Of a stretch of 64,000 nucleotides of DNA, positions 1 to 64,000 are shown piece after piece (within the stretch, counting starts at the first letter, position 1; every line of letters starts with the position of its first letter). The stretch comes from Bacteroidota bacterium (lineage in GTDB: Bacteria > Bacteroidota > Bacteroidia > Chitinophagales > Saprospiraceae). The notes under the pieces were generated by a model, which saw only the letters and a program-made list of their open reading frames with translations, was not told the origin of the DNA and searched no databases. The position numbers and the translations under genes were made by a program. The stretch lies in contig WGNL01000023.1 in assembly GCA_016124585.1 (NCBI GenBank), positions 1 to 64,000 of the forward strand. The letters run 5' to 3'.

Positions 1-1
1 C

Positions 2-1288
2 GTACAGAACAGCTACGGTGGCGACGACGCTACGGAGTGGTTCGGTGGCACGGTGAACGGCAAGTACTTCGTGAACTTCCGCACGGTGGATGACATCTTC
101 GACACTGACTTCGGATATTCTGGCAAAAACCAGTTCATGCTTGGTATCAGCGACCCGAATATCGCAGACGTGAGCGGCTCGAACGGTTTCGAATCTGACA
201 ACGATGCCCAAGGCTCAACCAATGGCCCGAAAACGAATGCACACTTCAGCAACGTGACGCTACTCGGCCCACTTGATTTCTCTTCAACAGTTAACTCCAA
301 CTTTAAGCGTGCAGCGCACATCCGCCGTTGCTCATACCTTGACATCTTCAACTCTACACTGACTGGTTTCCCAATTGGTTTGTTGTTGGATGGAGATTGT
401 ACTAACGCTGGCTTTATCTCTGGCGAAGTTGAATTCGAAGCAAATACACTTGTAAATGCAGCCGGTAAAAACGTAACAACCACTATCGCTGCATCCCTGC
501 CAGCAATTTTCAATGCATTCACTACGAATGGTAATGACAGCCTTGCTTCTTTCTCTAACTTGATGTTGACCGACCCAGCTGGTTTTGCAGGTAACAACCC
601 TGACTTCCGCCCGATGACTGGTTCACCACTTTGGTCTGGTGCCGACTTTACTAGCCCAACTGTCATGGATCCGTTTTTCACAGCTACGAACTTCCGTGGT
701 GCATTTGGCGACACTGACTGGACAGATTGCTGGACTGAGTGGGATCCAATCAATGCGGATTACACACATAATGTAGACTACAGCCTGACACCTGGTTTTA
801 CATACTTAGCGAATGACCATGAAGTAGTTTTCACTGGTACTACTGCTGGTGCTGTTTCTTATGCTTGGGACTTCGGCGACGGTAGCCAAGGCAGCACTGC
901 TGAAAACCCAACCTACACCTTTGCTGGAGGCGTTGGAAATATTGATGTAACTCTTACTGTAACTTCTTCTCGTGGTTGTGTAGCCGAAATCACCCAAACG
1001 GTAGGTCTGACTGCAACCCACGAAGTAACTGGCCTGACTGCTTTGAAAGTATTCCCGAACCCAACCAGCAACGTTGCCAATGTTGATTTCATGTTGAAAA
1101 ACCAGATGGAAATCACCGTTGAATTGCGTGACTTGAACGGTAGATTGGTACGCACTGCTAACCAAGAGTTCCGCGCTGGCTTCAACCGCCACGAGTTGAA
1201 CACTTCTGGTTTGAACTCCGGTGTTTACTTCCTCCGCCTAGTTTCTGCGGAAGGCGAGCAGACAGTTCGTGTTTCTGTGATAAAGTAA
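2..1288 (+). CDS. T9SS-secreted exoprotein with PKD domain (5' partial)
   Basis: The reading frame is open to the left edge, so the N-terminus lies outside the window; the GTG at 53 is only an internal valine codon. The visible 428 or so residues comprise a long beta-rich region (probably part of a right-handed beta-helix or chlamydial-type polymorphic repeat, not certain), then a PKD domain near residues 275-335 with the diagnostic WDFGDG motif, then a type A T9SS sorting domain beginning at VFPNPTS and ending in VSVIK. PKD domains are Ig-like folds of surface proteins. Expected to be exported by Sec, moved through the outer membrane by T9SS and anchored or released. A strong terminator follows 27 bp downstream, so this is the last gene of its unit. 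Confidence 0.9.
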   Translation, partial: VQNSYGGDDATEWFGGTVNGKYFVNFRTVDDIFDTDFGYSGKNQFMLGISDPNIADVSGSNGFESDNDAQGSTNGPKTNAHFSNVTLLGPLDFSSTVNSNFKRAAHIRRCSYLDIFNSTLTGFPIGLLLDGDCTNAGFISGEVEFEANTLVNAAGKNVTTTIAASLPAIFNAFTTNGNDSLASFSNLMLTDPAGFAGNNPDFRPMTGSPLWSGADFTSPTVMDPFFTATNFRGAFGDTDWTDCWTEWDPINADYTHNVDYSLTPGFTYLANDHEVVFTGTTAGAVSYAWDFGDGSQGSTAENPTYTFAGGVGNIDVTLTVTSSRGCVAEITQTVGLTATHEVTGLTALKVFPNPTSNVANVDFMLKNQMEITVELRDLNGRLVRTANQEFRAGFNRHELNTSGLNSGVYFLRLVSAEGEQTVRVSVIK

Positions 1289-1314
1289 TATCCTTAGCAT
1301 AACCATTTAACCCA

Positions 1315-1346
1315 AGCCGCCCGGTAACTGCCGGGCGGCTTTTTTG
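1315..1346 (+). terminator. Intrinsic terminator of the PKD exoprotein gene
   Basis: Perfect 10-bp stem (AGCCGCCCGG paired with CCGGGCGGCT) with a 6-nt loop, followed immediately by a run of T on the + strand. Confidence 0.9.
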
Positions 1347-1451
1347 GTAAAAAACATAACCTCTACTTAACTTAAACTTAAACTTGGAAATTATTTGGTA
1401 CGCTTGATCCCTCGGAAATTTGCGCCCTTAATTTCACAACACAATTTCACA

Positions 1452-4235
1452 ATGAAAGCGAACAAGTTTATTTTTTCTGCCCTCATCTTTATGATGTTGG
1501 CTTCCATCCTTCAGGCCCAGACGGGCAAAGTTTACGGAATCATCACGGACGAAACCAACAACGAGACGCTCATCGGCGCCTCCGTGTTAGTGGTGGAAAC
1601 TGGTTCCGGTACGGTCTCTGACCTTGATGGCTCCTACGACCTGAAACTCGAACCTGGCAAATACACTTTGGAAATAAGCTTCACTGGCTACCAAACCCAG
1701 AAGGTTACTGACCTCGAAATAAAAGGTGGTGAAAATATCAAGATGGATTTCATCATGGGTTCCGGCACCGAAACGTTGGTAGAGGTTGTAGTGACTGCTG
1801 CCGCAAAACGCAACTCCTACGCTAACTTGATGCTGCTTCAGCAAAAAAGCGTGGCCGTGGTAACGGGTATTTCTGCGGAGCAAATGAAGCTTTCCCCCGA
1901 CAAAAACACGAGCGACGTACTTAAGCGGGTCAGCGGAGCGAGTGTTCAGGACAACCGCTACGTGATCATCCGGGGCCTCAGCGACCGCTACAACACGGCA
2001 CTGATCAACGGCCTCAGCCTACCTAGCACCGAGCCGGACAAGCGGGCATTTTCGTTCGACATTTTTCCTAGCAACCTGCTCGACAATTTGCTTATTTTCA
2101 AAACAGCTACCCCAGACCTTCCGGGCGAATGGGCTGGTGGTGTTGTGCAGTTGAACACCAAGGAAATTCCGCAGGAGGGTTTCGCAACTTTGAGCGTAAG
2201 CACAGGCTACAATTCTCAGAGTACTTTTAAAAACTATGAATCCTACAAAGGAGGCAAAACTGATTGGCTAGGTTTTGATGATGGTACCCGTGCCCTTCCT
2301 TCCGGGTTGGATAATGTACGTAAGGATTCCTTCAATGTAAACTCAGCCAACCAAGCCAAGTACGCCAAGGAATTTCCGAACGACTGGGCCATCAACCAGG
2401 AGAGCAGCATGAGGCCATCCGTTGGTTTGCAGTTTTCGGCAGGTCGCAGCTTCGGCAAATTGGGCGTTGTGGGTGCATTGACCTACAGCAACTCCCCCAA
2501 AATCACGACTGGCGAGCGCAACGATTTCAACGTTGACAAATCACAGTTGTACAACTACTACGATAAGGTTTACAAAACCAATGTGTCTGTTGGCGGCTTA
2601 TTCAATCTAGCTTACAAGCTCGGCGACCGGAGCAAAATCCAGTTGAACAACACCCTGACGACTTCCAGCGATGACCAGCTTTTTGAGCGTACTGGTACCG
2701 ATATTGAGCAGACGCGTCTCATCCGCTCCAACTCGATGTTTTACACCAGCAACCGTATGTTCTCTAGCCAATTGATTGGCGAGCATGCGCTCACTGCTAG
2801 GCAAATTAAACTTACTTGGGCCCTTGGCTACAACCGCCTGACTCGTGATATCCCATCCTATCGCAGGATGTTGTACCTGAAAAATTTGGATGCTGCGGAA
2901 AATGATCCCTACATCGCAGTGGTGCCTTTCGGCAACCCATCACCAAACTATGCTGGTAATTTTTATGCCGATCAGGCAGAGAATTTCTATACTGGACGCC
3001 TTGACTTGACAGTTCCATACCTCATGGGAAGCAAAAAAGGTAATTTCAAAGTAGGTGGCATGTGGGAAGACAAAAATCGGGAATTTGATGCCCGTTTGTT
3101 TGGCTTCATCTCCTCTTTCCAGACTCCGCAGGAACTCTACTCGCTTCCTATTGACCAGATTTTTGATCAGAAAAACATCAGCGAACAAGGTTTCCGCATG
3201 AAGGAAACTACTGACCGTTCGGACAGCTATGATGCTGGCTCGAATCTCTACGCTGGTTACGGAATGATAGAGCAGTCGTTGACGAAAAACCTACGTTTCA
3301 TCGGTGGTGCAAGGGTGGAGAGTTTCCACCAGGAACTAAACTCGTTTAAGGTACAGAGTACTACCCCTGTCAATCTTGATACTACAACGGTGGATGTGCT
3401 ACCAAGTGCTCACTTGATTTTTGCCCTTAGCGATAGCACGAACCTCCGCGCTTCTATTTCAAAAACAGTTGCTCGCCCAAACTTCCGTGAGCTTGCGCCA
3501 TTTTCTTTCTTCGACTTCTTCTTGTTCGCTGGTGTGGATGGAAATCCCAACCTCAAGCGTACAAACATCCTGAATGCCGACCTGCGTTACGAGACTTACC
3601 GCAAAGGTTCTCAGTATTTTGCAGCTTCGGTTTTTTACAAAAAATTCAACGACCCAATCGAGCAGTTTTACAACAACGCACAGGGTGCAGATACTCGTAA
3701 CTTCCAGTGGCGTAACGTGCCTAGTGCGATAGACCTCGGTGCTGAGTTGGAGTTCCGTCTCAAACTGACGAAGATTGCACCAGTGCTTCGCAACGTGACA
3801 GCATTCGGTAACTTCTCTTACATCTACTCCGACGTGGATATCAGCACCTTGCCGGGTGCAAAAGCACGGCCTCTTTACGGTCAGTCGCCTTACCTCGTGA
3901 ATGGTGGCTTGACCTACGACAACCGCGATTACGGCTTCAGCACGACCTTATTGGCAAACCGGATTGGCCGCCGCATCTGGGTGGTGGGTCAAGACCAGTA
4001 CCTTCACACTTGGGAAAACCCTCGGACAGTGTTGGACTTTCAGGTTACGAAGAAAATTGGCCAGTATGGTGAGCTGAAGTTAACTGTTGGTGATATTTTG
4101 AACCAAGAGGCTGTGTTCTACCAAGACCAAAACGACAACGGCAAATACGATGAAAAAGACGATACGAAAATAGTTGGGCAGAAATTCGGGACGAACATCT
4201 CGTTGGGCTTCAGCTACAATTTTGGCAAAAACTAA
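1452..4235 (+). CDS. TonB-dependent outer-membrane receptor
   Basis: About 927 residues. The open frame begins upstream at a TTG (1395), but the ATG at 1452 starts a clear signal peptide (MKANKFIF, cleavage after LQAQ) and is preferred. Domains in order: carboxypeptidase-like regulatory domain (about residues 25-110, GKVYGIITDETNNETLIGASV), TonB plug (about 130-245, with SDVLKRVSGASVQDNRYVIIRG), then a 22-strand-type beta-barrel to the C-terminal aromatic YNF strand (GFSYNFGKN). The family imports siderophores, vitamin B12, oligosaccharides or peptides across the outer membrane using TonB/ExbBD energy. No SusD partner is next to it, so the substrate cannot be inferred. It stands alone between two terminators. 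Confidence 0.93.
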   Translation: MKANKFIFSALIFMMLASILQAQTGKVYGIITDETNNETLIGASVLVVETGSGTVSDLDGSYDLKLEPGKYTLEISFTGYQTQKVTDLEIKGGENIKMDFIMGSGTETLVEVVVTAAAKRNSYANLMLLQQKSVAVVTGISAEQMKLSPDKNTSDVLKRVSGASVQDNRYVIIRGLSDRYNTALINGLSLPSTEPDKRAFSFDIFPSNLLDNLLIFKTATPDLPGEWAGGVVQLNTKEIPQEGFATLSVSTGYNSQSTFKNYESYKGGKTDWLGFDDGTRALPSGLDNVRKDSFNVNSANQAKYAKEFPNDWAINQESSMRPSVGLQFSAGRSFGKLGVVGALTYSNSPKITTGERNDFNVDKSQLYNYYDKVYKTNVSVGGLFNLAYKLGDRSKIQLNNTLTTSSDDQLFERTGTDIEQTRLIRSNSMFYTSNRMFSSQLIGEHALTARQIKLTWALGYNRLTRDIPSYRRMLYLKNLDAAENDPYIAVVPFGNPSPNYAGNFYADQAENFYTGRLDLTVPYLMGSKKGNFKVGGMWEDKNREFDARLFGFISSFQTPQELYSLPIDQIFDQKNISEQGFRMKETTDRSDSYDAGSNLYAGYGMIEQSLTKNLRFIGGARVESFHQELNSFKVQSTTPVNLDTTTVDVLPSAHLIFALSDSTNLRASISKTVARPNFRELAPFSFFDFFLFAGVDGNPNLKRTNILNADLRYETYRKGSQYFAASVFYKKFNDPIEQFYNNAQGADTRNFQWRNVPSAIDLGAELEFRLKLTKIAPVLRNVTAFGNFSYIYSDVDISTLPGAKARPLYGQSPYLVNGGLTYDNRDYGFSTTLLANRIGRRIWVVGQDQYLHTWENPRTVLDFQVTKKIGQYGELKLTVGDILNQEAVFYQDQNDNGKYDEKDDTKIVGQKFGTNISLGFSYNFGKN

Positions 4236-4261
4236 AAAACGCTTTTGTGAAATTAAGCTTG

Positions 4262-4296
4262 TGCAGCGCTGGGAAACTGGTGCTGCATTTTTTTTT
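4262..4296 (+). terminator. Intrinsic terminator of the TonB receptor gene
   Basis: Short stem TGCAGC / GCTGCA around 4262-4287 followed by nine T residues on the + strand, 26 bp past the receptor stop codon. Confidence 0.75.
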
Positions 4297-4311
4297 ATAA
4301 AAAGCTGCTAA

Positions 4312-5175
4312 TCAATTGCCTAGCAGGCCTTGGTTGCCTTCGGTCAATTGATTGATATTTTGGATGGCGCGGGTGTTTACGAGGATGTCCATCTGTTCAC
4401 GAGCGGTTTTGTTCAAAATTTCGAGGCGCTGTTCCTTGGGGCTGTCCCATTCGAGCAGCTTCGCGTTGAGTGACTGGAGGTTGGCAAGTACGAGCAGTTG
4501 CTCGGTGGAGGCATGGTCACGGAGATTGCCAGAAAGGTCTGGATTCGCGGCCTTCCATTCGCGAGAGGTCATACCGAAAAGCGCAAGGTTGAGCAGATCC
4601 GCCTCGCTGGCTTGGGCATAGGCTTCGCGGCGGGTATTCCAGTCAATGATGGGTACGAGGTGCTCGCGAACTGCCTCTGTGTGGATATGCCAATTAGCCT
4701 TGGCAAGCTGCCGCTTGAGGTTCCAGTCGAGGCCGAGGCGGGTGGATTCGTCGGTTTTGAGGCGCTGGAACTCCTTGATTATCAGCAGTTTGAAGGAAGG
4801 GTTTAGCCATGAACCGAACTCAAAGGCGATGTCCTTGTGGGCGTAGGTGCCGCCATAACGGCCTGCGCTTGCCCTTATTCCAATTGCATTGGTGCTATTT
4901 ACCCAATCACTTACCGAAAGAACAAAGGTGTTTAATCCCACATTGCTTTTAATCACATCGAATTCGATGTGATTAAAATTGGGGTTGTTCAAACTTTCCC
5001 AAAGACCAAGGAATTCCACCGTATTTCGACTCCTCATCCAGTTTTGAATCACGATTTCTGTACGGGGATTGGATTTCTTAGCCATGTCGGTTAACGAGAA
5101 GTAATCCTCCTTGTCAAAATTATACAGCCTAATCGTTAAGTTCTCAACGAGCAGCGATGAATGAGTTTTTGCCAT
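4312..5175 (-). CDS. KilA-N domain protein
   Basis: 287 residues from the ATG at 5175; an upstream ATT in frame would run into the palindrome and is less likely. The N-terminal half (about residues 10-150) is a KilA-N domain: FSLTDMAKK, IQNWMRSRNTVEFLGLWE, the SAGRYGGTYAHKDIAFEF motif, and WLNPSFKLLIIKEFQRLK. KilA-N domains are DNA-binding modules of phage and bacterial origin, often used as regulators or anti-repressors. The C-terminal half is a helical region typical of the bacterial members. It is transcribed alone, convergent with the receptor at 1452. A perfect palindrome lies 16 bp before the start and its core recurs inside the coding region, which suggests autoregulation (inference). 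Confidence 0.88.
   Translation of the reverse strand: MAKTHSSLLVENLTIRLYNFDKEDYFSLTDMAKKSNPRTEIVIQNWMRSRNTVEFLGLWESLNNPNFNHIEFDVIKSNVGLNTFVLSVSDWVNSTNAIGIRASAGRYGGTYAHKDIAFEFGSWLNPSFKLLIIKEFQRLKTDESTRLGLDWNLKRQLAKANWHIHTEAVREHLVPIIDWNTRREAYAQASEADLLNLALFGMTSREWKAANPDLSGNLRDHASTEQLLVLANLQSLNAKLLEWDSPKEQRLEILNKTAREQMDILVNTRAIQNINQLTEGNQGLLGN
4947..4978. repeat. 32-bp perfect palindrome inside the KilA-N gene
   Basis: The 16-nt half-site TTTTAATCACATCGAA is followed directly by its reverse complement. The central 26 bp (TAATCACATCGAA plus its mirror) are identical to the palindrome upstream of the same gene at 5191-5226. It encodes NFNHIEFDVIK on the minus strand, in a segment where this protein family normally has a similar IEFD motif. 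Confidence 0.9.
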
Positions 5176-5190
5176 TGTGATGTCTTTTGG

Positions 5191-5226
5191 AATTCTAATC
5201 ACATCGAATTCGATGTGATTAGAATT
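5191..5226. promoter_or_regulatory. 36-bp perfect palindrome upstream of the KilA-N gene, probable operator
   Basis: The 18-nt half-site AATTCTAATCACATCGAA is followed by its exact reverse complement. It ends 15 bp before the KilA-N ATG and lies between that gene and the sugar isomerase-like gene to its right. A perfect dyad of this length at a promoter is the expected site for a dimeric DNA-binding protein; that the KilA-N protein itself binds it is an inference. Confidence 0.7.
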
Positions 5227-5262
5227 GATAGTGGATTTGTAATTCCATGAAACAACTGGGAA

Positions 5263-6141
5263 TCACACCGTACAAATTTCTACTCCCTTCCGCAGTGCCG
5301 CCATCTTGTCTGCACCCTTCGGAATGAACTCCTGCGCCACATACCCCTTGAAGCCCGTCTCCGAAATGGCCCGCATGATGGCAGGGTAGTACAGCTCCTG
5401 CGTTTCGTCAATCTCGTTGCGACCCGGCACCCCAGCGGTGTGGTAGTGGCCGATATGTTCGTGGTGCTTTTTGATGGTGGCAATCACGTCGCCCTCCATG
5501 ATTTGCATGTGGTAAATATCGTAGAGTAGCTTGAAATTGGGTGACCCAACTTTCTCCACCAACTCCACGCCCCAAGGGGTATGGTCGCACTGATAGTCAG
5601 GGTGGTTTACGCGGCTGTTCAGTAGTTCCATGACCACTTGCACGCCCAGTTTTTCGGCATGTTTTGCCAAGGGCTCCAAGCCTTTTGCACAAAAATCAAT
5701 GCCCAGTTTGTCGTCCAAGCCCTTGCGGTTGCCAGAGAAGACGATAATGGTCGGGATTCCAGCATTGGCAGCTTTCTGGGCAAGGTCGAAGTAGCGCTCG
5801 TTCAGCATTGAGTGCAGGCCGGGCTGGTTGTAGCCATCGGTCAGGCTCTGGTTAGGATGTGAACCGAGGGCGCAAGTCAAGCCATATTTTTTCAAAACCG
5901 GCCACTCTTCCGGCGTGGTCAATTCGATGGAAGTTATGCCCATCGGTTTGACCTGTTCGCAGAGTTCTTCCAATTTGAAGTCGTTAAAACACCAACGACA
6001 GACGCTGTTGCCGTGCTTGCCAATAGTGGCAGTTGGTGAACTTACAGGGTTGGATGCTTTCATCCTTGGGAGGGCAAAGGCTGTGGCAGTGCCAAGTGCG
6101 ATGTTTTTCATGGCGGTGCGGCGAGTGGTTGATTTTGTCAT
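5263..6141 (-). CDS. Hydroxypyruvate isomerase-like / sugar phosphate isomerase-epimerase TIM barrel, Tat exported
   Basis: 292 residues. The N-terminus carries a twin-arginine type leader (TTRRTAMKNIALG). The rest is a xylose isomerase-like TIM barrel (AP endonuclease family 2 fold). Probable metal ligands are visible in order: Glu in VVMELLN, Asp in LLYDIYHMQ, His in HYHTAGVPGRNE, Glu in VAQEFIP. The length and the GNRKG, YHTAGVPGR and YDIYHMQI motifs fit the hydroxypyruvate isomerase family (hyi), here in the exported Bacteroidota form, so the true substrate is probably another keto sugar. It lies 60 bp after the FecA-like receptor on the same strand and probably ends the sigma-GH114-FecR-receptor operon. 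Confidence 0.85.
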   Translation of the reverse strand: MTKSTTRRTAMKNIALGTATAFALPRMKASNPVSSPTATIGKHGNSVCRWCFNDFKLEELCEQVKPMGITSIELTTPEEWPVLKKYGLTCALGSHPNQSLTDGYNQPGLHSMLNERYFDLAQKAANAGIPTIIVFSGNRKGLDDKLGIDFCAKGLEPLAKHAEKLGVQVVMELLNSRVNHPDYQCDHTPWGVELVEKVGSPNFKLLYDIYHMQIMEGDVIATIKKHHEHIGHYHTAGVPGRNEIDETQELYYPAIMRAISETGFKGYVAQEFIPKGADKMAALRKGVEICTV

Positions 6142-6201
6142 GATGGAATGTTTTGCCCAAAAGTAGAATCCAAAATTCGCAATCCCAAATCAGAAGGCGC
6201 A

Positions 6202-8904
6202 TCACCATTCTGATATTACAAAAATGCTGGGCGTGGCTCCAGCGGCCAGTCTGGAAAGTTCTTTTAGGTTGTAGCTTGTCTGTGGCTGATCTAGCGCAGG
6301 GGTCTCCAAGAGGTAGTCCTTGTCAAGGGTGTAACGGTGGTTGCTGAAATTGTAAATGGCAAGGCCAAGTTTGCCGTGGTTGCGGCGTTTTTTCCACTTC
6401 CAGGTAGCGCTGAGGTCGAGGCGGGCGCTGCCTGGCAAGCGGGCTGCATTCAATTGGTCGAAAGCGAGCCCAAAAGTCTGGGTGTCGGCGGTGCAGTCTG
6501 GGCAAGGCTTTTGCACCACGCTGGGGATGGAGTAGGGGGTGCCACTGCGCATGCTCAGATTGGCAGAAAATTCCCATTTTTTCCAAGAATAAGTATTCAC
6601 CCAGTTCAGTCGATGTCGCACGTCGTGGCGTGCAGGGAAGGGTTGGCCACCGTTCAATTCTGGGAACTGCATCTCCACTTTCCCTAGTGAGTAAGCCAGC
6701 CAAGTGCTGAACCTGTGCCAGCGTTTGCGAAGCAAAAAATCAAGACCCGTGGCAGTGCTTTCCCCATCGAAGTTCCACCCGCGGTCAAAGCCCGTTTCCA
6801 CCCGCAAATTGCGCGAAGTGAGGTTCTGGTTTTTTTTGTGGTAAATCTCCATGTCAAGGAGGGAGGTCTTGTTTTCCCAACTCATTCCCAAGGTTGATTG
6901 CCAAAGCTCTTGTGCCGGTATGTAGTCGTCGGCCACGGCCCAGAGTGGTTCGCCTTGCCCAATGTCCCTGAAATCAATAATTTGGAAAACAAACTGCCAG
7001 TACCGCCCCAAGCTGCCTTTCAGGCGGAAATTCCCGTTTTCCGCTTCCATGTTTTTTCCAAAAGGAAACCAGTTAAAACTAAGTCTTGGCTCAGAATAAA
7101 ACAGCCCTCGAATAGGGAAGCTGTTCTCCCGAACGCCTAATGTAAAGTCAAGTTTCTCCGTAGCTTGGAAGTTGAAATCTGCGAAAAGTGTGTGCAGCCC
7201 GGTGCGCACGGTATCGTTCTTCCAAAGATGACCTTCAAGTGCCACAGCGTTGGTGTCGCGGAACACGAGCGACGACTCCTGTCCCATAAACTGATACCCA
7301 AACGACAACCGGTGGCGGTCGCTTACCTGCCAATCATGGTGCAGGTTGATGTCGAATTCGGTCATCGAGTTGCTGGTCGTGTAGCGGAAGATGAAGGGGC
7401 GGTCTCGGTCTTTCTCATTCCAATTGAAACTGTAATCGTTCTTGTACCCGCTCAGCGCAACATTGTATTTTATCTTAAAATTGGGCGACCAATCGGCACT
7501 GTGGTGCCAACTCATGCCAAAGTTGTTGGCAGCAATCACATCGCCAGTGGCAGTGAAATTAGTGCTATCGTCGTATGAAAAATAATAGTCGAGACGGTCG
7601 CCAGTCGAGAAGATACTAAGGGCGTTTTCTCGCGTTTTACGGCCCTTCCAGCGGAGTTTTAGGTTGGCGTCGCCAAAATTGATGACTGGGTTCCAAGTGA
7701 TAAACTTATCGTTTTCGAGCGCTTTTTCCTGAAAGGCGACCCTGCCGTTTTGAAAAATCTGGTTGAAAAAATTCTTGTACGGGGTACTCTGCAACCCATC
7801 AATATAGCTGCGGCGAAAGGCAAAAAGCAGCGACACCCGGTCTTTTTTTAGGGGCACGTCCACATAAGCCTGTAGGCTGAGGAGGTTCATGCCAATCCCC
7901 CAGTGCGTCTTTGTGCCGTAATCCTGTTTCGCAGCAATGTCAATCACACTGGAGTTTCGACCACCGTACTCAGCGCCGAAATTGCCGCGCCATACCTCCA
8001 CTTCATCCACGATAAAAGGATTGAAGGCGTCGTACAGCCCGAAAAAATGCCCGGTGTGGTAAATGGGGATGCCGTCCAGCAGTACAAGGTTTTGGTCAGG
8101 GGTGCCACCTCGCACGTTGAGGCGGGAGCCGCTGTCATCGGCGGCGCTGATGCCTGGCAGCAGTTGCAGGCTGCGCAACACATCGGGTTCGCCCCAGCCG
8201 GGCAGGGTCGGCATTTTTTGTTTGTCAAAATGAAAACCACCCTCACTGGCGAGCTTGACCATGTCGGTGGCAAAATCATTGATGAGCACATCGGGCATGG
8301 TGAACACGTCCATATGCAGACGGTATTCCCGGCAGTTTTTTCCCACTTGTTGGCGGGCTGGATAGGCTAGCTGTTTGTAGCCTAAAAAACTGATAATCAA
8401 GGAGTCATCTTTTAAAAAATCGCCTTCGAGCACAAACTTCCCATCGGCTTCGGTGGTGGTGCCGTGAGAAGTATTTTTGATGTAAGCAATTGCACCGGGC
8501 AGTGGCTCATTTGTTTCGGCATCGAGGATGGTACCGCAGAGGGTCAAAGTTTCAGGTTTTGGTTTGGTTTCGGGCTGTTGATTTGGGATATCAGTTTTTT
8601 TTATCAGAACGTATTGATTGTCAATGATTTCGAAGTTAAGCGAGGTGCCTCGGAGGGTACGCTGGAGGGCTATTCGAAGTGGCAAGTTCTTGAATTTAAC
8701 GTTGACCTTAACACCTTGAATGGCGGCATCGTCGAAGGAAAAGGAAAGCGAATAGTTTTTTTCAAAAAAATCGAGGGCAGTGCGCAGGTCTGTGTTTTGG
8801 AAATTGGCGGATAGGGTAGGGGCGGGCTGCTGGGCATTGGCCGTAGCAACACCAACCACCAAGAACAGGAGCGCCCAGCACCATTTTTGGATAGTTTTTG
8901 TCAT
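6202..8904 (-). CDS. FecA-like TonB-dependent receptor with STN signalling domain
   Basis: 900 residues. Signal peptide (ALLFLVVGVATANA, cut before QQPAP), then a secretin/TonB short N-terminal (STN) domain at about 30-105 (TALDFFEKNYSLSFSFDDAAIQG), a carboxypeptidase-like regulatory domain at about 118-200 (CGTILDAETNEPLPGAIAYIKN), a plug at about 220-330 (LPGISAADDSGSRLNVRGGTPDQNLVLLDGIPIY) and a beta-barrel. STN domains contact FecR-type anti-sigma factors in the periplasm, so this receptor should signal through the FecR protein encoded 29 bp upstream. The substrate is not evident; the linked GH114 and isomerase-like genes point to a carbohydrate (inference). Confidence 0.92.
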   Translation of the reverse strand: MTKTIQKWCWALLFLVVGVATANAQQPAPTLSANFQNTDLRTALDFFEKNYSLSFSFDDAAIQGVKVNVKFKNLPLRIALQRTLRGTSLNFEIIDNQYVLIKKTDIPNQQPETKPKPETLTLCGTILDAETNEPLPGAIAYIKNTSHGTTTEADGKFVLEGDFLKDDSLIISFLGYKQLAYPARQQVGKNCREYRLHMDVFTMPDVLINDFATDMVKLASEGGFHFDKQKMPTLPGWGEPDVLRSLQLLPGISAADDSGSRLNVRGGTPDQNLVLLDGIPIYHTGHFFGLYDAFNPFIVDEVEVWRGNFGAEYGGRNSSVIDIAAKQDYGTKTHWGIGMNLLSLQAYVDVPLKKDRVSLLFAFRRSYIDGLQSTPYKNFFNQIFQNGRVAFQEKALENDKFITWNPVINFGDANLKLRWKGRKTRENALSIFSTGDRLDYYFSYDDSTNFTATGDVIAANNFGMSWHHSADWSPNFKIKYNVALSGYKNDYSFNWNEKDRDRPFIFRYTTSNSMTEFDINLHHDWQVSDRHRLSFGYQFMGQESSLVFRDTNAVALEGHLWKNDTVRTGLHTLFADFNFQATEKLDFTLGVRENSFPIRGLFYSEPRLSFNWFPFGKNMEAENGNFRLKGSLGRYWQFVFQIIDFRDIGQGEPLWAVADDYIPAQELWQSTLGMSWENKTSLLDMEIYHKKNQNLTSRNLRVETGFDRGWNFDGESTATGLDFLLRKRWHRFSTWLAYSLGKVEMQFPELNGGQPFPARHDVRHRLNWVNTYSWKKWEFSANLSMRSGTPYSIPSVVQKPCPDCTADTQTFGLAFDQLNAARLPGSARLDLSATWKWKKRRNHGKLGLAIYNFSNHRYTLDKDYLLETPALDQPQTSYNLKELSRLAAGATPSIFVISEW

Positions 8905-8933
8905 AAAAAATCAGTGGGGTGTTGACAAAATTA

Positions 8934-10034
8934 TCAGTGGACGAATATTGTGTCGCCGCGTATCTCGCAGTTGAGCTTCATTGGGTCGCAAACCATTTTC
9001 ACGGCTTTTTTCAAGTCGGTGTTCACAAATTTGCCGCTGAAGGTTCGTTCGCCGAGACTGTCGGCCAGCACCTTGACGCCGTATTGCCGCTCCATTTCCC
9101 CAAAGACACGCGCCAGCGGGGCACTGCGGAAGGTGCTTTCGCCCTTGAACCATTTTGGGTAAAAACTCACGCCTTCCCGTCTTTGCATCTTGCCGCGCAA
9201 AACGGCCACTTGCTCGCCGGCCTTCAGAAGTACGCGCTCCGTTCCTTCGGGGTTCGTGACCTGCACTTTGCCTTCGGAACATTTCACCTCCAACTCCTCG
9301 CCGCGAGCGTACACATTGAAGATGGTGCCCACCACTTCCACCGAGCCTTGTTCTGTACTTACAGTAAAAGTCTTGCCTTTTTTGGCCTTGAAAAATGCCT
9401 CGCCGTCAAGGGCCACCTTTCGGCCTTCCTGCCAATCGGCAGCAGCGAAACCGAGCTTCGTCATGGCATTTAGCGTCACGACTGAACCATCCGGCAATTT
9501 GACTTCCTTGTTTTCCCCAACTTTAGTTTGGTATGCTGTGTCGGTGAACCTGAAATTATCATCGCTACTTGAAAACCACCAAATGCCCACTACGCCGATT
9601 AGCAATGCGGCGGCGATGGCGAGCCATTTACGACTGATGATTTGCGGCTTGCGATTGATGATTGTGGGGGCTTGACTTGGTTGAGCGATTTCGACGATTT
9701 TGACTTCAGGTTTCGGCTCAATGGCAGATACCTCCGGTATTGCCTCTGTAGTTTCGGATTCAGTGGGTTCTGACAGCCCACTGTCCACTGTCGAACTACC
9801 AATTTCTTTTTGAACTGCCAATTCTGCCGCTAGTTTTTGCCAAGCTAGGGTAGGGGAGTATTCTTCCATTTCCATGCCTTCAAGTGCATGGAGCATCTCG
9901 ACGTAGTCGGGGTAACCTTCGAGGTTGCGAAGCGCCTCAAGGTCTTCTGGCGATAGCTCGCCAGCCAGCCAGCGGGCGAGCAAGGTGTCGTCGCCGTTGT
10001 GCTGGAGTTCGTCGTCGTGATGGTTATTTTCCAT
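8934..10034 (-). CDS. FecR family anti-sigma factor
   Basis: 366 residues from the ATG at 10034; the longer frame to 10133 would overlap the preceding gene and lacks support. The cytoplasmic N-terminal part (MENNHHDD onward) binds sigma factor in known systems; one membrane segment sits near residues 135-156 (KWLAIAAALLIGVVGIWWF); the periplasmic FecR domain follows (GENKEVKLPDGSVVTLNAMTKLGF, GEAFFKAKKGKTFTVST, VVGTIFNVYARGEELEVKCSEGKVQV), then a C-terminal STN-contact domain of the DUF4974 type (FYPKWFKGESTFRSAPLARVFGEMERQYGVKV). It sits 17 bp after the GH114-type lipoprotein gene and 29 bp before the receptor gene. Confidence 0.93.
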   Translation of the reverse strand: MENNHHDDELQHNGDDTLLARWLAGELSPEDLEALRNLEGYPDYVEMLHALEGMEMEEYSPTLAWQKLAAELAVQKEIGSSTVDSGLSEPTESETTEAIPEVSAIEPKPEVKIVEIAQPSQAPTIINRKPQIISRKWLAIAAALLIGVVGIWWFSSSDDNFRFTDTAYQTKVGENKEVKLPDGSVVTLNAMTKLGFAAADWQEGRKVALDGEAFFKAKKGKTFTVSTEQGSVEVVGTIFNVYARGEELEVKCSEGKVQVTNPEGTERVLLKAGEQVAVLRGKMQRREGVSFYPKWFKGESTFRSAPLARVFGEMERQYGVKVLADSLGERTFSGKFVNTDLKKAVKMVCDPMKLNCEIRGDTIFVH

Positions 10035-10051
10035 TTTCAAAAATTCTAGTG

Positions 10052-10867
10052 TTAAGGGCAACTGGTTTTGCCAGCTGTCAAGTCTCGGTCTTTCAAGATG
10101 GCAGAAAACTGCTCTTGTGCGGCTATCGGGCAAACCTTTTCAAGAAAATCTTGCGCAGTTATTTGGTCTGTGTATTCCGTGAAAAAAACGGCCTTGCCTT
10201 TTTCGACATAAATTTTGGCATCTTCGTAAAAGTCGTCAACGAAAGCGTCCTCTGTCAACAGCCAATCGAAGGATGCAACCAATGCTGGGGCCAATTCAGT
10301 AGCGTTTTTTTGACCAATGGACAAGTTCCGGGCATGCGCTTCCTCAATCAGCCAGCGGCAAAACTCCTTTGCTTTGCTTTCTGACAGGGGAAACCCTGTA
10401 TCGGGGTTTTCAAAGCTGTCAATATTGTCAGGTTCGATTGCATCAAAACCCTTGTCCTTTATCATGTCAAGCCTAGCACGCAAGATGGGAGCCAGTTTGT
10501 CAATTTGGCGAATGTCAAGCCATTTTTCACCCTCCCATCCATCGTAGTCATTGCCGACGACACTTGCCGGGAAGTCCCCAGCGTCGGGCCGATAGTCCTC
10601 CACCGTTCCAACGGAGAGGTATGCAATGACCTTTTTGCCTTGCGAATGAAGTTTGCCCACTACGGCTTTGGAGGTTGTAAAAGCATCCAAGTCCACCACT
10701 TCAGCATCGAATTCATCAGCTGTAGTCACATCGTCAAGCTGCCAGTCAAATGAGAGGCCAGGTGCAGGCTTCCACCAATTGCCCTCGTTAGTGGGCAGTT
10801 TTTCTTCGTCTTTTCCGCAGGAAAAAAGTAAGGCAACTGAAAATATGAAAAGGAAACGAAGCTTCAT
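10052..10867 (-). CDS. GH114-type endo-alpha-1,4-polygalactosaminidase-like lipoprotein
   Basis: 271 residues from the ATG at 10867; the longer frame lacks a signal sequence. Signal peptide with lipobox (IFSVALLFSCGKDE) indicates an outer-membrane lipoprotein. The body matches the GH114 / TM1410-like TIM barrel: FDWQLDD, VVDLDAFTT, LHSQGKKVIAYLSVGTVEDYRPDAG, GWEGEKWLDIRQ, IEPDNIDSFENPDTGFPL, EEAHARNLSIGQKN. The family includes an enzyme cutting alpha-1,4-linked galactosamine polymers, an extracellular matrix sugar. Its place between the sigma factor (53 bp upstream) and FecR gene (17 bp downstream) is unusual, since those two normally adjoin, and it suggests this sugar polymer as the target of the receptor (inference). 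Confidence 0.87.
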   Translation of the reverse strand: MKLRFLFIFSVALLFSCGKDEEKLPTNEGNWWKPAPGLSFDWQLDDVTTADEFDAEVVDLDAFTTSKAVVGKLHSQGKKVIAYLSVGTVEDYRPDAGDFPASVVGNDYDGWEGEKWLDIRQIDKLAPILRARLDMIKDKGFDAIEPDNIDSFENPDTGFPLSESKAKEFCRWLIEEAHARNLSIGQKNATELAPALVASFDWLLTEDAFVDDFYEDAKIYVEKGKAVFFTEYTDQITAQDFLEKVCPIAAQEQFSAILKDRDLTAGKTSCP

Positions 10868-10920
10868 GGATTTTTTACTGTTGTAAACGATTGATTGGGG
10901 CTTTTCCCTACTTTTATTGG

Positions 10921-11439
10921 TCAAATTCCTTTCAGAATCTGTCGCAATTCCACCAGCGCCAAGTGCATCCGCTTCTCGACAGCCTTGACGGAAAGGTCAA
11001 GATAAGTAGCAATTTCAGCATATTTCATCTTATCCATTCGGTTCATCAGAAATACAACTCGTTGGTTTTCAGGTAATTGGGCGATAGCTAGTTCAAGGCG
11101 ATCTTGCAGCTCTTTGGTTTCGAGGTCGAAGTGAGGGGTTTCTTCGGTGGCTTCCTGTGGAACCGCTTGCCGCTGGAATCGGAGCACTACTTGCTCGTGC
11201 TTTTTTTCATCCAAAAAAAGATTCCCAGCCACTGCAAAAAGATAGCTTTTTGCCTTCTCGAAGGGCACTTTGGAGCAGTCGCGCCAGAGCCGGAGGAAGG
11301 CTTCCTGGGCAAGGTCGTCGGCCTCGTTGCCGTTAGCGCCCTTGTAGTAGAGGAAATTGCGCAGGTGCCGGGCATGTGCGTAGAAGAGTTCCCGATAGGT
11401 AGGCTCGTGGCAGACATTTTTTTGCGGGAGTGAATCCAT
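10921..11439 (-). CDS. ECF sigma factor (RNA polymerase sigma-70 family)
   Basis: 172 residues from the ATG at 11439, chosen because a well-formed promoter ends just upstream and the longer frame has no family similarity. Region 2 covers about residues 15-80 (YRELFYAHARHLRNFLYYKG, EADDLAQEAFLRLWRD) and region 4 about 110-170 (LPENQRVVFLMNRMDKMKYAEIATYLDLSVKAVEKRMHLAL). It should direct RNA polymerase to the operon when released by the FecR protein encoded two genes downstream. First gene of the leftward operon. Confidence 0.93.
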   Translation of the reverse strand: MDSLPQKNVCHEPTYRELFYAHARHLRNFLYYKGANGNEADDLAQEAFLRLWRDCSKVPFEKAKSYLFAVAGNLFLDEKKHEQVVLRFQRQAVPQEATEETPHFDLETKELQDRLELAIAQLPENQRVVFLMNRMDKMKYAEIATYLDLSVKAVEKRMHLALVELRQILKGI

Positions 11440-11444
11440 GATTG

Positions 11445-11473
11445 CAAAGGTACAATTGTGCTGGAATTTGCAA
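11445..11473 (-). promoter_or_regulatory. Bacteroidota-type promoter of the ECF sigma operon
   Basis: On the minus strand, TTG (11473-11471), an 18-nt spacer, then TACCTTTG (11452-11445), matching the TTTG / TAnnTTTG consensus of the housekeeping sigma of Bacteroidota. The -7 element ends only 5 nt before the ATG at 11439, so the transcript would be leaderless or nearly so. Confidence 0.65.
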
Positions 11474-11659
11474 GTTGATGGTTGGGCCTTCTGCTTTTTT
11501 TCACAAAGTTTAGTTTGATTAAAAAATCGTGGTAGGGTTTTTTCTGTTAAAGCCGTTTTCATATCAAACCTTTGTGAAAACCACTACATCGGATTAGTTT
11601 TAGGGCTAATTCCTTTATCAAGCCACCAATCTGACATTTCACCAAAATAGAATTGCAAC

Positions 11660-13474
11660 ATGACTGTAACTACGCTGAACCGAAGGTCATTTTTTCAAAA
11701 ATTGCGGAGCAACACCGAGGAAAAACCGGTGGAACGGACGGATTTTTTTGGAAACAAGATTGAGCTTTTTGCACCCATCAGTAGCCAGGAACTGCCGTTG
11801 GTGCCACCGCCTACCACTACTATCGCCTTGGTCGGTGGCTTGGAGCCGTACACTGGCCCGTGGGACTATGAGCAGGCGGCACACCTGCTTCGGCGCACCA
11901 CCTTTGGCCTAAAAAAATCCGACTTGGAGACGCTAATGAGCCTGTCCATGGATGAGGCAGTTGATAAATTGCTGGGTATAAACGAGCCAGCATATATGGA
12001 GCCCGCCCCTCCCGTTTATAATTATTATAATCCAATAGACAATGATGGATATGAGGAAGTGACCGTTCCTGCAAACCTGCCATTTTATGATGGATTGCCA
12101 GCATTGGCACTTGGGGAGACTTGGGTGGACCGCCCCTACAACAATGACGCCGAGGGCTACCGGACCGAGAGCTTTCGGGGATGGTGGCTTAATTTGATGT
12201 TGGGGCAAGGGATTAGTATTCGAGAGCGGATGACTTTGTTCTGGCACAATCATTTTGCCACGCAAACGGAATCGGTTTTTTACGGTAAGGTTTGTTACAA
12301 CCATAATCAATTGTTGCGCGGAAATGCACTGGGCAATTTCAAGGAACTGACCAAGCTAGTCACCAAAGATGTGATGATGCTTTTCTATCTCAACGGCTAT
12401 CTCAACAACAAGGACGCACCCGATGAGAACTACGCAAGGGAACTACAAGAGCTTTTCACCATTGGCAAGGACAATCCTGACCACTACACTGAAGAGGATG
12501 TGGTGCAAGCTGCGAGGGTACTCACTGGCTGGACGATTGATTGGAATACGTATTACACAGATATTCAATCAGTATTCTACACTGGCGCCCACGACCAGGG
12601 GGACAAGCAGTTCAGTGCGTTTTACAATAATACTATCATACAAGGTGGAACGGATGGGGAAACAGAGCTGGATGCACTGCTTACCATGATTTTTGATAAA
12701 AACGAGGTGTCAGAATACCTCTGCCGCAAGCTCTACCGTTGGTTCGTTTATTACCATATCGACGCCACAACGGAGCAGAACGTGATTCAGCCTCTGGCAC
12801 AAATCTTTCGGGACAACAACTACGACATACTACCCGTGCTGGAAACCCTCCTCAAAAGCACCCATTTCTTCGATGCAGTGAACAAGGGCTGCTATATCAA
12901 AACACCTGTTGATGTTGTCATTGGCTCCATGCGCAGCTTTAACATGGACCTGCCTTCAAATACTATGTGGGACGATTTTGTAATAAAATACTTTCTGCGC
13001 AATTTCTTGGAATCCATGCAGATGCTACCCGGCGATCCACCGAATGTGGCTGGGTGGCAGGCCTACCGCCAATCCCCACAGTTTTACCGGATGTGGATCA
13101 ACAGCAACACGAGCCGCAACCGCAATTTTTATATTTATGCGATGTTTTCTGGTGGCTTAGCAACCAGCCAGACGAACATCATGCAGTTTGATGCAATTGA
13201 CTTCGCTAGCCAATTTAGCGATCCAGGTAATGCCGTCACATTGATTGACGAGGTTACAAAATTGTTGCTTCCCCCGCCTGTTTCTGATACAATGAAGGCT
13301 TTCCTGAAGGCAATCCTCTTATCAGGTGCACAAAACGACAGTTATTGGACGGTCGCTTGGTTTTCATACGCCGATGGTGGCATCGACCAGCAAATGTGGG
13401 AGACAGTTCTGAAAACTCGATTGAATGCAATGCTGGGCTACCTGATGACCTTGCCAGAATTCCAACTTGCTTAA
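11660..13474 (+). CDS. DUF1800 family protein
   Basis: 604 residues. Family motifs occur in order: AAHLLRRTTFGLKKSDL (about 76-92), SIRERMTLFWHNHFAT, YARELQELFTIG, VVQAARVLTGWTID, SEYLCRKLYRWFVYY, LLKSTHFFD and PPNVAGWQAYRQSP. DUF1800 proteins are of unknown function and nearly always adjoin a DUF1501 gene, as here (93 bp downstream). The N-terminus has a twin-arginine motif (NRRSFFQKL) but it is not followed by a hydrophobic stretch, so export by Tat is doubtful. Transcribed rightward, divergent from the ECF sigma operon. Confidence 0.92.
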   Translation: MTVTTLNRRSFFQKLRSNTEEKPVERTDFFGNKIELFAPISSQELPLVPPPTTTIALVGGLEPYTGPWDYEQAAHLLRRTTFGLKKSDLETLMSLSMDEAVDKLLGINEPAYMEPAPPVYNYYNPIDNDGYEEVTVPANLPFYDGLPALALGETWVDRPYNNDAEGYRTESFRGWWLNLMLGQGISIRERMTLFWHNHFATQTESVFYGKVCYNHNQLLRGNALGNFKELTKLVTKDVMMLFYLNGYLNNKDAPDENYARELQELFTIGKDNPDHYTEEDVVQAARVLTGWTIDWNTYYTDIQSVFYTGAHDQGDKQFSAFYNNTIIQGGTDGETELDALLTMIFDKNEVSEYLCRKLYRWFVYYHIDATTEQNVIQPLAQIFRDNNYDILPVLETLLKSTHFFDAVNKGCYIKTPVDVVIGSMRSFNMDLPSNTMWDDFVIKYFLRNFLESMQMLPGDPPNVAGWQAYRQSPQFYRMWINSNTSRNRNFYIYAMFSGGLATSQTNIMQFDAIDFASQFSDPGNAVTLIDEVTKLLLPPPVSDTMKAFLKAILLSGAQNDSYWTVAWFSYADGGIDQQMWETVLKTRLNAMLGYLMTLPEFQLA

Positions 13475-13567
13475 ATGAATGATGAATAAAGGGTGAGGGC
13501 AATTAAATGCCAGTCCCCAATCAATATTTATCATTCCTAATTTCTCATTTATCATTCATTTAATATT

Positions 13568-15145
13568 ATGAAAAGAAGAAATTTTCTACGCACGGCCGGT
13601 GTCACCGCAGCACTCACGCCGTTTTGTCATAATGGTTTCGCTCTTAATCCACTGTCAAAAAACAGCATGTTTGGTCAGTTGGGGGCGGCAGCCAATTTAA
13701 GCGGTAAAGTCATGGTATTCATTGAATTGAATGGTGGAAACGATGGCCTCAATACCTTAATTCCACTTGACCAGTACAGCAACTTGTTCCTGCATCGGGG
13801 AGGTATCTTAATACCAGAGAATAAGGTACTTAACCTAAATGGTGTGGATGCTACTGGGCTTCACCCTAGTATGACGGGGTTAAAGGAAATGTATGACGAT
13901 GGCCTTCTCAGCATCGTACAAAATGTAGGTTATCCGGAGCAGGATTATTCCCACTTCCGTTCCATGGACATCTGGCAGTCTGGGAGTGACAGCAGCGAAT
14001 ATTTGGACACTGGCTGGATGGGCCGAGCCCTTGAGAGCGAGTATCCAGCCTTTCCAGAGGGATATCCAAATCCTGACAATCCAGACCCGCTGGCCATCCA
14101 GGTAGGAGGTTTTCAGCCGCTGTCATTTATGGGCAGTTCTTTCCCAATGGGCATGGTAGTTCCCAATAACCCCAGTGATTTTGACAATACATATCTGAAC
14201 GAATATGTTGAGCCTGCTCCTGCTACGCCTTATGGTGATGAATTGGAATATATCCGGCTTGTATATGGTAAATCACAGGAGTATTTCGATGTGATAAAAA
14301 ATGCAGTGGAGGCACAGCCTAGCAACTTGTCGAGTTTGTACCCTTCAGGTAATGAGTTGGCGGACCAGTTGCGTATTGTAGCAAGATTAATAGGCGGGGG
14401 CTTGACTACCCCAGTTTATGTCGTTTCGATAGGTAGATTTGATACACATAGTGAGCAGGTGGACAGTGCTGCCCATGAAGAGGGGCTACATGCCGAGCTT
14501 TTGGGGAATGTTTCATCTGCCATCTATGCCTTTCAAGATGACCTTCGTTTGATGGGTAAGGACGATAACGTAGCTGGCATGACTTACTCTGAGTTTGGCC
14601 GTACCATTGCTTCGAATTTTAGCGTTGGGACTGACCACGGGGCTGCAGCTCCGTTGTTTGTTTTCGGAAAAGGTGTAAACCCTGGCATCATCGGCGAGAA
14701 TGCACAAATACCTCAGAACCTCGATCAAAGTGCTGATGTGCCAATGGCCCACGATTTCAGGCAAGTGTATGCAAGCGTTTTACAGGATTGGTTTGGCTTG
14801 ACCAACATACAGGATATCTTGTTTCATGACTTTGACATCCTCCCAATTTTCAAAGGCTCTTCGCCAAGCGAGGAGTTTGTCAATCGAAACCGTTTCGAGG
14901 TGAGCAACTATCCTAACCCAGTCAGAACCTCAACCACAATCACGTTCACCAGTTTTTCTAATGCCAATGTGGTCATCAATTTGATGGACTCACAAGGTAG
15001 GTTCATCATGAAAATTGTGGAAGGCAGCTACCCAACTGGAGTACACCGTATCCGTTTCGATCGCTCAAACTTGCCAAGTGGAACTTATTTATATCAAGTC
15101 AGATTGAACGGAATTGGCGTTACGAAAAAGATGCTTGTGTTTTGA
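13568..15145 (+). CDS. DUF1501 family protein with T9SS sorting domain
   Basis: 525 residues. A classic Tat leader (KRRNFLRTAGVTAALTPF) is followed by a DUF1501 domain, an alkaline phosphatase/sulfatase-related fold: VFIELNGGNDGLNTLIPL, GLHPSMTGLKEMYDDGLLSIVQNVGYPEQDYSHFRSMDIWQSG, TYSEFGRTIASN, GTDHGAAAPLFVFG. The last 80 or so residues are a T9SS type A domain (VSNYPNPVRTSTTITF ... GTYLYQVRLNGIGVTKKMLVF). It forms a unit with the DUF1800 gene, and a terminator follows. The biochemical role of the pair is not known. Confidence 0.93.
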   Translation: MKRRNFLRTAGVTAALTPFCHNGFALNPLSKNSMFGQLGAAANLSGKVMVFIELNGGNDGLNTLIPLDQYSNLFLHRGGILIPENKVLNLNGVDATGLHPSMTGLKEMYDDGLLSIVQNVGYPEQDYSHFRSMDIWQSGSDSSEYLDTGWMGRALESEYPAFPEGYPNPDNPDPLAIQVGGFQPLSFMGSSFPMGMVVPNNPSDFDNTYLNEYVEPAPATPYGDELEYIRLVYGKSQEYFDVIKNAVEAQPSNLSSLYPSGNELADQLRIVARLIGGGLTTPVYVVSIGRFDTHSEQVDSAAHEEGLHAELLGNVSSAIYAFQDDLRLMGKDDNVAGMTYSEFGRTIASNFSVGTDHGAAAPLFVFGKGVNPGIIGENAQIPQNLDQSADVPMAHDFRQVYASVLQDWFGLTNIQDILFHDFDILPIFKGSSPSEEFVNRNRFEVSNYPNPVRTSTTITFTSFSNANVVINLMDSQGRFIMKIVEGSYPTGVHRIRFDRSNLPSGTYLYQVRLNGIGVTKKMLVF

Positions 15146-15169
15146 AAACAGGGCAGTTTAGAAAATTGA

Positions 15170-15208
15170 AAAGGGCGTGAAAACCAGTTGGTTTCTACGC
15201 CCTTTTTT
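15170..15208 (+). terminator. Intrinsic terminator of the DUF1800-DUF1501 unit
   Basis: Stem AAAGGGCGT / ACGCCCTTT with an inner AAACC / GGTTT pairing, followed by a T run, 24 bp past the DUF1501 stop. Confidence 0.9.
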
Positions 15209-15632
15209 GCTAGCCTTTTTGGGTTGGCTAGCTTTCGTTTTTGTGCTTATTTAATCTTTAAAAAAATCTGGCGGTATAAAGTATGATGCTTACCCTATCC
15301 GCCAGATGTAAATAAGTAGTATTTTAAAGTAAGTCCTTTTGAAACCTACTATCTATTTGTTTGCGAACTTAAACAGGGGAGGTTTATCACTTACTAGACC
15401 CCACCCATTTTGATTTTATTGCTTTAGATGTAGAAGCTACTTTCAGTTAAATAGCTTTGATGAAACAAATGTAGGCCTAACTTCAGGCACTCGGCAAGTC
15501 CAAGAAAAAGGGACGTGTTCCAGTATTTTTTACAAAAATCAAACTAAATTGGAAGATAATAATGATATAAATTATTGATAATCAAAGAATTATTATTTTA
15601 TTAGTTCACTTTTTTTGTTCCAAAAAAATAGC
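15209..15632. other. AT-rich intergenic stretch without a recognisable gene
   Basis: About 420 bp of AT-rich sequence between the DUF1501 terminator and the next gene. Apart from the inverted repeat at 15266-15307 I see no ORF, RNA gene or repeat. Confidence 0.6.
15266..15307. repeat. Inverted repeat with 9-bp arms
   Basis: ATCTGGCGG (15266-15274) pairs with CCGCCAGAT (15299-15307) around a 24-nt loop, in an otherwise AT-rich intergenic region. There is no T-run after it, so it is not an obvious terminator; it could be a hairpin of unknown role or an operator. Confidence 0.55.
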
Positions 15633-15640
15633 TATTTTTG
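15633..15640 (+). promoter_or_regulatory. Possible -7 element (TATTTTTG)
   Basis: Exact TAnnTTTG match ending 9 nt before the ATG at 15650. A TTTG lies upstream at 15614-15617 but the 15-nt spacing is shorter than usual, so the assignment is tentative. Confidence 0.35.
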
Positions 15641-15649
15641 CCCAATATT

Positions 15650-17134
15650 ATGCAATCATCCATGTTAGAGTTTAAGGTTATTCGTTTGATACAAGCACTT
15701 TTGAGCAAAGAGCTTTCTACAGTCGAAAGGTATTTATTTTCACCGAACGTTAGCTCGAATGATGAATGCGCCCGGCTATTCATTCAGATTTGTAAGTTTC
15801 ATCCCAATTTTGACAACCCCAAATTGACCAAGGAAAGGTTGTTTGCGAAACTCTTCGGTAAGCAGCCTTACAACGACGGCAAAATGCGAAAATTGATGAC
15901 GCAGCTCACGCAAGCCATTGAGCAGTATTTGATGGAAACCGAGCTGAAAAAGTCAGAGGAACTGCAAACAAAATTATTAGCCAAGGCCCTGAGCGGCCGA
16001 GACAGTTATAAGCTTTTTTCGGAGGTTGTGCAGTCCAGGTTGAAAGTATTGGACAAAGGCATGGATAGGGGCAGGAACTATTTTAGGGAGAGTTTTGAGT
16101 TATCAGATATGCTTTATTTTCATCCGGGTTCCGTTAAGTTGACTAAGAAAGATGAATATCTTTCCCGTGCTATTGATGATTTTGAGCGATATTTTACTCT
16201 GGTGATGCTCCAGAATGAGGCGGATACTATAGTTGGCACACGGATGGTAAGTTCAATAGGAACTGGAGCTCATTATGTTGATGAAGTTTTGAAAAATGCT
16301 GGATTACCTTTATTCTCACGTAACAAAGCAATCCGCCTATTCCATCAATTAGTCACCCTGTTAAAAGGTAAAGAAGTTGAGAATCTAGAGGAATTAAAAG
16401 CAACCTCGTTTGAGACTTTTCTCCAGCTAAGTCAGTTTGAGATGGATCTAGCCATCAATTTGTTAAGAAATTTTGCAATTCCATATGCTAACAAGGGCAA
16501 TATGGAATATGCACGTTTTGTTTTCGACCTTTACAAGTTTGAACTAGAGCGAGGCTTTTTTGCAAATACAATCAGTGTAGGCGCCTTTATCAATATTGTT
16601 ACATTAGCATTAGCAATTGATGAAATTGCATGGGTGAAACATTTTATTGAGAATTATAGCATCTTTCTGCCGACTAATGAAAAAGATAATGCTTCTAGAT
16701 ATTGTTGGGGCATTTGGCATTACCAAAGAGGTGTATTAAGCGACGACATTGAGGAATATTACAATGCCTTGCAATATTTCAATTTAATACCTACAAAATC
16801 AGGTGTAAACTATGAGATTAGAATAAGGTCAGCATTTTTGAGAGTTCAGTTTGAATTATTAGAAAAAGGAAGGGAACAACTAGATGATATTTTCAATCAA
16901 ACAAGAAATTTTGAGAGGCATTTAAGAGGAAATAATCAATATGCATTGCAAATAAGAGATGGCTACTTGAATTTTCTTAAATATTATAAATCACTTGTAA
17001 GAATGTATGAAAATAAAATGATTAGTGAAAAATCACTGAATAGCTTAATAATGAAATTAGATAATGAAGATGAGAATGTATATTTCAAGCCTTGGCTAAT
17101 TGGGAAAGCCAAAGGGCTAAATCAAGATGATTAA
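15650..17134 (+). CDS. Unknown helical protein of Saprospirales type
   Basis: 494 residues from the ATG at 15650 (an in-frame TTG lies at 15638 and a further ATG at 15662). No enzyme motif. The N-terminus (LEFKVIRLIQALLSKELSTVERYLFSPNVSSNDECARLFIQICKF, then a KLFGKQPYNDGKMRKLMTQL segment) resembles a family of helical, TPR-like cytoplasmic proteins common in this order, in which an FxxLSKxELxxxxxyLxSP pattern opens the protein; that match is from memory. There is no signal peptide or membrane segment. Base composition becomes markedly more AT-rich toward the 3' end. It is transcribed alone and its stop codon lies within a terminator-like hairpin. Confidence 0.8.
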   Translation: MQSSMLEFKVIRLIQALLSKELSTVERYLFSPNVSSNDECARLFIQICKFHPNFDNPKLTKERLFAKLFGKQPYNDGKMRKLMTQLTQAIEQYLMETELKKSEELQTKLLAKALSGRDSYKLFSEVVQSRLKVLDKGMDRGRNYFRESFELSDMLYFHPGSVKLTKKDEYLSRAIDDFERYFTLVMLQNEADTIVGTRMVSSIGTGAHYVDEVLKNAGLPLFSRNKAIRLFHQLVTLLKGKEVENLEELKATSFETFLQLSQFEMDLAINLLRNFAIPYANKGNMEYARFVFDLYKFELERGFFANTISVGAFINIVTLALAIDEIAWVKHFIENYSIFLPTNEKDNASRYCWGIWHYQRGVLSDDIEEYYNALQYFNLIPTKSGVNYEIRIRSAFLRVQFELLEKGREQLDDIFNQTRNFERHLRGNNQYALQIRDGYLNFLKYYKSLVRMYENKMISEKSLNSLIMKLDNEDENVYFKPWLIGKAKGLNQDD

Positions 17135-17143
17135 CCCTTTGGC
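17108..17143 (+). terminator. Hairpin overlapping the 3' end of the 15650 gene
   Basis: GCCAAAGGG / CCCTTTGGC arms with partial inner pairing enclose the stop codon; only a weak T-rich stretch follows (GTGTGTTTTA). Confidence 0.45.
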
Positions 17144-17191
17144 CGTGTGTTTTATACGTCTAGATAAAAGTAACTAATGCAGAAAATTTAA

Positions 17192-17539
17192 TTACATCGC
17201 TATTAAATCATCCTGCCCGATAAACCCCGAGCTACTTCCATTACAATTTACCCTAAAATAGAACATATATTCACTTGGCTGCAAATTGCCAAAAGTGAAT
17301 TGAGAATTACCGGTGTCAAATTCAGGGCTAGTATAGCCGTCTGATATGCGAACGTATTTTACGGTATAGCTACTAGAACTACAGCCACAATCGTCCCAGT
17401 CAAACAAAATGGAGTTTGAGGTTTTGGTAACAACATGCAGGTTTGTAGGCACTGGAGGTGTCGTTTCGTCTGGTGCAAATGAGCCAAAACCAATAACAGA
17501 GCCAAATGCGAGGATGAGTACTAAAAGATGTTTTCTCAT
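17192..17539 (-). CDS. Small exported protein with one fibronectin type III-like domain
   Basis: 115 residues from the ATG at 17539, which begins a signal peptide (KHLLVLILAFGSVIGFGSFA); the longer frame upstream is not supported. The mature part is a single FN3-like domain: PPVPTNLHVVTKTSNSILFDWDDCGC followed by YTVKYV, with a GNLQPSEYMFYFRVN strand. Two adjacent cysteines (CGC) and a C in the last strand could form a disulfide. No T9SS sorting domain is present, so the protein is probably periplasmic or released. No functional prediction. Confidence 0.75.
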   Translation of the reverse strand: MRKHLLVLILAFGSVIGFGSFAPDETTPPVPTNLHVVTKTSNSILFDWDDCGCSSSSYTVKYVRISDGYTSPEFDTGNSQFTFGNLQPSEYMFYFRVNCNGSSSGFIGQDDLIAM

Positions 17540-18331
17540 GATAAAAAAAGAAATTTTTCCCTTGCGCAAGTGGCACAAGGCATTGTTTAGTGAATGAAAT
17601 ACCAGTCCTACCTCAGTCCCGGACGTATCCGACCCTGAATAGAAAGAATTGGTAAAAGACTTAGCACTTATGAGCACAACCCATAAGCAATACAGATTTT
17701 TACAGACTTGATTTTTATGACGACAGCGCCCAAAGACACATGATTGAAAAATCTAGATGTCCAGTATCAACCCAAAGTGGGTGCCTTGCCTTTTTTCAAA
17801 TGCGATTTATTTATGTTTTGGGAATTTTAGTTTTTGCTTTGCCCGAAGAAAATTGAAGTTCAAGCATTACATTGACTGGGGAGTTCAAATTTTGTAAAGA
17901 GCTTCAAGCTAGGCCTTATAGTGCGATAAAGTGTAGTCAACTGCCAATTAGCAAAGCAATCGGCATCTACTTATTTGGATAGCAGTGCAAATTTCAGCTA
18001 TTCTTGAATGAAAATACAACTATTGATATATTATTTTGTGACATTTAAAGTTTTGGGTTTCAATCGCAAAAATTGATATAAATAATTTCCTATTTCAAAA
18101 TTTCCACTTTCGTATCTTTTCATCTTTAAAAGCAAATCTGACATCGCATCTAATACATTATTAAAAAAAATAACATGTTGGCAAGGTATTTGATATTGTT
18201 ATTTTTACTAAATTGTAGCTTAGTGCATCTTAATTTTAACAAGTAAAATACGAATTAAGATGGTAGCTAGCCCACCAACCGATTGTTTGTCCTACATACT
18301 GCGAGAAAACAAAACTTGATAAAAAATAAAT
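17540..18331. other. AT-rich intergenic stretch
   Basis: Nearly 800 bp without a credible gene on either strand; only short AT-rich frames are present. It presumably contains the promoters of the divergent genes at 17539 and 18357, but I cannot place them with confidence. Confidence 0.55.
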
Positions 18332-18358
18332 ATAAATCACTGATTATCAGTGATTTAT
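18332..18358. promoter_or_regulatory. Palindromic hairpin at the start of the large adhesin gene
   Basis: ATAAATCACTGA and TCAGTGATTTAT form 12-bp arms around a TTA loop. The 3' edge overlaps the ATG at 18357, so pairing would bury that start codon. It could be a repressor site or an RNA hairpin limiting translation, or the real start may be the GTG at 18399 with the hairpin in the leader. Confidence 0.5.
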
Positions 18359-21300
18359 GATAATATTACCAAGAGAAACAAATTTTAATCCATTTGCCGT
18401 GAAACACTTCCACCTTGTTTTGGCAGTACTCGCATGCCTATCATTCAACACTTCTAGCTTCGGTCAATGCACCCTTGCTTGCAACGACCTAATCAATGTT
18501 TCATTGCCGCCTGAGGGCTTCGGGGTCGTCACACCAAATATGGTTTTGGATGGAGAGGAGACTTCCTGTTTGGGGCCAAAAACTGTTACAGTGTACTCGC
18601 CTGAGGGTGAAAGTCTGAACGATACTGTGACATGTGCACAGCTAAATTTAATTCTGAACGTCACGGTTTTTGACGTAAATTCTGGTAATTCTTGCTGGGG
18701 AACACTCTTTATTCAAGATTATTTGCCCCCCATCATCTCCTGTTCAGACATCACGGTTACTTGTACAACAGACCTTTCACCAGACAGTTTGGGCTATGCA
18801 TCCGTAGTAGATAACTGCGATAGTTCTCCTATTTTGACTTATACTGGACTCCCTGTCATTCAGCCATGTAACAGCCAATTCAGTGCAATTTTAATGCGGA
18901 CGTGGCATGCTCATGACGCAAGTAATAATTATGCAACTCCTTGCGTGCAAAAAGTATTTGTGAAACGCCCCAGTTTTGCAGACATCGTTTTTCCTTTAAA
19001 CCTTGACGGATTTCAATCGCCGCCACTTGAGTGTGGAAATCCGAACACTGACCCCAGCAACACGGGATTTCCTACTATTGATGGTCAACCGGTTACACAG
19101 TATTGTAAAATGAGTGTTACCTATGAAGACTTGGTCATTGGTGGCTGTGCCAATGAGCAAAGTATTCTTCGCTCGTGGACGGTGCTGAACTGTTGTACCA
19201 ATGAGCTGTTGGAGCACGACCAAATCATTAAAGTTGCCGATGATATTGGCCCCACGCTCACTTGCATGGATACCTTAGTATTCAGTACAAATGGCCCTAA
19301 CTGTACGGGTACTTTTTTCTTGCCAGCTATGACGGCAACCGATAACTGCTCCGCAACCATTGCTTGGCGAACCCTCACACCGTGGGTGGTGCTGAACAGT
19401 AATGGTGGCATGGTTTACAGTTTGCCAGAAGGTACCTATACAGTTACTTATGAGGCGACCGACGCTTGCGGCAATGTTTCCACCTGCCAAGTTACAGTCA
19501 TTGTGAAAGACAATGTATCACCTGTCGCTATCTGTACGGAGTTTACAGTCGTGGCGTTGAATAGCCAAGGTCTTGCCACTCTGGCTGCCAATGTTTTGGA
19601 CAACGGCAGTTACGATGCATGCTGTCATGATGTAACATTTCTGGCCAAAAGGATGGATCAGCCCAATGCTCCATTCACGCCTACCGTTGAATTTAATTGT
19701 GCAGACGTAGGCAACGCAGTCGCTGTTATTTTACAGGTCACTGATTGCAAAGGCAACAAAAATACCTGCATGGTGCAAGTGGATGTGCAGGATAAAACGG
19801 CACCGAGCATCATTTGCCCACCAAATATCACTATACCCTGTTCCACGATTTTACCACCTGAACTTTCGCTGACTGGGTCGCCTACCACTCAAGACAATTG
19901 CGGCTTGGACACGCTGTATTTTACGGATGATAACAATTTCAACCTATGCCACATAGGTACGATTACCCGAACCTTTACGGTAGTGGACTTCGCTGGCTAT
20001 GAGGCATCGTGTACACAAATCATTAGTACAGTTGACAGCACACCAGCCCAATTCTTCTTTCCTCCAGATACAATCGTGAGCTGTGATCGCCCACTCGATA
20101 GCCTTCAAGTTGGTGAGCCTACAGTCGTAAAAGATTGTGAATTGTTTGCTTTGAACAAGAGCGATGAAATCTTCCCGATTCCGTGCGGGCTCAAAATTTA
20201 CCGCACCTACACTTTCTTGGAGTGGTGTACAGGTTTTGATACTTCTTATACTCAGCTTATTCAAATAATGGATACCAATGGTCCCGTTTGGGATGACCCG
20301 GTTGGCTCGTTCGACAAAGTCTTCCTTTGCGGTGGTGATGTGGTAAAGCCTGACCCACCTACGGCTACCGATTATTGCTCTATGGATTCGGTGTATATCA
20401 TTTCGGATATCACGGTTCCTGGCGACTGTCCAAATCATTTTACCCGAACCCTGATTTATGAGGCAATTGATACGTGCGGAAATGTGTCGGTGCCATTTGT
20501 GCAGCATATTACCGTAAATGATACCGTGCCGCCTACTGCCGAACCGCTGCCAACCATTGGTCCATTCGCTTGCTTCAATGCCATCCCACCACCGGATGTG
20601 GCTGACGTGACAGGTGAGGTTGACAACTGCATTGGGCCAGTCACGGTGACTTGGATATCTGACACTGGCAACCCCGGCTGCACTGGCACAGTGGTGCGCA
20701 CTTACCAATTGGAAGATGTGTGCGGCAATGATACTTTGATTACCCAGAGCATCCTCATAAACGATAATGTACCACCGACCGCCGACCCATTGCCGTCTCA
20801 AAACCTGTCTTGTGCCAGTGAAATACCTGCGCCAAACGTGAACGATGTGATGAATGAATCCGACAATTGCCTCGGCCCCGTGACAGTTCAGTTCGTCTCT
20901 GACACCGGTAATCCTGGTTGCTCGGGTACGGTGACCCGCACCTATAGCTTGACCGATAATTGTGGCAACACAGCCTTGCTGACACAGAATTTCAATATCA
21001 ACGACAACGTGCCGCCCATACCGTCTTGGCCTGATACCATCAACCAGACCATCGTTGGTACTAGCTGTGAATTGTTCGTGGTTGTACAGGCATCGGCCAT
21101 TGACAACTGCCCCGGCAACCCCGTCACCATAACCAACAGCTTTAACGGAAATGGTGCAAATGCCAGCGGCTTGTATCCCGTTGGCGAGACAATCGTCACT
21201 TGGATGTTCACGGACGGCTGCGGCAATTCTGTGATGCAGCAAACGGTAGCAAATGTTTGTGAAACCATCACACCTTCCATCATTTGCAACACCATCACCA

Positions 21301-22814
21301 TTGATCTTGATTCGAACGGAATCGCCGTGCTGAACATTGACAGCCTGTTGGCCGATGGATTCATCGGAGGAAGTGACAACTGTACGGACGTTACCTTTGA
21401 AATATCGCCGGATACAATCACCTGTGCTGACCTGACTGGTGACCCGACCATGCTTAATTACATGTTGACGGTGACGGACGGTTGTGGGAATTCAACCACT
21501 TGTAACAACGGCTCAATCGTAGTGAGCGACCCGTTGAACGCCTGTGGGTTTAACGATGATACGCTTGTAGTCAGCGGAATTATTTTCAATGAACTCCACA
21601 CCCCCTTAATTGGCGTGGATGTACAACTCATGGATATTGGGGGTATGAGCCATGCTTTTACGCAAGATCTTGGGTTGTTTATGTTCCAAAATGTACCATC
21701 TGGTATGAGTTGCAATCTGCAACCGAAGAAAGATGACGGCTTGTTGAACGGCGTTACCACCTTCGATATCGTGATTTTGAGCAACCACATCCTTGGAAGC
21801 CAACCCATTACTTCCCCGTACAAATTGATAGCGGCGGATGTGAACAATTCCGGCACCATTTCCACCTTCGATATAGTATCGCTGCGCAAGGCTGTCCTGC
21901 ACATGACCGATTCGTTCCCGAACAACAGCTCTTGGCGCTTCGTTTTGGCGGGTTACCAATTCCCGAACCCTGCAAATCCGTTTGCGGAGCAATTCCCTGA
22001 AAGCACCATGCTGAACAACATGCACCATGATATGTCTGGGCGGAATTTTGTGGCGGTGAAAATCGGCGACTTGAACAACAGCGCCGTACTCAATTTCCAC
22101 GAAGAAGTGGTAGAGGAGCGCAACCAAGTTGGTGAATTCAACCTCACAGTGCCCAATTGGAAATTGGCTGCTGGCAAAGAGGTGCGCATTCCTGTCACGG
22201 CGGCAGAAGCTGCCGACTTGGTGGCCCTACAAGGTACGATTGAGTTTGACCCTGCGAAAATGTCCTTCATCGGCGCCATGCCTGTAGCATTGGAAGGTCT
22301 TGGTGCTGAGAACTTCGGCGAACCTGCCACGGGCAGCCTGACCATGAGTTGGCACAATGCCAGTGGGCAGCCGCTCGAAGCTGGCGGTACGCTGTTTTAC
22401 CTGCAATTCCTGATGTATGAAGATGCCTCAGTACAAGAGGCGATAGCAATGAATTCCACAATAACGCCGGCCATTGCGTACAAAAATGGCGGTATTCCCT
22501 TGAACGTCCGCTGGCGCATCCACGAGGCACCACAAATGCCCGTGGATGCTGCCCCGCTTTTCTCGCTGGGCCAGAACCGACCGAACCCGTTCAATGAGGA
22601 GACCCGAATCGAATTCATGCTGAAGGAAAAAATGCCAGTAATGCTTGAAATGATAGACCTGAGCGGCAGGAAAACCCTGTTGTTGCAGAGCATCGAGGAC
22701 GCTGGATGGCACGAGGTCGTGGTGGACAAATCCATGATGGGCGGCCCCGGCGTGTACATCTACCAGCTCACTACGCCAAGCGGCACAGAGCGGCGGAAGA
22801 TGGTGTTTCAATAA
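18357..22814 (+). CDS. Large adhesin-like exoprotein with HYR/Ig-like repeats, dockerin-like and cohesin-like segments, T9SS
   Basis: 1485 residues from ATG 18357, or 1471 from GTG 18399, which starts directly at a signal peptide (KHFHLVLAVLACLSF, cut after SSFG). Residues about 30-1060 are many cysteine-bearing HYR/Ig-like repeats (DNC and CGN motifs, NDNVPPTADPLP linkers); two units at about 722-801 and 802-883 are close duplicates. Then a carboxypeptidase-like domain (about 1065-1115), a dockerin-like pair of calcium-loop repeats (about 1123-1185, KKDDGLLNGVTTFDIVILSNHIL and ADVNNSGTISTFDIVSLRKAVL), a cohesin-like beta-sandwich (about 1259-1390, ADLVALQGTIEFDPAKMSF) and a T9SS type A domain (about 1400-1485, NRPNPFNEETRIEF ... 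GVYIYQLTT). Probably a cell-surface adhesin. A terminator follows. Confidence 0.9.
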   Translation: MIILPRETNFNPFAVKHFHLVLAVLACLSFNTSSFGQCTLACNDLINVSLPPEGFGVVTPNMVLDGEETSCLGPKTVTVYSPEGESLNDTVTCAQLNLILNVTVFDVNSGNSCWGTLFIQDYLPPIISCSDITVTCTTDLSPDSLGYASVVDNCDSSPILTYTGLPVIQPCNSQFSAILMRTWHAHDASNNYATPCVQKVFVKRPSFADIVFPLNLDGFQSPPLECGNPNTDPSNTGFPTIDGQPVTQYCKMSVTYEDLVIGGCANEQSILRSWTVLNCCTNELLEHDQIIKVADDIGPTLTCMDTLVFSTNGPNCTGTFFLPAMTATDNCSATIAWRTLTPWVVLNSNGGMVYSLPEGTYTVTYEATDACGNVSTCQVTVIVKDNVSPVAICTEFTVVALNSQGLATLAANVLDNGSYDACCHDVTFLAKRMDQPNAPFTPTVEFNCADVGNAVAVILQVTDCKGNKNTCMVQVDVQDKTAPSIICPPNITIPCSTILPPELSLTGSPTTQDNCGLDTLYFTDDNNFNLCHIGTITRTFTVVDFAGYEASCTQIISTVDSTPAQFFFPPDTIVSCDRPLDSLQVGEPTVVKDCELFALNKSDEIFPIPCGLKIYRTYTFLEWCTGFDTSYTQLIQIMDTNGPVWDDPVGSFDKVFLCGGDVVKPDPPTATDYCSMDSVYIISDITVPGDCPNHFTRTLIYEAIDTCGNVSVPFVQHITVNDTVPPTAEPLPTIGPFACFNAIPPPDVADVTGEVDNCIGPVTVTWISDTGNPGCTGTVVRTYQLEDVCGNDTLITQSILINDNVPPTADPLPSQNLSCASEIPAPNVNDVMNESDNCLGPVTVQFVSDTGNPGCSGTVTRTYSLTDNCGNTALLTQNFNINDNVPPIPSWPDTINQTIVGTSCELFVVVQASAIDNCPGNPVTITNSFNGNGANASGLYPVGETIVTWMFTDGCGNSVMQQTVANVCETITPSIICNTITIDLDSNGIAVLNIDSLLADGFIGGSDNCTDVTFEISPDTITCADLTGDPTMLNYMLTVTDGCGNSTTCNNGSIVVSDPLNACGFNDDTLVVSGIIFNELHTPLIGVDVQLMDIGGMSHAFTQDLGLFMFQNVPSGMSCNLQPKKDDGLLNGVTTFDIVILSNHILGSQPITSPYKLIAADVNNSGTISTFDIVSLRKAVLHMTDSFPNNSSWRFVLAGYQFPNPANPFAEQFPESTMLNNMHHDMSGRNFVAVKIGDLNNSAVLNFHEEVVEERNQVGEFNLTVPNWKLAAGKEVRIPVTAAEAADLVALQGTIEFDPAKMSFIGAMPVALEGLGAENFGEPATGSLTMSWHNASGQPLEAGGTLFYLQFLMYEDASVQEAIAMNSTITPAIAYKNGGIPLNVRWRIHEAPQMPVDAAPLFSLGQNRPNPFNEETRIEFMLKEKMPVMLEMIDLSGRKTLLLQSIEDAGWHEVVVDKSMMGGPGVYIYQLTTPSGTERRKMVFQ

Positions 22815-22835
22815 TTGAGAATTGAGAATTGAAAA

Positions 22836-22871
22836 TGGAGAATGCGTCAAGTGCTGCATTCCCATTTTTTT
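22836..22871. terminator. Terminator between the adhesin and the SGNH hydrolase genes
   Basis: A bulged stem around GAATGC / GCATTC (22840-22862) is followed by seven T on the + strand; the minus-strand reading also ends in a T-rich tail, so it may serve both convergent genes. Confidence 0.7.
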
Positions 22872-22872
22872 A

Positions 22873-23625
22873 TCATTTACTTGCAAATACTTTTAGCCAA
22901 GCTTCTTTCATAAGATAAGCTCCAGCTAAAGATGGGTGGACGCCATCGGGGCACCAATAACTGGCTGGTGCTAGCTTCAATGCTTCGTCGAAGACAGACT
23001 GGAAGGGCACAAAAGCTGCTCCGAAATCATTGGCAACGGCTTTTGCCACGGCGCGGTAACCTTTAAAATCTTCCCATTTTTCATTGATGGCCGTGCCGCC
23101 AGCTACGGCAAAAGGCTCGCAAATAATCAGCCTTGTCGCTGGCAATTCTTTTTTTGTCCGCTCCATCAATTTCCGATAATCCGTTTCATAAGTCTGCACC
23201 GTACCAGTGTAGCCGCTGCTCAGGGTATGCCAATAGTCGTTCACGCCAATGAGAATGCTCAGCACATCGGGGCGGAGCTGGATACAGTCGTCTTCCCAGC
23301 GGTCGGCGAGTTGGAAGACCTTGTGGCCACTGATGCCCCGGTTGTAGCAGCGGAGGTTTTGCTGAGGGGAGGTGCCGAGCAGGTTCGTGACGATATGGTG
23401 AACGTAGCCCTTGCCCATGCCGTCGGCGTTGTTTGCGTAGTAATTGCCACGGTCACGGCCAGCGTCGGTAATGCTATCGCCTTGGAAGAGGATGGTCAAG
23501 GAGCCTACCGGGCCATTTTCACTTGAAAACGACGGTTGATCGGCGGCCTCAACGATGGCTGGAATGCCCGTTGCTGCAACGGCGGCCAAGGAGGTATTGC
23601 GAAGAAAATCCCTGCGGTTTGACAT
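22873..23625 (-). CDS. SGNH/GDSL-family hydrolase, Tat exported
   Basis: 250 residues. Tat leader NRRDFLRNTSLAAVAATG. SGNH blocks are clear: GDSIT with nucleophile Ser51 (ILFQGDSITDAGRDRG), the Gly block (YNRGISGHKV), the Asn block (LIGVNDYWH) and the catalytic DxxH block (CPDGVHPSLAG). Such enzymes are esterases or carbohydrate acetyl esterases, and a role in removing acetyl groups from polysaccharides would fit the GH43 neighbours (inference). The stop lies next to the bidirectional terminator; it is probably monocistronic. Confidence 0.92.
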   Translation of the reverse strand: MSNRRDFLRNTSLAAVAATGIPAIVEAADQPSFSSENGPVGSLTILFQGDSITDAGRDRGNYYANNADGMGKGYVHHIVTNLLGTSPQQNLRCYNRGISGHKVFQLADRWEDDCIQLRPDVLSILIGVNDYWHTLSSGYTGTVQTYETDYRKLMERTKKELPATRLIICEPFAVAGGTAINEKWEDFKGYRAVAKAVANDFGAAFVPFQSVFDEALKLAPASYWCPDGVHPSLAGAYLMKEAWLKVFASK

Positions 23626-23684
23626 TTTGTTTAATTATTAATTATAAGTGGTGAGATATAGGTGATGAGTTTCGAGATGGCCAA

Positions 23685-23720
23685 AAATAGCGAAACCCCT
23701 CGCACTTGCAAGGGGTTTCG
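23685..23720 (-). terminator. Terminator of the 38-residue cysteine-rich gene
   Basis: Perfect 10-bp arms CGAAACCCCT (23691-23700) and AGGGGTTTCG (23711-23720); read on the minus strand the hairpin is followed by CTATTTTTGG. It lies 42 bp past the stop of the small gene at 23762-23878. Confidence 0.75.
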
Positions 23721-23761
23721 TGGTTAATGTATCATTTGTCTAATCGACACTTAATGACCAA

Positions 23762-23878
23762 TTAACAGAAAGGGCAGCAGCCTGGCTCGCAAATGCCACC
23801 GCAGCAGCCACTCACCATTGCATAAACCGCACCTGCGACTGCCGTGATGGACAAGCCTATCAGAATTGCACGTTTCAT
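23762..23878 (-). CDS. 38-residue cysteine-rich membrane-anchored or exported peptide
   Basis: Small gene of 39 codons including the stop. The peptide begins MKRAILIGLSITAVAGAVYA, a basic start with a hydrophobic segment of about 16 residues, and ends in a glycine- and cysteine-rich tail with six... seven clustered features: CCGGIC, PGCC and PFC (C25, C26, C30, C34, C35, C38). Six cysteines in 14 residues suggest metal binding or disulfides. A TAnnTTTG element (23937-23930) and a hairpin lie upstream and a good terminator lies downstream, which supports a real transcription unit. Next to another cysteine-rich gene on the same strand. Function unknown. Confidence 0.72.
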   Translation of the reverse strand: MKRAILIGLSITAVAGAVYAMVSGCCGGICEPGCCPFC

Positions 23879-23900
23879 ATCTGTTGAATTTTAAATGGAC

Positions 23901-23937
23901 TGGCAAAAAACTGCATCGCAATTTTTTGCCAAAAATA
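23901..23937 (-). promoter_or_regulatory. TATTTTTG element overlapping a hairpin upstream of the 38-residue gene
   Basis: Minus-strand TATTTTTG (23937-23930) matches TAnnTTTG. It abuts an inverted repeat, TGGCAAAAAA (23901-23910) with TTTTTTGCCA (23922-23931) and an inner TGC/GCA pairing. The hairpin could instead be the terminator of the gene at 23984-24352, or a leader structure. Confidence 0.45.
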
Positions 23938-23983
23938 AAACCGCTCGGACCGCCTCAGCATCCTGCCGGGCTGGTCAGAAGTG

Positions 23984-24352
23984 TTACACAAATTCTGGAG
24001 GTTGGAAATGCCCGCCGACTTGGACGGAGTGGAGGATTTTGATGGTCTCGTTGGGGCGGGTGTTTTTTTCGCCTTCGGCAAAATCTGGCAACTGCGTTGG
24101 CTGCTGACAGTAGCAACAGCATGGGAAACAGCACTGAAACGGGGTACAACAACCCTTGGGCGATTTGCTTTCCGCATCCTGTGAATGCGGGCTGTTGGGT
24201 AGGGTAGTGGGGGCTGCTGCACAGCTCATGGTCGCTACCATACAAGAACCACCGCCACAGTCGCCAAAAAGCATTTCATGCAGCGGCTGCCACAAGGGCT
24301 GCGTACTGAATACAGTGAAATGGACTGCTAATATGAAGGCGACTTTACGCAA
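23984..24352 (-). CDS. Cysteine-rich small membrane or exported protein
   Basis: The frame is open from 24436, but that start lies in the terminator hairpin of the preceding gene, so a TTG at 24352 is preferred (about 122 residues); the start is uncertain. After a basic hydrophobic segment (RKVAFILAVHFTVFS) come two cysteine clusters: DCGGGSCMVATMSCAAA and a dense GCCTPFQCCFPCCCYC run, then a polar tail. The pattern CC-x-PF-x-CC resembles small exported Bacteroidota proteins found near metal-handling genes (from memory). Metal binding is possible but unproven. Overlapping frames on both strands are less protein-like. Same strand as the 38-residue Cys-rich gene. Confidence 0.55.
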   Translation of the reverse strand: MRKVAFILAVHFTVFSTQPLWQPLHEMLFGDCGGGSCMVATMSCAAAPTTLPNSPHSQDAESKSPKGCCTPFQCCFPCCCYCQQPTQLPDFAEGEKNTRPNETIKILHSVQVGGHFQPPEFV

Positions 24353-24391
24353 GGATTCTATGGAATTGTTAGATTTGAAAGCAAGAATCCG

Positions 24392-24446
24392 TGAAAAAAA
24401 AGAAGTATGCAAGCGTTTAACAGACATTAACTTCAAACGCTTGCAT
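24392..24446 (-). terminator. Intrinsic terminator of the CX4CH lipoprotein gene
   Basis: On the minus strand, perfect 12-bp arms ATGCAAGCGTTT and AAACGCTTGCAT are followed by ACTTCTTTTTTTT. It lies 18 bp past the stop codon at 24464. Confidence 0.85.
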
Positions 24447-24463
24447 TCCTGCTCATCGGAAGC

Positions 24464-24853
24464 TTATTCCAAGTAGCCATTTTTCACCCAGCAGTCAATC
24501 TGGTTGATGATGGCATCGGAGAGTTTTGGCCTGCCATCGGGCATGGCTTTGCAGCCACTACCGTGGTGAATGGTGCAGAGGGCATCCTTGTTTACGAAGG
24601 CATTTTTTGATTTGGCATAATCGGACATGTCAACGCCATTGGAGGCCGACAAAGCATTGTGGCACCCTGCTGTGGCACAGTTTGCGTCAAGTATGTCGCT
24701 GATACCATTGGTGTAGGTATTGTCGGCAGTAACAATGGCCGAGCAATCCGCATTGGCCGAGTAGTCAACATTATTGCTGTCTTTTTTACAAGCAGCAACC
24801 ATAAAAAACATGGCCAGCGAAAGGAGCATGAAAGCAGAAATGGTCTTGTGCAT
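24464..24853 (-). CDS. Lipoprotein with CX4CH putative haem-binding motif
   Basis: 129 residues from the ATG at 24853. Signal peptide with lipobox ending at Cys22 (FFMVAACKKD). The mature protein carries CATAGCH (Cys59, Cys64, His65), resembling the CxxCH-like haem site of planctomycete-type c cytochrome domains in Bacteroidota lipoproteins, and a downstream CTIHHGSGCKAMPDGRPKLS stretch whose Met could be an axial ligand. Two further cysteines may form a disulfide. The spacing CX4CH is not the standard CX2CH, so covalent haem is plausible but not certain. Single gene with its own terminator. Confidence 0.75.
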   Translation of the reverse strand: MHKTISAFMLLSLAMFFMVAACKKDSNNVDYSANADCSAIVTADNTYTNGISDILDANCATAGCHNALSASNGVDMSDYAKSKNAFVNKDALCTIHHGSGCKAMPDGRPKLSDAIINQIDCWVKNGYLE

Positions 24854-25143
24854 AAATTTAGATTTTTTGTGCTTTATGGTGAATTGGCTGCCCAAATGGT
24901 TGCATAATGCCACTGGGCGGCGCAAAATTAAGAACTTGGGGGAAGCCACCAAATGATGATTTTTTTTAAACTAAAGCAGCATTTCCAACTACTAAACGTA
25001 TTAGAATTCACAATTGACATACAAAATCTCAAAACAACCAAACCAAACTCATATTCTCCACATTAATCATGCAAACTCGACTCATGCTTTCAGGGATACC
25101 CCTCAATAGGGAATGTCTGTGGCCAGGTCAAAAATCCCTTTTT

Positions 25144-25602
25144 ATGTTTACGAATTCCGCTAAAAAAACATTCACACTGCTTTGCACACTGATGCTCGCT
25201 CTTGTCTTCGTGGGCACTTCTTGTAAGAAAGATGATGAAAAAACGCTTAAAGACTTATTGACAGCCCATGCTTGGAAACAAACTGGTGAAAAATTAGGAG
25301 GCACTTCACAGCCAATTGATGCATGCACAGCTGACGATATCGTCGAGTTTTCAGATGATAACAAATATCATTTTGATGAGGGAGCTACAAAATGCGATGA
25401 GTCCGATCCGCAGGAAACTTATGGTACTTGGTCAATTTCGGAAAGCACTACGCCTGCTACGCTCACCATCACCTACACAGAGGATGGCTCCACAGAGACC
25501 TTAGAGTGGAAACTCACTGAACTCACTAGCAGCAAGTTGGTAATGACAAGCGAAGAATTCCCGATTATTGGTGCTTATGAGCTTATTTTTGAGAAAAAGT
25601 AA
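25144..25602 (+). CDS. Lipocalin-like small lipoprotein
   Basis: 152 residues from the ATG at 25144; the frame extends upstream but this start gives a clean lipoprotein signal (LALVFVGTSCKKDDEK, lipobox Cys). The body fits the lipocalin-like domain common in Bacteroidota: LLTAHAWKQTGEKLGG, DDIVEFSDDNKYHFDEG, GTWSISESTTPATLTITYTED, WKLTELTSSKLVMTSEEF. These proteins are small outer-membrane lipoproteins of unknown ligand. Convergent with the GH43 gene, sharing a bidirectional terminator. Confidence 0.85.
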   Translation: MFTNSAKKTFTLLCTLMLALVFVGTSCKKDDEKTLKDLLTAHAWKQTGEKLGGTSQPIDACTADDIVEFSDDNKYHFDEGATKCDESDPQETYGTWSISESTTPATLTITYTEDGSTETLEWKLTELTSSKLVMTSEEFPIIGAYELIFEKK

Positions 25603-25628
25603 ATTATTGAAATTCTCATAAAACCAAA

Positions 25629-25664
25629 AACCCGCTGGAAACACTTCCAGCGGGTTTTCTTTTT
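25629..25664. terminator. Bidirectional terminator
   Basis: Perfect 12-bp arms AACCCGCTGGAA / TTCCAGCGGGTT with a 4-nt loop; T-rich on the + side and also on the minus side. Lies between convergent genes. Confidence 0.9.
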
Positions 25665-25678
25665 GAATAAATCCAAAC

Positions 25679-26794
25679 TCACTCCACATACGCATCCACC
25701 GTTTTGATGCTGCCGTCCGGCAGATAGGTCAGTTCCGTCATTTTGATGCTCCGCAAATGCGTCTTCCCGCCCGATAGCACACTGTCATGGTAGAAGAGGT
25801 ACCATTTGCCATTGAACTCCATGATGGAATGGTGGTTCGTCCAGCCGATGACCGGGTTCAGCACCACGCCTTTGTACGTGAAAGGCCCGTATGGACTGTC
25901 GCCGATGGCATAGCAGATATTGTGCGTATCGCCTGTCGAGTAGGAGAAGTAATATTTGCCGTTGTACTTGTGCAGCCAGGAAGCTTCAAAAAAGCGGCGG
26001 CTATTGTCCTTGGCCAGTAGCGGCTTGCCGTTCTCATCAAGTATCTGCACATCTTTAGGTGCCTCCGCAAATCCGAGCATATCGCCTTTCAGCTTGGCCA
26101 CTTTCGGCATGAGCGCAGGCTCGTCATCCTTCGGATAAACGTTTTCAGGATTGTATTTCCCCGTTGCCCAGCGCTGTAGCTGCCCGCCCCAGATGCCGCC
26201 GAAGTACATGTACGAGCTGCCATCTTCATCCGTGAAAACGGCAGGGTCAATGCTAAAACTACCCTCGATGGGCTTGGCTTCCGGTGTGAACGGCCCCGTC
26301 GGGGTGGCTGCTGTCGCAACACCGATATGAAAGATGTCGTCCTTGTCCTTCACTGGAAAATAGAGGTAGTATTTGCCATCCTTCATGGCAGCATCGGGTG
26401 CCCACATCTGGCGCTTGGCCCAGGGCACATTCTTGATGTCGAGCGCCACGCCGTGGTCGGTGACAGGGCCGCCGGGCGTGTCCATGCTGTACACATGGTA
26501 GTCCCGCATATCGAAATGGCCACCCTCGTCGTCTTCTGGTATGGCGGCATCAATATCATGCGAAGGATAGATATAGATTTTGCCATCAAAGACATGCGCC
26601 GAAGGGTCGGCGGTGTAATTGTCCGTGATAAGTGGCTCGGAAATGGGTTTCTTATTGCCAAGCAGAGCCGTGTAGTCCTTGGCGGGAGGAGCTTCGGTAG
26701 CCTCGGTGGCGGGGGCTGGTTCATTGTTCTGGCAGGCGGTGAACGCCATTGCGAACAGCAATAAATAGGTCGTCTTTACGAAGTGTTTAAACAT
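25679..26794 (-). CDS. Glycoside hydrolase family 43 lipoprotein
   Basis: 371 residues. Lipobox at Cys21 (LLFAMAFTACQNN). The rest is a five-bladed beta-propeller of GH43: the general base is Asp63 in NYTADPSAHVF, the pKa-modulating Asp is in SIDPAVFTDEDGSSYMYFGG, and the acid Glu is in FFEASWLHKYNGKYYFSYST. GH43 enzymes cleave alpha-L-arabinofuranosyl or beta-D-xylosyl linkages in plant and algal polysaccharides. The protein should sit on the outer membrane. No SusC/SusD pair is adjacent, so this is not a classical polysaccharide utilisation locus. Confidence 0.93.
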   Translation of the reverse strand: MFKHFVKTTYLLLFAMAFTACQNNEPAPATEATEAPPAKDYTALLGNKKPISEPLITDNYTADPSAHVFDGKIYIYPSHDIDAAIPEDDEGGHFDMRDYHVYSMDTPGGPVTDHGVALDIKNVPWAKRQMWAPDAAMKDGKYYLYFPVKDKDDIFHIGVATAATPTGPFTPEAKPIEGSFSIDPAVFTDEDGSSYMYFGGIWGGQLQRWATGKYNPENVYPKDDEPALMPKVAKLKGDMLGFAEAPKDVQILDENGKPLLAKDNSRRFFEASWLHKYNGKYYFSYSTGDTHNICYAIGDSPYGPFTYKGVVLNPVIGWTNHHSIMEFNGKWYLFYHDSVLSGGKTHLRSIKMTELTYLPDGSIKTVDAYVE

Positions 26795-27003
26795 GGCCGT
26801 ATGTTTTGTTGATTTAAAGTTTAAATGTCGGAAAGGTAAAAAGCTTATGGCGAATCTTTGCGTTTTGCCACACTGCTTTACTACGTCGATCGCTACTCAA
26901 ACACAGACCGACTACGCCATTACCGCATTCCTGAACTATCATCTGTGCAATTCTTGGAGCAACACAGCGTTTTAGCTCGAATTTTTCACCTAAAATTGCA
27001 TTC

Positions 27004-27966
27004 ATGAAAACGAACATTCTCCTATTTGCCCTCTTGCTGTGCGCCCCGGCCATTGCACAAACCGACTACGGCCGTGCCGATGCCTTCGCCACCAATTTCA
27101 ACGAACCCTATGCTGACATGGCCGACCTCGCCCAAAAACTGACCGCACCTTTCCAGTCGGAAGAGGAGCGGGCGAGGGTGCTTTTCATCTGGATAGCCCA
27201 AAACATCAGCTACGACTGCAAGAAATTCCATAACCCGACCAGGCACAGCGTGAGCGCCCAAAGCAAGGAGGAACTGCTGCGCAAGCGGCAGGAAGTGGAG
27301 GCCAAGGAAATGGCCAAAAGTTTCAAGGCCAAGAAGGGGGTCTGCGCCGACTACAGCCAAATCTTCAAGGCCATGTGCGATGCCGTCGGGCTGGAAGCCG
27401 TGGTCGTGACCGGCGATGCCCGTGATTTCCACCGGCCCTACCGCAACAACCAAAACAACTCCCACGCCTGGAACGCCGTGAAGATTGACGGGCAATGGCG
27501 CCTGATGGACGCCACCTGGGCCGCTGGCTATGTGAACCCCGAAGTCACGAAATTTACCCGAAAGCTGTTCCCCGGCTTTTTCATGACAGACCCTGCTTGG
27601 TTCGTGCAGAGCCACTTCCCTGACGACGAGCAGTGGCAATTGCTGGAAACACCCATCAACAAAAAGACCTTCCCTGACCAGCCGCTCATCAATTTTGGGC
27701 AAGAGGACTACCCGCTGCTCGGCTTTTCCATTGCTCCGCAAAAAACCGCCAACGGCAAGGGCTACGAACTCCGGTTCCAATTTGCCAATACCCCCAAGGC
27801 GTTCATGGTCACCACCTTCAATTCAAAGCAGATTGGCTTTGAAACACGGGAGGAAGACGGCTGGGTAGTGCTGAGTTTCACCCAAAAGCCCAGGGAAATC
27901 ACGGTATTTGCTGGGGAGTCGCCCCGGCAGCACATGAGTTGGCTAGCTAGGTATGAGCTAAAGTGA
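27004..27966 (+). CDS. Transglutaminase-like (papain-fold) exported protein
   Basis: 320 residues with signal peptide (LLFALLLCAPAIA, cut before QTDYG). The transglutaminase core holds the triad Cys114 (KKGVCADYSQIF), His154 (NNSHAWNAVKID) and Asp169 (WRLMDATWAAGY), in the style of the kyphoscoliosis peptidase-related family, followed by a beta-rich C-terminal domain. Such proteins may act as proteases or protein crosslinkers; here probably in the periplasm. Eight bases after its stop the first 21-bp tandem array begins, so the array would be transcribed as its 3' region unless terminated. Confidence 0.88.
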   Translation: MKTNILLFALLLCAPAIAQTDYGRADAFATNFNEPYADMADLAQKLTAPFQSEEERARVLFIWIAQNISYDCKKFHNPTRHSVSAQSKEELLRKRQEVEAKEMAKSFKAKKGVCADYSQIFKAMCDAVGLEAVVVTGDARDFHRPYRNNQNNSHAWNAVKIDGQWRLMDATWAAGYVNPEVTKFTRKLFPGFFMTDPAWFVQSHFPDDEQWQLLETPINKKTFPDQPLINFGQEDYPLLGFSIAPQKTANGKGYELRFQFANTPKAFMVTTFNSKQIGFETREEDGWVVLSFTQKPREITVFAGESPRQHMSWLARYELK

Positions 27967-27973
27967 GGTCGCC

Positions 27974-28372
27974 ACATCCACTCATTTCGTGAAAAAAGGC
28001 TGGATTTTCATTCCAACAGGCACCCATTTCCTTCACAAACGAAGCCTATTTGCATAAAAAGGCATTCCGGTGCTAAACAAAGGCTGTCCGTACGTAAGCA
28101 AAGGCAGCCTTGTTGTAAAGAAAGTCAAGTTTCCCGTTCCTGAAGGCGCTCCGCCCACAAAGAAAGGCAGCCAGTCCGTAAACGAAAGCAGCCAGTCCGT
28201 AAACGTTGGCGGCCCGTCGCTAAAGAATGGCGCTCCGTCCGCAAAGAAAGGCTGCCAGTCCGTGAAGAAAAGCCGTCCAGTCGTAAGCGCTGGCATCCCG
28301 TTAGTAAACAAAGGTTGTCCGTTCGTAAACGAGGGCAGCCCGGCGTTAAAGAAAGGCAGTCCGTTGGAAGTC
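27974..28372. repeat. Tandem array 1: 19 units of 21 bp in perfect register
   Basis: Nineteen consecutive 21-nt units without a single insertion or deletion; consensus close to AAAGGCAGTCCGTTCGTAAA plus a final C. Units diverge by substitution but keep GGC at positions 4-6, the CCGT block and the TAAAC end. Unit boundaries were walked base by base (27974, 27995, 28016 and so on to 28352). Read on the + strand the units encode a KGCPxVN heptad, open from 28058 to 28525; on the minus strand a second frame is open from 28311 to 28033. 27992-28037 is identical to 33642-33687 in array 2. There are no spacers, so it is not a CRISPR. Confidence 0.92.
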
Positions 28373-28431
28373 TATTTTAACGATTTTCCAGCGTCGGGCC
28401 TGCCTGATGGTAAAGGTTCTTCCCCCACAGA

Positions 28432-28545
28432 CGTTGGTTTAAGTCCCGGGTTCGAACCATCTATCAGCCTGTCTCAGACACATATAAGCGAGACAGCCAA
28501 CTTGCTTTCCTCGGAGGCGACATGAAAAGAGAACAAGTCTGGATA
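28432..28545 (+). repeat. Dispersed structured element, copy A
   Basis: Begins with a hairpin resembling a tRNA T-arm (TGGTTTAA, loop, TTCGAACCA at 28435-28459), then CTGTCTC / GAGACAG arms around a TATAAGC loop, and ends with GAACAAGTCTGG. Aligns with copies B and C on the same strand. It lies 60 bp after array 1. Confidence 0.75.
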
Positions 28546-28603
28546 CAATGCGAAATAAATTGAATTGGGGGAGTGATTGGGGGGCATCGTTGATAATGAA
28601 AAC

Positions 28604-29266
28604 TCAATTCCGTGAATACTTATATAGTTCTTGGTAGAGTTCAGATGACTGCCATATTTTTTGGCAAAAATTATCAATTTCAGTTGGCGAAGCTTCACTT
28701 TTTAAAATCTTCAAACTAAGCATCCTCTCTTCAGCCATAAATTCTTCTTTTGCAGGTAAAATGCTAAGCTCTTTACCAAATAATTCTACCGTATAATTAA
28801 TCGGAGTTGCAGCAAAAACAAATATTGTTGAATCAGCTTCATGGATTTGTTTTGAATCAATTGTTGAATATATTTCATCAATATAATAATTGAATTTAGG
28901 CTTTATTAATTGTTTTCTAATGGCTTTTTTTCCGTGTTTTAGTGTACATAGTTCAGCTATCTTTTCAAACCATTCTTTAGTATAACCTATTTCTAGCAAA
29001 TTTGCAGCGTATATTTTCGAAAACAAAATTTCTAAACCCTTGTCAATATTGTCGTTGTCACGATAGCAATCCACAGCAAGAAGTAAACCTTTTAATCGTA
29101 TTTTACTTTCAAATCCTGAACAATCCATGCCTGAGATGTGATAATTTATAGCTGATTTATAATATTTATCGCAGTCAGAAAAATAAGACGAATCCACTGC
29201 ATTTTGAGAGAAGGTCATTTTTAGAAAGAAAAACGATATAAATTGTATAAGTGCAAACCTCTTCAT
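28604..29266 (-). CDS. Exported protein of unknown function
   Basis: 220 residues from the ATG at 29266; the open frame upstream reads through dispersed element copy D and is not coding. Signal peptide KRFALIQFISFFFLKMTFS, then a polar, helix-rich mature part with an early CDKYYKS segment and a second cysteine. No recognised domain. The gene is much more AT-rich than the beta-propeller genes on its right, which may indicate a different origin. It is flanked by element copies A and D. Confidence 0.7.
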   Translation of the reverse strand: MKRFALIQFISFFFLKMTFSQNAVDSSYFSDCDKYYKSAINYHISGMDCSGFESKIRLKGLLLAVDCYRDNDNIDKGLEILFSKIYAANLLEIGYTKEWFEKIAELCTLKHGKKAIRKQLIKPKFNYYIDEIYSTIDSKQIHEADSTIFVFAATPINYTVELFGKELSILPAKEEFMAEERMLSLKILKSEASPTEIDNFCQKIWQSSELYQELYKYSRN

Positions 29267-29294
29267 TTTAGTAATAATAGTTTTATACTTTACT

Positions 29295-29343
29295 GGAGAA
29301 ACAAGTCTGAAGAATTGCTCCAGCATAATTGGAACATTCAAAA
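29295..29343 (+). repeat. Dispersed structured element, copy D (3' tail only)
   Basis: A 49-bp match to the tail of copy C (37726-37774), with about 42 identical positions: GGAGAAACAAGTCTG, then CTCCAGCATAATT and a TTCAAAA end. The 5' hairpins of the element are absent. Confidence 0.8.
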
Positions 29344-29366
29344 TTAACCAACACCTCATCACACCA

Positions 29367-30881
29367 TCATTTCACCACCACCAATTTTTTCATTATCCCG
29401 CCTTCCTTGCCGGTGATTTTGACAAAATAGATACCACTAGGCAAGGCAGAAACATCCATTGTTTTGAGCAGCTCGCTTGAGCATGTATCGGTTAGCAGTA
29501 GATGGCCATCCGTAGAGAAAACCTCCAACCGGATTTTGTCAACTGGGGCATTTTCAAAAACGATTTGAAACACCCCGTCCGTTGGGTTGGGGGCTATGCT
29601 GAAGGAGAGCGGAGCCACAGCCCTGTCCACCGTGGCACTGGGGAGCCCGAGGCTGTCACAACCACTGCCAATGGACGGCCCGGTGCGGAAATGTGGGAAA
29701 TTGGGCAGTGTGTTCCCGCTGTTGTAGGTCAGGTAACTCAAGCTAGGCGTGTGTTGATGGACCTCGCAGGCCAAGCCCGGCAGGTTGGGTTTTGCGATAA
29801 AATTGAGGCTTTGCGCTGGAGCAACCGATGAAATGTAAATCTTCCCGTCTGGCCCCAATTGCTGGCGGCCAAAAGAAACCGGATAAATAAAATCAATGAA
29901 CCCGTCCCATTCGCCAACGGCAATACCTGAAGCGGGTAGGTCGGCTACCCAAGTGTCGTATTGGTGAAGCCGCAAATAAGAGGAAACATAGAGGTAGCGG
30001 CTGTTAGGTGAAAAACCGCAGCCATAGGCGTCGTCGCTTTCTGCAGCTTTTTCAGGATGAAATGAGGCATCCAAGGTCAAAGTGCCATCGCAGCGGTCAA
30101 AGGACCAAACGGATACCAAATTGCTGTCAGGGTAGGCGATGGCAAATTTGTTACCGTCGGGCGAAAAGGCGGATTGCCCTGTGAATCCCGAATGGAAATG
30201 GACACCCCAAGAAAGCTTGTCCACCGATTGGATGCCTGCTGGCGTGAGCAGCATCCGGTAAAACTTGCTTTCGTTGTAAGCGCCCACTACTATCCACCAA
30301 TCCCTGCCATTGCCATGCTGCACAGCCTGTAAAGTGCCATACAGCAGCGTGTCCTGCACCAGGTTCTCGTTTTTGGCCACCATCTTTCCTGCCCCATTGT
30401 TTTCCGACATATCCACGATGCTGTAATCCAGCCGAAAAGGCTGCAAATCATTGTAGCCATTAAAGAGCCGCCCAGAAAGGTGGAAAAGGAAGTATTGGCC
30501 AGGATGGTCTGGATAAGGCAATATGATAGCACATTGGCTCATGGGCAGATAATTGACGCCAAGCATGGTCACGATACTGTCCAAATTGAAACCCTCGCTG
30601 CCCTCCATTTGCTGGTGGTGACGGTCGGCAACATAGACTCCGTTGGTGTAGAAGAGCAGGTTGCCGTCATCATCGCAGATGCTGGCATCGGTATCGTCAA
30701 GTTCGTAGGGACTGTAAAAAGCTGTGGTATCGGGATAGCCCCAGTAAAAATCAAGCCCCGCAAGCAAGCCGGGATAATAGTTGTAACCCATCAGCCAGAC
30801 GTTATCCCATTTTTGTGCAAAAACATTGGCGGTAGATAGCAGGCAGCAGATAAAGAAGCAATAGTGGCGTGTGTTTTTCAT
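29367..30881 (-). CDS. T9SS-secreted beta-propeller protein
   Basis: 504 residues. Signal peptide (YCFFICCLLSTANVFA, cut before QKWDN). The body resembles a WD40/PD40-like propeller of the kind found in Bacteroidota T9SS cargo: DDDGNLLFYTNGVYVADRHHQ, LQAVQHGNGRDWWIVV, FSPDGNKFAIAYPDSNLV, GFSPNSRYLYVSSYLRLHQYD, QLGPDGKIYISS. A T9SS type A domain ends the protein (IAPNPTDGVFQIVFEN ... GIYFVKITGKEGGIMKKLVVVK). Its start lies 9 bp after the stop of the 30891 gene, so the two form an operon. Function unknown; likely surface exposed. Confidence 0.88.
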   Translation of the reverse strand: MKNTRHYCFFICCLLSTANVFAQKWDNVWLMGYNYYPGLLAGLDFYWGYPDTTAFYSPYELDDTDASICDDDGNLLFYTNGVYVADRHHQQMEGSEGFNLDSIVTMLGVNYLPMSQCAIILPYPDHPGQYFLFHLSGRLFNGYNDLQPFRLDYSIVDMSENNGAGKMVAKNENLVQDTLLYGTLQAVQHGNGRDWWIVVGAYNESKFYRMLLTPAGIQSVDKLSWGVHFHSGFTGQSAFSPDGNKFAIAYPDSNLVSVWSFDRCDGTLTLDASFHPEKAAESDDAYGCGFSPNSRYLYVSSYLRLHQYDTWVADLPASGIAVGEWDGFIDFIYPVSFGRQQLGPDGKIYISSVAPAQSLNFIAKPNLPGLACEVHQHTPSLSYLTYNSGNTLPNFPHFRTGPSIGSGCDSLGLPSATVDRAVAPLSFSIAPNPTDGVFQIVFENAPVDKIRLEVFSTDGHLLLTDTCSSELLKTMDVSALPSGIYFVKITGKEGGIMKKLVVVK

Positions 30882-30890
30882 GTCGCAGGT

Positions 30891-33443
30891 TTATATTTTG
30901 ATGAATTTTTGAGACAAGACGCCTTTCCCCGTTTGGAACAATAGGAAGTAGATGCCGGGTGGCAATGCTGCCGTGTCCAATGTCACGCCGTCGTTGCCCT
31001 GCGATTTGGTGCTGGCTACCTCAAAGGTCTGACCAGCAGCGTTGACGATGCGCATTTCACCATACGCCACGCCATGCACCACGCATTGTAGGTAATCGCT
31101 GGCAGGGTTGGGGAAGGCTTCGATGAAAGGATGTTGTGCCGCAGCCTCTTGGCTTGCGGTAAAGCAGCTTGGGTCGTCAATGACGGTTATTTGCGAAGCA
31201 AAGACAACCGTGTCTGCGCCGCCACCGTTACTGGCCACCAACGTTACGGTGTAAGTGCCGGGTTCGGTATATTGAACAATAGGGCGGGACTCGCTGGAAT
31301 ATTCCGGCGTGCCACCGGGGAAATGCCATTGATAATCTAGGTAAAGTGCTGATGTTTCCGCTCCAAAAAATACGTACTGGTGTTTGCAGATTTCGGTTTT
31401 GTTGGCAAAGATTTCTACCTGCGGTGGCACAAAATCAAGAATGCCTACATGGTTGAACTCTCTTCTTGTGATAGAATTGTCCGTGGAGATGGAGGGGAAA
31501 AAGCCTGTAACGAGATAGCGGTGGTCGCCTAATGGGGCCGCCACATAGGGTTGGAAATAAGAAAGATAAGTCCAGGTGTCGCTGCCATCGTACCGCCAAA
31601 GGCCACCGTTGGTGACTGTGCAGTAGAACTGGCCATCCATTTCCGTAAAACGGGCAAAGCCGAACCCCTCGTGGTCGTATAGTCCTGAACTTTCCCATTC
31701 GTTGCCGTTCCACCTGAACGCACCTGTTCCCCATCCATCCGGCCCCACATAGTCCTGGGTCAAATACAGTTCGTCATCGTAGTTGTACAAATGGCCTTCA
31801 CTGAGGTATTCCGAGCCCATGTAAGACCAGCCATAGGTGGTAGTATTGACCATGACGGGCATATCGAAATCAATGCTGGCGACCAGGTTCCCTTGCCATT
31901 CGGTGAGCCAGTAAATGGTGGAGTACATATCATTTTCCCACGGGCCGGGCACCTGCTCCCAAGTGCTGCCGTTTAGTCTTGCGAGGGCAGTCACCGGGTT
32001 GCCGTTTAGTTGGGTAAAATCCCCCCAAGCATAGAGGTCGCCGTTTAATTCCAGAAATCCCCGCACCCGTTTGTCGGCACCGGAACCGATGGGCTGCCAC
32101 GCCGTGCCGTCCCATTTGGCAATATTCTTTATTGGCGTATTGCCGCTTTTTGTGAAATTCCCGCAAGCGTACAAATTCCCATTAAACTCCTTGACTCCCG
32201 ATACAATCCCGTTGAACCCCTTGCCCATGGTTTGCCAGTCCTGTCCGTCCCATTTGGCGATATTGGGGGAGTAAACATTTCCAGCAAACTCGAATCTTCC
32301 CCCCACAATCAGGCTGTTTGGCTCTGCGCAGTATCCCGATGCGTTGAGCCAGGCATCATTGTAGCCGCTGCCGCCGATATAGCCCGGTGAGGCCCACGCA
32401 TTGCCATTGTATTTGGCCAATGAAAGTATCGGCTGGCTGTCCAGTTCCCTGAACGTTCCGCCTACCCATAAATCGCTGCCCATCTGCTTGGTGACATTCA
32501 CTTGGCTGTTGTTGTAATCGTTGGGGATTTTGCCAATGTCCAATAGCCCGCCCGTGAGCCTGACAAAATGCAGGTTGCCGGAAAAGGCTGAGTCCGTTAT
32601 CACCCAAATATCATTGTCATAAACGAACATACCCTCCAGCGAGGTAATGGATTGCGGGAGTAAAAAATCGATCCAGATGTTGCCGTTCCACTTCAATATT
32701 TTATTGTAAACTGTTTGAATATAATATTGGTTTTGAAAGCGGACAAAGGACAGGGCGGTGTAGATGCTGGAATCCTGCAGTTCCGGCAGTTCTGCCCATG
32801 AGCCGTTGACCATATAGGAGGCGACATGATGAAGCCCCCCTAGTCCTTGGTAGGCGGAGCCATAAGCCCAAAGTGTGTCCTGTACGACTAGCAGCCCTTT
32901 GGCATGCAATGGGCTATCGAGGCCGCTGTCCGTCCAGGTATTGCCGTCCCAAACCGCTACGCCTTTGTTTTCTACGTTGCCCACCTTCGTGAAATGCCCG
33001 GTAGCATAGAGTTTGCCCTGAAACCATTCAATGGCCAGTACCGAGCCATAGCCATTTGTGCCATCGCCAAGCGGGTGCCAAGCCGTGCCGTCCCAACGGG
33101 CGATGTGGTTTACTTCCACTCCGCTGGCCGTCTCGAAATAGCCGCCCACATACAGGTTGCCGTCCACATATTTCAGGGCATAGACCGCCCCCTCCACACC
33201 CGATGCCAGGGTATGCCATTCTCCGTTTTCGAGGTAGGCGATACTGGACGTCTTCATGTCCCCAATGGCCGTGAAATAGCCGCCCACATAGACCCTGCCG
33301 TGGTCGGGGTCCTGTTCTATGGCATAGATGCTACCCTGCATCTTTAGGCCGTCGGCCAGTGGATATATGTTTTGGGAAAGAAGTGGATGGAGGCTGCACA
33401 AGAAGACTAACGTTGTGCAGGCGGAGAAAAGCAAGTTTTTCAT
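30891..33443 (-). CDS. T9SS-secreted kelch-like propeller protein with PKD domain
   Basis: 850 residues. Signal peptide (LFSACTTLVFLCSLHPLLS, cut before QNIYP). About 600 residues consist of repeated propeller blades with motifs such as NGEWHTLASGVEGAVYALKY, DGNLYVGGYF, WDGTAWHPLGDG, NIAKWDG. A PKD domain follows at about 700-765 (LYLDYQWHFPGGTPEYSSESRPIVQYTEPGTYTVTLVASN), then a T9SS domain (EAFPNPASDYLQCVVHG ... GIYFLLFQTGKGVLSQKFIKI). First gene of a two-gene operon with the 29367 gene. Probably a cell-surface or released binding protein. Confidence 0.88.
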   Translation of the reverse strand: MKNLLFSACTTLVFLCSLHPLLSQNIYPLADGLKMQGSIYAIEQDPDHGRVYVGGYFTAIGDMKTSSIAYLENGEWHTLASGVEGAVYALKYVDGNLYVGGYFETASGVEVNHIARWDGTAWHPLGDGTNGYGSVLAIEWFQGKLYATGHFTKVGNVENKGVAVWDGNTWTDSGLDSPLHAKGLLVVQDTLWAYGSAYQGLGGLHHVASYMVNGSWAELPELQDSSIYTALSFVRFQNQYYIQTVYNKILKWNGNIWIDFLLPQSITSLEGMFVYDNDIWVITDSAFSGNLHFVRLTGGLLDIGKIPNDYNNSQVNVTKQMGSDLWVGGTFRELDSQPILSLAKYNGNAWASPGYIGGSGYNDAWLNASGYCAEPNSLIVGGRFEFAGNVYSPNIAKWDGQDWQTMGKGFNGIVSGVKEFNGNLYACGNFTKSGNTPIKNIAKWDGTAWQPIGSGADKRVRGFLELNGDLYAWGDFTQLNGNPVTALARLNGSTWEQVPGPWENDMYSTIYWLTEWQGNLVASIDFDMPVMVNTTTYGWSYMGSEYLSEGHLYNYDDELYLTQDYVGPDGWGTGAFRWNGNEWESSGLYDHEGFGFARFTEMDGQFYCTVTNGGLWRYDGSDTWTYLSYFQPYVAAPLGDHRYLVTGFFPSISTDNSITRREFNHVGILDFVPPQVEIFANKTEICKHQYVFFGAETSALYLDYQWHFPGGTPEYSSESRPIVQYTEPGTYTVTLVASNGGGADTVVFASQITVIDDPSCFTASQEAAAQHPFIEAFPNPASDYLQCVVHGVAYGEMRIVNAAGQTFEVASTKSQGNDGVTLDTAALPPGIYFLLFQTGKGVLSQKFIKI

Positions 33444-33602
33444 GAAGATAGCGATTTGAAGGCAAGGTAATGAAAAGACGTTTTAGATTTTTGTACACCC
33501 CTGCTTTTTTAGGAAAAAACAACCGCAATACGGGGCGAACCCCAAGCCGCAGCAGCTTGGAAGGTCTTTTTTGGCAAGAATTAAGGCAAGATTTTGGTGA
33601 GA

Positions 33603-33939
33603 AACAGCATGCCGTCCATAAACAACAGCATCCATTTTCTTAAAAAAGGCTGGATTTTCATTCCAACAGGCACCCATTTCCTTCACATAAGCTGTCCGTC
33701 CGTAAACAAAAGGAGCCAATTACCAATCAAAGTCGAGGACTTACTAATCAAAAATCAGGACTTACTAAACGAAGCCAAGGAATTGCTAAACGATGGCTGG
33801 CAATTACTAAAGAAAGGCATCCCCGACATAAACTCAAGCTGCCGTGGAAAAGCCAGCTCTCAAAAAATTACTAAACGATGCCACTCATTTGGAGGTCAAT
33901 GGCTTCCATTTAGTAATCAATGCCATCCATTTACTGATG
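33603..33939. repeat. Tandem array 2: about 16 units of 21 bp
   Basis: Second array of the same type as 27974-28372. Units start at 33603, 33624, 33645, 33666 and onward; the register is kept through 33854, one unit (33855-33876) has an extra base, and three more units follow to 33939. Units are more diverged (for example AAAGTCGAGGACTTACTAAT plus C) but keep the (T/C)TA(A/C)TAAAC end. Units 3-4 (33642-33687) are identical to units 2-3 of array 1. An ORF of 153 codons (33594-34055) runs through it without looking like a protein. Confidence 0.85.
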
Positions 33940-34091
33940 TATTGCCGACCCAAAATGATTGCTGTGGAGGCTTAAAAGCTCAAAACCTTCTAATTTTTGA
34001 ACTTGGAAAGCCTGAAGAAACCGTTAGCCGCTGCCGAGGTTTAAAGGCAAGGTAATGTGTTAGCCCCTGTCGTTAAGGAAAAACACCCAAA

Positions 34092-34231
34092 ATATGTGGT
34101 TCAAATCCCCAGCTTGAACCACATATTAGCTAGTCTCTGGCAGGTTCAAGCGAGCTAGCCGACGTGCTTTCGTCGGATACGAAAAAAAGAGAAACAAGTC
34201 TGGAGATTTGTTCTAGCGTAGGAAGTCCTAA
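34092..34231 (+). repeat. Dispersed structured element, copy B
   Basis: The most complete copy. It opens with a perfect 13-bp hairpin (ATATGTGGTTCAA 34092-34104 with TTGAACCACATAT 34114-34126) whose 5' arm and loop resemble a tRNA T-arm. Then GCTAG / CTAGC arms, a CCGACG / CGTCGG hairpin (34159-34176), and the tail GAAACAAGTCTGGAGATTTG with a CTGGA / TCTAG pairing. It lies 152 bp after array 2. Confidence 0.8.
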
Positions 34232-34274
34232 ATAAAGGCTTAATTATTAATTTCACCTCTTCTAGCTAACCAAA

Positions 34275-34556
34275 ATGATTAAAATGAAAGTAAATGGTTT
34301 TATTAAAGAGCATGATAAGAATTCAACATTTTCTATACCGTTTAAACAATATAGTATAACTTCTCTTGGTGGGTATGAATTTGAAGCTGACTTGATATTA
34401 AAATATTTAGAAGAAGGAGCAGTTGTTGTAAGTATGTTGCATTGGGTTAATGATTTTGAGACTAATATACCTATAGGGCCGCATATAATAAGAACAGATG
34501 GAGAATGGTTGTGGCCTGATTACATCACTCACTATATAAAGATGGGCCATCATTAG
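34275..34556 (+). CDS. Small protein of unknown function (possible immunity-type)
   Basis: 93 residues from ATG 34275 (or 90 from ATG 34284). No signal peptide. The C-terminal part has DGEWLWPDYITHYIKM, a pattern I recall from small proteins of unknown function in diverse bacteria where a DGxWxWP motif is conserved; some are encoded near polymorphic toxins, but no toxin is seen here. The gene is AT-rich and follows copy B by 43 bp. Function not assigned. Confidence 0.6.
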   Translation: MIKMKVNGFIKEHDKNSTFSIPFKQYSITSLGGYEFEADLILKYLEEGAVVVSMLHWVNDFETNIPIGPHIIRTDGEWLWPDYITHYIKMGHH

Positions 34557-35126
34557 TTGATATTGCCTGATTTTTTCATGCATATGAAGCAAAATAGTCT
34601 TGTTTGTCCAAATGTGTCTGGCGAGGAGCTAAAGGTAGTACAAAGACATTTTCTCTTAATTTCGAATTCTGTGTCATGGAGCCCAAAATAATTGGTAGTG
34701 TTAGCCTATTCATGTCCGTAAAACAAGACTTCCTCTTACTGGCGCAGCGTCTTCCCTCGCAGAGCTGGTTCGTATTCCGCTTTCTTCGACTATTACGTGC
34801 TGGCCAAGAAATTGCCATCAAATCAAGCCCCAACGAGGAGCGGTTTGAGGTGCAGAAACAGGCCATGCTGAAGGACAAAGGCAGGGTGAATATAGGCATT
34901 TCATGTAATGATTCTACATGTAAAAAAAACTATTTGATAAAAATGCCACATGGTCAATACCTTTGAGGCTTCCATTTCGCACACCTAAGTAAGAAGATAG
35001 ATGCGCTGGTCTATGGGTTGTTTAGGTTGGAGGAGAGAATGAAAATATTTGAAAGAACCGTTATCAAGTGACATAGTCAAACAAGGCTGTAACCTTAATT
35101 CGTCTCTAGCATTAACAAAAAAGTTT
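34557..35126. other. Region with possible degraded gene remnant
   Basis: No convincing intact gene. Between about 34690 and 34900 the sequence is richer in GC than its flanks, and protein-like fragments appear in two adjacent + frames (SYSAFFDYYVLAKKLPS, then SPNEERFEVQKQAMLKDKGR), consistent with a frameshifted remnant. A 120-codon frame (34604-34966) and an antisense frame cross it but neither reads like a real protein. Confidence 0.4.
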
Positions 35127-37634
35127 ATGAAAAAAGCATTACTTATTTTATTCCTTACGGCAATTGCACCGAAATTATTTAGCCAAAAATTTGTTGTAGG
35201 ATCCACAAAAGGAGGGGGTATTCACAATACTGGCTCCTTTTTCAGGTTGAACATGGAGACCGATGAACATGAGGAATTTTTCAGTTTTAGCGCACTAGGC
35301 CCTTTTGACCCCATCGCATATCCATTGCAAGGTTCCGATGGTAGGTTGTATGGTGAAACCAGACAAGGTGGGGATTTGAATGTGGGAACGGTGTTTTCCC
35401 TCAAGAAAGATGGGTCTGATTTAAAGGTATTGCATTCATTCAACGGGCAAGATGGACAAAACCCTAGTAATGGGCTTTGTGAAGCAAGCAATGGTAAATT
35501 GTATGGAATCATTGGGAGTAGTACAAACTATGGTAAAAGCGTTATTTATGTTATTGATAAAGATGGGGAAAACTTTGAAGTATTGCATGAACTCAGCCAA
35601 TTGGAATGTAAAGCCCCTTCTGGAGGCCTTATTGAGCACCTTGATGGGTACTTGTACGGGCTAGGTTTGTACGGTGGAACACTTGATAAAGGTGTTATCT
35701 ACAGAATCAAAAAAGATGGTACGGGTTTTCAGGTTGTGTATGAGTTTGCTGGTGGCTTAAATGGAGAAAGACCTGTTGGGCAATTGGTGTCAATGCCAAA
35801 CGGCAATTTATATGGTGTTACTAATAGTGGTGGTAGTGATGGTGGAGGCATTTTTTTTAGGTTTTCCACAACAAATTTTAACCTTGATATGCTACATGAT
35901 TTTGTTGACGATAATAAGGGTATTTCACCCATAGGTGGTTTGACTAAAGTAAGTAACGGTTACTTATATGGACACACTGCTGCTGGTGGAACCTATAATT
36001 TAGGGACAATTTACAGGATAGATATAAATGGCAATAATTTCAATGCCATCTTAGATTTTAATTGGACAGATGTTTTGCTTCCCAAGGGTAGAATGGTCGA
36101 GGCGCAAGGAAAGTTATGGGGAATAACTTCAAATTTTGTCATTCAGGGCAACGAAGGCAGTATTTACAGCATTGATAAGGATGGCTCCAATTTGGAGCAA
36201 GTCCATTATTTCTCTTCCTATTATGACACAGAGTCAACCACTGCATTGGCAGTAGGTGATGACGGGAATGTGTATGGGTTTACGGCATATGCTGGATCGG
36301 GGAAGCGTGGAGGTGTGTTTTCCATCAATACTGACAATCTTGCGTTTACGGAAATAAAGAATTTCACAACCAGCATTGGTAATGGATTTTATCCTTCTGA
36401 GATGATTGAGGGAGAAAATGGGATGTTTTACGGTAGTTGCAGCGAAGGTGGCAACTATGACAAAGGAGTAATTTACAGCTATAGAAAATCAGATGGAGCT
36501 TTTTCTGTTCTGCACCATTTTGATGATATTGAAGGAGCGCAACCACTCGTTTTGCTTTTTGGGCCAGACGGAAAACTCTATGGAAATACTTTGCATGGTG
36601 GAGACTTTGATGAAGGGACAATCTATCGCATGGAAATGGATGGTTCCAATTTTCAGTTATTGCACTCATTTGATAGCATTCAGGGAGCTCTGCCAATTTC
36701 AATGTTGATTGGTTCCGATAATAATTTATATGGTATCACAATAAATGGCGGCGTTGACAATGGCGGTATTGTTTACAGAATACCAATGGACGGAAGCTCT
36801 TTTACGGTTTTGAAGAGTTTTTTGACGAGTGAAGGGTTTTTCCCTTCAGATATATTGGAAGGAAGCGATGGTTATTTATATACTACATTATCAGGTGGTG
36901 TGCTTGGTGCAAATGGTAGCATGTACAGAATGATGAAAGATGGCTCAATGTTTCAAGCTGTCCATTCATTTGTAGCGAGTTTGGAAGGCAAATCTATTGG
37001 CGGGATGATTGATGGTGACAATGGGTACATATATGGGTTAGGAGGCCAAGGAGGATTGACGAACGGAGGTGTACTGTTTAAGATAGGAAAAGATAGCTTT
37101 GATTTCTCGGTTGCCTATAATTTTGCAGAAATAGAAGACGGGTTTTCCCCAATTGTCTTATCCAAAGACTCATCGAATGTTTTGTGGGGGCTCACAAGTG
37201 CAGGCGGCACAGAGCTGAATGGATTGGGCACACTTTTTAGCTGCAATTTGGATGGCTCAAATTATATTAACCATTATAATTTTGAGGGCCTAAAAAGCTT
37301 TTTTATTGAGGGTAAAAGTGGCCTATTGTTTACCGATTTTCCGACTTCTTCTGTATCTGATAGCTATATTGAAAAAAACATTATTTCAATATCCCCCAAT
37401 CCAAATAATGGCAATTTTAAATTCTTCCAGGGTGATTCTGCGCTAGATAATAAAAATTTTAAATTTTCAATGACCTCATCATCTGGTAATAGTAGCCATT
37501 TTTTAATAGGAAATTTGAATGAAGTAAATAGTTATATCGCTGAAATAGCGCCACTATTAAACAGTGGTGTTTATTTTATTAGTTTAACTGAGGGCAGCTT
37601 CACTTACACCAATAAAGTGATTGTGATCAAATGA
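35127..37634 (+). CDS. T9SS-secreted tandem-repeat (GloVer-type) propeller protein
   Basis: 835 residues from ATG 35127, which begins a signal peptide (KALLILFLTAIAPKLFS, cut before QKFVV); the frame upstream is not supported. The body is a run of roughly 50-65-residue repeats with the signature GGxxxxGxIYRIxxDGSNFxxLHSF and GSDGYLYGxTxxGG, matching the Gloeobacter/Verrucomicrobia repeat (TIGR03803-type) that folds as a propeller. The C-terminus is a T9SS domain (ISISPNPNNGNFKF ... GVYFISLTEGSFTYTNKVIVIK). Markedly AT-rich compared with the kelch-like operon. Element copy C begins about 20 bp after its stop. Confidence 0.9.
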   Translation: MKKALLILFLTAIAPKLFSQKFVVGSTKGGGIHNTGSFFRLNMETDEHEEFFSFSALGPFDPIAYPLQGSDGRLYGETRQGGDLNVGTVFSLKKDGSDLKVLHSFNGQDGQNPSNGLCEASNGKLYGIIGSSTNYGKSVIYVIDKDGENFEVLHELSQLECKAPSGGLIEHLDGYLYGLGLYGGTLDKGVIYRIKKDGTGFQVVYEFAGGLNGERPVGQLVSMPNGNLYGVTNSGGSDGGGIFFRFSTTNFNLDMLHDFVDDNKGISPIGGLTKVSNGYLYGHTAAGGTYNLGTIYRIDINGNNFNAILDFNWTDVLLPKGRMVEAQGKLWGITSNFVIQGNEGSIYSIDKDGSNLEQVHYFSSYYDTESTTALAVGDDGNVYGFTAYAGSGKRGGVFSINTDNLAFTEIKNFTTSIGNGFYPSEMIEGENGMFYGSCSEGGNYDKGVIYSYRKSDGAFSVLHHFDDIEGAQPLVLLFGPDGKLYGNTLHGGDFDEGTIYRMEMDGSNFQLLHSFDSIQGALPISMLIGSDNNLYGITINGGVDNGGIVYRIPMDGSSFTVLKSFLTSEGFFPSDILEGSDGYLYTTLSGGVLGANGSMYRMMKDGSMFQAVHSFVASLEGKSIGGMIDGDNGYIYGLGGQGGLTNGGVLFKIGKDSFDFSVAYNFAEIEDGFSPIVLSKDSSNVLWGLTSAGGTELNGLGTLFSCNLDGSNYINHYNFEGLKSFFIEGKSGLLFTDFPTSSVSDSYIEKNIISISPNPNNGNFKFFQGDSALDNKNFKFSMTSSSGNSSHFLIGNLNEVNSYIAEIAPLLNSGVYFISLTEGSFTYTNKVIVIK

Positions 37635-37653
37635 GACGTAGGCAATATTTAGA

Positions 37654-37774
37654 ATCACATATCAGCCTGTCTCTGACAGGTATAAGCGAGGCAGCAGACC
37701 AACTTTCGTTGGATACGAAAAGAAAGGAGAAACAAGTCTGGAAGCTTGTTCCAGCATAATTAGAACTTTCAAAA
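37654..37774 (+). repeat. Dispersed structured element, copy C
   Basis: Aligns with copy B from the right arm of the first hairpin (ATCACATATCAGC) onward: CTGTCTC / GAGGCAG arms around a TATAAGC loop, CCAAC / GTTGG hairpin (37699-37712), GGATACGAAAAG, then AAACAAGTCTGGAAGCTTGT with CTGGAA / TTCCAG arms. It directly follows the 35127 gene and may be its 3' untranslated region. Confidence 0.8.
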
Positions 37775-37809
37775 CCACAAAACTTGCTATATCCCGGTGT
37801 GCGCCCTTA

Positions 37810-38187
37810 CTACTCCATCGTGACGAACAAATGCAATGTCCCGTTCGACGAAGCTGCAATGACTTGGTTTAGCGCAGTATTTGTACAATGAAAAGCTGTG
37901 CTGCTAGGGCCAGAAGATTCCTCTAGTATGCCGCTGTTATTACATCCACCACCATCGTTGGCACCCCAAAAAAGCGGGAACTGATAACCGTTGGCATCAA
38001 TCAAAAACTCCGTGGTTGAGGTTGGTGCAAATGTTTGATTGACCAAAGTTCCATTGCTGGCGCAACCTAATTTATAGGACCAAGTATTGGCGGTATTATT
38101 GGTGACGATGATGTGAAGTTTGTCTTGCGCTTGCACAGAGATAATGGATGCCAAGGCAAAAAGCAGGGAAAAGAAGATTGATTTCAT
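37810..38187 (-). CDS. Small exported protein of unknown function
   Basis: 125 residues. Signal peptide (FFSLLFALASIISVQA, cut before QDKLH). The mature part is a small beta-rich domain with four cysteines (GCASNG, GGCNNSG, FHCTN), aromatic and Asn/Thr rich, ending in GTLHLFVTME. No recognised domain; the spacing of cysteines suggests two disulfides. Single gene, convergent with copy C and divergent from the hydrolase gene. Confidence 0.75.
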   Translation of the reverse strand: MKSIFFSLLFALASIISVQAQDKLHIIVTNNTANTWSYKLGCASNGTLVNQTFAPTSTTEFLIDANGYQFPLFWGANDGGGCNNSGILEESSGPSSTAFHCTNTALNQVIAASSNGTLHLFVTME

Positions 38188-38350
38188 GGTACATTTTTTT
38201 GATTAAATTTGGAATGCCAGTGCACTCAGCGAAACAACACTGGAGTTTTTAAAACGGGCTAGGCAGGGGTAGGTTCATGTGTAGGGATTTATTTGGTGGC
38301 AAAGCGTTTATCTTTACAAGCAAATCTTGATTCTGACAATCCTTTCAAAC

Positions 38351-39022
38351 ATGACAAACCCACAACGATTAAAAATCCCAATATCAGCCGAAATCGGCGA
38401 AGTGTCAGCGCTGCTGCTTCTGCCTAAAAATGCCACCACCTTGCTTGTGCTGGGGCACGGCGCAGGTGCCAACATGGAACATGCTTTCATGGAAGAACTG
38501 TCACAACAACTAGCTGAACACGGCGTGGGTACACTGCGCTACAATTTCCCCTACATGGAAAAAGGCGGCGGGCCTCCTGACCGACCCAAGGTGGCGCATC
38601 CAACGGTGGTGGCAGCGGTGAAAAAGGGAGCGGAACTTGCGAAGGGCCGAAAACTGCTGGCGGGTGGCAAATCCTTTGGTGGCAGGATGACCTCCCAAGT
38701 GGCTGCCCAAGGCGAACTGAAGGAGGTGGCTGGGATTGTCTATTTTGGGTTTCCGCTGCACGCACCCGGCAAACCCGGTACGGAGCGTGCGGCGTACCTA
38801 ACTGATATTAAGGTGCCCCAATTGTTCCTGCAAGGCACCCGTGATACACTGGCGGAGTTTGCCCTTATCGAGCAGGTCTGCCAGTCATTGAAGCGGGCCA
38901 CTTTGGTCAGGATGGAAGGCGGCGACCATTCTTTCAAAACCCTGAAAAGCAGCGGTATCACCCATGAGGCGGCGATTAAGAAATTGGCAAGTGAAACTGC
39001 CCATTTCGCTGCCGGGCTTTGA
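38351..39022 (+). CDS. Alpha/beta hydrolase of the TEX30/KANL3 (dienelactone hydrolase-like) group
   Basis: 223 residues from ATG 38351 (a TTG lies upstream at 38327). No signal peptide, so cytoplasmic. Alpha/beta-hydrolase features: oxyanion region VLGHGAGANMEH, nucleophile elbow GGKSFGGRM with Ser108, acid in FLQGTRDTLAEF and catalytic His in MEGGDHSFK. The GHGAG and GxSxGG pattern fits the TEX30/KANL3-type family. Substrate unknown. Confidence 0.88.
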   Translation: MTNPQRLKIPISAEIGEVSALLLLPKNATTLLVLGHGAGANMEHAFMEELSQQLAEHGVGTLRYNFPYMEKGGGPPDRPKVAHPTVVAAVKKGAELAKGRKLLAGGKSFGGRMTSQVAAQGELKEVAGIVYFGFPLHAPGKPGTERAAYLTDIKVPQLFLQGTRDTLAEFALIEQVCQSLKRATLVRMEGGDHSFKTLKSSGITHEAAIKKLASETAHFAAGL

Positions 39023-39173
39023 GTGGCTAAATCCAAAGTTTTTCAAAAAGGTGGTGAAATGCTGTTTAATATTTGACACACCATCATCAACAAGCATAAA
39101 AAATATGCTGCTCTGCTGGCGCTAAGATGATTCGCATAATTCACTTTAAGTTTATCAGATTAATTGCTTCATC

Positions 39174-39719
39174 ATGAAACTTCTCGCCCTCTTCTTTTGC
39201 TTCTTTGCCCTCCCATTGCTGGCGCAGCAAAGCCAGTTTGATGCCACCATCGAACAAATTGCCCTTTTAGAGAAGGCATTGGGTACCGAAAAGGACCCTC
39301 ATCAAAATGTAGTTCGGCAACAGGAAATTATTCGCTTGTACGGTCAGGCCATCCAATACAGCGAGGAAGCGACCAAATGGGCCATCCGGTGGAAAAGCAG
39401 GTATGCCCTTGGCAGTTTGTCTTGGTACTTTTTATTGGACAATAATCCTGTGGAAGCACAGGCCACGGCGGAACAGGCCCTGAAAAGTGGAGGGGATTTC
39501 AATATGGAATGGGTCAATTCCAACCTTGCCCCGGCACTCCTCCTCCAAGGCAAATGGGAGGAATCCAAGGCTGTTTACGTCAGCCACAAAGACCAAGCTT
39601 ACCCAGATGGCACGGATCGGAACTGGACGCAGGTGTTCCTCCAAGACCTCGATGCTTTGGAAGCTGCTGGCATCACCCATCCTGATATGGCAAGGGCGAG
39701 GAAGTTATTGAAGGAATAG
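39174..39719 (+). CDS. Exported TPR-like protein of unknown function
   Basis: 181 residues. Signal peptide (LLALFFCFFALPLLA, cut before QQSQF). The mature part is helical with TPR-like spacing (EALGTEKDPHQNVVRQQEIIRLYGQAI, SLSWYFLLDNNPVEAQATAEQALKS, NSNLAPALLLQGKWEESKAVY), probably two to three TPR-like repeats. Likely periplasmic scaffold. No partner is evident. Confidence 0.75.
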   Translation: MKLLALFFCFFALPLLAQQSQFDATIEQIALLEKALGTEKDPHQNVVRQQEIIRLYGQAIQYSEEATKWAIRWKSRYALGSLSWYFLLDNNPVEAQATAEQALKSGGDFNMEWVNSNLAPALLLQGKWEESKAVYVSHKDQAYPDGTDRNWTQVFLQDLDALEAAGITHPDMARARKLLKE

Positions 39720-39767
39720 CCCAAGGTTTTGTTCGGGAAAAATGGCGGGTCGAAAATGTATAGGCAA

Positions 39768-41399
39768 TTAGTGTTTCAGTACCCCACCGATCACCTTCCC
39801 CGTAGCTCCTGACGGCCATGAAATCTTCAACAGTTCGCTAACAGTCGGTGCAATGTCCTCAATCCAGATGGGGTCATAATTGTCGCCAGGAGCAATATTC
39901 CCCCCAAAAAAGATAATCGGCACATGTGTGTCGTAAGCGTAGGGGCTGCCGTGCGTGGTACCGCCCTTTAAATAGTAATCGGAGAACCAGCCGGGATAGA
40001 GCTGCACCAAAAAATCACCGCTTCTGGCAGGCATGAAGCCTTTTCTTATTTTCTCACAAACACGGGGGTCGGTGGCGCAATGGCCAAAATCGTGCAGGGG
40101 TATAATGCCGTAAACCCCAGGGAAATCAGCGGAAAAAGCCCTAATTTCTGCCTCTATTTCGCCTACATCGATACTGTCCTGTTGATACAAGTAGATTTGC
40201 TCGTTGATGAAAAACTCAATGGGGTTCATGCCGAATTTCTCTTGTAGGTGATTTGCCAAACCCTGCTCAAAATCCCCGGTTTTGAAATATCCGCTGGGTG
40301 GTGAAACATAACCTGGAATATCAGCGCCGCCGTGGTCGGCGGTGAGGAAGATGTTGACCCGGTCTAGTCCGATGGTGTTGTCGAGGTAGTCAAGGAAGTT
40401 GGCCAATTCCCGGTCTAGCCGAAGGTAGATATCCTGCGTCTCCACGGAGTATGGGCCGAACTGGTGCCCTACATAGTCAGTGGAGGAAAAACTGAGGGCC
40501 AACAAATCTGTGATGGAATCCATGCCCAGTTGTTCACCTTCAATGGCGGCCTTGGCAAAAGCAGCGGTCAAAGCGTTGCCGTAAGGACTGGCCAGCAAGA
40601 TGCCGTAGGGCGTTTCACCAGCACCAAACCGCTTGATTTGACTGATTGCCTTAAGGTCGTAGGGAAAAACGGCTTTTTCCGTGTTGAGGTACGGCCGTTC
40701 GTAGGGTCGTTCGTCGGGCAGGGATTCGTCATAGCGCTCCATGGGAAGCAGCGGTGTCCAAGGCTTTTCGAGGTATTGGTCGGGCAGGTGCTGGTCGTTG
40801 AACTTCGTGACCCAATCGGGCAGTGTTTTACGGTAAAAATCGCTGGTGATGAATTGGCCGTTGGTTTTGTCGTACCAGTAAGCGCCGTCGTTCAGGAAGC
40901 CGACGGGCAAGATGGCACCCCGGTCTTTGAGGGCGATGCCGATGGTCTTTGAACGGCGGTTGGTAGCCAGTTCGAGCTGGTCGGCAAGGGTGGTGGCCGT
41001 CAATCGGCGTGGTGACATTTTTCCCTCCACGGAATTGGAGCCTACGGTGTTGGCCTGTTGGTCTTCGGCACAGTACACCCGCTTCTTCTCTTGCCGGGAG
41101 TACCACTCGTTGCCTATGATGCCGTGCAGGGCAGGGCTGCTGCCCGTGTACACACTCGAATGACCGGGCCCCGTGAGGGTCGGGGCATATTGGTAGTGTC
41201 CATTATGGACGACGTATCCCTGCTGGAGCAGCCGTTTGAAGCCATTCTCGCTCAGGTCGTCCCAATAACGATAGAGGTAGTCGTATCGCATTTGGTCCAC
41301 GATGATGCCCACTACCAAGCGGGGTCGCTGTTGGCCAAAGGCCCAAGTGGTGAAAAATAAAAGGAGGATGGTGAGGGGGAGTAGTTTCAGGTTCCGCAT
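39768..41399 (-). CDS. PafA-like alkaline phosphatase / nucleotide pyrophosphatase-phosphodiesterase
   Basis: 543 residues. Signal peptide (TILLLFFTTWAFG, cut before QQRPR). Alkaline phosphatase superfamily: metal ligand Asp35 in VDQMRYDYLYRY, nucleophile Thr76 in APTLTGPGHSSVYTG, the PafA-type pair KDR in IGIALKDRGAILP, GNEWYSR as the likely asparagine site, FSSTDYVGHQFGP and LTADHGGADIPG as metal sites and YDTHVPIIFFG for the last histidine. PafA-type enzymes are high-activity phosphate monoesterases of Bacteroidota, acting in the periplasm. Convergent with the 39174 gene. Confidence 0.92.
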   Translation of the reverse strand: MRNLKLLPLTILLLFFTTWAFGQQRPRLVVGIIVDQMRYDYLYRYWDDLSENGFKRLLQQGYVVHNGHYQYAPTLTGPGHSSVYTGSSPALHGIIGNEWYSRQEKKRVYCAEDQQANTVGSNSVEGKMSPRRLTATTLADQLELATNRRSKTIGIALKDRGAILPVGFLNDGAYWYDKTNGQFITSDFYRKTLPDWVTKFNDQHLPDQYLEKPWTPLLPMERYDESLPDERPYERPYLNTEKAVFPYDLKAISQIKRFGAGETPYGILLASPYGNALTAAFAKAAIEGEQLGMDSITDLLALSFSSTDYVGHQFGPYSVETQDIYLRLDRELANFLDYLDNTIGLDRVNIFLTADHGGADIPGYVSPPSGYFKTGDFEQGLANHLQEKFGMNPIEFFINEQIYLYQQDSIDVGEIEAEIRAFSADFPGVYGIIPLHDFGHCATDPRVCEKIRKGFMPARSGDFLVQLYPGWFSDYYLKGGTTHGSPYAYDTHVPIIFFGGNIAPGDNYDPIWIEDIAPTVSELLKISWPSGATGKVIGGVLKH

Positions 41400-41754
41400 T
41401 GTATGCTTTTGAAAAGCGAATGTATGTGGGCGTAAATATCCAAATCTACGCTGAAATCAGGGCTCGATATTCATGAATTAGCAGCTTTTTAAAGTTTAGC
41501 TTACGTTGTGTGGCTCGTTTTCCTTTGAAAATTGACCTAGGTTGTGTGCTGATTTTGGTAGTACCGTATCCGTTACAAGCTTCGCAAATGCCCGATTAAT
41601 CACAGGCTTTCAAGACTTTTTTCAGTTTAGCACAGAATTTGCAAAGGTAGTTTCACCTTCCGTTTTTTTAAAATTCCCTTTCCCTGGCATTTCACTCACA
41701 AGCACTGTGTCGCATGGCCTGTAGCCGTGTTGAACGGTGGAAAACCTTATTGAA
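41400..41754. other. Intergenic region between divergent genes
   Basis: About 355 bp between the phosphatase and the outer-membrane barrel gene. TACCTTTG occurs on the minus strand at 41649-41642, but without a -33 partner and 240 bp from the phosphatase start. No gene seen. Confidence 0.5.
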
Positions 41755-42459
41755 ATGAAATCTGTGAACAAGTTGCTCACTGGCCTTGTCTTGTTGGCCT
41801 TTCCTCTTTTTTGTTTTTCTCAAAATTATTGGGAAATAAGTCTCTCGCCCGGCGCTTCGGTGTATTACGGCGATTTGACTGTGCCCATCATCACTTTCAA
41901 AGAAACCCATTTTGCGGAGCAGATCAGCATAAAGCGCTACTATCGTGACAATGCGCTTCGCTTCAATGTGCTGCACGGCACGCTTTCTGGCGACGATAGT
42001 AACTATAGCCGGAACCGCAGCCGGGGCAATAAATTTGTTGGCAAATTCACGGAGTTTGCGCTTATGGGTGAGATTGACCTCAAGGGCCGGCGGCGCTTTT
42101 CCAAAAAATTGGGTTACCAGAAAACGGCCTCACCGTATATCATGTTCGGCCTGTCTGGCATCTACTCTAAGCCGGATGTCACCTATGGTTCGCCCGACAG
42201 CAAGGATATCGGGATTGATTATCCATCCTGGAACTTCGGGATGCCCGTTGGCGTAGGTTATAAATTCGATTTGAACGAGCGGGTTGTTTTCGGTGCAGAA
42301 TTGGGTCTTCGCCTGACCCTCTCCGACTATCTCGACGGAACACAGGCATCTGGAAACGCCTATAAAAATGATGCTTTTTTCTTCGGTGGCATCACGGTCG
42401 GCTATCGTATCATCAATTTAGGTGCTTCGGCAGTCAAGGTCGATAAGGAGAAGGCATAA
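41755..42459 (+). CDS. Outer-membrane beta-barrel protein (DUF6089-like)
   Basis: 234 residues from ATG 41755 (the GTG at 41737 gives a longer, less likely N-terminus). Signal peptide (LLTGLVLLAFPLFCFS, cut before QNYWE). Alternating strands of an 8- to 10-stranded barrel: ISLSPGASVYYGDLT, ALRFNVLHGTLSGDD, FTEFALMGEIDL, SPYIMFGLSGIYSKPDV, FGMPVGVGYKFDLNERVVFGAELGLRLTLSDYLDG, FFGGITVGYRI. The opening and the LSDYLDG motif fit the DUF6089-like OmpA/OmpW-type small barrels of Bacteroidota. A terminator follows. Confidence 0.85.
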   Translation: MKSVNKLLTGLVLLAFPLFCFSQNYWEISLSPGASVYYGDLTVPIITFKETHFAEQISIKRYYRDNALRFNVLHGTLSGDDSNYSRNRSRGNKFVGKFTEFALMGEIDLKGRRRFSKKLGYQKTASPYIMFGLSGIYSKPDVTYGSPDSKDIGIDYPSWNFGMPVGVGYKFDLNERVVFGAELGLRLTLSDYLDGTQASGNAYKNDAFFFGGITVGYRIINLGASAVKVDKEKA

Positions 42460-42463
42460 AATG

Positions 42464-42513
42464 CAATACCCGCTGGTTTGCCATCTAATTTTGACTCCAG
42501 CGGGTATTGTTTT
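42464..42513. terminator. Bidirectional terminator
   Basis: CAATACCCGCTGG / CCAGCGGGTATTG, 13-bp perfect arms with a 20-nt loop, followed by TTTT on the + strand. Lies between the convergent barrel and CBS genes. Confidence 0.8.
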
Positions 42514-42516
42514 GCA

Positions 42517-42987
42517 TTAATTATTGGCAGTATTCATGTCCTTGATTGCCCGTAAGATGTCACGTCGGCTGACCTGACCAGCCAACTTTCCGTGGTCATC
42601 CATGACGAGCAGGCGCTTGTAGGGCGTTGTCAAAAATATATTGGCTACTTCAAAAATGTCTGCGTTGATGGAGATGCTTTTCATAACATTGGACATGTAG
42701 GCGGCTACCGTGTCATCGCTCACAGGTACCGGGCTATTGTGGTAAACACCGCCGAACAGGACGTTCAGGCAGTCCTTGTCATCAATCAATCCAATCACTT
42801 CGTTCAGGTCGTTCAGTACAGGGGCACCTGTAATCCTGTTTTCCAGCAAGGAATCAATCACTTCGTTGATAGGGGTATCCGGTTTGAAAGTAATTAAGCT
42901 CCTGACCATATAATTCGTTACAGAAGGAGGGGTAATTGTTCTGTCAATTTGGAAATCATCTACGGATTTCTGTTGGAAATTTTTCAT
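42517..42987 (-). CDS. CBS-domain pair protein
   Basis: 156 residues from the ATG at 42987 (an in-frame TTG lies 9 bp upstream). Two CBS domains, about residues 25-85 (VTNYMVRSLITFKPDTPINEVIDSLLENRITGAPVLND ... GLIDDKDCLNVLFG) and 90-150 (VAAYMSNVMKSISINADIFEVANIFLTTPYKRLLVMDDHGKLAGQVSRRDILRAI). CBS pairs bind adenosine nucleotides and act as energy or ligand sensors. Stand-alone, cytoplasmic; the regulated partner is unknown. Confidence 0.9.
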   Translation of the reverse strand: MKNFQQKSVDDFQIDRTITPPSVTNYMVRSLITFKPDTPINEVIDSLLENRITGAPVLNDLNEVIGLIDDKDCLNVLFGGVYHNSPVPVSDDTVAAYMSNVMKSISINADIFEVANIFLTTPYKRLLVMDDHGKLAGQVSRRDILRAIKDMNTANN

Positions 42988-43249
42988 AGGCTGCAATTTT
43001 TAAAAGGTGAAGTAGTGAAGATTCGCTAAAGATAATGCCTAAGTTTTATTGACGAAATATTGAACTGATATTTTTGATTAGGTGAGAAAAATATTTTGAA
43101 TTAAATGGTATTATCAGTTGATTAATGTTGTGATTGTGTTGTTTGTACACACTATCTTTTATGAAAAGAATTCCTTCCGGTTTTGTTCCAAAACTACATC
43201 CGCTATCTCTTGGTCAAAACTTGTTTCTTTTGTCAAAACATATCTGCCA

Positions 43250-43909
43250 ATGAAAACTTCCATCTTCTTTTGGTCAGCCTTCCTTTGCATCCATACGGCT
43301 TGTCAGCGGACAGGAGCGGCGCAGGTTGTAGAGCCTCCACTTTTGGCGTGGTTCCAATCAACCCCCAATTCGGACACCTTGCATTTTGAAATCGACTTCG
43401 ACACCGAGGAAGATTCTACTGGAAGCGCCATTCCAAATTCCCGCTTTTTTAGCTCGTTTGATACAAGCTTGCTCCAAAAAATACAAGAAGAGGTTGATTC
43501 TGTGGAAGTAGCGGTATTTGCGCAAGGGCGGTACGTGCTCAACGATGTGTTCGATGCCTGCTTAGTGGACATTCACCAATACTGGTTCCGGCACCAATGG
43601 CTCCTGCTGTACAACAAGCAGCGCAGGGCATTCACGGACTTTGTGCCGGTAGCTGACTGGTCGGGTGGGGATGGTGGCCAAGTGCTGATTGGCAGTTGGA
43701 TGTTCGATGCCAACGACGACGGCCAAAAAGACATAGTCCGGCGGCAGATCGAGCATTGGTTGATTTTGGATGATAATAGTGATGGCCGTGACACAACCGT
43801 TGAGGATGCCACCCTGTTGCTAGGAGGAAAAAATGGTGAATTCGTAAAATCGCCAACTGCAAACTCAGCCGAGTTTGTTGGTTTATTTCCGATTAAATCG
43901 GTTTGGTGA
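43250..43909 (+). CDS. Lipoprotein of unknown function
   Basis: 219 residues from the ATG at 43250; the long upstream frame is not supported. Lipoprotein signal (IFFWSAFLCIHTACQRTG). The mature part has no recognised domain; it contains an acidic Ca-binding-like FDANDDGQKDIVRRQIEHW segment followed by LDDNSDGRDTTVED, both resembling calcium-loop motifs. Convergent with the 43918 gene. Confidence 0.75.
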   Translation: MKTSIFFWSAFLCIHTACQRTGAAQVVEPPLLAWFQSTPNSDTLHFEIDFDTEEDSTGSAIPNSRFFSSFDTSLLQKIQEEVDSVEVAVFAQGRYVLNDVFDACLVDIHQYWFRHQWLLLYNKQRRAFTDFVPVADWSGGDGGQVLIGSWMFDANDDGQKDIVRRQIEHWLILDDNSDGRDTTVEDATLLLGGKNGEFVKSPTANSAEFVGLFPIKSVW

Positions 43910-43917
43910 ATCAATCA

Positions 43918-45171
43918 TCAGTCTTTAACCACCAGACCTGCATACAGCAGGCTCTTACTATTACTCAGTTCCAGTAAATACTTGCCAGCGGTTAGGCTTG
44001 CAGTGCCTAAGCCATCCAGTGCAACCTCTTGTCGCCCTTTTATTGCTTCATATGTTTGGAGCAGAACAGTTTGGCCTTGCATGTCTGTTAGCCGGATGGT
44101 CAGGCGCTCGGTGTTTGGACTGTCAAAACGTATGCTCAAGTTGCGGCTGAACGGGTTGGGGAATGCCTCCACTGGCATTGCCGATGGTTCGGCGGGGTGG
44201 GGTAGTTCTGGCTGATCCGGTTCGGGAAGGGAGGTCTGGACAGTCTCCTCTACGTAGTCCAAAAGTTCTTTATCCTTGGGCTTGGTCTCTCGCTGTTTTC
44301 GGAGTGAACGAAACAGTTTAACTATTTTTTGCTTCGCCAGTTTGTATAGCGTTTGGTCATGCCGAACGGCAACCACGCCTGCGTAGCATACGATTTCGCC
44401 CTGCATCGCACCTGGCTCCAGTTTTATATCCACCACCGCTTGTCCTTTTTTAATCAAAACTTCTGCGGGTTTAAACCCCGTGTAGCTGACTTCCAAAACA
44501 GGACTCTCTATCGATGTCGGCAAGCTCAATTCATAACTGCCGTCAATATCGCTGATGGTTCCAGACTGTGTGCCTTTCACTAAAATGGATGCACCAATGA
44601 GTGGCTCGCCATTATCGGCTTCCATTATTTTCCCAGTAATTTTATAGATACCGTTTTTTATTAAAATCGTATCTCCTACAGTAATTTCAATAGGTGGTGG
44701 CGGAGGTGGTGAAACTGGGACTTCACTTTCAGGCGCTGGCTGTGGCATGACCATCAATCCCATGATAATTGGCCTGTTTTCTACGATTATGGAGTCAGGT
44801 GGGGTTGAGCTGGCACAAGCTACCTTCCCTTTAAGCTGCGGCTTGTTTTGTGCATTTACCCAACTTCCGATTAATAAACCGGGCAGGACGAGCCCCAACG
44901 TCCGTAACCTAGCTCCCCAGCCATCTGGCCGCTCTACATGCAGTGGGCGTTGCAATTGGTCGGATCGAAACCTACCGCAAGTACTGCCACTTGCAGTTGA
45001 GTCGAGTTGATGCTCGAAATAGCGGGCAACCTCCCGGTCAGTTTTGGTGGTGAAATCATGGACGGTCTTCTGGCAACTGAGGCAGAAGCGGCCTTGTTCG
45101 GCGGGTGTCATTTCTTGCCATTTTTCGTGACAAGGTTTCGGCACAGTGAGGGTAATGGGCTGCTTTTTCAT
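43918..45171 (-). CDS. T9SS-type protein with N-terminal cysteine/zinc-knuckle leader and carboxypeptidase-like domain
   Basis: 417 residues. The N-terminus carries a CHEKWQEMTPAEQGRFC-LSC motif (Cys14, His15, Cys30, Cys33, then a His), a known pattern of Bacteroidota proteins of unknown role; a hydrophobic segment follows at about 88-108 (LRTLGLVLPGLLIGSWVNA, with a QNK junction). After it come a proline-rich linker, a carboxypeptidase-like regulatory domain at about 172-250 (KITGKIMEADNGEPLIGASILVKG) and a T9SS domain at about 335-417 (VEAFPNPFSRNLSIRFD ... GKYLLELSNSKSLLYAGLVVKD). The order is odd: a putative metal-binding module precedes the membrane segment, so it would be cytoplasmic or part of a long export leader. 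Confidence 0.82.
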   Translation of the reverse strand: MKKQPITLTVPKPCHEKWQEMTPAEQGRFCLSCQKTVHDFTTKTDREVARYFEHQLDSTASGSTCGRFRSDQLQRPLHVERPDGWGARLRTLGLVLPGLLIGSWVNAQNKPQLKGKVACASSTPPDSIIVENRPIIMGLMVMPQPAPESEVPVSPPPPPPIEITVGDTILIKNGIYKITGKIMEADNGEPLIGASILVKGTQSGTISDIDGSYELSLPTSIESPVLEVSYTGFKPAEVLIKKGQAVVDIKLEPGAMQGEIVCYAGVVAVRHDQTLYKLAKQKIVKLFRSLRKQRETKPKDKELLDYVEETVQTSLPEPDQPELPHPAEPSAMPVEAFPNPFSRNLSIRFDSPNTERLTIRLTDMQGQTVLLQTYEAIKGRQEVALDGLGTASLTAGKYLLELSNSKSLLYAGLVVKD

Positions 45172-45321
45172 TGGTAAAAATGTTTTGTGAAAAGATGCGC
45201 CAAGGCGCTAGGTTGGTGGGATGCAGCGGCGTGGCAAGAATGCACAGGTTTTGGTTTTTTTGATGGAAAATATTCAAGCGCAGACTAGGTTTATTGTTTA
45301 CGGAGCAAAAAACCAAAAAGT

Positions 45322-45358
45322 AAAGGGGCGAAGAACCAAAGTTCTCCGCCCCTTTTTT
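45322..45358. terminator. Terminator downstream of the 45382 gene
   Basis: AAAGGGGCG / CGCCCCTTT with an inner AGAAC / GTTCT pairing, T run on the + strand; on the minus strand the reverse arm is followed by a T-rich stretch. It lies between two minus-strand genes, 24 bp past the 45382 stop. Confidence 0.8.
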
Positions 45359-45381
45359 AGAAAAAGCGTTTTGATGGCCGC

Positions 45382-46719
45382 CTACCGATGTTTTGCAGGT
45401 GCGACTTTTTTGGCCATCAATCTCGAGCGATTGTGTTGGGTGTGTGATTGAATTTTAGCGTGTTGCTTCACGGCGATTTTGGCTGTTAAGGCTTGTTTCC
45501 CACCGAGTACGAGGCCCTCGCCATTGCTGATGACGCAGTCATAGCAGCCTTCAAAAATGGCATTCAATTCGTCGTCATTGTTGACCGTAACCACAGACCC
45601 GTCTTCGGTCAGCGTCACGCTGATGGGGTATTGGAAAGTAGGCTCACCAGGGTCGTTCGGGTTGTTTTCGAAGAAATTGCTGACAGCCGTCCAAAGTTCT
45701 TCGTCGCTATTGATAACTGGGGCACTGCCATCAGGGAAGACAATGGTAACAGGGTAGTTGAATGTGAAACAGTCTTCGAAGCCGCCTTCCCCTTCGCCCC
45801 CATAACAGCCCTCGACGACAGCATAAAACTCATCGTCATTGTTCACCGTCACGATTTCACCATTCTCCAATTGCAGATGGATAGGGTAGGCGATGGTTGG
45901 AAAGTTGAGGGTGTCGTTGGGGTGGTTTTCAAACCAAGTGAGGATGACCTGATCCAGTTCTTCGTAGCTATTCGCAGCAACAGTCGTTCCATCTGGCATG
46001 GCTACGTTAATTGGAAAACTGTACTCGAAGCAAATAACTGGGTCGCCCGGGTCAACGGTGCCGAAACAGTCATCGAACAGCGCAGTGAGTGCGGCATCAT
46101 CTTCCAGTTCGACCGTAGTGCCGTCAGCTTTCAATACCGTGATGGGGTAGTCAATGACTGGGTCCAGGCTGCTGTTAGGGTTGTTTTCGTACCAATCGTT
46201 CATGGCTTGGTTGAGTTCGCCGTCGCTGTTCACGGTAGTTGCGGTGCCATCGGGGTATTGTACCGTCACCGGGTATTGGATTTTGAAGCAATCTTCCCAC
46301 CCGAAGTCAATGTCGATGCAGTTTTCAATCAAGATAAACAGTTCGTCTTCATCAGCCACGGACTGGGTGCTGCCATCTTCTAGTGTTACGTTCAGTGGGA
46401 AAACGATAGCTGGGCATTCATTGGCGGTCGGGTTGCTCTCAAACCAATCGTTGTAGATGCCTTCCAATTCCTCCATGCTGTTAGCGGTCTGGGTGCTGCC
46501 ATCAGGGAATGCCACTGTCACAGGGAAAGCGATTTCGAAGCAAAGTCCATTACTTTCAGGGTCGGTGTTGCGGGTCACGATTTGGTTCATCCCATTGGTC
46601 ATTGAGAAGTCGCCTTCGATTGGTGTGGGGGTAGGTTGGTCTTTTTTACAAGCTGCAAAAAAGCTGATGGCCAGAAGCAGTAATAAGTTGATTTTCAAAA
46701 GATTAACGATGTTCTTCAT
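45382..46719 (-). CDS. Lipoprotein with four tandem 85-residue repeats and a basic tail
   Basis: 445 residues from the ATG at 46719. Lipobox in LLLLAISFFAACKKD. The mature protein is built from four repeats of about 85 residues, each made of two halves: CFxxxYPVTVxxPDGTxxxVNSxEELxxxxxxWxxNNPN, then PxxxYPIxVxLxDGSxxxVxxDDELxxxxxxC. Units start at about residues 59, 144, 229 and 316 in the mature order, each opened and closed by cysteine. Aspartate and glutamate dominate. The final 40 or so residues switch to a strongly basic, His/Lys/Arg-rich tail (AVKQHAKIQSHTQHNRSR, MAKKVAPAKHR). Extracellular lipoprotein of unknown role. Confidence 0.85.
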   Translation of the reverse strand: MKNIVNLLKINLLLLLAISFFAACKKDQPTPTPIEGDFSMTNGMNQIVTRNTDPESNGLCFEIAFPVTVAFPDGSTQTANSMEELEGIYNDWFESNPTANECPAIVFPLNVTLEDGSTQSVADEDELFILIENCIDIDFGWEDCFKIQYPVTVQYPDGTATTVNSDGELNQAMNDWYENNPNSSLDPVIDYPITVLKADGTTVELEDDAALTALFDDCFGTVDPGDPVICFEYSFPINVAMPDGTTVAANSYEELDQVILTWFENHPNDTLNFPTIAYPIHLQLENGEIVTVNNDDEFYAVVEGCYGGEGEGGFEDCFTFNYPVTIVFPDGSAPVINSDEELWTAVSNFFENNPNDPGEPTFQYPISVTLTEDGSVVTVNNDDELNAIFEGCYDCVISNGEGLVLGGKQALTAKIAVKQHAKIQSHTQHNRSRLMAKKVAPAKHR

Positions 46720-46985
46720 TGCTTTAGAATTTAGATTTGTGATAAAAATTTGGCAAAAAAATCCTAGTTGACCAGAAGGTGCACCCAATGGTCATGCCTT
46801 TTCATTTGGACTTGTTGCCGTACTTGAAATTTGGTGTTTTTGTTTAGCGGTTGAATAAATGAGCGCCGTTGTATGGACTATTTTTCAACCTTTATATCTA
46901 CCAGACAATCTCGATTTTGAATTCCCCTAACGGGTTTTCATTTTTCATGAATTTTATTCCAAATCAAACTTTCGGACGAGCAAAC

Positions 46986-49649
46986 TCAAAACTTGACCCC
47001 GTAAAACAATCCCAGCATGGTGGGGAAAATATAGACCGGTTTCAAGCTTTGATTGCCGTTGAAGTCATAGTCAACAGTATAAAATGCCACATTCTTGCGG
47101 TTGTAGGCATTGAAAACGCTGGCCTTTAGTTGGTGCTCCAGCCTCCCTGTTTTCATGGAAAAGGAAAGCGCCAAGTCGAGGCGGTGGTAAGGGGAGCTTC
47201 GCAAGGTATTGGTCTGGCCAGGCGGCGACTCTACCTTTCCCTCATCCGTTATTTGCGGATTGGGGGAGCCATACACCCAATTCATGCTGGCTTGCCAATG
47301 GTTGCCTATGCGATAGTAGGCGAAAAGCTTCACCTCGTGCCTGCGGTCAAAGTCGAAAGGGTAGGGCTTACCGATGTTCAGCAGGGAAGCCTGACGGGTG
47401 GTCTTGGAAAGCCCATAACCTACCCAACCACCCAAGCGGCCTTCCTCCCGGCGCAGCAAAAGCTCCAAGCCTCGGCTCTTGCCGGTGCTGGAGATGAACA
47501 AATCCTCTGGCGAAACTTCTCCAAAAATTGGGTCGAAGAAGAAGGAATCTGGGAAAGCCAACAGCCCATGCATGATTTTGTAATAAGCTTCCACGTTGAA
47601 CTGGACTGATTTCGGCAGTTTCCCCTCAAACCCGACCGTGCCTTGCCAGGCTTTCTGCGGGCCAAGGTGGTGGTTGGAAGGTATCCAATAATCGCCGGGG
47701 AACAGAAACCCAAGTGTCGTCACCCTGTGGAGGTACTGAATGTTGCGGGTGAAGGAGGCAGTTATTTTTTGTTTTCGGCCAACCTGAAAAGCAGCATTGA
47801 CACGAGGCTCAGGGAAAACCGAAAACTGGCCGTCCGAATAGAAACTGGACATGCGCAGACCCGTGTTTAAGGTGAATTTTTCCCCCAACCGCCATTCATC
47901 TTCTCCATAAACATCAATGCTGGTAGCATTCAATTCATCCCCTTCTTTCAGGTTCAGAAAATTGCCTAAGTACAGGGTATCAAATTCAAAGCCTCCCTGA
48001 ATTATTTCTTCCAAGACCTGGGCGTTTGGTAAAAATTGGTGCCCAGTAATGCTGGCTCCAAAGCGTAGATAATGGTTAGCACTTGGGGCATAATCAAAAT
48101 CCGTCTTCCAGGCTAAATCCTGTATATCGGAGCTGAGGCCAATGAAGTAAGAATAGGAAAAAGGCGGATCTTCAGGCTCGCCAGAGTCAAAGGAGGCAGC
48201 ATTGAAACTGCTCAGGGAAAAGTTGAATTTGCTGTAAGTCAGCGAGGTATTGGAAAAAAGCTTTGGATTAAAAAGATGGTTCCATCGCAGGGAAGTGATG
48301 GTGTTTCCCCATTTTAATTCAAACGTAGAAGAATCCCTTGAATACTCATCCTCAAAAAACTGTGTGCCGCCATAAGAATCCTTGCCCCGATAAAAACTGA
48401 GGTACAGTTTATCTTTCTCAGAAAAACCATAGCTCACCTTGGCATTGAAGTCAAAAAAATAATAAGAGGGGTCAATGAAATCATCCGTTGCCAAGATTTT
48501 GTTCAAGGCAGACAAGAGGTAAAAATCGCTGTGTGTTCGGCGTCCACTCAGCATCAATGTTCCTTTTTTCTTCGCAAATGGCCCTTCCAAGGTGGCTTTC
48601 GCACCGATGAGGTCAGCGCCTACTTCTCCGCCCCAACGGTTCTGGTTGCCATCCTTCGTGTACACATCCATCACGGAGGAGATGCGCCCCCCGTACCGTG
48701 CAGGTACGCCGCCCTTTAGCAGCTTGGCATCCCGGATGGCTGAAGTATTGAAAATGGAGAACATGCCGATGAGATGCTCGGCGTTGTACACGGGCACACC
48801 GTCCATCAGCACGAGGTTCTGGTCGGAATTGCCACCTCGGACGAACATGCCGCCCATGCCATCGGCGCTCGACTGTACCCCCGGCAGCATCTGCATCACC
48901 CGGAACAAATCGCTTTGTCCGCCCAGGTCAGGCGCTGCCTTGAAATCCTCCGGTTTGAAACGACGCAGGTTGCCGGGCGAGGGCAGCAAGTTGCCCAAGG
49001 CCGTGTCCGTTGGCGTCACCACGACTTCCGTAAGCAACAGCGATGGCTTGATGGCGAGGCTGATGCGCTGGCTTTCTTTTTTGGTCAATGTAACCGTTTC
49101 CTCGGCGTAGCCGATGTAGTTGAAGCGTAAATTCGTGGCCGTGCTGGGCAGGGTCAGGCTGTAAAACCCATACTCGTTCGTCACAGTACCTTGCCCCAGT
49201 TCGGGGCAGTAAACGGCTGCCGCAATGAGGCGCTCACCTGTCTCCGCATCCTCTACAAAACCGCTCAGGGTCATGTTTTTCACTTCCTCCACAAGTAGGA
49301 ATAGCACCACTTGGCCACCTACTTCCCGACAGCCAACGCCTGTTTCCGCGAGGATTTGTTCCAATACCACCCGCATCGGCTGCGATTTGGCCCTCACTGT
49401 CACCTTCTTTTTTTTGCTGAAAAACTGTTCGCTGTAAGCCAGTTGCACATTGTTTCGTTTGACTAAAAGCCTCAGCGCTTCAGTCACGGGTGTATTTTGC
49501 ACTGTCAAGCTGACGGGTTTGTCCAAAAGGCTTTGAGCTGTCAAATTCCCTTGGCTCAGTGCCAAAACGACGGCAACCTTCACCACCCAAAAAAAGGCTC
49601 GTGAAGGTTGCGAAAATGGGATGTTCTGTTTTAAGTGATTGGCTATCAA
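46986..49649 (-). CDS. FecA-like TonB-dependent receptor with STN domain (second module)
   Basis: 887 residues. Signal sequence (FFWVVKVAVVLALSQGNLTA). STN domain at about 40-115 (PVTEALRLLVKRNNVQLAYSEQFFSKKKKVTVRA), carboxypeptidase-like domain at about 130-200 (LSGFVEDAETGERLIAAAVYCP), plug at about 220-330 (LPGVQSSADGMGGMFVRGGNSDQNLVLMDGVPVYNAEHLIG) and a barrel. Paralogue of the receptor at 6202-8904. It should signal to the FecR protein encoded 23 bp upstream. Ligand not predicted. Confidence 0.92.
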   Translation of the reverse strand: MIANHLKQNIPFSQPSRAFFWVVKVAVVLALSQGNLTAQSLLDKPVSLTVQNTPVTEALRLLVKRNNVQLAYSEQFFSKKKKVTVRAKSQPMRVVLEQILAETGVGCREVGGQVVLFLLVEEVKNMTLSGFVEDAETGERLIAAAVYCPELGQGTVTNEYGFYSLTLPSTATNLRFNYIGYAEETVTLTKKESQRISLAIKPSLLLTEVVVTPTDTALGNLLPSPGNLRRFKPEDFKAAPDLGGQSDLFRVMQMLPGVQSSADGMGGMFVRGGNSDQNLVLMDGVPVYNAEHLIGMFSIFNTSAIRDAKLLKGGVPARYGGRISSVMDVYTKDGNQNRWGGEVGADLIGAKATLEGPFAKKKGTLMLSGRRTHSDFYLLSALNKILATDDFIDPSYYFFDFNAKVSYGFSEKDKLYLSFYRGKDSYGGTQFFEDEYSRDSSTFELKWGNTITSLRWNHLFNPKLFSNTSLTYSKFNFSLSSFNAASFDSGEPEDPPFSYSYFIGLSSDIQDLAWKTDFDYAPSANHYLRFGASITGHQFLPNAQVLEEIIQGGFEFDTLYLGNFLNLKEGDELNATSIDVYGEDEWRLGEKFTLNTGLRMSSFYSDGQFSVFPEPRVNAAFQVGRKQKITASFTRNIQYLHRVTTLGFLFPGDYWIPSNHHLGPQKAWQGTVGFEGKLPKSVQFNVEAYYKIMHGLLAFPDSFFFDPIFGEVSPEDLFISSTGKSRGLELLLRREEGRLGGWVGYGLSKTTRQASLLNIGKPYPFDFDRRHEVKLFAYYRIGNHWQASMNWVYGSPNPQITDEGKVESPPGQTNTLRSSPYHRLDLALSFSMKTGRLEHQLKASVFNAYNRKNVAFYTVDYDFNGNQSLKPVYIFPTMLGLFYGVKF

Positions 49650-49672
49650 TTGGATATGTTTTGAATGTAAAC

Positions 49673-50680
49673 TCAGCCGCAGCGCCCGCCTCGTATTCGG
49701 TAGTCCTTTTCCGACACTTTCACCAACTCGGCACCAAGCAAGGTTTGAATCGTTTCCAAGGTGGCTTCCAAGCCCTGCTTCTCAAAAACAACTGTGAGAG
49801 GACAGCGTGCAACTGCTTGATTTTCAATGGTTAGTGTGACGCCATGTAAGAGGGACAATTGGTGCAGCACTTCTTCCAATGGGGTGTTGTCGAAGACCAA
49901 TTTTTCCGTATGCCAAGCTGCCGTGTTGTTCGCAACGCCACCAGTTTTTACCAGACTGTTTTTGTTTTGGTCAAAAATGCCCGTTTCGTTTGGCAGCAGC
50001 AGTAGGTGTTCTGAGCTGCCTTTCGGTTGAACTTTTACCTTGCCCGTGCTTACGTTGACTTCCAGGCTTGTGCTGCCTGCTGGGTTGCGCACATTGAAGG
50101 AAGTGCCCAGTACTGTTACCTGACCCAGTTCTGTGGTCACGACGAAGGGCCTTTCCGGATTTTTAGCTACCTCGAAAAATGCTTCGCCTGTCAATTTTAT
50201 TTCGCGTTTGTCCCCTTCGTTTTTGGTGAAAAACTGGAGGGAAGAATGGGCGTTCAGCCAGACCTTTGAACCATCGGCGAGTTCTACGGGATGCAGGGCA
50301 GGGGAGTCGGTGGTGGCGAATTGCCCCATTTCAGGGCTACTGAAAAACTTGCGCAGCACCAGCGGAGCCGCTACCAGCAATGCAATCGCCGCTGCAATCG
50401 CCAACCAATTTCGTTTTGGCTTCATGGTCACGACTTTTGCCGCAGGGGTTGCTTCTGCTTCCGCAATGCGCCGCTCCAACCGTTCAAAATCAGCATCAGC
50501 GTCCAAGTCCACATCTTGGGAGAAGCCGCCGCTCAATTGCCAAGCCTGTGCAACTTGTTTTGCAATCAACTGATTGTCAGCTGATTGTTCCAGCCAATCC
50601 TCCAGCGTGGATTGCTCTGCTGGCGACAGCGTGTCGCTGAGCTGTTTCTGTAAAAGCGATATGTAAAGTTCTTCATTCAT
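49673..50680 (-). CDS. FecR family anti-sigma factor (second module)
   Basis: 335 residues from the ATG at 50680. Cytoplasmic sigma-binding region (NEELYISLLQKQLSDTLSPAEQSTLEDWLEQSADNQ), one membrane segment near residues 90-110 (NWLAIAAAIALLVAAPLVL), periplasmic FecR domain (HPVELADGSKVWLNAHSSLQF, LTGEAFFEVAKNPERPFVVTTELGQVTVLGTSFNVR) and a C-terminal DUF4974-like domain (TEKLVFDNTPLEEVLHQLSLLHGVTL). Operon with the receptor; the sigma factor gene lies 150 bp upstream on the same strand. Confidence 0.93.
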   Translation of the reverse strand: MNEELYISLLQKQLSDTLSPAEQSTLEDWLEQSADNQLIAKQVAQAWQLSGGFSQDVDLDADADFERLERRIAEAEATPAAKVVTMKPKRNWLAIAAAIALLVAAPLVLRKFFSSPEMGQFATTDSPALHPVELADGSKVWLNAHSSLQFFTKNEGDKREIKLTGEAFFEVAKNPERPFVVTTELGQVTVLGTSFNVRNPAGSTSLEVNVSTGKVKVQPKGSSEHLLLLPNETGIFDQNKNSLVKTGGVANNTAAWHTEKLVFDNTPLEEVLHQLSLLHGVTLTIENQAVARCPLTVVFEKQGLEATLETIQTLLGAELVKVSEKDYRIRGGRCG

Positions 50681-50830
50681 AAGCGATAGGGTAGCGGGTT
50701 CATGGTTTGAAGTTTTTGGAGTTGGGGAAGAGAATGGCTTACACCCCCACGAACCTGAACCCAAAAGTTTCGAACCTTATTACTTTGACAGTTCATCGGC
50801 GTCTTTCCCCTAACCGGGCTTAACATTTTT

Positions 50831-51424
50831 TTAATAAAAATTGCCTGAAACGAACCAAGCAAGCAAGGCAGGTGCCACGTAAGGCCCAACGGCTTCCCGT
50901 AGTGCTGCAATGGCACGAGTCATCTGTGCTTCGATGGTTTTGGTGGAAATGTCGAGCTGCGCTGCAATTTCCTTGTGAGGCATGCCTTCGAGTCTGCACA
51001 GGGTAAAAATGAGTCGGCACCGCTCTGGTAGCGCTGCGATAGCTTGATGTATAACTTGTTCTAAATCAGAAGCTTCAAGTAAGGTTTGGGCATCGGGAGT
51101 AGGGTAGGGGCTTTCCGGCATTCGCTCTGGTTCGGTGAAATCCATGCGGCGGGACTTGATGAAATTCAGGGTTTTGTTAACCACCGAGCGGCGTAAGTAG
51201 GCCTTCAGCGAGGTCTGTACTTCAATGGATTCCCGGCGCTTCCAAAGTTCAAAGAAAACGTCTTGAGCCAGGTCACGAGCCATTTCGCTGTCGCCGAGAA
51301 TGTTGTTCGCCGTAACGACAAGGTATTTGTAATAGCGGTCAAACAGTGCCCGGTAAGCAGTTTTGTCGCCGGATTTTACCTTCAAAAACAAGTCTTGCTC
51401 CTCGTTCGAAAACTCAAATGGCAT
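50831..51424 (-). CDS. ECF sigma factor (second module)
   Basis: 197 residues. Region 2 at about 20-85 (YRALFDRYYKYLVVTANNILGDSEMARDLAQDVFFELWKRRES) and region 4 at about 128-178 (LPERCRLIFTLCRLEGMPHKEIAAQLDISTKTIEAQMTRAIAALRE). The tail ends in a short hydrophobic stretch (VAPALLAWFVSG), seen in some ECF groups of Bacteroidota. Partner of the FecR protein encoded downstream. First gene of the module. Confidence 0.93.
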   Translation of the reverse strand: MPFEFSNEEQDLFLKVKSGDKTAYRALFDRYYKYLVVTANNILGDSEMARDLAQDVFFELWKRRESIEVQTSLKAYLRRSVVNKTLNFIKSRRMDFTEPERMPESPYPTPDAQTLLEASDLEQVIHQAIAALPERCRLIFTLCRLEGMPHKEIAAQLDISTKTIEAQMTRAIAALREAVGPYVAPALLAWFVSGNFY

Positions 51425-51631
51425 AGGCTGTGCAAGTTTTTCGCAAAAGTCTTAAAAAATGGGTAAACAGGGTCAAAAGCTGTGGTAGTTGGGTGGGTAA
51501 ATGCAGTTTTCACTTATGGAAGACTGTTAACGGAGGACAAAAAGCAGTTTAGGTTGCTTAACAGCCGTTTTTCTTTTTCAATCGAGCCAATATTTTCTTT
51601 ATTTCGCTTGAAAAAACACGACACGCACATC

Positions 51632-52849
51632 ATGATTTTCATCACAATCTACCTAATAACGGCGAATAGAAAGGCTAAGTCTGAGCTGCTGTGGCTGCTT
51701 TTTTGCTGCGTAGTCACCCCCAACTTAGTTTTTTCACAGACGATTGAACAACGGTTCTTCATGGACATGAGCGCCTTGGTTAACGCCCCCGCTAGTGAAA
51801 GGAGCCCTGCTTCCATTTCATTGGCAGCCGAGCCTAAAATTTGGCTTTACAACCATATTTATGCAGGCCTTAAAATCGACTTGCCCTTAGGTTCCTTTGG
51901 TGAAAACCGAGAAAATGGATTTGGCTTGCAACAAGTTGAACCTAAGATGGGGGCTGTAAGGTCGGTGATATTGTCAGGCTATGTAGAGCAACATTTTTGC
52001 TATTCCAGGTTCTTTTTTGGATTTGGGATAGGTCGGTTTTCAACCAATAATATCTACGGATATAACCTCAATGGGAATAGCAATGCGGTACGGTTGAACC
52101 CCTCTTGGGGCCGTATGCTCACCGTTGGGGCAAGAGGCGATGACCTGTACCTCAGCTTGTCTTTCAAAAAACCATTTCCAAATTCAAGTCCTACTGAAGT
52201 GCCAGCATTTACTAGTGCTTCAGTAGGACTTGAATTTGGAAATGGCAAGTACCTGACAAAGTTTAAAAATACCAACGACTACCAATTGCCACCATTGATG
52301 TTGGAGATTGGGCAACAGTTGGCAGCGCCAGTTGGAAAGTCGCCGGCCGCAGTTTGCAAAGCAGTTTATGCTGAATTCAAAATCAGTTTTAAGCAGCGGT
52401 TTTCCATTGGGGCTAGACTGTTGGATATTCCAACCAAAGGCTATGGGACAGATGCGGAAGGCTATCCAGCCGAACTTCAGACACAGGTTTCTGGGGTGGG
52501 AAGGGAGAATTTTGGAAGGATAAATTCAATGAAATTGGTGAAATCCAACATGCTGTTTTTTGATTGTTATTTTCCTCGCAAAAGTGGTTGGCTGAGTATG
52601 GGGCTTGGTGGCGGATGGTATCGTTTTGAAGGGCTTGAGATGCTTCAGCTCGATGGTAGTTCAGAAATTCCTGGTATCCAGTCAGCGAGCAATGCTGGTA
52701 TCTTGTTACGGCTGGGACACAAAGTCGGATTCTTCCGTTCTGGCCTTGACCTGAACCTGATAGGGAAAGGCGTTCCAAGCTTTGCCAGTTTTCATGTGGG
52801 AATTGAGCCGGGCTTTTTTATTTACAGGGATAAAGGAGCAGAAAATTAG
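51632..52849 (+). CDS. Exported protein of unknown function, probably outer-membrane
   Basis: 405 residues from the ATG at 51632, which starts 5 residues before a hydrophobic stretch; the upstream open frame (from 51482) is not supported and the true start may differ slightly. Signal-like segment ELLWLLFCCVVTPNLVFS before QTIEQ. The mature part alternates glycine- and aromatic-rich strands (YAGLKIDLPLGSFG, FFGFGIGRFSTNNIYGYNL, LYLSLSFKKPF, SVGLEFGNGKYL, FSIGARLLDI), as in outer-membrane barrels. A perfect 28-bp inverted repeat lies inside the gene (52172-52245). No recognised family. Confidence 0.72.
   Translation: MIFITIYLITANRKAKSELLWLLFCCVVTPNLVFSQTIEQRFFMDMSALVNAPASERSPASISLAAEPKIWLYNHIYAGLKIDLPLGSFGENRENGFGLQQVEPKMGAVRSVILSGYVEQHFCYSRFFFGFGIGRFSTNNIYGYNLNGNSNAVRLNPSWGRMLTVGARGDDLYLSLSFKKPFPNSSPTEVPAFTSASVGLEFGNGKYLTKFKNTNDYQLPPLMLEIGQQLAAPVGKSPAAVCKAVYAEFKISFKQRFSIGARLLDIPTKGYGTDAEGYPAELQTQVSGVGRENFGRINSMKLVKSNMLFFDCYFPRKSGWLSMGLGGGWYRFEGLEMLQLDGSSEIPGIQSASNAGILLRLGHKVGFFRSGLDLNLIGKGVPSFASFHVGIEPGFFIYRDKGAEN
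52172..52245. repeat. Perfect 28-bp inverted repeat inside a coding region
   Basis: Arms 52172-52199 (opening CCATTTCCAAATTC, closing CTACTGAAG) and 52218-52245 (opening CTTCAGTAG, closing TTGGAAATGG) are exact reverse complements across all 28 positions, with an 18-nt loop. The reading frame continues through both arms, giving PFPNSSPTEV and then SASVGLEFGNG. Confidence 0.95.
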
Positions 52850-52988
52850 ATGCTTAAAAATTTTTATAATCCCCCTTATGTTAAATTAAAAGGCATTACG
52901 TCTTACCTGAAAATAGTTGACCACCCAAAGCAAGGATTTTACGGAACTTGAAGTGATCCGCTCCAAATTCTTTCCAGATTTGTCCAAC

Positions 52989-52996
52989 TATCTTTG
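52989..52996 (+). promoter_or_regulatory. Probable -7 element (TATCTTTG) of the two-component operon
   Basis: An exact TAnnTTTG match ends 5 nt before the response regulator ATG at 53002, so transcription would start at or beside the start codon. A -33 TTG at the right distance is not evident, so support rests on the -7 element alone. Confidence 0.45.
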
Positions 52997-53001
52997 CGAG
53001 C

Positions 53002-53691
53002 ATGAAAATACTTGTAATCGAAGACGAATTTGCCCTTCGGGAAGCAATCACTGGGTATTTCCTCAAGGAAGGCTTCGTCTGTGAGGCGGCGTCGGATTTC
53101 CAGGAGGCGTCGGAAAAAGTGGCACTGTACGAATACGACCTTGTGGTGCTGGACATTTCGCTGCCGGGCGGAAATGGACTGGACGTTTTGCGCCAGCTAA
53201 AGAAAATTCACCCAGAAACGGCCGTGCTCATCCTCTCTGCCAAAAATTCCCTCGACGACAAAATTACGGGCCTTGACCTCGGTGCCGATGATTATCTCAC
53301 CAAACCGTTTCACCTCCCCGAACTCAACGCGAGAGTTAAAGCGCAGCTCCGGCGTCGGTTTTTCAAGGGCAATCAGCAAATCGTTTTCGAGGAAATTGAA
53401 ATTGACCCAACAAACAACCTTATGCAGGTGCAAGGCAGACCAGTCGAACTGACGAAAAAGGAGTACGATCTGCTACTGTATTTTATTTCCAATAAAAACC
53501 GGGTGCTTACCAAAGCTGCCATTGCCGAACATCTTTGGGGCGACTACATGGACTTGGCCGATAATTTCGATTTAATATATAGCCATATAAAAAACCTTCG
53601 AAAAAAGATATTACAGTATGGCGGCAATGACTATATAAAAACGGTATACGGTATGGGGTATAAATGGGAACAACATGAAATTGCTAGATAG
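53002..53691 (+). CDS. OmpR-family response regulator
   Basis: 229 residues. Receiver domain (about 1-118) with the acidic pair EDE near residues 7-9, phospho-acceptor Asp51 in VVLDISLPGGNGLDVL, LSAKNSLDDKI and DYLTKPFHLPEL. Winged-helix DNA-binding domain (about 130-225) with LTKKEYDLLLYFISNKNRVLTKAAIAEHLWG and YIKTVYGMGYKWE. Partner of the kinase gene, whose start overlaps its stop codon by 17 bp, which implies translational coupling. Confidence 0.95.
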   Translation: MKILVIEDEFALREAITGYFLKEGFVCEAASDFQEASEKVALYEYDLVVLDISLPGGNGLDVLRQLKKIHPETAVLILSAKNSLDDKITGLDLGADDYLTKPFHLPELNARVKAQLRRRFFKGNQQIVFEEIEIDPTNNLMQVQGRPVELTKKEYDLLLYFISNKNRVLTKAAIAEHLWGDYMDLADNFDLIYSHIKNLRKKILQYGGNDYIKTVYGMGYKWEQHEIAR

Positions 53692-54910
53692 AAATAACCG
53701 CATATTTATCCGCTTTACCTCCGCTTTGCTTCTGTTTGGGAGCGTATTGTTTTATTTTGCAGTAAATTATATAACACGCGCTGAAATAGACGAAAAGCTA
53801 GCGGTTAGCCAACAGCATGCCATTGAGTTAATTCGGAATGGACAATCTATACCACAGTTTCCACCTGTTATTCAAGTTGAAATTATTACAGTAAAGACAG
53901 CAATTATAGGCTACTCAAATGCCATGATATATGACCCCATTGAAAAGGAAGAAGAACCATATCGCCAACTAATTTCCGAGGAAAATATCAATGGTAAAAT
54001 TTACCGCATCACCAACCGCACTTCCCTACTGGAATCAGAGGATTTGATACTCGCCATCGGCGGCTGTACGGCGGCGCTGGCACTGCTGTTTTTCGCGTGG
54101 ATGTACAGCCGTTCTTCACAGCAGATGTGGGAGCCATTCCAGCAGCAATTGAATGCTTTGCGGCATTTTTCGCTGGCGCAAAACGAGCCTATTTCGTTGG
54201 CACAGAGCAACATCAGCGAGTTCGAAGAATTGAGAGCCGCTCTACATCAGCTCACCGAAAAGCTTCGATCGGATTATCGAAGCCTAAAGGAATTCACGGA
54301 AAACGCCAGTCACGAAATCCAAACGCCTTTGGCCATCATCCGCTCCAAAATTGAGCAACTCATTGAAAACGAGGCGGTTAGTAGTGTGCAAATGGCAACG
54401 TTAGGCATGATTTACGAAGCTGCCAACCGTTTGAGTCGCCTGAACCAAAGCCTGTTGTTGCTCACAAAAATCGAAAACCAGCAGTTCGGGGAAAAGTCAC
54501 CTGTTTCAGTGAATACCATCATCCGTGAGCAGGTCGAAATGCTCAGCGAGCTGACTGACAGCAAAAACCTGCAACTCAAAACTAATTATTCAGACGACCT
54601 GCGCATCAGTTCGCATCAGGCTTTGGTGGAGATTCTGGTGAAAAACCTGCTGGAAAATGCCATTCGGTACAGCCGGCCGAGCGATTCTATTTTCATTAAA
54701 ACGACTGCCGAGCACATCATTTTCAGCAACCCCGGTGAGGCAGCCATCGAGCATCCCCAACGCCTCTTCGGTCGCTTCCACAAACATGGCAATAACGGAA
54801 ATTCCCTCGGCTTGGGTTTGGCCATCGTCAAAAAGATATGTGAGGTAAACAGCTGGCGAGTAGAATATGATTTTAGGGAGGGGTACCATGAGTTTAAGGT
54901 AGTTTTTTGA
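53675..54910 (+). CDS. Sensor histidine kinase
   Basis: 411 residues from ATG 53675. Two membrane segments (about 9-30, SALLLFGSVLFYFAVNYI, and about 125-142, LILAIGGCTAALALLFFAWMY) flank a periplasmic sensor of roughly 90 residues. Dimerisation and phospho-acceptor motif ENASHEIQTPL with His213, then an HATPase domain: N box (LLENAIRYSRP), a LFGRFHKHGNNGNSLGLGLAIVKKI G-box stretch. Operon with the response regulator; the PepSY-like gene 94 bp downstream is a likely target or partner. Confidence 0.94.
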   Translation: MKLLDRNNRIFIRFTSALLLFGSVLFYFAVNYITRAEIDEKLAVSQQHAIELIRNGQSIPQFPPVIQVEIITVKTAIIGYSNAMIYDPIEKEEEPYRQLISEENINGKIYRITNRTSLLESEDLILAIGGCTAALALLFFAWMYSRSSQQMWEPFQQQLNALRHFSLAQNEPISLAQSNISEFEELRAALHQLTEKLRSDYRSLKEFTENASHEIQTPLAIIRSKIEQLIENEAVSSVQMATLGMIYEAANRLSRLNQSLLLLTKIENQQFGEKSPVSVNTIIREQVEMLSELTDSKNLQLKTNYSDDLRISSHQALVEILVKNLLENAIRYSRPSDSIFIKTTAEHIIFSNPGEAAIEHPQRLFGRFHKHGNNGNSLGLGLAIVKKICEVNSWRVEYDFREGYHEFKVVF

Positions 54911-55004
54911 AATAAACATGAAATATCGCATCTCCAAAATTCCAACAGAATCACCTCCCATCTTTGCCCTATTCAAATCATTTTCAATTATTAAAAGCAA
55001 AATC

Positions 55005-55466
55005 ATGAAGTATTTAATGTTAGTCACAGTGCTCAGTTTTGGCTTCCTTTCCACTTCCTGCGCACAGGGCAAAAAAGCAGCCCCCGCAGCTGTTCAAGCT
55101 GCTTTCAAGGCAAAGTTCCCTACTGTGCAAAAAGCAAAATGGGACAGGGAGGACGATAACGAATGGGAATCTGAATTCAAAATGGATGGCAAGGAAATGT
55201 CTGCCAATTTCAGCAACGACGGCACTTGGCTGGAAACCGAGACCGAAATCAAGACCGCTGAACTGCCACAAGCGGTGAAGGACGCTATCACCTCGCAATT
55301 CGCAGGCTACAAAATGGAGGAAGCATCATTGGTGCAGACTCCAGAGTTGGCCACCGCTTACGAAGTGGAAATAGAAAAAGGTGAAACGACCATCGAGGTG
55401 TTGTTCGGTGCTGACGGGTCGGTCATCAATCAGAAAACGGAGAAGGAAGACGACGAGAAAGATTAG
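55005..55466 (+). CDS. PepSY-like lipoprotein
   Basis: 153 residues from the ATG at 55005; the frame before it is open but has no signal. Lipoprotein signal (LVTVLSFGFLSTSCAQGKK, lipobox LSTSC). Two PepSY-like beta-sandwich halves, each opened by AVQAAFKAKFPTVQKAKWDREDDNEWESEF and AVKDAITSQFAGYKMEEASLVQTPE, the second followed by YEVEIEKGETTIEVLFGADGSV. PepSY-like domains inhibit proteases or sense substrates. Next to the two-component operon, in the same direction, as is common in Bacteroidota. Confidence 0.88.
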   Translation: MKYLMLVTVLSFGFLSTSCAQGKKAAPAAVQAAFKAKFPTVQKAKWDREDDNEWESEFKMDGKEMSANFSNDGTWLETETEIKTAELPQAVKDAITSQFAGYKMEEASLVQTPELATAYEVEIEKGETTIEVLFGADGSVINQKTEKEDDEKD

Positions 55467-55478
55467 GGTAATATTCAT

Positions 55479-55516
55479 GTGCAGCGGGATTTCAACTAAT
55501 TTATCCCGCTGCACAA
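55479..55516. terminator. Hairpin after the PepSY-like gene
   Basis: TGTGCAGCGGGAT / ATCCCGCTGCACA, perfect 13-bp arms with a 12-nt loop, 13 bp past the stop codon. There is no T run on either side, so it could be a Rho-assisted or processing structure. Confidence 0.6.
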
Positions 55517-55626
55517 ATGATGCCCCGCTCTTTTCACAGAAATCTTATTCTTTTATGGTGCTTAAAAATGAATATGGCAGCCACAATTTTGATTTTACGG
55601 GAAAAAGGGTGACAAGAAATTGTTGC

Positions 55627-56490
55627 TTAAAATTTACCGTTGGCGTTCTTCCATTCCGACTTCGGCGGGATGGTCTGGATAACGTCCCAATGCTCCACAA
55701 TTTTTCCGTTTTCCACCCTGAACAGGTCGTAGTAGGCCACATGATCGCCTATGCCGAATTGACCCTCACTGACGGTCAGTACAAAATTGCCCTCTCCCAG
55801 TACTTTATGGACTTTGTCATATTGCATTACTAGGTTGTTGTCAGCAAAATATTTCAGCGCAGCGCCTAGGCCATTTAGGCCGTCGGCCACCTGTGGGTTA
55901 TGCTGGACGTATTTTTCAGTGCTGATGTAGTCTGTGATTTTGTCCGACTTGCCACCCATCAACACATCGTTGACAAAGTTTTTCACCAAAGTCTTATTGG
56001 ACTCCGTTTTGTCCAAATCGGTGATTTCTGTAGCTCCATCAAATTGGGTATGTCCGCTTGGGTTCGGGGCTGCTATTTCAGCTAAGTTATCCCAATGCTC
56101 CACGATTTTTCCGTCCTTAAAACGGAAGATGTCGAAGGCTGCTTTTGGGCCAAAGAAATCGTACTTGACGTGCAGGAATGCGTATTCGCCATCCTGGAAT
56201 GCCCGTACTACTTCCGATTTGAAGCCGCCTGCCGGGGCATTGGCCATCACGGCACCAAAACCAGCTAGCCCATCACCGACGGCCAAGTTGTGTTGGGTGT
56301 AATTTTGGGCATTGATGTAGCCGACTGGTTCTTGTGCACCTGTTCCGATGCTCTCGATGACGGCGACAGCTTTCTGTTTGATTGTCATTTCCATTGTTTC
56401 TTCTTTTTTTGATGTTGAAATTTCATTTGAACTGCACCCGTCAAACGCGGCTGCAAGGACAAAAAGGCTAAAAATGGTTATTGATTTCAT
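55627..56490 (-). CDS. Lipoprotein with two SnoaL-like (NTF2-fold) domains
   Basis: 287 residues. Signal peptide with lipobox FDGC (Cys19). Two SnoaL-like polyketide-cyclase-fold units: about 35-150 (QNYTQHNLAVGDGLAGFGAVM, FLHVKYDFFGPKAAFDIFRFKDGKIVEHWDN) and about 160-285 (EKYVQHNPQVADGLNGLGAALKY, VAYYDLFRVENGKIVEHWDVIQ). The YxQHN...DG and FRfkDGKIVEHWD motifs mark this family; the catalytic or ligand role is unknown. The two halves arose by duplication. Next gene upstream (56587) is the AraC regulator in the same direction, 96 bp away, and probably controls this gene (inference). Confidence 0.9.
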   Translation of the reverse strand: MKSITIFSLFVLAAAFDGCSSNEISTSKKEETMEMTIKQKAVAVIESIGTGAQEPVGYINAQNYTQHNLAVGDGLAGFGAVMANAPAGGFKSEVVRAFQDGEYAFLHVKYDFFGPKAAFDIFRFKDGKIVEHWDNLAEIAAPNPSGHTQFDGATEITDLDKTESNKTLVKNFVNDVLMGGKSDKITDYISTEKYVQHNPQVADGLNGLGAALKYFADNNLVMQYDKVHKVLGEGNFVLTVSEGQFGIGDHVAYYDLFRVENGKIVEHWDVIQTIPPKSEWKNANGKF

Positions 56491-56586
56491 CTTGCTAGGC
56501 TGTTTAAAAATGATGGCACAAAGATGAAATCATATTCAGCCGGAACGGCTATAACAAAAAGCCCCAAAACTGTAAAAATGGGAAAG

Positions 56587-57465
56587 TTAGCGGAAGTCAT
56601 GCCTGAATTGCTCAGGGGTAAGTTGGGTCTGGCGCTTGAAATATTTGTAAAAATTAGTCGTCTCTTCGAATCCCGATGCGTAGGCAATTTCTTTGACGGA
56701 ATTTTCCGTGTTGATGAGCAGGCGTTTTATTTGTTTGGTGCAAATATCGTCAATGAAGGCCTTAGCCGATTTGTTCACAATGGCCTGTGTGACAGTATTC
56801 AGGGTTTTGGTGCTGATACCCAGCATTTTGGCGTAATCCTGCACTTGGGTATGCCTGACAACATGCCGTTCCACTAGGTTTTGAAAATCAATGAATTCAT
56901 TCAAGTATTTGCGGTTTTCCATCACTTGGTTCATGCCCGATTTTATGCGGTATAGCTTGGCAAGCAGGATGTGCAACTCGCTCCTAATGATGCCTAGTGA
57001 GTAGTCGTCATTGATGTTAAAATATTCCTTTTCAATGCGTCCCAACGATTCGATAACCTCTCCCAATTCGTTTTTTGTTAGCTGTATTTTTGGAACGGAC
57101 AGGACTTCATTGAACAGTTGCAGCGATTTCAGTGCTTCTAGTTTTTCCAAGTAACTTACTAAGAACTCATCGGTAAAAAGCAGCATCGTCCCTTTGACAG
57201 TGTCGCTCTTGTGAAACTTGTGGATTTGGTCTTTCCGGATGGTGAGCAAGGTGCCTCTTTCAAAAGGATAGTCCGTGAAGTCAATCGTGTGTACCCCCTG
57301 CCCTTCTTCCGCCAAAATGATGATGTAAAATTCCACGAGGTGCAACTGGAAGGGAGAGTGGTTGGTGTATTCACGATGCAGCAATTCTTCTAATTTCACC
57401 ACATCAAACCTGGCCTGTGGGTTTTGCAGGTTCTGGAATTTTATGTGGATGGGCGGGCTGGTCAT
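56587..57465 (-). CDS. AraC-family transcriptional regulator
   Basis: 292 residues. N-terminal cupin-like sensor (about 30-160, HLVEFYIIILAEEGQGVHTIDFTDYPFERGTLLTIRKDQIHKF) and C-terminal AraC/XylS double helix-turn-helix (about 205-290, VQDYAKMLGISTKTLNTVTQAIVNKSAKAFIDDICTKQIKRLLINTENSVKEIAYASGFEETTNFYKYFKRQTQLTPEQFR). Divergent from nothing nearby, transcribed with the SnoaL-like gene downstream. Confidence 0.94.
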   Translation of the reverse strand: MTSPPIHIKFQNLQNPQARFDVVKLEELLHREYTNHSPFQLHLVEFYIIILAEEGQGVHTIDFTDYPFERGTLLTIRKDQIHKFHKSDTVKGTMLLFTDEFLVSYLEKLEALKSLQLFNEVLSVPKIQLTKNELGEVIESLGRIEKEYFNINDDYSLGIIRSELHILLAKLYRIKSGMNQVMENRKYLNEFIDFQNLVERHVVRHTQVQDYAKMLGISTKTLNTVTQAIVNKSAKAFIDDICTKQIKRLLINTENSVKEIAYASGFEETTNFYKYFKRQTQLTPEQFRHDFR

Positions 57466-57583
57466 TGTTTCTCAATGAGTATAATTAACCATGAATGGCA
57501 GGCTTGTTCTAAAAATACGCAATGAATTGATGGCGGCTTCAGGTTCGTTATAGTTCAGTGATTTCACCTGAATTTTACCTCCA

Positions 57584-59341
57584 TCAGATAATCAAACGTA
57601 CCCCACCCAACTGCTCGATACGGTAAGGGAAATGGTCACTCGGCGAGCCGATGAACATGAAATTCACAGGGATTTTCCATTTTTGAGAAAGGTTCTGGAT
57701 AAGTTCCGGCCCAAATATCCCTTCCATCTCGATGTACTCAATGTCAATTTCTGGGTAGGCCCGATCCAGTACCTCGATATCGGATTTGAGGCGCTTCGAC
57801 AGCGGGTTGTCTTTTTCCAATACTGTCACGATTTTCAGCTTCCTAGTGTGCTCATTGCGACTGATGTACAACATCACGCTATTTAGTACGGCCATGTCGT
57901 CCTCGTTGGTGAAGAACACGAACTCCTGCGAGTTTATATCGTCAATCACCTTGAGTATGCCCCGGTTGGCGGTTTTGACAAACTTCTGGATGGGTTCAAA
58001 AAAGTATTTTATCACTTGGAGCAAACCCCTCAGCAAAACGGTTCTGTTAAGCATGACCGTGATGACAAGAAAGGTAGGGATGAAATATTCGAGAAAGATG
58101 CCAAGGTATTCCGGTTTCATAATGGCATTTCCAGCAATGGCAATAATTACCCCTGTAATGGCTAACAAAATTGCTGGTGGTGCAGCTCGTTCTGGACGTG
58201 GGAGCTTTTTGCGCTTTATCTTCAGCAAAATGTTGCCTAGGCCGAACAGGCCCATTACCAACAAAAAAGAAATTGTGTAAACGCCTGCCAGAGCACCCAA
58301 TTCACCATTTGTAATCAATAGGATTGAAACGCAAAGCAAGAAGAACATGATGATGATGCGGTAAGCTGAGCCACGTTTGTTTTTTTTGAGCAAGAAATTT
58401 GGAAGAATTCGGTCTAAGGTCATCCGCTCCAGCAAACCGCTGACCCCGACAAAGGACGTCAGTACCGCACCGCTAAGCACCAGTACTGCATCAATGGAAA
58501 TCAGCAATGAAAGCCAACTGCCACCTGCTTTGTTGCCCATGAGGGCCAACAGTGCATTTTGGTTACCTTCCACATCGCCGATAGGGATAATGGACAATGC
58601 CAAGAAAGCCATGAGCGGATTGAAAATGCTGACTACAACCCACATATTTCGAAGCGTTTTCGGAAACACGCCATCTGCCTGTTCCTCCACGAAATTGGCG
58701 CTGCTCTCAAAGCCGGAAATTCCGAGCATGGCCGCTGCAAACCCGAAGAATAGTGCTTTCTGGATACCCCCTTCAACTGGGAGGCTATAGTTTTCCAGTA
58801 ACACACCAACACCGTTCCTTATCAAAAAACCACCGCAGACCAACGTCAAGAGCGTAAGCGAACCTAGATGGAAAATGAAAATCCAAATGGCGACTTTTGC
58901 CGACTCTCCAATGCCCAAGATGGTTAAACCCATGAAGATTGCCAACAAGACAATTGTTGTTATCATTACGAGAGTTTCCAGAGTTTCTTTGGGTATCACA
59001 GGCCAAAAGCTTGACATATAATGCATTGCTTCGCTCCCTGAAATGACTGCCGTAGCCATGTAAGAAAGCAGCGTCAGGGAAGCCGCTAATGACGCGGTGG
59101 ACTTTCTGGTCGTGTTCAGTAGAGCATTGTATGCACCACCGTTCAGGGGCAATGCTCCCACTACCTCACCGTAAATTTTGCGGAAAAGAAAAAGGACGCC
59201 AGCCACGATTAGCAGCGCTAGCCAGGCGTATTGTCGGGCATAAATGATGGCGAGCGCCGATACATACAAGCAGGAAGAACTAATGTCGTTTCCGCAAATG
59301 GCTGTGGCGGCGAGTTCGTTGAGTTTTTTGATTTGTTTCAT
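57584..59341 (-). CDS. APC-family amino-acid permease with C-terminal cytoplasmic domain
   Basis: 585 residues. About twelve membrane segments occupy residues 15-450 (for example LLIVAGVLFLFRKIYGEVVGALPLNGGAYNALLNTTRKSTASLAASLTLLSYMATAVISGSEA, then KALFFGFAAAMLGISGFESSANFVEEQ). The last 130 or so residues are soluble (about 455-585), with FFTNEDDMAVLNSVMLYISRNEHTRKLKIVTVLEK and VNFMFIGSPSDHFPYRIEQLGGVRLII, resembling a Usp-like alpha/beta domain that may regulate transport. The GGAYN motif and SGFESSANFVEEQ signature are those of the APC superfamily. Substrate unknown. Confidence 0.87.
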   Translation of the reverse strand: MKQIKKLNELAATAICGNDISSSCLYVSALAIIYARQYAWLALLIVAGVLFLFRKIYGEVVGALPLNGGAYNALLNTTRKSTASLAASLTLLSYMATAVISGSEAMHYMSSFWPVIPKETLETLVMITTIVLLAIFMGLTILGIGESAKVAIWIFIFHLGSLTLLTLVCGGFLIRNGVGVLLENYSLPVEGGIQKALFFGFAAAMLGISGFESSANFVEEQADGVFPKTLRNMWVVVSIFNPLMAFLALSIIPIGDVEGNQNALLALMGNKAGGSWLSLLISIDAVLVLSGAVLTSFVGVSGLLERMTLDRILPNFLLKKNKRGSAYRIIIMFFLLCVSILLITNGELGALAGVYTISFLLVMGLFGLGNILLKIKRKKLPRPERAAPPAILLAITGVIIAIAGNAIMKPEYLGIFLEYFIPTFLVITVMLNRTVLLRGLLQVIKYFFEPIQKFVKTANRGILKVIDDINSQEFVFFTNEDDMAVLNSVMLYISRNEHTRKLKIVTVLEKDNPLSKRLKSDIEVLDRAYPEIDIEYIEMEGIFGPELIQNLSQKWKIPVNFMFIGSPSDHFPYRIEQLGGVRLII

Positions 59342-59576
59342 TGTTCATTTCAGTGAATAGCTGGCGCAATATCAAATCATTTCGCATTTCTGCTGTTAAA
59401 TACGGGTAAAATATGCAAATTCTGACCTATTTTTTCAAAAATAGCCATGAATTGAACATGCCCTGCCTGATAAATCTCCCAAGTCCGAATCCTCCCATTC
59501 CTCAATTTTTGTATCAGAATATTGATTAGTTTTTACCTTCACGTCGCATGATTTCACCATTAAAAACAAAAATTAC

Positions 59577-60347
59577 ATGAAACAAAGAATACTCGCCACC
59601 TGCTTTGCAATTGTTGCTGTGGCATTTGCATTTTCCAGTTTTGCGCAGGGCAAACAATTTAAGGCGCTTCTCTTCACCCGTACCCAAGGCTTTCACCATG
59701 AATCCATAAACGAGGGAGTGACAGCTATCAAGGCCATGGCACAGCGCAATTTTTTCGATGTCGCCTGGCATGAAGACCCCGCCAAGTTCAACGACGAAGA
59801 GTTAAAGCAATACGATGTCATCATTTTTCTCAATACCACAGGAGATATCCTAAATGATGAGCAGCAAGCTGCCATGGAACGCTTCATCCGTTCCGGTAAA
59901 GGCTTTGTGGGCATTCACAGTGCCTCCGATACGGAGTATGATTGGCCTTGGTACGTGCAGATGGTCGGCCGCACTTTCCATATCCACCCTACCATACAAA
60001 CTGCCCGCATCAAGGTGCTCGACCGCAAGTTTCCTGGGTTTGAACTGATGCCCGATGACCGCCTTTGGACTGACGAGTGGTACCAGTTTGATGAGGAAAA
60101 ATCCAAAGACCTGCATTACCTGCTCTCCGTAGACGAGGCTACCTACAACCCCAAAGCCGACTGGGGCAGGGTGTCAGGTACAGGTATGGGCAGCTTCCAT
60201 CCCCTTGCTTGGTATCATAATTACGATGGTGGGCGAGCTTTTTACACTGCTCTGGGCCACATGCCTGAGAAATACAGCGACCCGGCATTCTTGGAGCACC
60301 TCTACGGGGGCATTTACTGGGCTGCCACAGGTAAGGGCATGAAATGA
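59577..60347 (+). CDS. ThuA-like (class I glutamine amidotransferase-like) exported protein
   Basis: 256 residues. Signal peptide (ILATCFAIVAVAFAFSSFA, cut before QGKQF). ThuA fold: LLFTRTQGFHHESINEGVTAIKAMAQ, YDVIIFLNTTGDILNDEQQAAMERFIRSGKGFVGIHSASDTEYDWPWYVQMVGRTFHIHP, DDRLWTDEWYQFDE, HPLAWYHNYDGGRAFYTALGHMPEKYSDPAFLEHLYGGIYWA. The family is linked to trehalose and other disaccharide utilisation and resembles glutamine amidotransferases without the catalytic Cys. Located in the same sugar-processing neighbourhood as the GH43 gene (convergent). Confidence 0.93.
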   Translation: MKQRILATCFAIVAVAFAFSSFAQGKQFKALLFTRTQGFHHESINEGVTAIKAMAQRNFFDVAWHEDPAKFNDEELKQYDVIIFLNTTGDILNDEQQAAMERFIRSGKGFVGIHSASDTEYDWPWYVQMVGRTFHIHPTIQTARIKVLDRKFPGFELMPDDRLWTDEWYQFDEEKSKDLHYLLSVDEATYNPKADWGRVSGTGMGSFHPLAWYHNYDGGRAFYTALGHMPEKYSDPAFLEHLYGGIYWAATGKGMK

Positions 60348-60652
60348 GTTTTATTGGCATCCATGCGGAGAGCGTCCTGCAACATGCCGGACTGGGAAAC
60401 TTAGCTGGCAAAACCATTCTTGAGGCCACTGACCTGCTACATGCGATTGGTTAGGAAATGGCTGATTTGGGGGCTGTGGAAGCTGCCCGTGCCATCGAGC
60501 CGTTGTGCATTTTGTGGTGCATACCCGGTTTCCGGGAGAACAGTTGGGGGCATGTGTTTAAATTGCTCAGACCTTAAAATTATCACGCAACGAAGCATGT
60601 TTTGGCGTTGCGTGATAAATTTCGTCATCATCTTGAATGATAGACAATGCTG
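60348..60652. other. Intergenic stretch between ThuA-like and GH43 genes
   Basis: A 36-codon frame starts at an ATG overlapping the ThuA stop (ATGA, 60344) and reads MSFIGIHAESVLQHAGLG onward to a TAG; the following in-frame sequence continues weakly (MADLGAVEAARAIEPL). It may be a remnant of a longer gene. An inverted repeat lies at 60580-60618. Confidence 0.4.
60580..60618. terminator. Hairpin between convergent ThuA-like and GH43 genes
   Basis: TTATCACGCAACG (60580-60592) and CGTTGCGTGATAA (60606-60618) are perfect 13-bp arms with a 13-nt loop. No long T run follows, so its terminator role is likely but not certain. Confidence 0.6.
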
Positions 60653-62743
60653 TCACTCCACCTTTTTCCAAAAAAAACAAGTGCCATCATGCCTGTCAGG
60701 CGTGGTGCCTTCAGAATTGGCTGTGCAAAGTTCCTCAAGGTTTGGCGGACAAAATAGATAACGGTGTGTTTGCAAAGAGAGAAACATGATGTCGCCACGC
60801 AGCATATCCACCCATTGGAACGTGGAAGCATCTCCGTTGTCCTGTACCTCCAACCTAACCTCAGCCAAGCCGCCTGCCCCTTTCACTGTCACGAACCGGC
60901 CAGTGGCCACTTCTTGCAGTGCAATGCGGCCATTGCCTCTGTCCAATACACGAAAAATGCCCCCCTTTGCTACTGCATTGCTGGCGGAAACGGAACGCAG
61001 ATTGTTTCTCCAATTCACCAAGGCGCTACTGTCGGCGACGCTGTACAATGAAATCACTTGACCGTAAGGGATTGGTTGGGTTAAACCCTTGTTTCTTGGC
61101 TCGTCAACTTGGAAATAGTTGAAATCGGCAGCACCACCTTCCTTACCTTCCGTATTGTAGTTGAATAAGGTGTAGCGCACACCCTGAAAAGTCTTCAACT
61201 GGTAGGGCATTATCATTTTGTCGCCAATGTCCAAAAAGGTCTTGCCGTCGAGGCTGTAGGAAAACTGGGCGAGGTCATCGTCGAAATTGCAATGCAACCG
61301 AAGCCAGACCTGTTGCTGGTTAAGCTGGGCATCCACGCTTTTTTGTAGCTGTTGATCGAACACCCGCAGCACAGACCCTGACTTCGTTTTGACCACTCCC
61401 AGCCAAGCGTAGGGCAGGTTCAGCAGCGCCAACCCAGCAATATCACCTGACTGCAAATTTGTGGCATCAAGCTCCGTGGTAGCGTAAGATTCTGGCCCGA
61501 TAGCGCGTTGCGTTAGCGAATTTTTGGCCCACCAAAAAGATTCGGCGGGTAGGCTGTTCAGTCGAAGGTAGCCCTTGCGGGCATTCAGCGACCACTTGTT
61601 GTCCACAGGAACATGGTTCCATTGCCAAGCGTTTTTCAGCGCTGGACCATCAAACAGGTCGTTCCGCTCGAAGGGAGCGCCCCGTTTGGAGGATAAGCCC
61701 GTGTTGGGTTTTACCCAAATTCGGGGGGAGCGGTTCAGGTTGCCCGGCAGACCGAAATGTGGCCAACCGTCTTGCCAAGTGACGGGAGATAATGCCGTCA
61801 CCCGTCCCAAGGAATTGTAGTCCAACATGGACCAGCCCCACCACTCGCTTGATTGTACTTGGACGATACCGCCTTGGTGCATTGGGATACAGCCCACTTG
61901 GTTTAGCTTGCCGGGAATGATGTCGAACGGTGGGCCTTGGTTTGGTGTCCAAATACGGTAACTGGTACCTACGCCGAGATTTTCGTTGGCGCTCATAACT
62001 TTGATTTCATAAGGGCCATACGGCTGGTCGGCCCGCAGGCAAACCTGATAGCACTGCGGGTCATAGTTGGTGTTGGTGATAAAATACTTTCCGTTTATTT
62101 TGTAAAAATGGCAACCCTCCCCTGCCCCACTCCCTTTTTCGACGATGATTTTCTCTGTACCTGGAATGATGTCCAGCAGGTCATCGGTCAGTTGGGCAAG
62201 GTGCAGTTCATCGTAACCCCAGACCACATAGGTCTTGCCATCATCATCGAAAAGCACGCTTAGATCGTGCAGCCCAACTTTCATACTTTGCTGTATCCAA
62301 GGCCCAGCAGGATCGTTGGCGGAGAAAACCTGTGTGCTCTGCCCGTTGACATTGGTGAAAATATAAAACCGCTGGTTGTGGTAGCGGAAACTGGGCGCCC
62401 AAATTCCTTGGCCGTACATTTCCTTTTTGTCTTCCAGCCTTGCTTGTGGGCCTATGTCCAAACGATGTACAGCGTAGGTAAGCAGTTCCCAGTTGACTAG
62501 GTCTTTGGAGTGCAGGATTGGCAGGCCCGGCATAGTGTGCATGGTAGTGCCGGTGAGGTAGTAATCGTCGCCCACCCGAATCATGTCAGGGTCGGAAAAT
62601 TCTTCGTAAAAAAGGGGGTTGGAAAATGTGCCGTTCCCGTTGTCGGCCATCCACGTGCCGGGAGATGTGGTTTGCGCAATGCCTTGCAGCGCAAGAAAAA
62701 GCAACAGTGATGTGCTTGAAAACCAACAAGTAAGTTTATTCAT
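60653..62743 (-). CDS. Large GH43-family glycoside hydrolase with C-terminal lectin-like domains
   Basis: 696 residues. Signal peptide (TSLLLFLALQGIA, cut before QTTSP). Catalytic GH43 propeller at about 35-340: general base Asp51 (FSDPDMIRVGDDYYLTGTT), pKa modulator Asp in VGLHDLSVLFDDDGKTYVVWG, acid Glu in GAGEGCHFYKINGKYF. A concanavalin-like beta-sandwich at about 355-560 (LYDGPALKN-like NDLFDGPALKNAWQWNHVP, YATTELDATNLQSGDIAGLALL) corresponds to the GH43 C-terminal domain, and a beta-trefoil/fascin-like module ends the protein (about 570-696, VISLYSVADSSALVNWRNNLRSV, IALQEVATGRFVTVKG). Likely a xylosidase/arabinofuranosidase acting on hemicellulose. Confidence 0.92.
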   Translation of the reverse strand: MNKLTCWFSSTSLLLFLALQGIAQTTSPGTWMADNGNGTFSNPLFYEEFSDPDMIRVGDDYYLTGTTMHTMPGLPILHSKDLVNWELLTYAVHRLDIGPQARLEDKKEMYGQGIWAPSFRYHNQRFYIFTNVNGQSTQVFSANDPAGPWIQQSMKVGLHDLSVLFDDDGKTYVVWGYDELHLAQLTDDLLDIIPGTEKIIVEKGSGAGEGCHFYKINGKYFITNTNYDPQCYQVCLRADQPYGPYEIKVMSANENLGVGTSYRIWTPNQGPPFDIIPGKLNQVGCIPMHQGGIVQVQSSEWWGWSMLDYNSLGRVTALSPVTWQDGWPHFGLPGNLNRSPRIWVKPNTGLSSKRGAPFERNDLFDGPALKNAWQWNHVPVDNKWSLNARKGYLRLNSLPAESFWWAKNSLTQRAIGPESYATTELDATNLQSGDIAGLALLNLPYAWLGVVKTKSGSVLRVFDQQLQKSVDAQLNQQQVWLRLHCNFDDDLAQFSYSLDGKTFLDIGDKMIMPYQLKTFQGVRYTLFNYNTEGKEGGAADFNYFQVDEPRNKGLTQPIPYGQVISLYSVADSSALVNWRNNLRSVSASNAVAKGGIFRVLDRGNGRIALQEVATGRFVTVKGAGGLAEVRLEVQDNGDASTFQWVDMLRGDIMFLSLQTHRYLFCPPNLEELCTANSEGTTPDRHDGTCFFWKKVE

Positions 62744-62838
62744 TCGCTCCGTTTTAGTTGGGCGAATATCGGCTCAATGGGTGGTTTGCCATCAAATTTC
62801 TTCCGATTTGTGGGAAATGATTTTTAAAGATTGTGGTG

Positions 62839-63606
62839 TCAGTTTCGTTTGTAGAATAGCTGTTTAGTGCCATTGTCCGCTGTGATCAGCAGTGTCCCGT
62901 TTTCAATATAGTAACGTCCCAGACGGGCAGTTTCCGTTTGAACGCCATCGGTGGCGACCAGGAAGAGACCTTTGTTTTCTGTGTACCATTTCACTCCGGG
63001 TACAATGCCGCTGCCCCCGCTGCCTGCCCTACCCGACCCAGCATTGCTGCCAACCATGGTCTCGCCACCTAGGTCTGACAGTGTGCCGTCAGCATTGAAG
63101 GCTAGAAAGCTGCTGTTGGAGTAATAGCCATCCATTCCCGCACCGCTGTTGTAGTTTTCTTGCCGTTCCCAAGTTCCCACTAGCGCAGGGTCGTGCTTAG
63201 CATTGGCAGGCAACTTGGGCATGGCACCGGTTTTACCGCTTGGGGCATTGGTGGTCGGTGTCTTTGTAGTGCCAGACCTTTGTAAAGCTACTGGCATTTC
63301 AACGCCCATGAAACTCATTTTAAGGTCAAGTACATTGCCGTTTAACCGACCAGAGAGGTCAAGACTAATGCCAAGTGCTTCACAAGCTGCCTTCCCGCTC
63401 AGGTCCTTGCCTTGGCTTGTGGCCGTGATTTTATAGGTCTGTTCACTGTCGGTCATGACACCTGACCACTTACTAGTGCCCGCCGATTCGAGCGTGAGTT
63501 GAACAGCATCTCCATTGTACTCGCCGTTGTACTGCCCTGAGAAGTCTTGGGCCTGGAGGCAGGGTAAGGAAATGATCAGGTATAAAATTGGCAGGATTGG
63601 TTTCAT
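62839..63606 (-). CDS. Exported protein of unknown function
   Basis: 255 residues from the ATG at 63606; the frame extends upstream without a signal peptide. Signal peptide (ILPILYLIISLPCLQA, cut before QDFSG). The first 100 or so residues form a beta-sandwich (FSGQYNGEYNGDAVQLTLES, WSGVMTDSEQTYKITATSQGKDLSGKAA) similar to small structural domains of Bacteroidota exoproteins; then a Thr/Pro-rich linker and a second beta-domain beginning VGTWERQENYNSGAGMDGYYSNSSFLAFNADGTLSDLGGE, of the kind seen in lipocalin-like stress proteins. Function unknown. Confidence 0.75.
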   Translation of the reverse strand: MKPILPILYLIISLPCLQAQDFSGQYNGEYNGDAVQLTLESAGTSKWSGVMTDSEQTYKITATSQGKDLSGKAACEALGISLDLSGRLNGNVLDLKMSFMGVEMPVALQRSGTTKTPTTNAPSGKTGAMPKLPANAKHDPALVGTWERQENYNSGAGMDGYYSNSSFLAFNADGTLSDLGGETMVGSNAGSGRAGSGGSGIVPGVKWYTENKGLFLVATDGVQTETARLGRYYIENGTLLITADNGTKQLFYKRN

Positions 63607-63638
63607 GCGATGGATATTATTCAAGTGAAAATGAAGCT

Positions 63639-63670
63639 TAAAGATAAGGAAGGCGGGGGCATTTCCACAA
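63639..63670 (-). promoter_or_regulatory. Possible promoter of the 62839 gene
   Basis: Minus-strand TTG (63670-63668), a 21-nt spacer and TATCTTTA (63646-63639), one mismatch from TAnnTTTG, 32 nt before the ATG at 63606. Confidence 0.35.
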
Positions 63671-63711
63671 GGGAACAAGAAATGTCGCAATAATATTTAA
63701 GTGGCGACATC

Positions 63712-64000
63712 CTACTCCAACAAACTTAGTTCCTTCTTAAGCACTACTGCTTGAGCAGTGCGTATGCCATAAGTCCTGACAGTTCCTTTGAACTTGATTT
63801 TGGGAGGTTTATGCAGCAGCAGGTCATAGTCTGATTTGTTGACAGTGAGGAACACCAAGGAATCGGGTGAGCCTTCCCACGCTTTATCTAAAATCGCATC
63901 GGGCAAGAAGCTGCTTGCATTGAATTCCAGCTCAGGATATTCTTTTAGTTCAAAACTAAATTTACCATACTGTCCTTTTTCATACAAACCTGGGTACTTG
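63712..64000 (-). CDS. Unknown protein, 3' end only (5' partial)
   Basis: The frame is open to the right edge; the TTG at 63987 is internal. The last 95 or so residues are visible (KYPGLYEKGQYGKFSFEL, ELEFNASSFLPDAILDKAWEG, SLVFLTVNKSDYDLLLHKPPKIKFKGTVRTYGIRTAQAVVLKKELSLLE). A mixed alpha/beta tail with no recognised family; ends 106 bp before the 62839 gene's start on the same strand. Confidence 0.6.
   Translation of the reverse strand, partial: KYPGLYEKGQYGKFSFELKEYPELEFNASSFLPDAILDKAWEGSPDSLVFLTVNKSDYDLLLHKPPKIKFKGTVRTYGIRTAQAVVLKKELSLLE

Follow-up and report, generated by a model that had tools for sequence, protein, structure and literature searches.

Features of the window

The window, that is, the whole stretch of DNA analyzed here, comprises 64,000 nucleotides at the start of a 270-kb contig in a genome of 6.63 Mb. 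A type IX sorting domain in one gene of this contig and the relatives of one window gene indicated a Bacteroidota genome. Two degenerate tandem arrays and a leader segment common to both were located in the window as follows.

27977..28375, no strand assigned: array 1, a 21-bp unit repeated over 19 positions, with a clear core at 28061-28375
27983..28037, plus strand: leader of array 1; 55 bp align at 95% identity with the leader of array 2, and 45 bp are identical
33611..33957, no strand assigned: array 2, a second degenerate 21-bp array, located by lag-21 and unit scoring
33633..33687, plus strand: leader copy at array 2, located by its match to the leader of array 1

The sequence-only reading of this DNA had described nineteen 21-bp units in unbroken register. 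The 21-bp periodicity is real. Across 27974-28372, array 1 had a lag-21 identity of 0.56, compared with 0.33 at lag 20 and 0.36 at lag 22. The best stretch of 210 bp reached 0.61; the mean for the window was 0.27 (sd 0.04). The consensus of the unit was approximately GGC-NNC-CCG-TCC-GTA-AAC-AAA. No excess was observed at a 7-bp period in array 1 (identity of 0.16 at lag 7 and 0.18 at lag 14).

The units were scored with leave-one-out profiles. At 28061-28375, 13 of the 15 units were above the 99.9% quantile of the 21-mers in the window; unit 28271 passed the 99% quantile and unit 28124 did not fit. Among the four units ahead of 28061, those at 27977 and 28019 passed 99.9%, that at 28040 passed 99% and that at 27998 did not fit. 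No register shift was seen by this scoring across 27977-28375. Thus, the array keeps a single register, but the count of 19 is slightly generous, since units 27998 and 28124 do not fit. The open frames reported for both strands proved to be partial: ORFs cross array 1 at 28070-28525 (plus strand) and 28033-28311 (minus strand), whereas at least one stop occurs in each of the six frames over the full 27975-28373.

Copies of the window arrays and the palindromic element

Arrays 1 and 2 were mutually related in the array-pair comparison (z 8.5) and could be aligned only with many gaps. Beyond these two arrays, no copy of the 45-base leader was found in the genome within three mismatches, and a 40-base portion of it was absent from 198 other genomes drawn from the family. 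Bases 33635-33957 of array 2 showed an 81% match to array 3 (C43:89429-89751, minus strand), with 62 substitutions and no gaps in 323 aligned bases. Array 3, 56 kb away, sits upstream of C43:90237, a member of the gene family described below. No family gene was found beside either window array. Therefore, arrays 1 and 2 are orphans that may be displaced or left-over copies, maybe without a present function.

To the right of both window arrays, and also elsewhere, stands a palindromic repeat with a length of about 110-130 bp. Its copies, all in the same orientation, lie at 28433-28545, 34095-34222, 37652-37762 and, in part, at 29296-29330. The right-end palindrome, AACAAGTCTGGAGACTTGTTC, was detected in the genome (three mismatches or fewer) only at 29300, 34193 and 37731. 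Related copies of the element are present in two sister species, and these had no array in the flanks shown; the element was rejected as a part of the array system. In 28543-29330, the first palindromic copy has no right end and a lone right end is found at 29296-29330; GAGAA(A)CAAGTCTG is shared by the two. The gene between the split ends, called at 28604-29362 on the minus strand with a likely start near 29266, looks as if it had been inserted into the element.

Occurrence of 21-bp arrays in the genome

A lag scan with a single threshold was applied to 1,067,596 bases of the own genome in 52 stretches. It gave 24 matches at lag 21, 19 at lag 42 and 13 at lag 63, and at most two at every other lag from 10 to 63. 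Array thresholds were applied to 105-bp windows (84 bp for loci in other families), and a score at 42 or 44 bp that equalled the one at 21 or 22 bp was assigned to the shorter period. Genes were called as greedy ORFs in genomes that are partly fragmented. Stretches from the same genus (441,750 bases) contained four lag-21 arrays, and those from wider relatives (344,539 bases) contained one.

One of the 24 matches in the own genome, L048, was coding, and the remaining 23 were noncoding. Of these 23, 17 have no adjoining family gene. These orphans lay between convergent (four), co-directional (five) or divergent (two) genes, or at stretch ends where one neighbour is known (six); no neighbour gene common to them was found among the neighbours compared. 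The units adjoin directly without unique spacers, which ruled out a CRISPR array. The unit sequence varied from array to array, and a clear sequence relation (z > 4) was detected in 8 of 276 array pairs. In the 21-bp array at L057:226-435, adjacent units resemble mutual reverse complements, giving a 42-bp repeat. Two further matches were discarded: that at L040 is a 7-bp microsatellite, and the weak model match in G011 appears to lie in coding sequence.

In another genus (G146), 383,132 bases were scanned, with 13 of the 20 stretches picked around family genes. Other periods occurred here too, for example eight matches at lag 33. Two noncoding 22-bp arrays and one 20-bp array were distant from family genes. 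The two 22-bp arrays are at L214:4558 and L214:10603, and one of them is followed some 500 bp downstream by a gene of 339 aa with no match to the family model.

The window arrays could be copies of a mobile repeat, namely a MITE with an internal minisatellite similar to BrickBuilt. According to the portion of the report consulted here, BrickBuilt of Porphyromonas gingivalis has one 23-nt unit common to its copies, a leader, a tail and small inverted ends (PMC4596501). As with BrickBuilt, in the features covered by that portion, the present arrays occur in Bacteroidota as intergenic, spacer-free tandem arrays, several per genome, with a leader segment and with whole units gained and lost (PMC4596501). 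In contrast to BrickBuilt as described there, the period is 21 or 22 bp, the unit is new at nearly every locus and the arrays are tied to one gene family (PMC4596501). Arrays 1, 2 and 3 are mutual copies at separate places, and arrays 1 and 2 have a common leader and a palindromic element to the right of each, as a mobile repeat would predict. However, one unit sequence common to the copies, as in BrickBuilt or a MITE, was not found in the 276 array pairs or at the G146 loci, where the units differ, and copies of the palindromic element in sister species had no array in the flanks shown. A mobile repeat is thus an improbable origin.

Arrays upstream of a CarboxypepD_reg gene family

In the members of the family, about 240 aa at the N terminus, which include a C[S/T]Q motif, precede a C-terminal CarboxypepD_reg domain (12 of 12). 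For the N-terminal part, no match above the curated cut-off was obtained in Pfam or NCBIfam, and weak matches appeared in PADLOC, PDB sequences and PHROGs. The proteins are not basic (median pI 6.4, n = 25). No partner gene was found among the neighbours compared, and no relatives of the family were found in viral contigs.

The own genome encodes 12 full-length members. Nine of these have an upstream array at lag 21, with identities of 0.53-0.72; the value for L138 was 0.45, and L136 and L137 have none. No upstream array was detected at 12 other loci (one fragment and 11 sharing CarboxypepD_reg alone). All six family genes inside the sampled sequence have an array upstream. Of 651 other genes of at least 150 aa in the sampled sequence, 13 have an array in the 700 bp ahead of them; compared with 9 of 12 family members, this gave a Fisher p of 1.6e-12.

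The association extends beyond the own genome. Family members are present in 5 of 13 sister species, and 11 of the 20 members there have an array, every one upstream. In G146, an array was observed at 12 of 13 loci among the matches listed (ten at 21 bp and two at 22 bp), and the thirteenth locus has no upstream sequence. In six other families of the order, it was observed at 16 of 26 loci among the matches listed (twelve at 21 bp and four at 22 bp). Two of these four 22-bp loci, L220 and L221, are identical upstream and therefore not independent. The sole other best period that reached 0.5 at the other-family loci was 33, at one locus. Outside the genus, the loci tested were those that came with 26 of 43 places, and up to seven candidates were scored per genome (up to 13 in the G146 step). 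Altogether, 48 of 71 family loci among the matches listed, in seven GTDB families, have an upstream array, 42 at 21 bp and 6 at 22 bp. The other 23 are without an array, some of them having little upstream sequence.

At several loci, the array ends within about 100 bp of the start codon (L131, -59; L134, -45; L185, -85). At L130 and L132, runs of GTTGATAAC-like repeats that make up a long inverted repeat lie between the array and the start codon. The Bacteroidota promoter consensus was uninformative, so that the arrays were not placed relative to the transcription start. The short distances would suit an array that acts as RNA, in which a transcribed leader carries repeated binding sites that control translation of the gene. 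However, the distance reaches several hundred bp at some loci, the units are unrelated between loci, and no Rfam covariance-model match was found at E<=1 in the window region 26000-36000. We therefore consider it unlikely, to a marked degree, that the arrays work as RNA leaders.

Turnover of unit sequences

Family loci contributed 43 lag-21 arrays, in which the similarity of the units rose only slightly with protein identity (Spearman 0.10, p = 0.004). Units can be unrelated at a protein identity of 76-78%, and one pair at 85% has common units. The arrays in G146 are mostly near-perfect with differing units, and two close paralogues have a common unit. An alignment of the arrays at L045 and L024 has three gaps, one of exactly 21 bp and two of a single base; the arrays at L044 and L045 could be aligned only with many gaps. 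These results show that the unit sequence is replaced faster than the proteins, and the period outlasts the sequence.

Helical phasing and coding frame

The sequence-only reading had left two possibilities, a phased DNA-binding array or a peptide-repeat coding array. These were compared in a set of 35 arrays. The weak own-genome arrays L056:2840 and L026:16590, the coding match L048 and the relatives' arrays L039, L106, L108, L094 and L117 were left out of the set, as were the G146 and 22-bp arrays. Ten G146 arrays were tested separately, and none of the entropy tests included the six 22-bp arrays.

The column entropy within the units of the 35 arrays had an excess of power at 10.5 bp (z 5.6). 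By set, z was 4.7 for the 20 gene-linked arrays, 3.1 for the 15 orphans and 5.4 for 12 other-family arrays, which were examined afterwards. With a stricter null that preserves three-column blocks, the values at 10.5 bp were 3.3, 1.5 and 3.2, respectively. The 3-bp harmonic was without excess in the same three sets (z -0.1, -1.3 and -0.8). In the ten G146 arrays, z was -0.6 at 10.5 bp, 5.8 for the one-per-unit component and 2.1 at 3 bp. Thus, conservation follows 10.5 bp and not 3 bp in three of the four sets, and related loci have 21 or 22 bp, as expected for helical phasing; the G146 set does not agree with this.

Substitutions between related arrays were analyzed by period. Array 2/array 3: The substitutions peaked at 10.5 bp (p = 0.002, or about 0.03 when corrected for the 17 periods tried). 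L243/L230: The p value at 10.5 bp was 0.01. L185/L187: The p values were 0.049 at 10.5, 0.003 at 5.25 and 0.006 at 21 bp, and 3 bp was weakly favoured. L045/L024: The p values were 0.42 at 10.5 bp and 0.003 at 7 bp. Noncoding control: The p values were 0.54 at 10.5 bp and 0.006 at 21 bp. The outcome is mixed overall, yet it supports 10.5-bp phasing.

AT content within the units showed no excess at 10.5 bp against other noncoding 21-mers (z 0.4), and a component at 5.25 bp was detected in the 35 arrays (z 2.8, p = 0.004). This half-turn component had z values of 2.5, 4.6 and 2.2 in three sets and -0.6 in the other-family set. In a wedge-model estimate, tiled consensus units were most curved at period 21 (end-to-end ratio of 0.68, compared with 0.87 at 20 and 0.86 at 22). 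In this model, the curvature of the real arrays did not significantly exceed that of column-shuffled controls (p = 0.16). Dyad symmetry across units gave a combined p of 0.005; since only three orphan arrays were individually significant, it was rejected as a general feature of the unit.

If the arrays coded for seven-residue repeat peptides, a unit of 21 bp would equal seven codons. The ORFs on both strands of array 1 and the slight 3-bp excess in G146 (z 2.1) are consistent with this. However, the 22-bp arrays at six loci break the codon frame; therefore, the frame is not the general cause of the period. Stops occur in all six frames in 9 of the 35 arrays. A check of substitutions by codon position, proposed with the sequence-only reading, gave 14/24/24 for array 2/array 3 (p = 0.20), which is no bias, and array 3 contains a stop in the frame used. 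The entropy of array 1 by codon phase was flat (1.12, 1.20 and 1.15). These results largely refute coding of heptapeptides, and we consider it very improbable.

The period might also arise without any function. Errors of copying or repair in this lineage could tend to duplicate two helical turns, and the resulting minisatellite would persist in long, tolerant upstream regions. The units differ from locus to locus and change more quickly than the proteins, near-perfect young arrays are found at G146, L157, L163 and L235, and orphan arrays are numerous, all of which fit such an origin. In contrast, the tie to one gene family across seven GTDB families, with few arrays at other genes (13 of 651), does not, nor does the absence of indels in the 323 aligned bases of arrays 2 and 3 despite 62 substitutions, nor the 10.5-bp conservation in degenerate arrays. 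A functionless minisatellite is thus unlikely, although of the alternatives it deserves the most weight.

Comparison with known repeats and interpretation

Plasmid iterons are tandem direct repeats of about 20-22 bp that are helically phased, lie upstream of rep genes and differ between replicons. The present arrays are similar in that tandem direct repeats with a unit of 19-22 bp lie upstream of the gene at 48 of 71 loci among the matches listed. Unlike the rep genes of iteron plasmids, the 12 own-genome members gave no Rep domain match in Pfam, NCBIfam, PADLOC or PDB sequences, and CarboxypepD_reg alone passed curated cut-offs. In addition, the arrays occupy about a dozen chromosomal loci per genome, and their units change while the neighbouring protein stays similar. 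Phased A-tracts and other curved upstream DNA have a helical-period arrangement upstream of genes, which the arrays share; however, the AT content of the arrays has no 10.5-bp excess, and their excess of curvature is not significant. The TAACTGA heptamer repeats of some Bacteroidetes are, in the part of the source consulted, intergenic direct repeats of a fixed 7-bp sequence that often lie upstream of genes (PMC4679880). The present arrays share the intergenic, often gene-upstream position and the taxon with the repeats as presented there, but as a class they have no fixed sequence, and array 1 is without the 7-bp period (PMC4679880).

In the open literature searched, in which some queries gave no results, we found no published description of arrays at a gene family that keep their period and vary their unit.

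On balance, we lean towards the interpretation that array 1 is an isolated representative of a class of tandem DNA arrays that are in phase with the helix, are kept by their period and probably act as DNA on an adjacent promoter. A helically phased DNA element is the likely nature of the arrays. Within the class, the period (21 bp and sometimes 22 bp, two helix turns) is kept and the unit sequence is not, and the region upstream of family genes is the usual site. The same face of the DNA would be presented every two turns, and a protein could line up on this face; alternatively, the array may bend in one plane. The protein on one face, or the bend, would affect the adjacent promoter. Candidate binders are the product of the neighbouring gene and a nucleoid protein. 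The neighbouring family protein is possible as the binder but not favoured, because its pI is near neutral and the units change without the protein changing. We infer protein binding, bending and promoter regulation by the arrays from these patterns.

More tentatively, the arrays may constitute a class of cis-acting DNA elements that inherit helical phase and not sequence: family loci in several families of one order would retain or re-make a two-turn array, the unit of which is freely replaced. To our knowledge, no known kind of element keeps its period alongside a gene family but not its unit sequence. An alternative classification would call it an unusual promoter-side minisatellite.

These findings bring to light a hitherto undescribed protein family, of which two genomes each hold about a dozen copies. 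If our interpretation is right, its genes have as a partner a DNA element that is invisible to ordinary motif searches, because spacing alone is kept. The arrays would then offer a natural test of how bacteria read the helical phasing of DNA, as well as of the origin and renewal of tandem arrays that keep a constant step of two turns.
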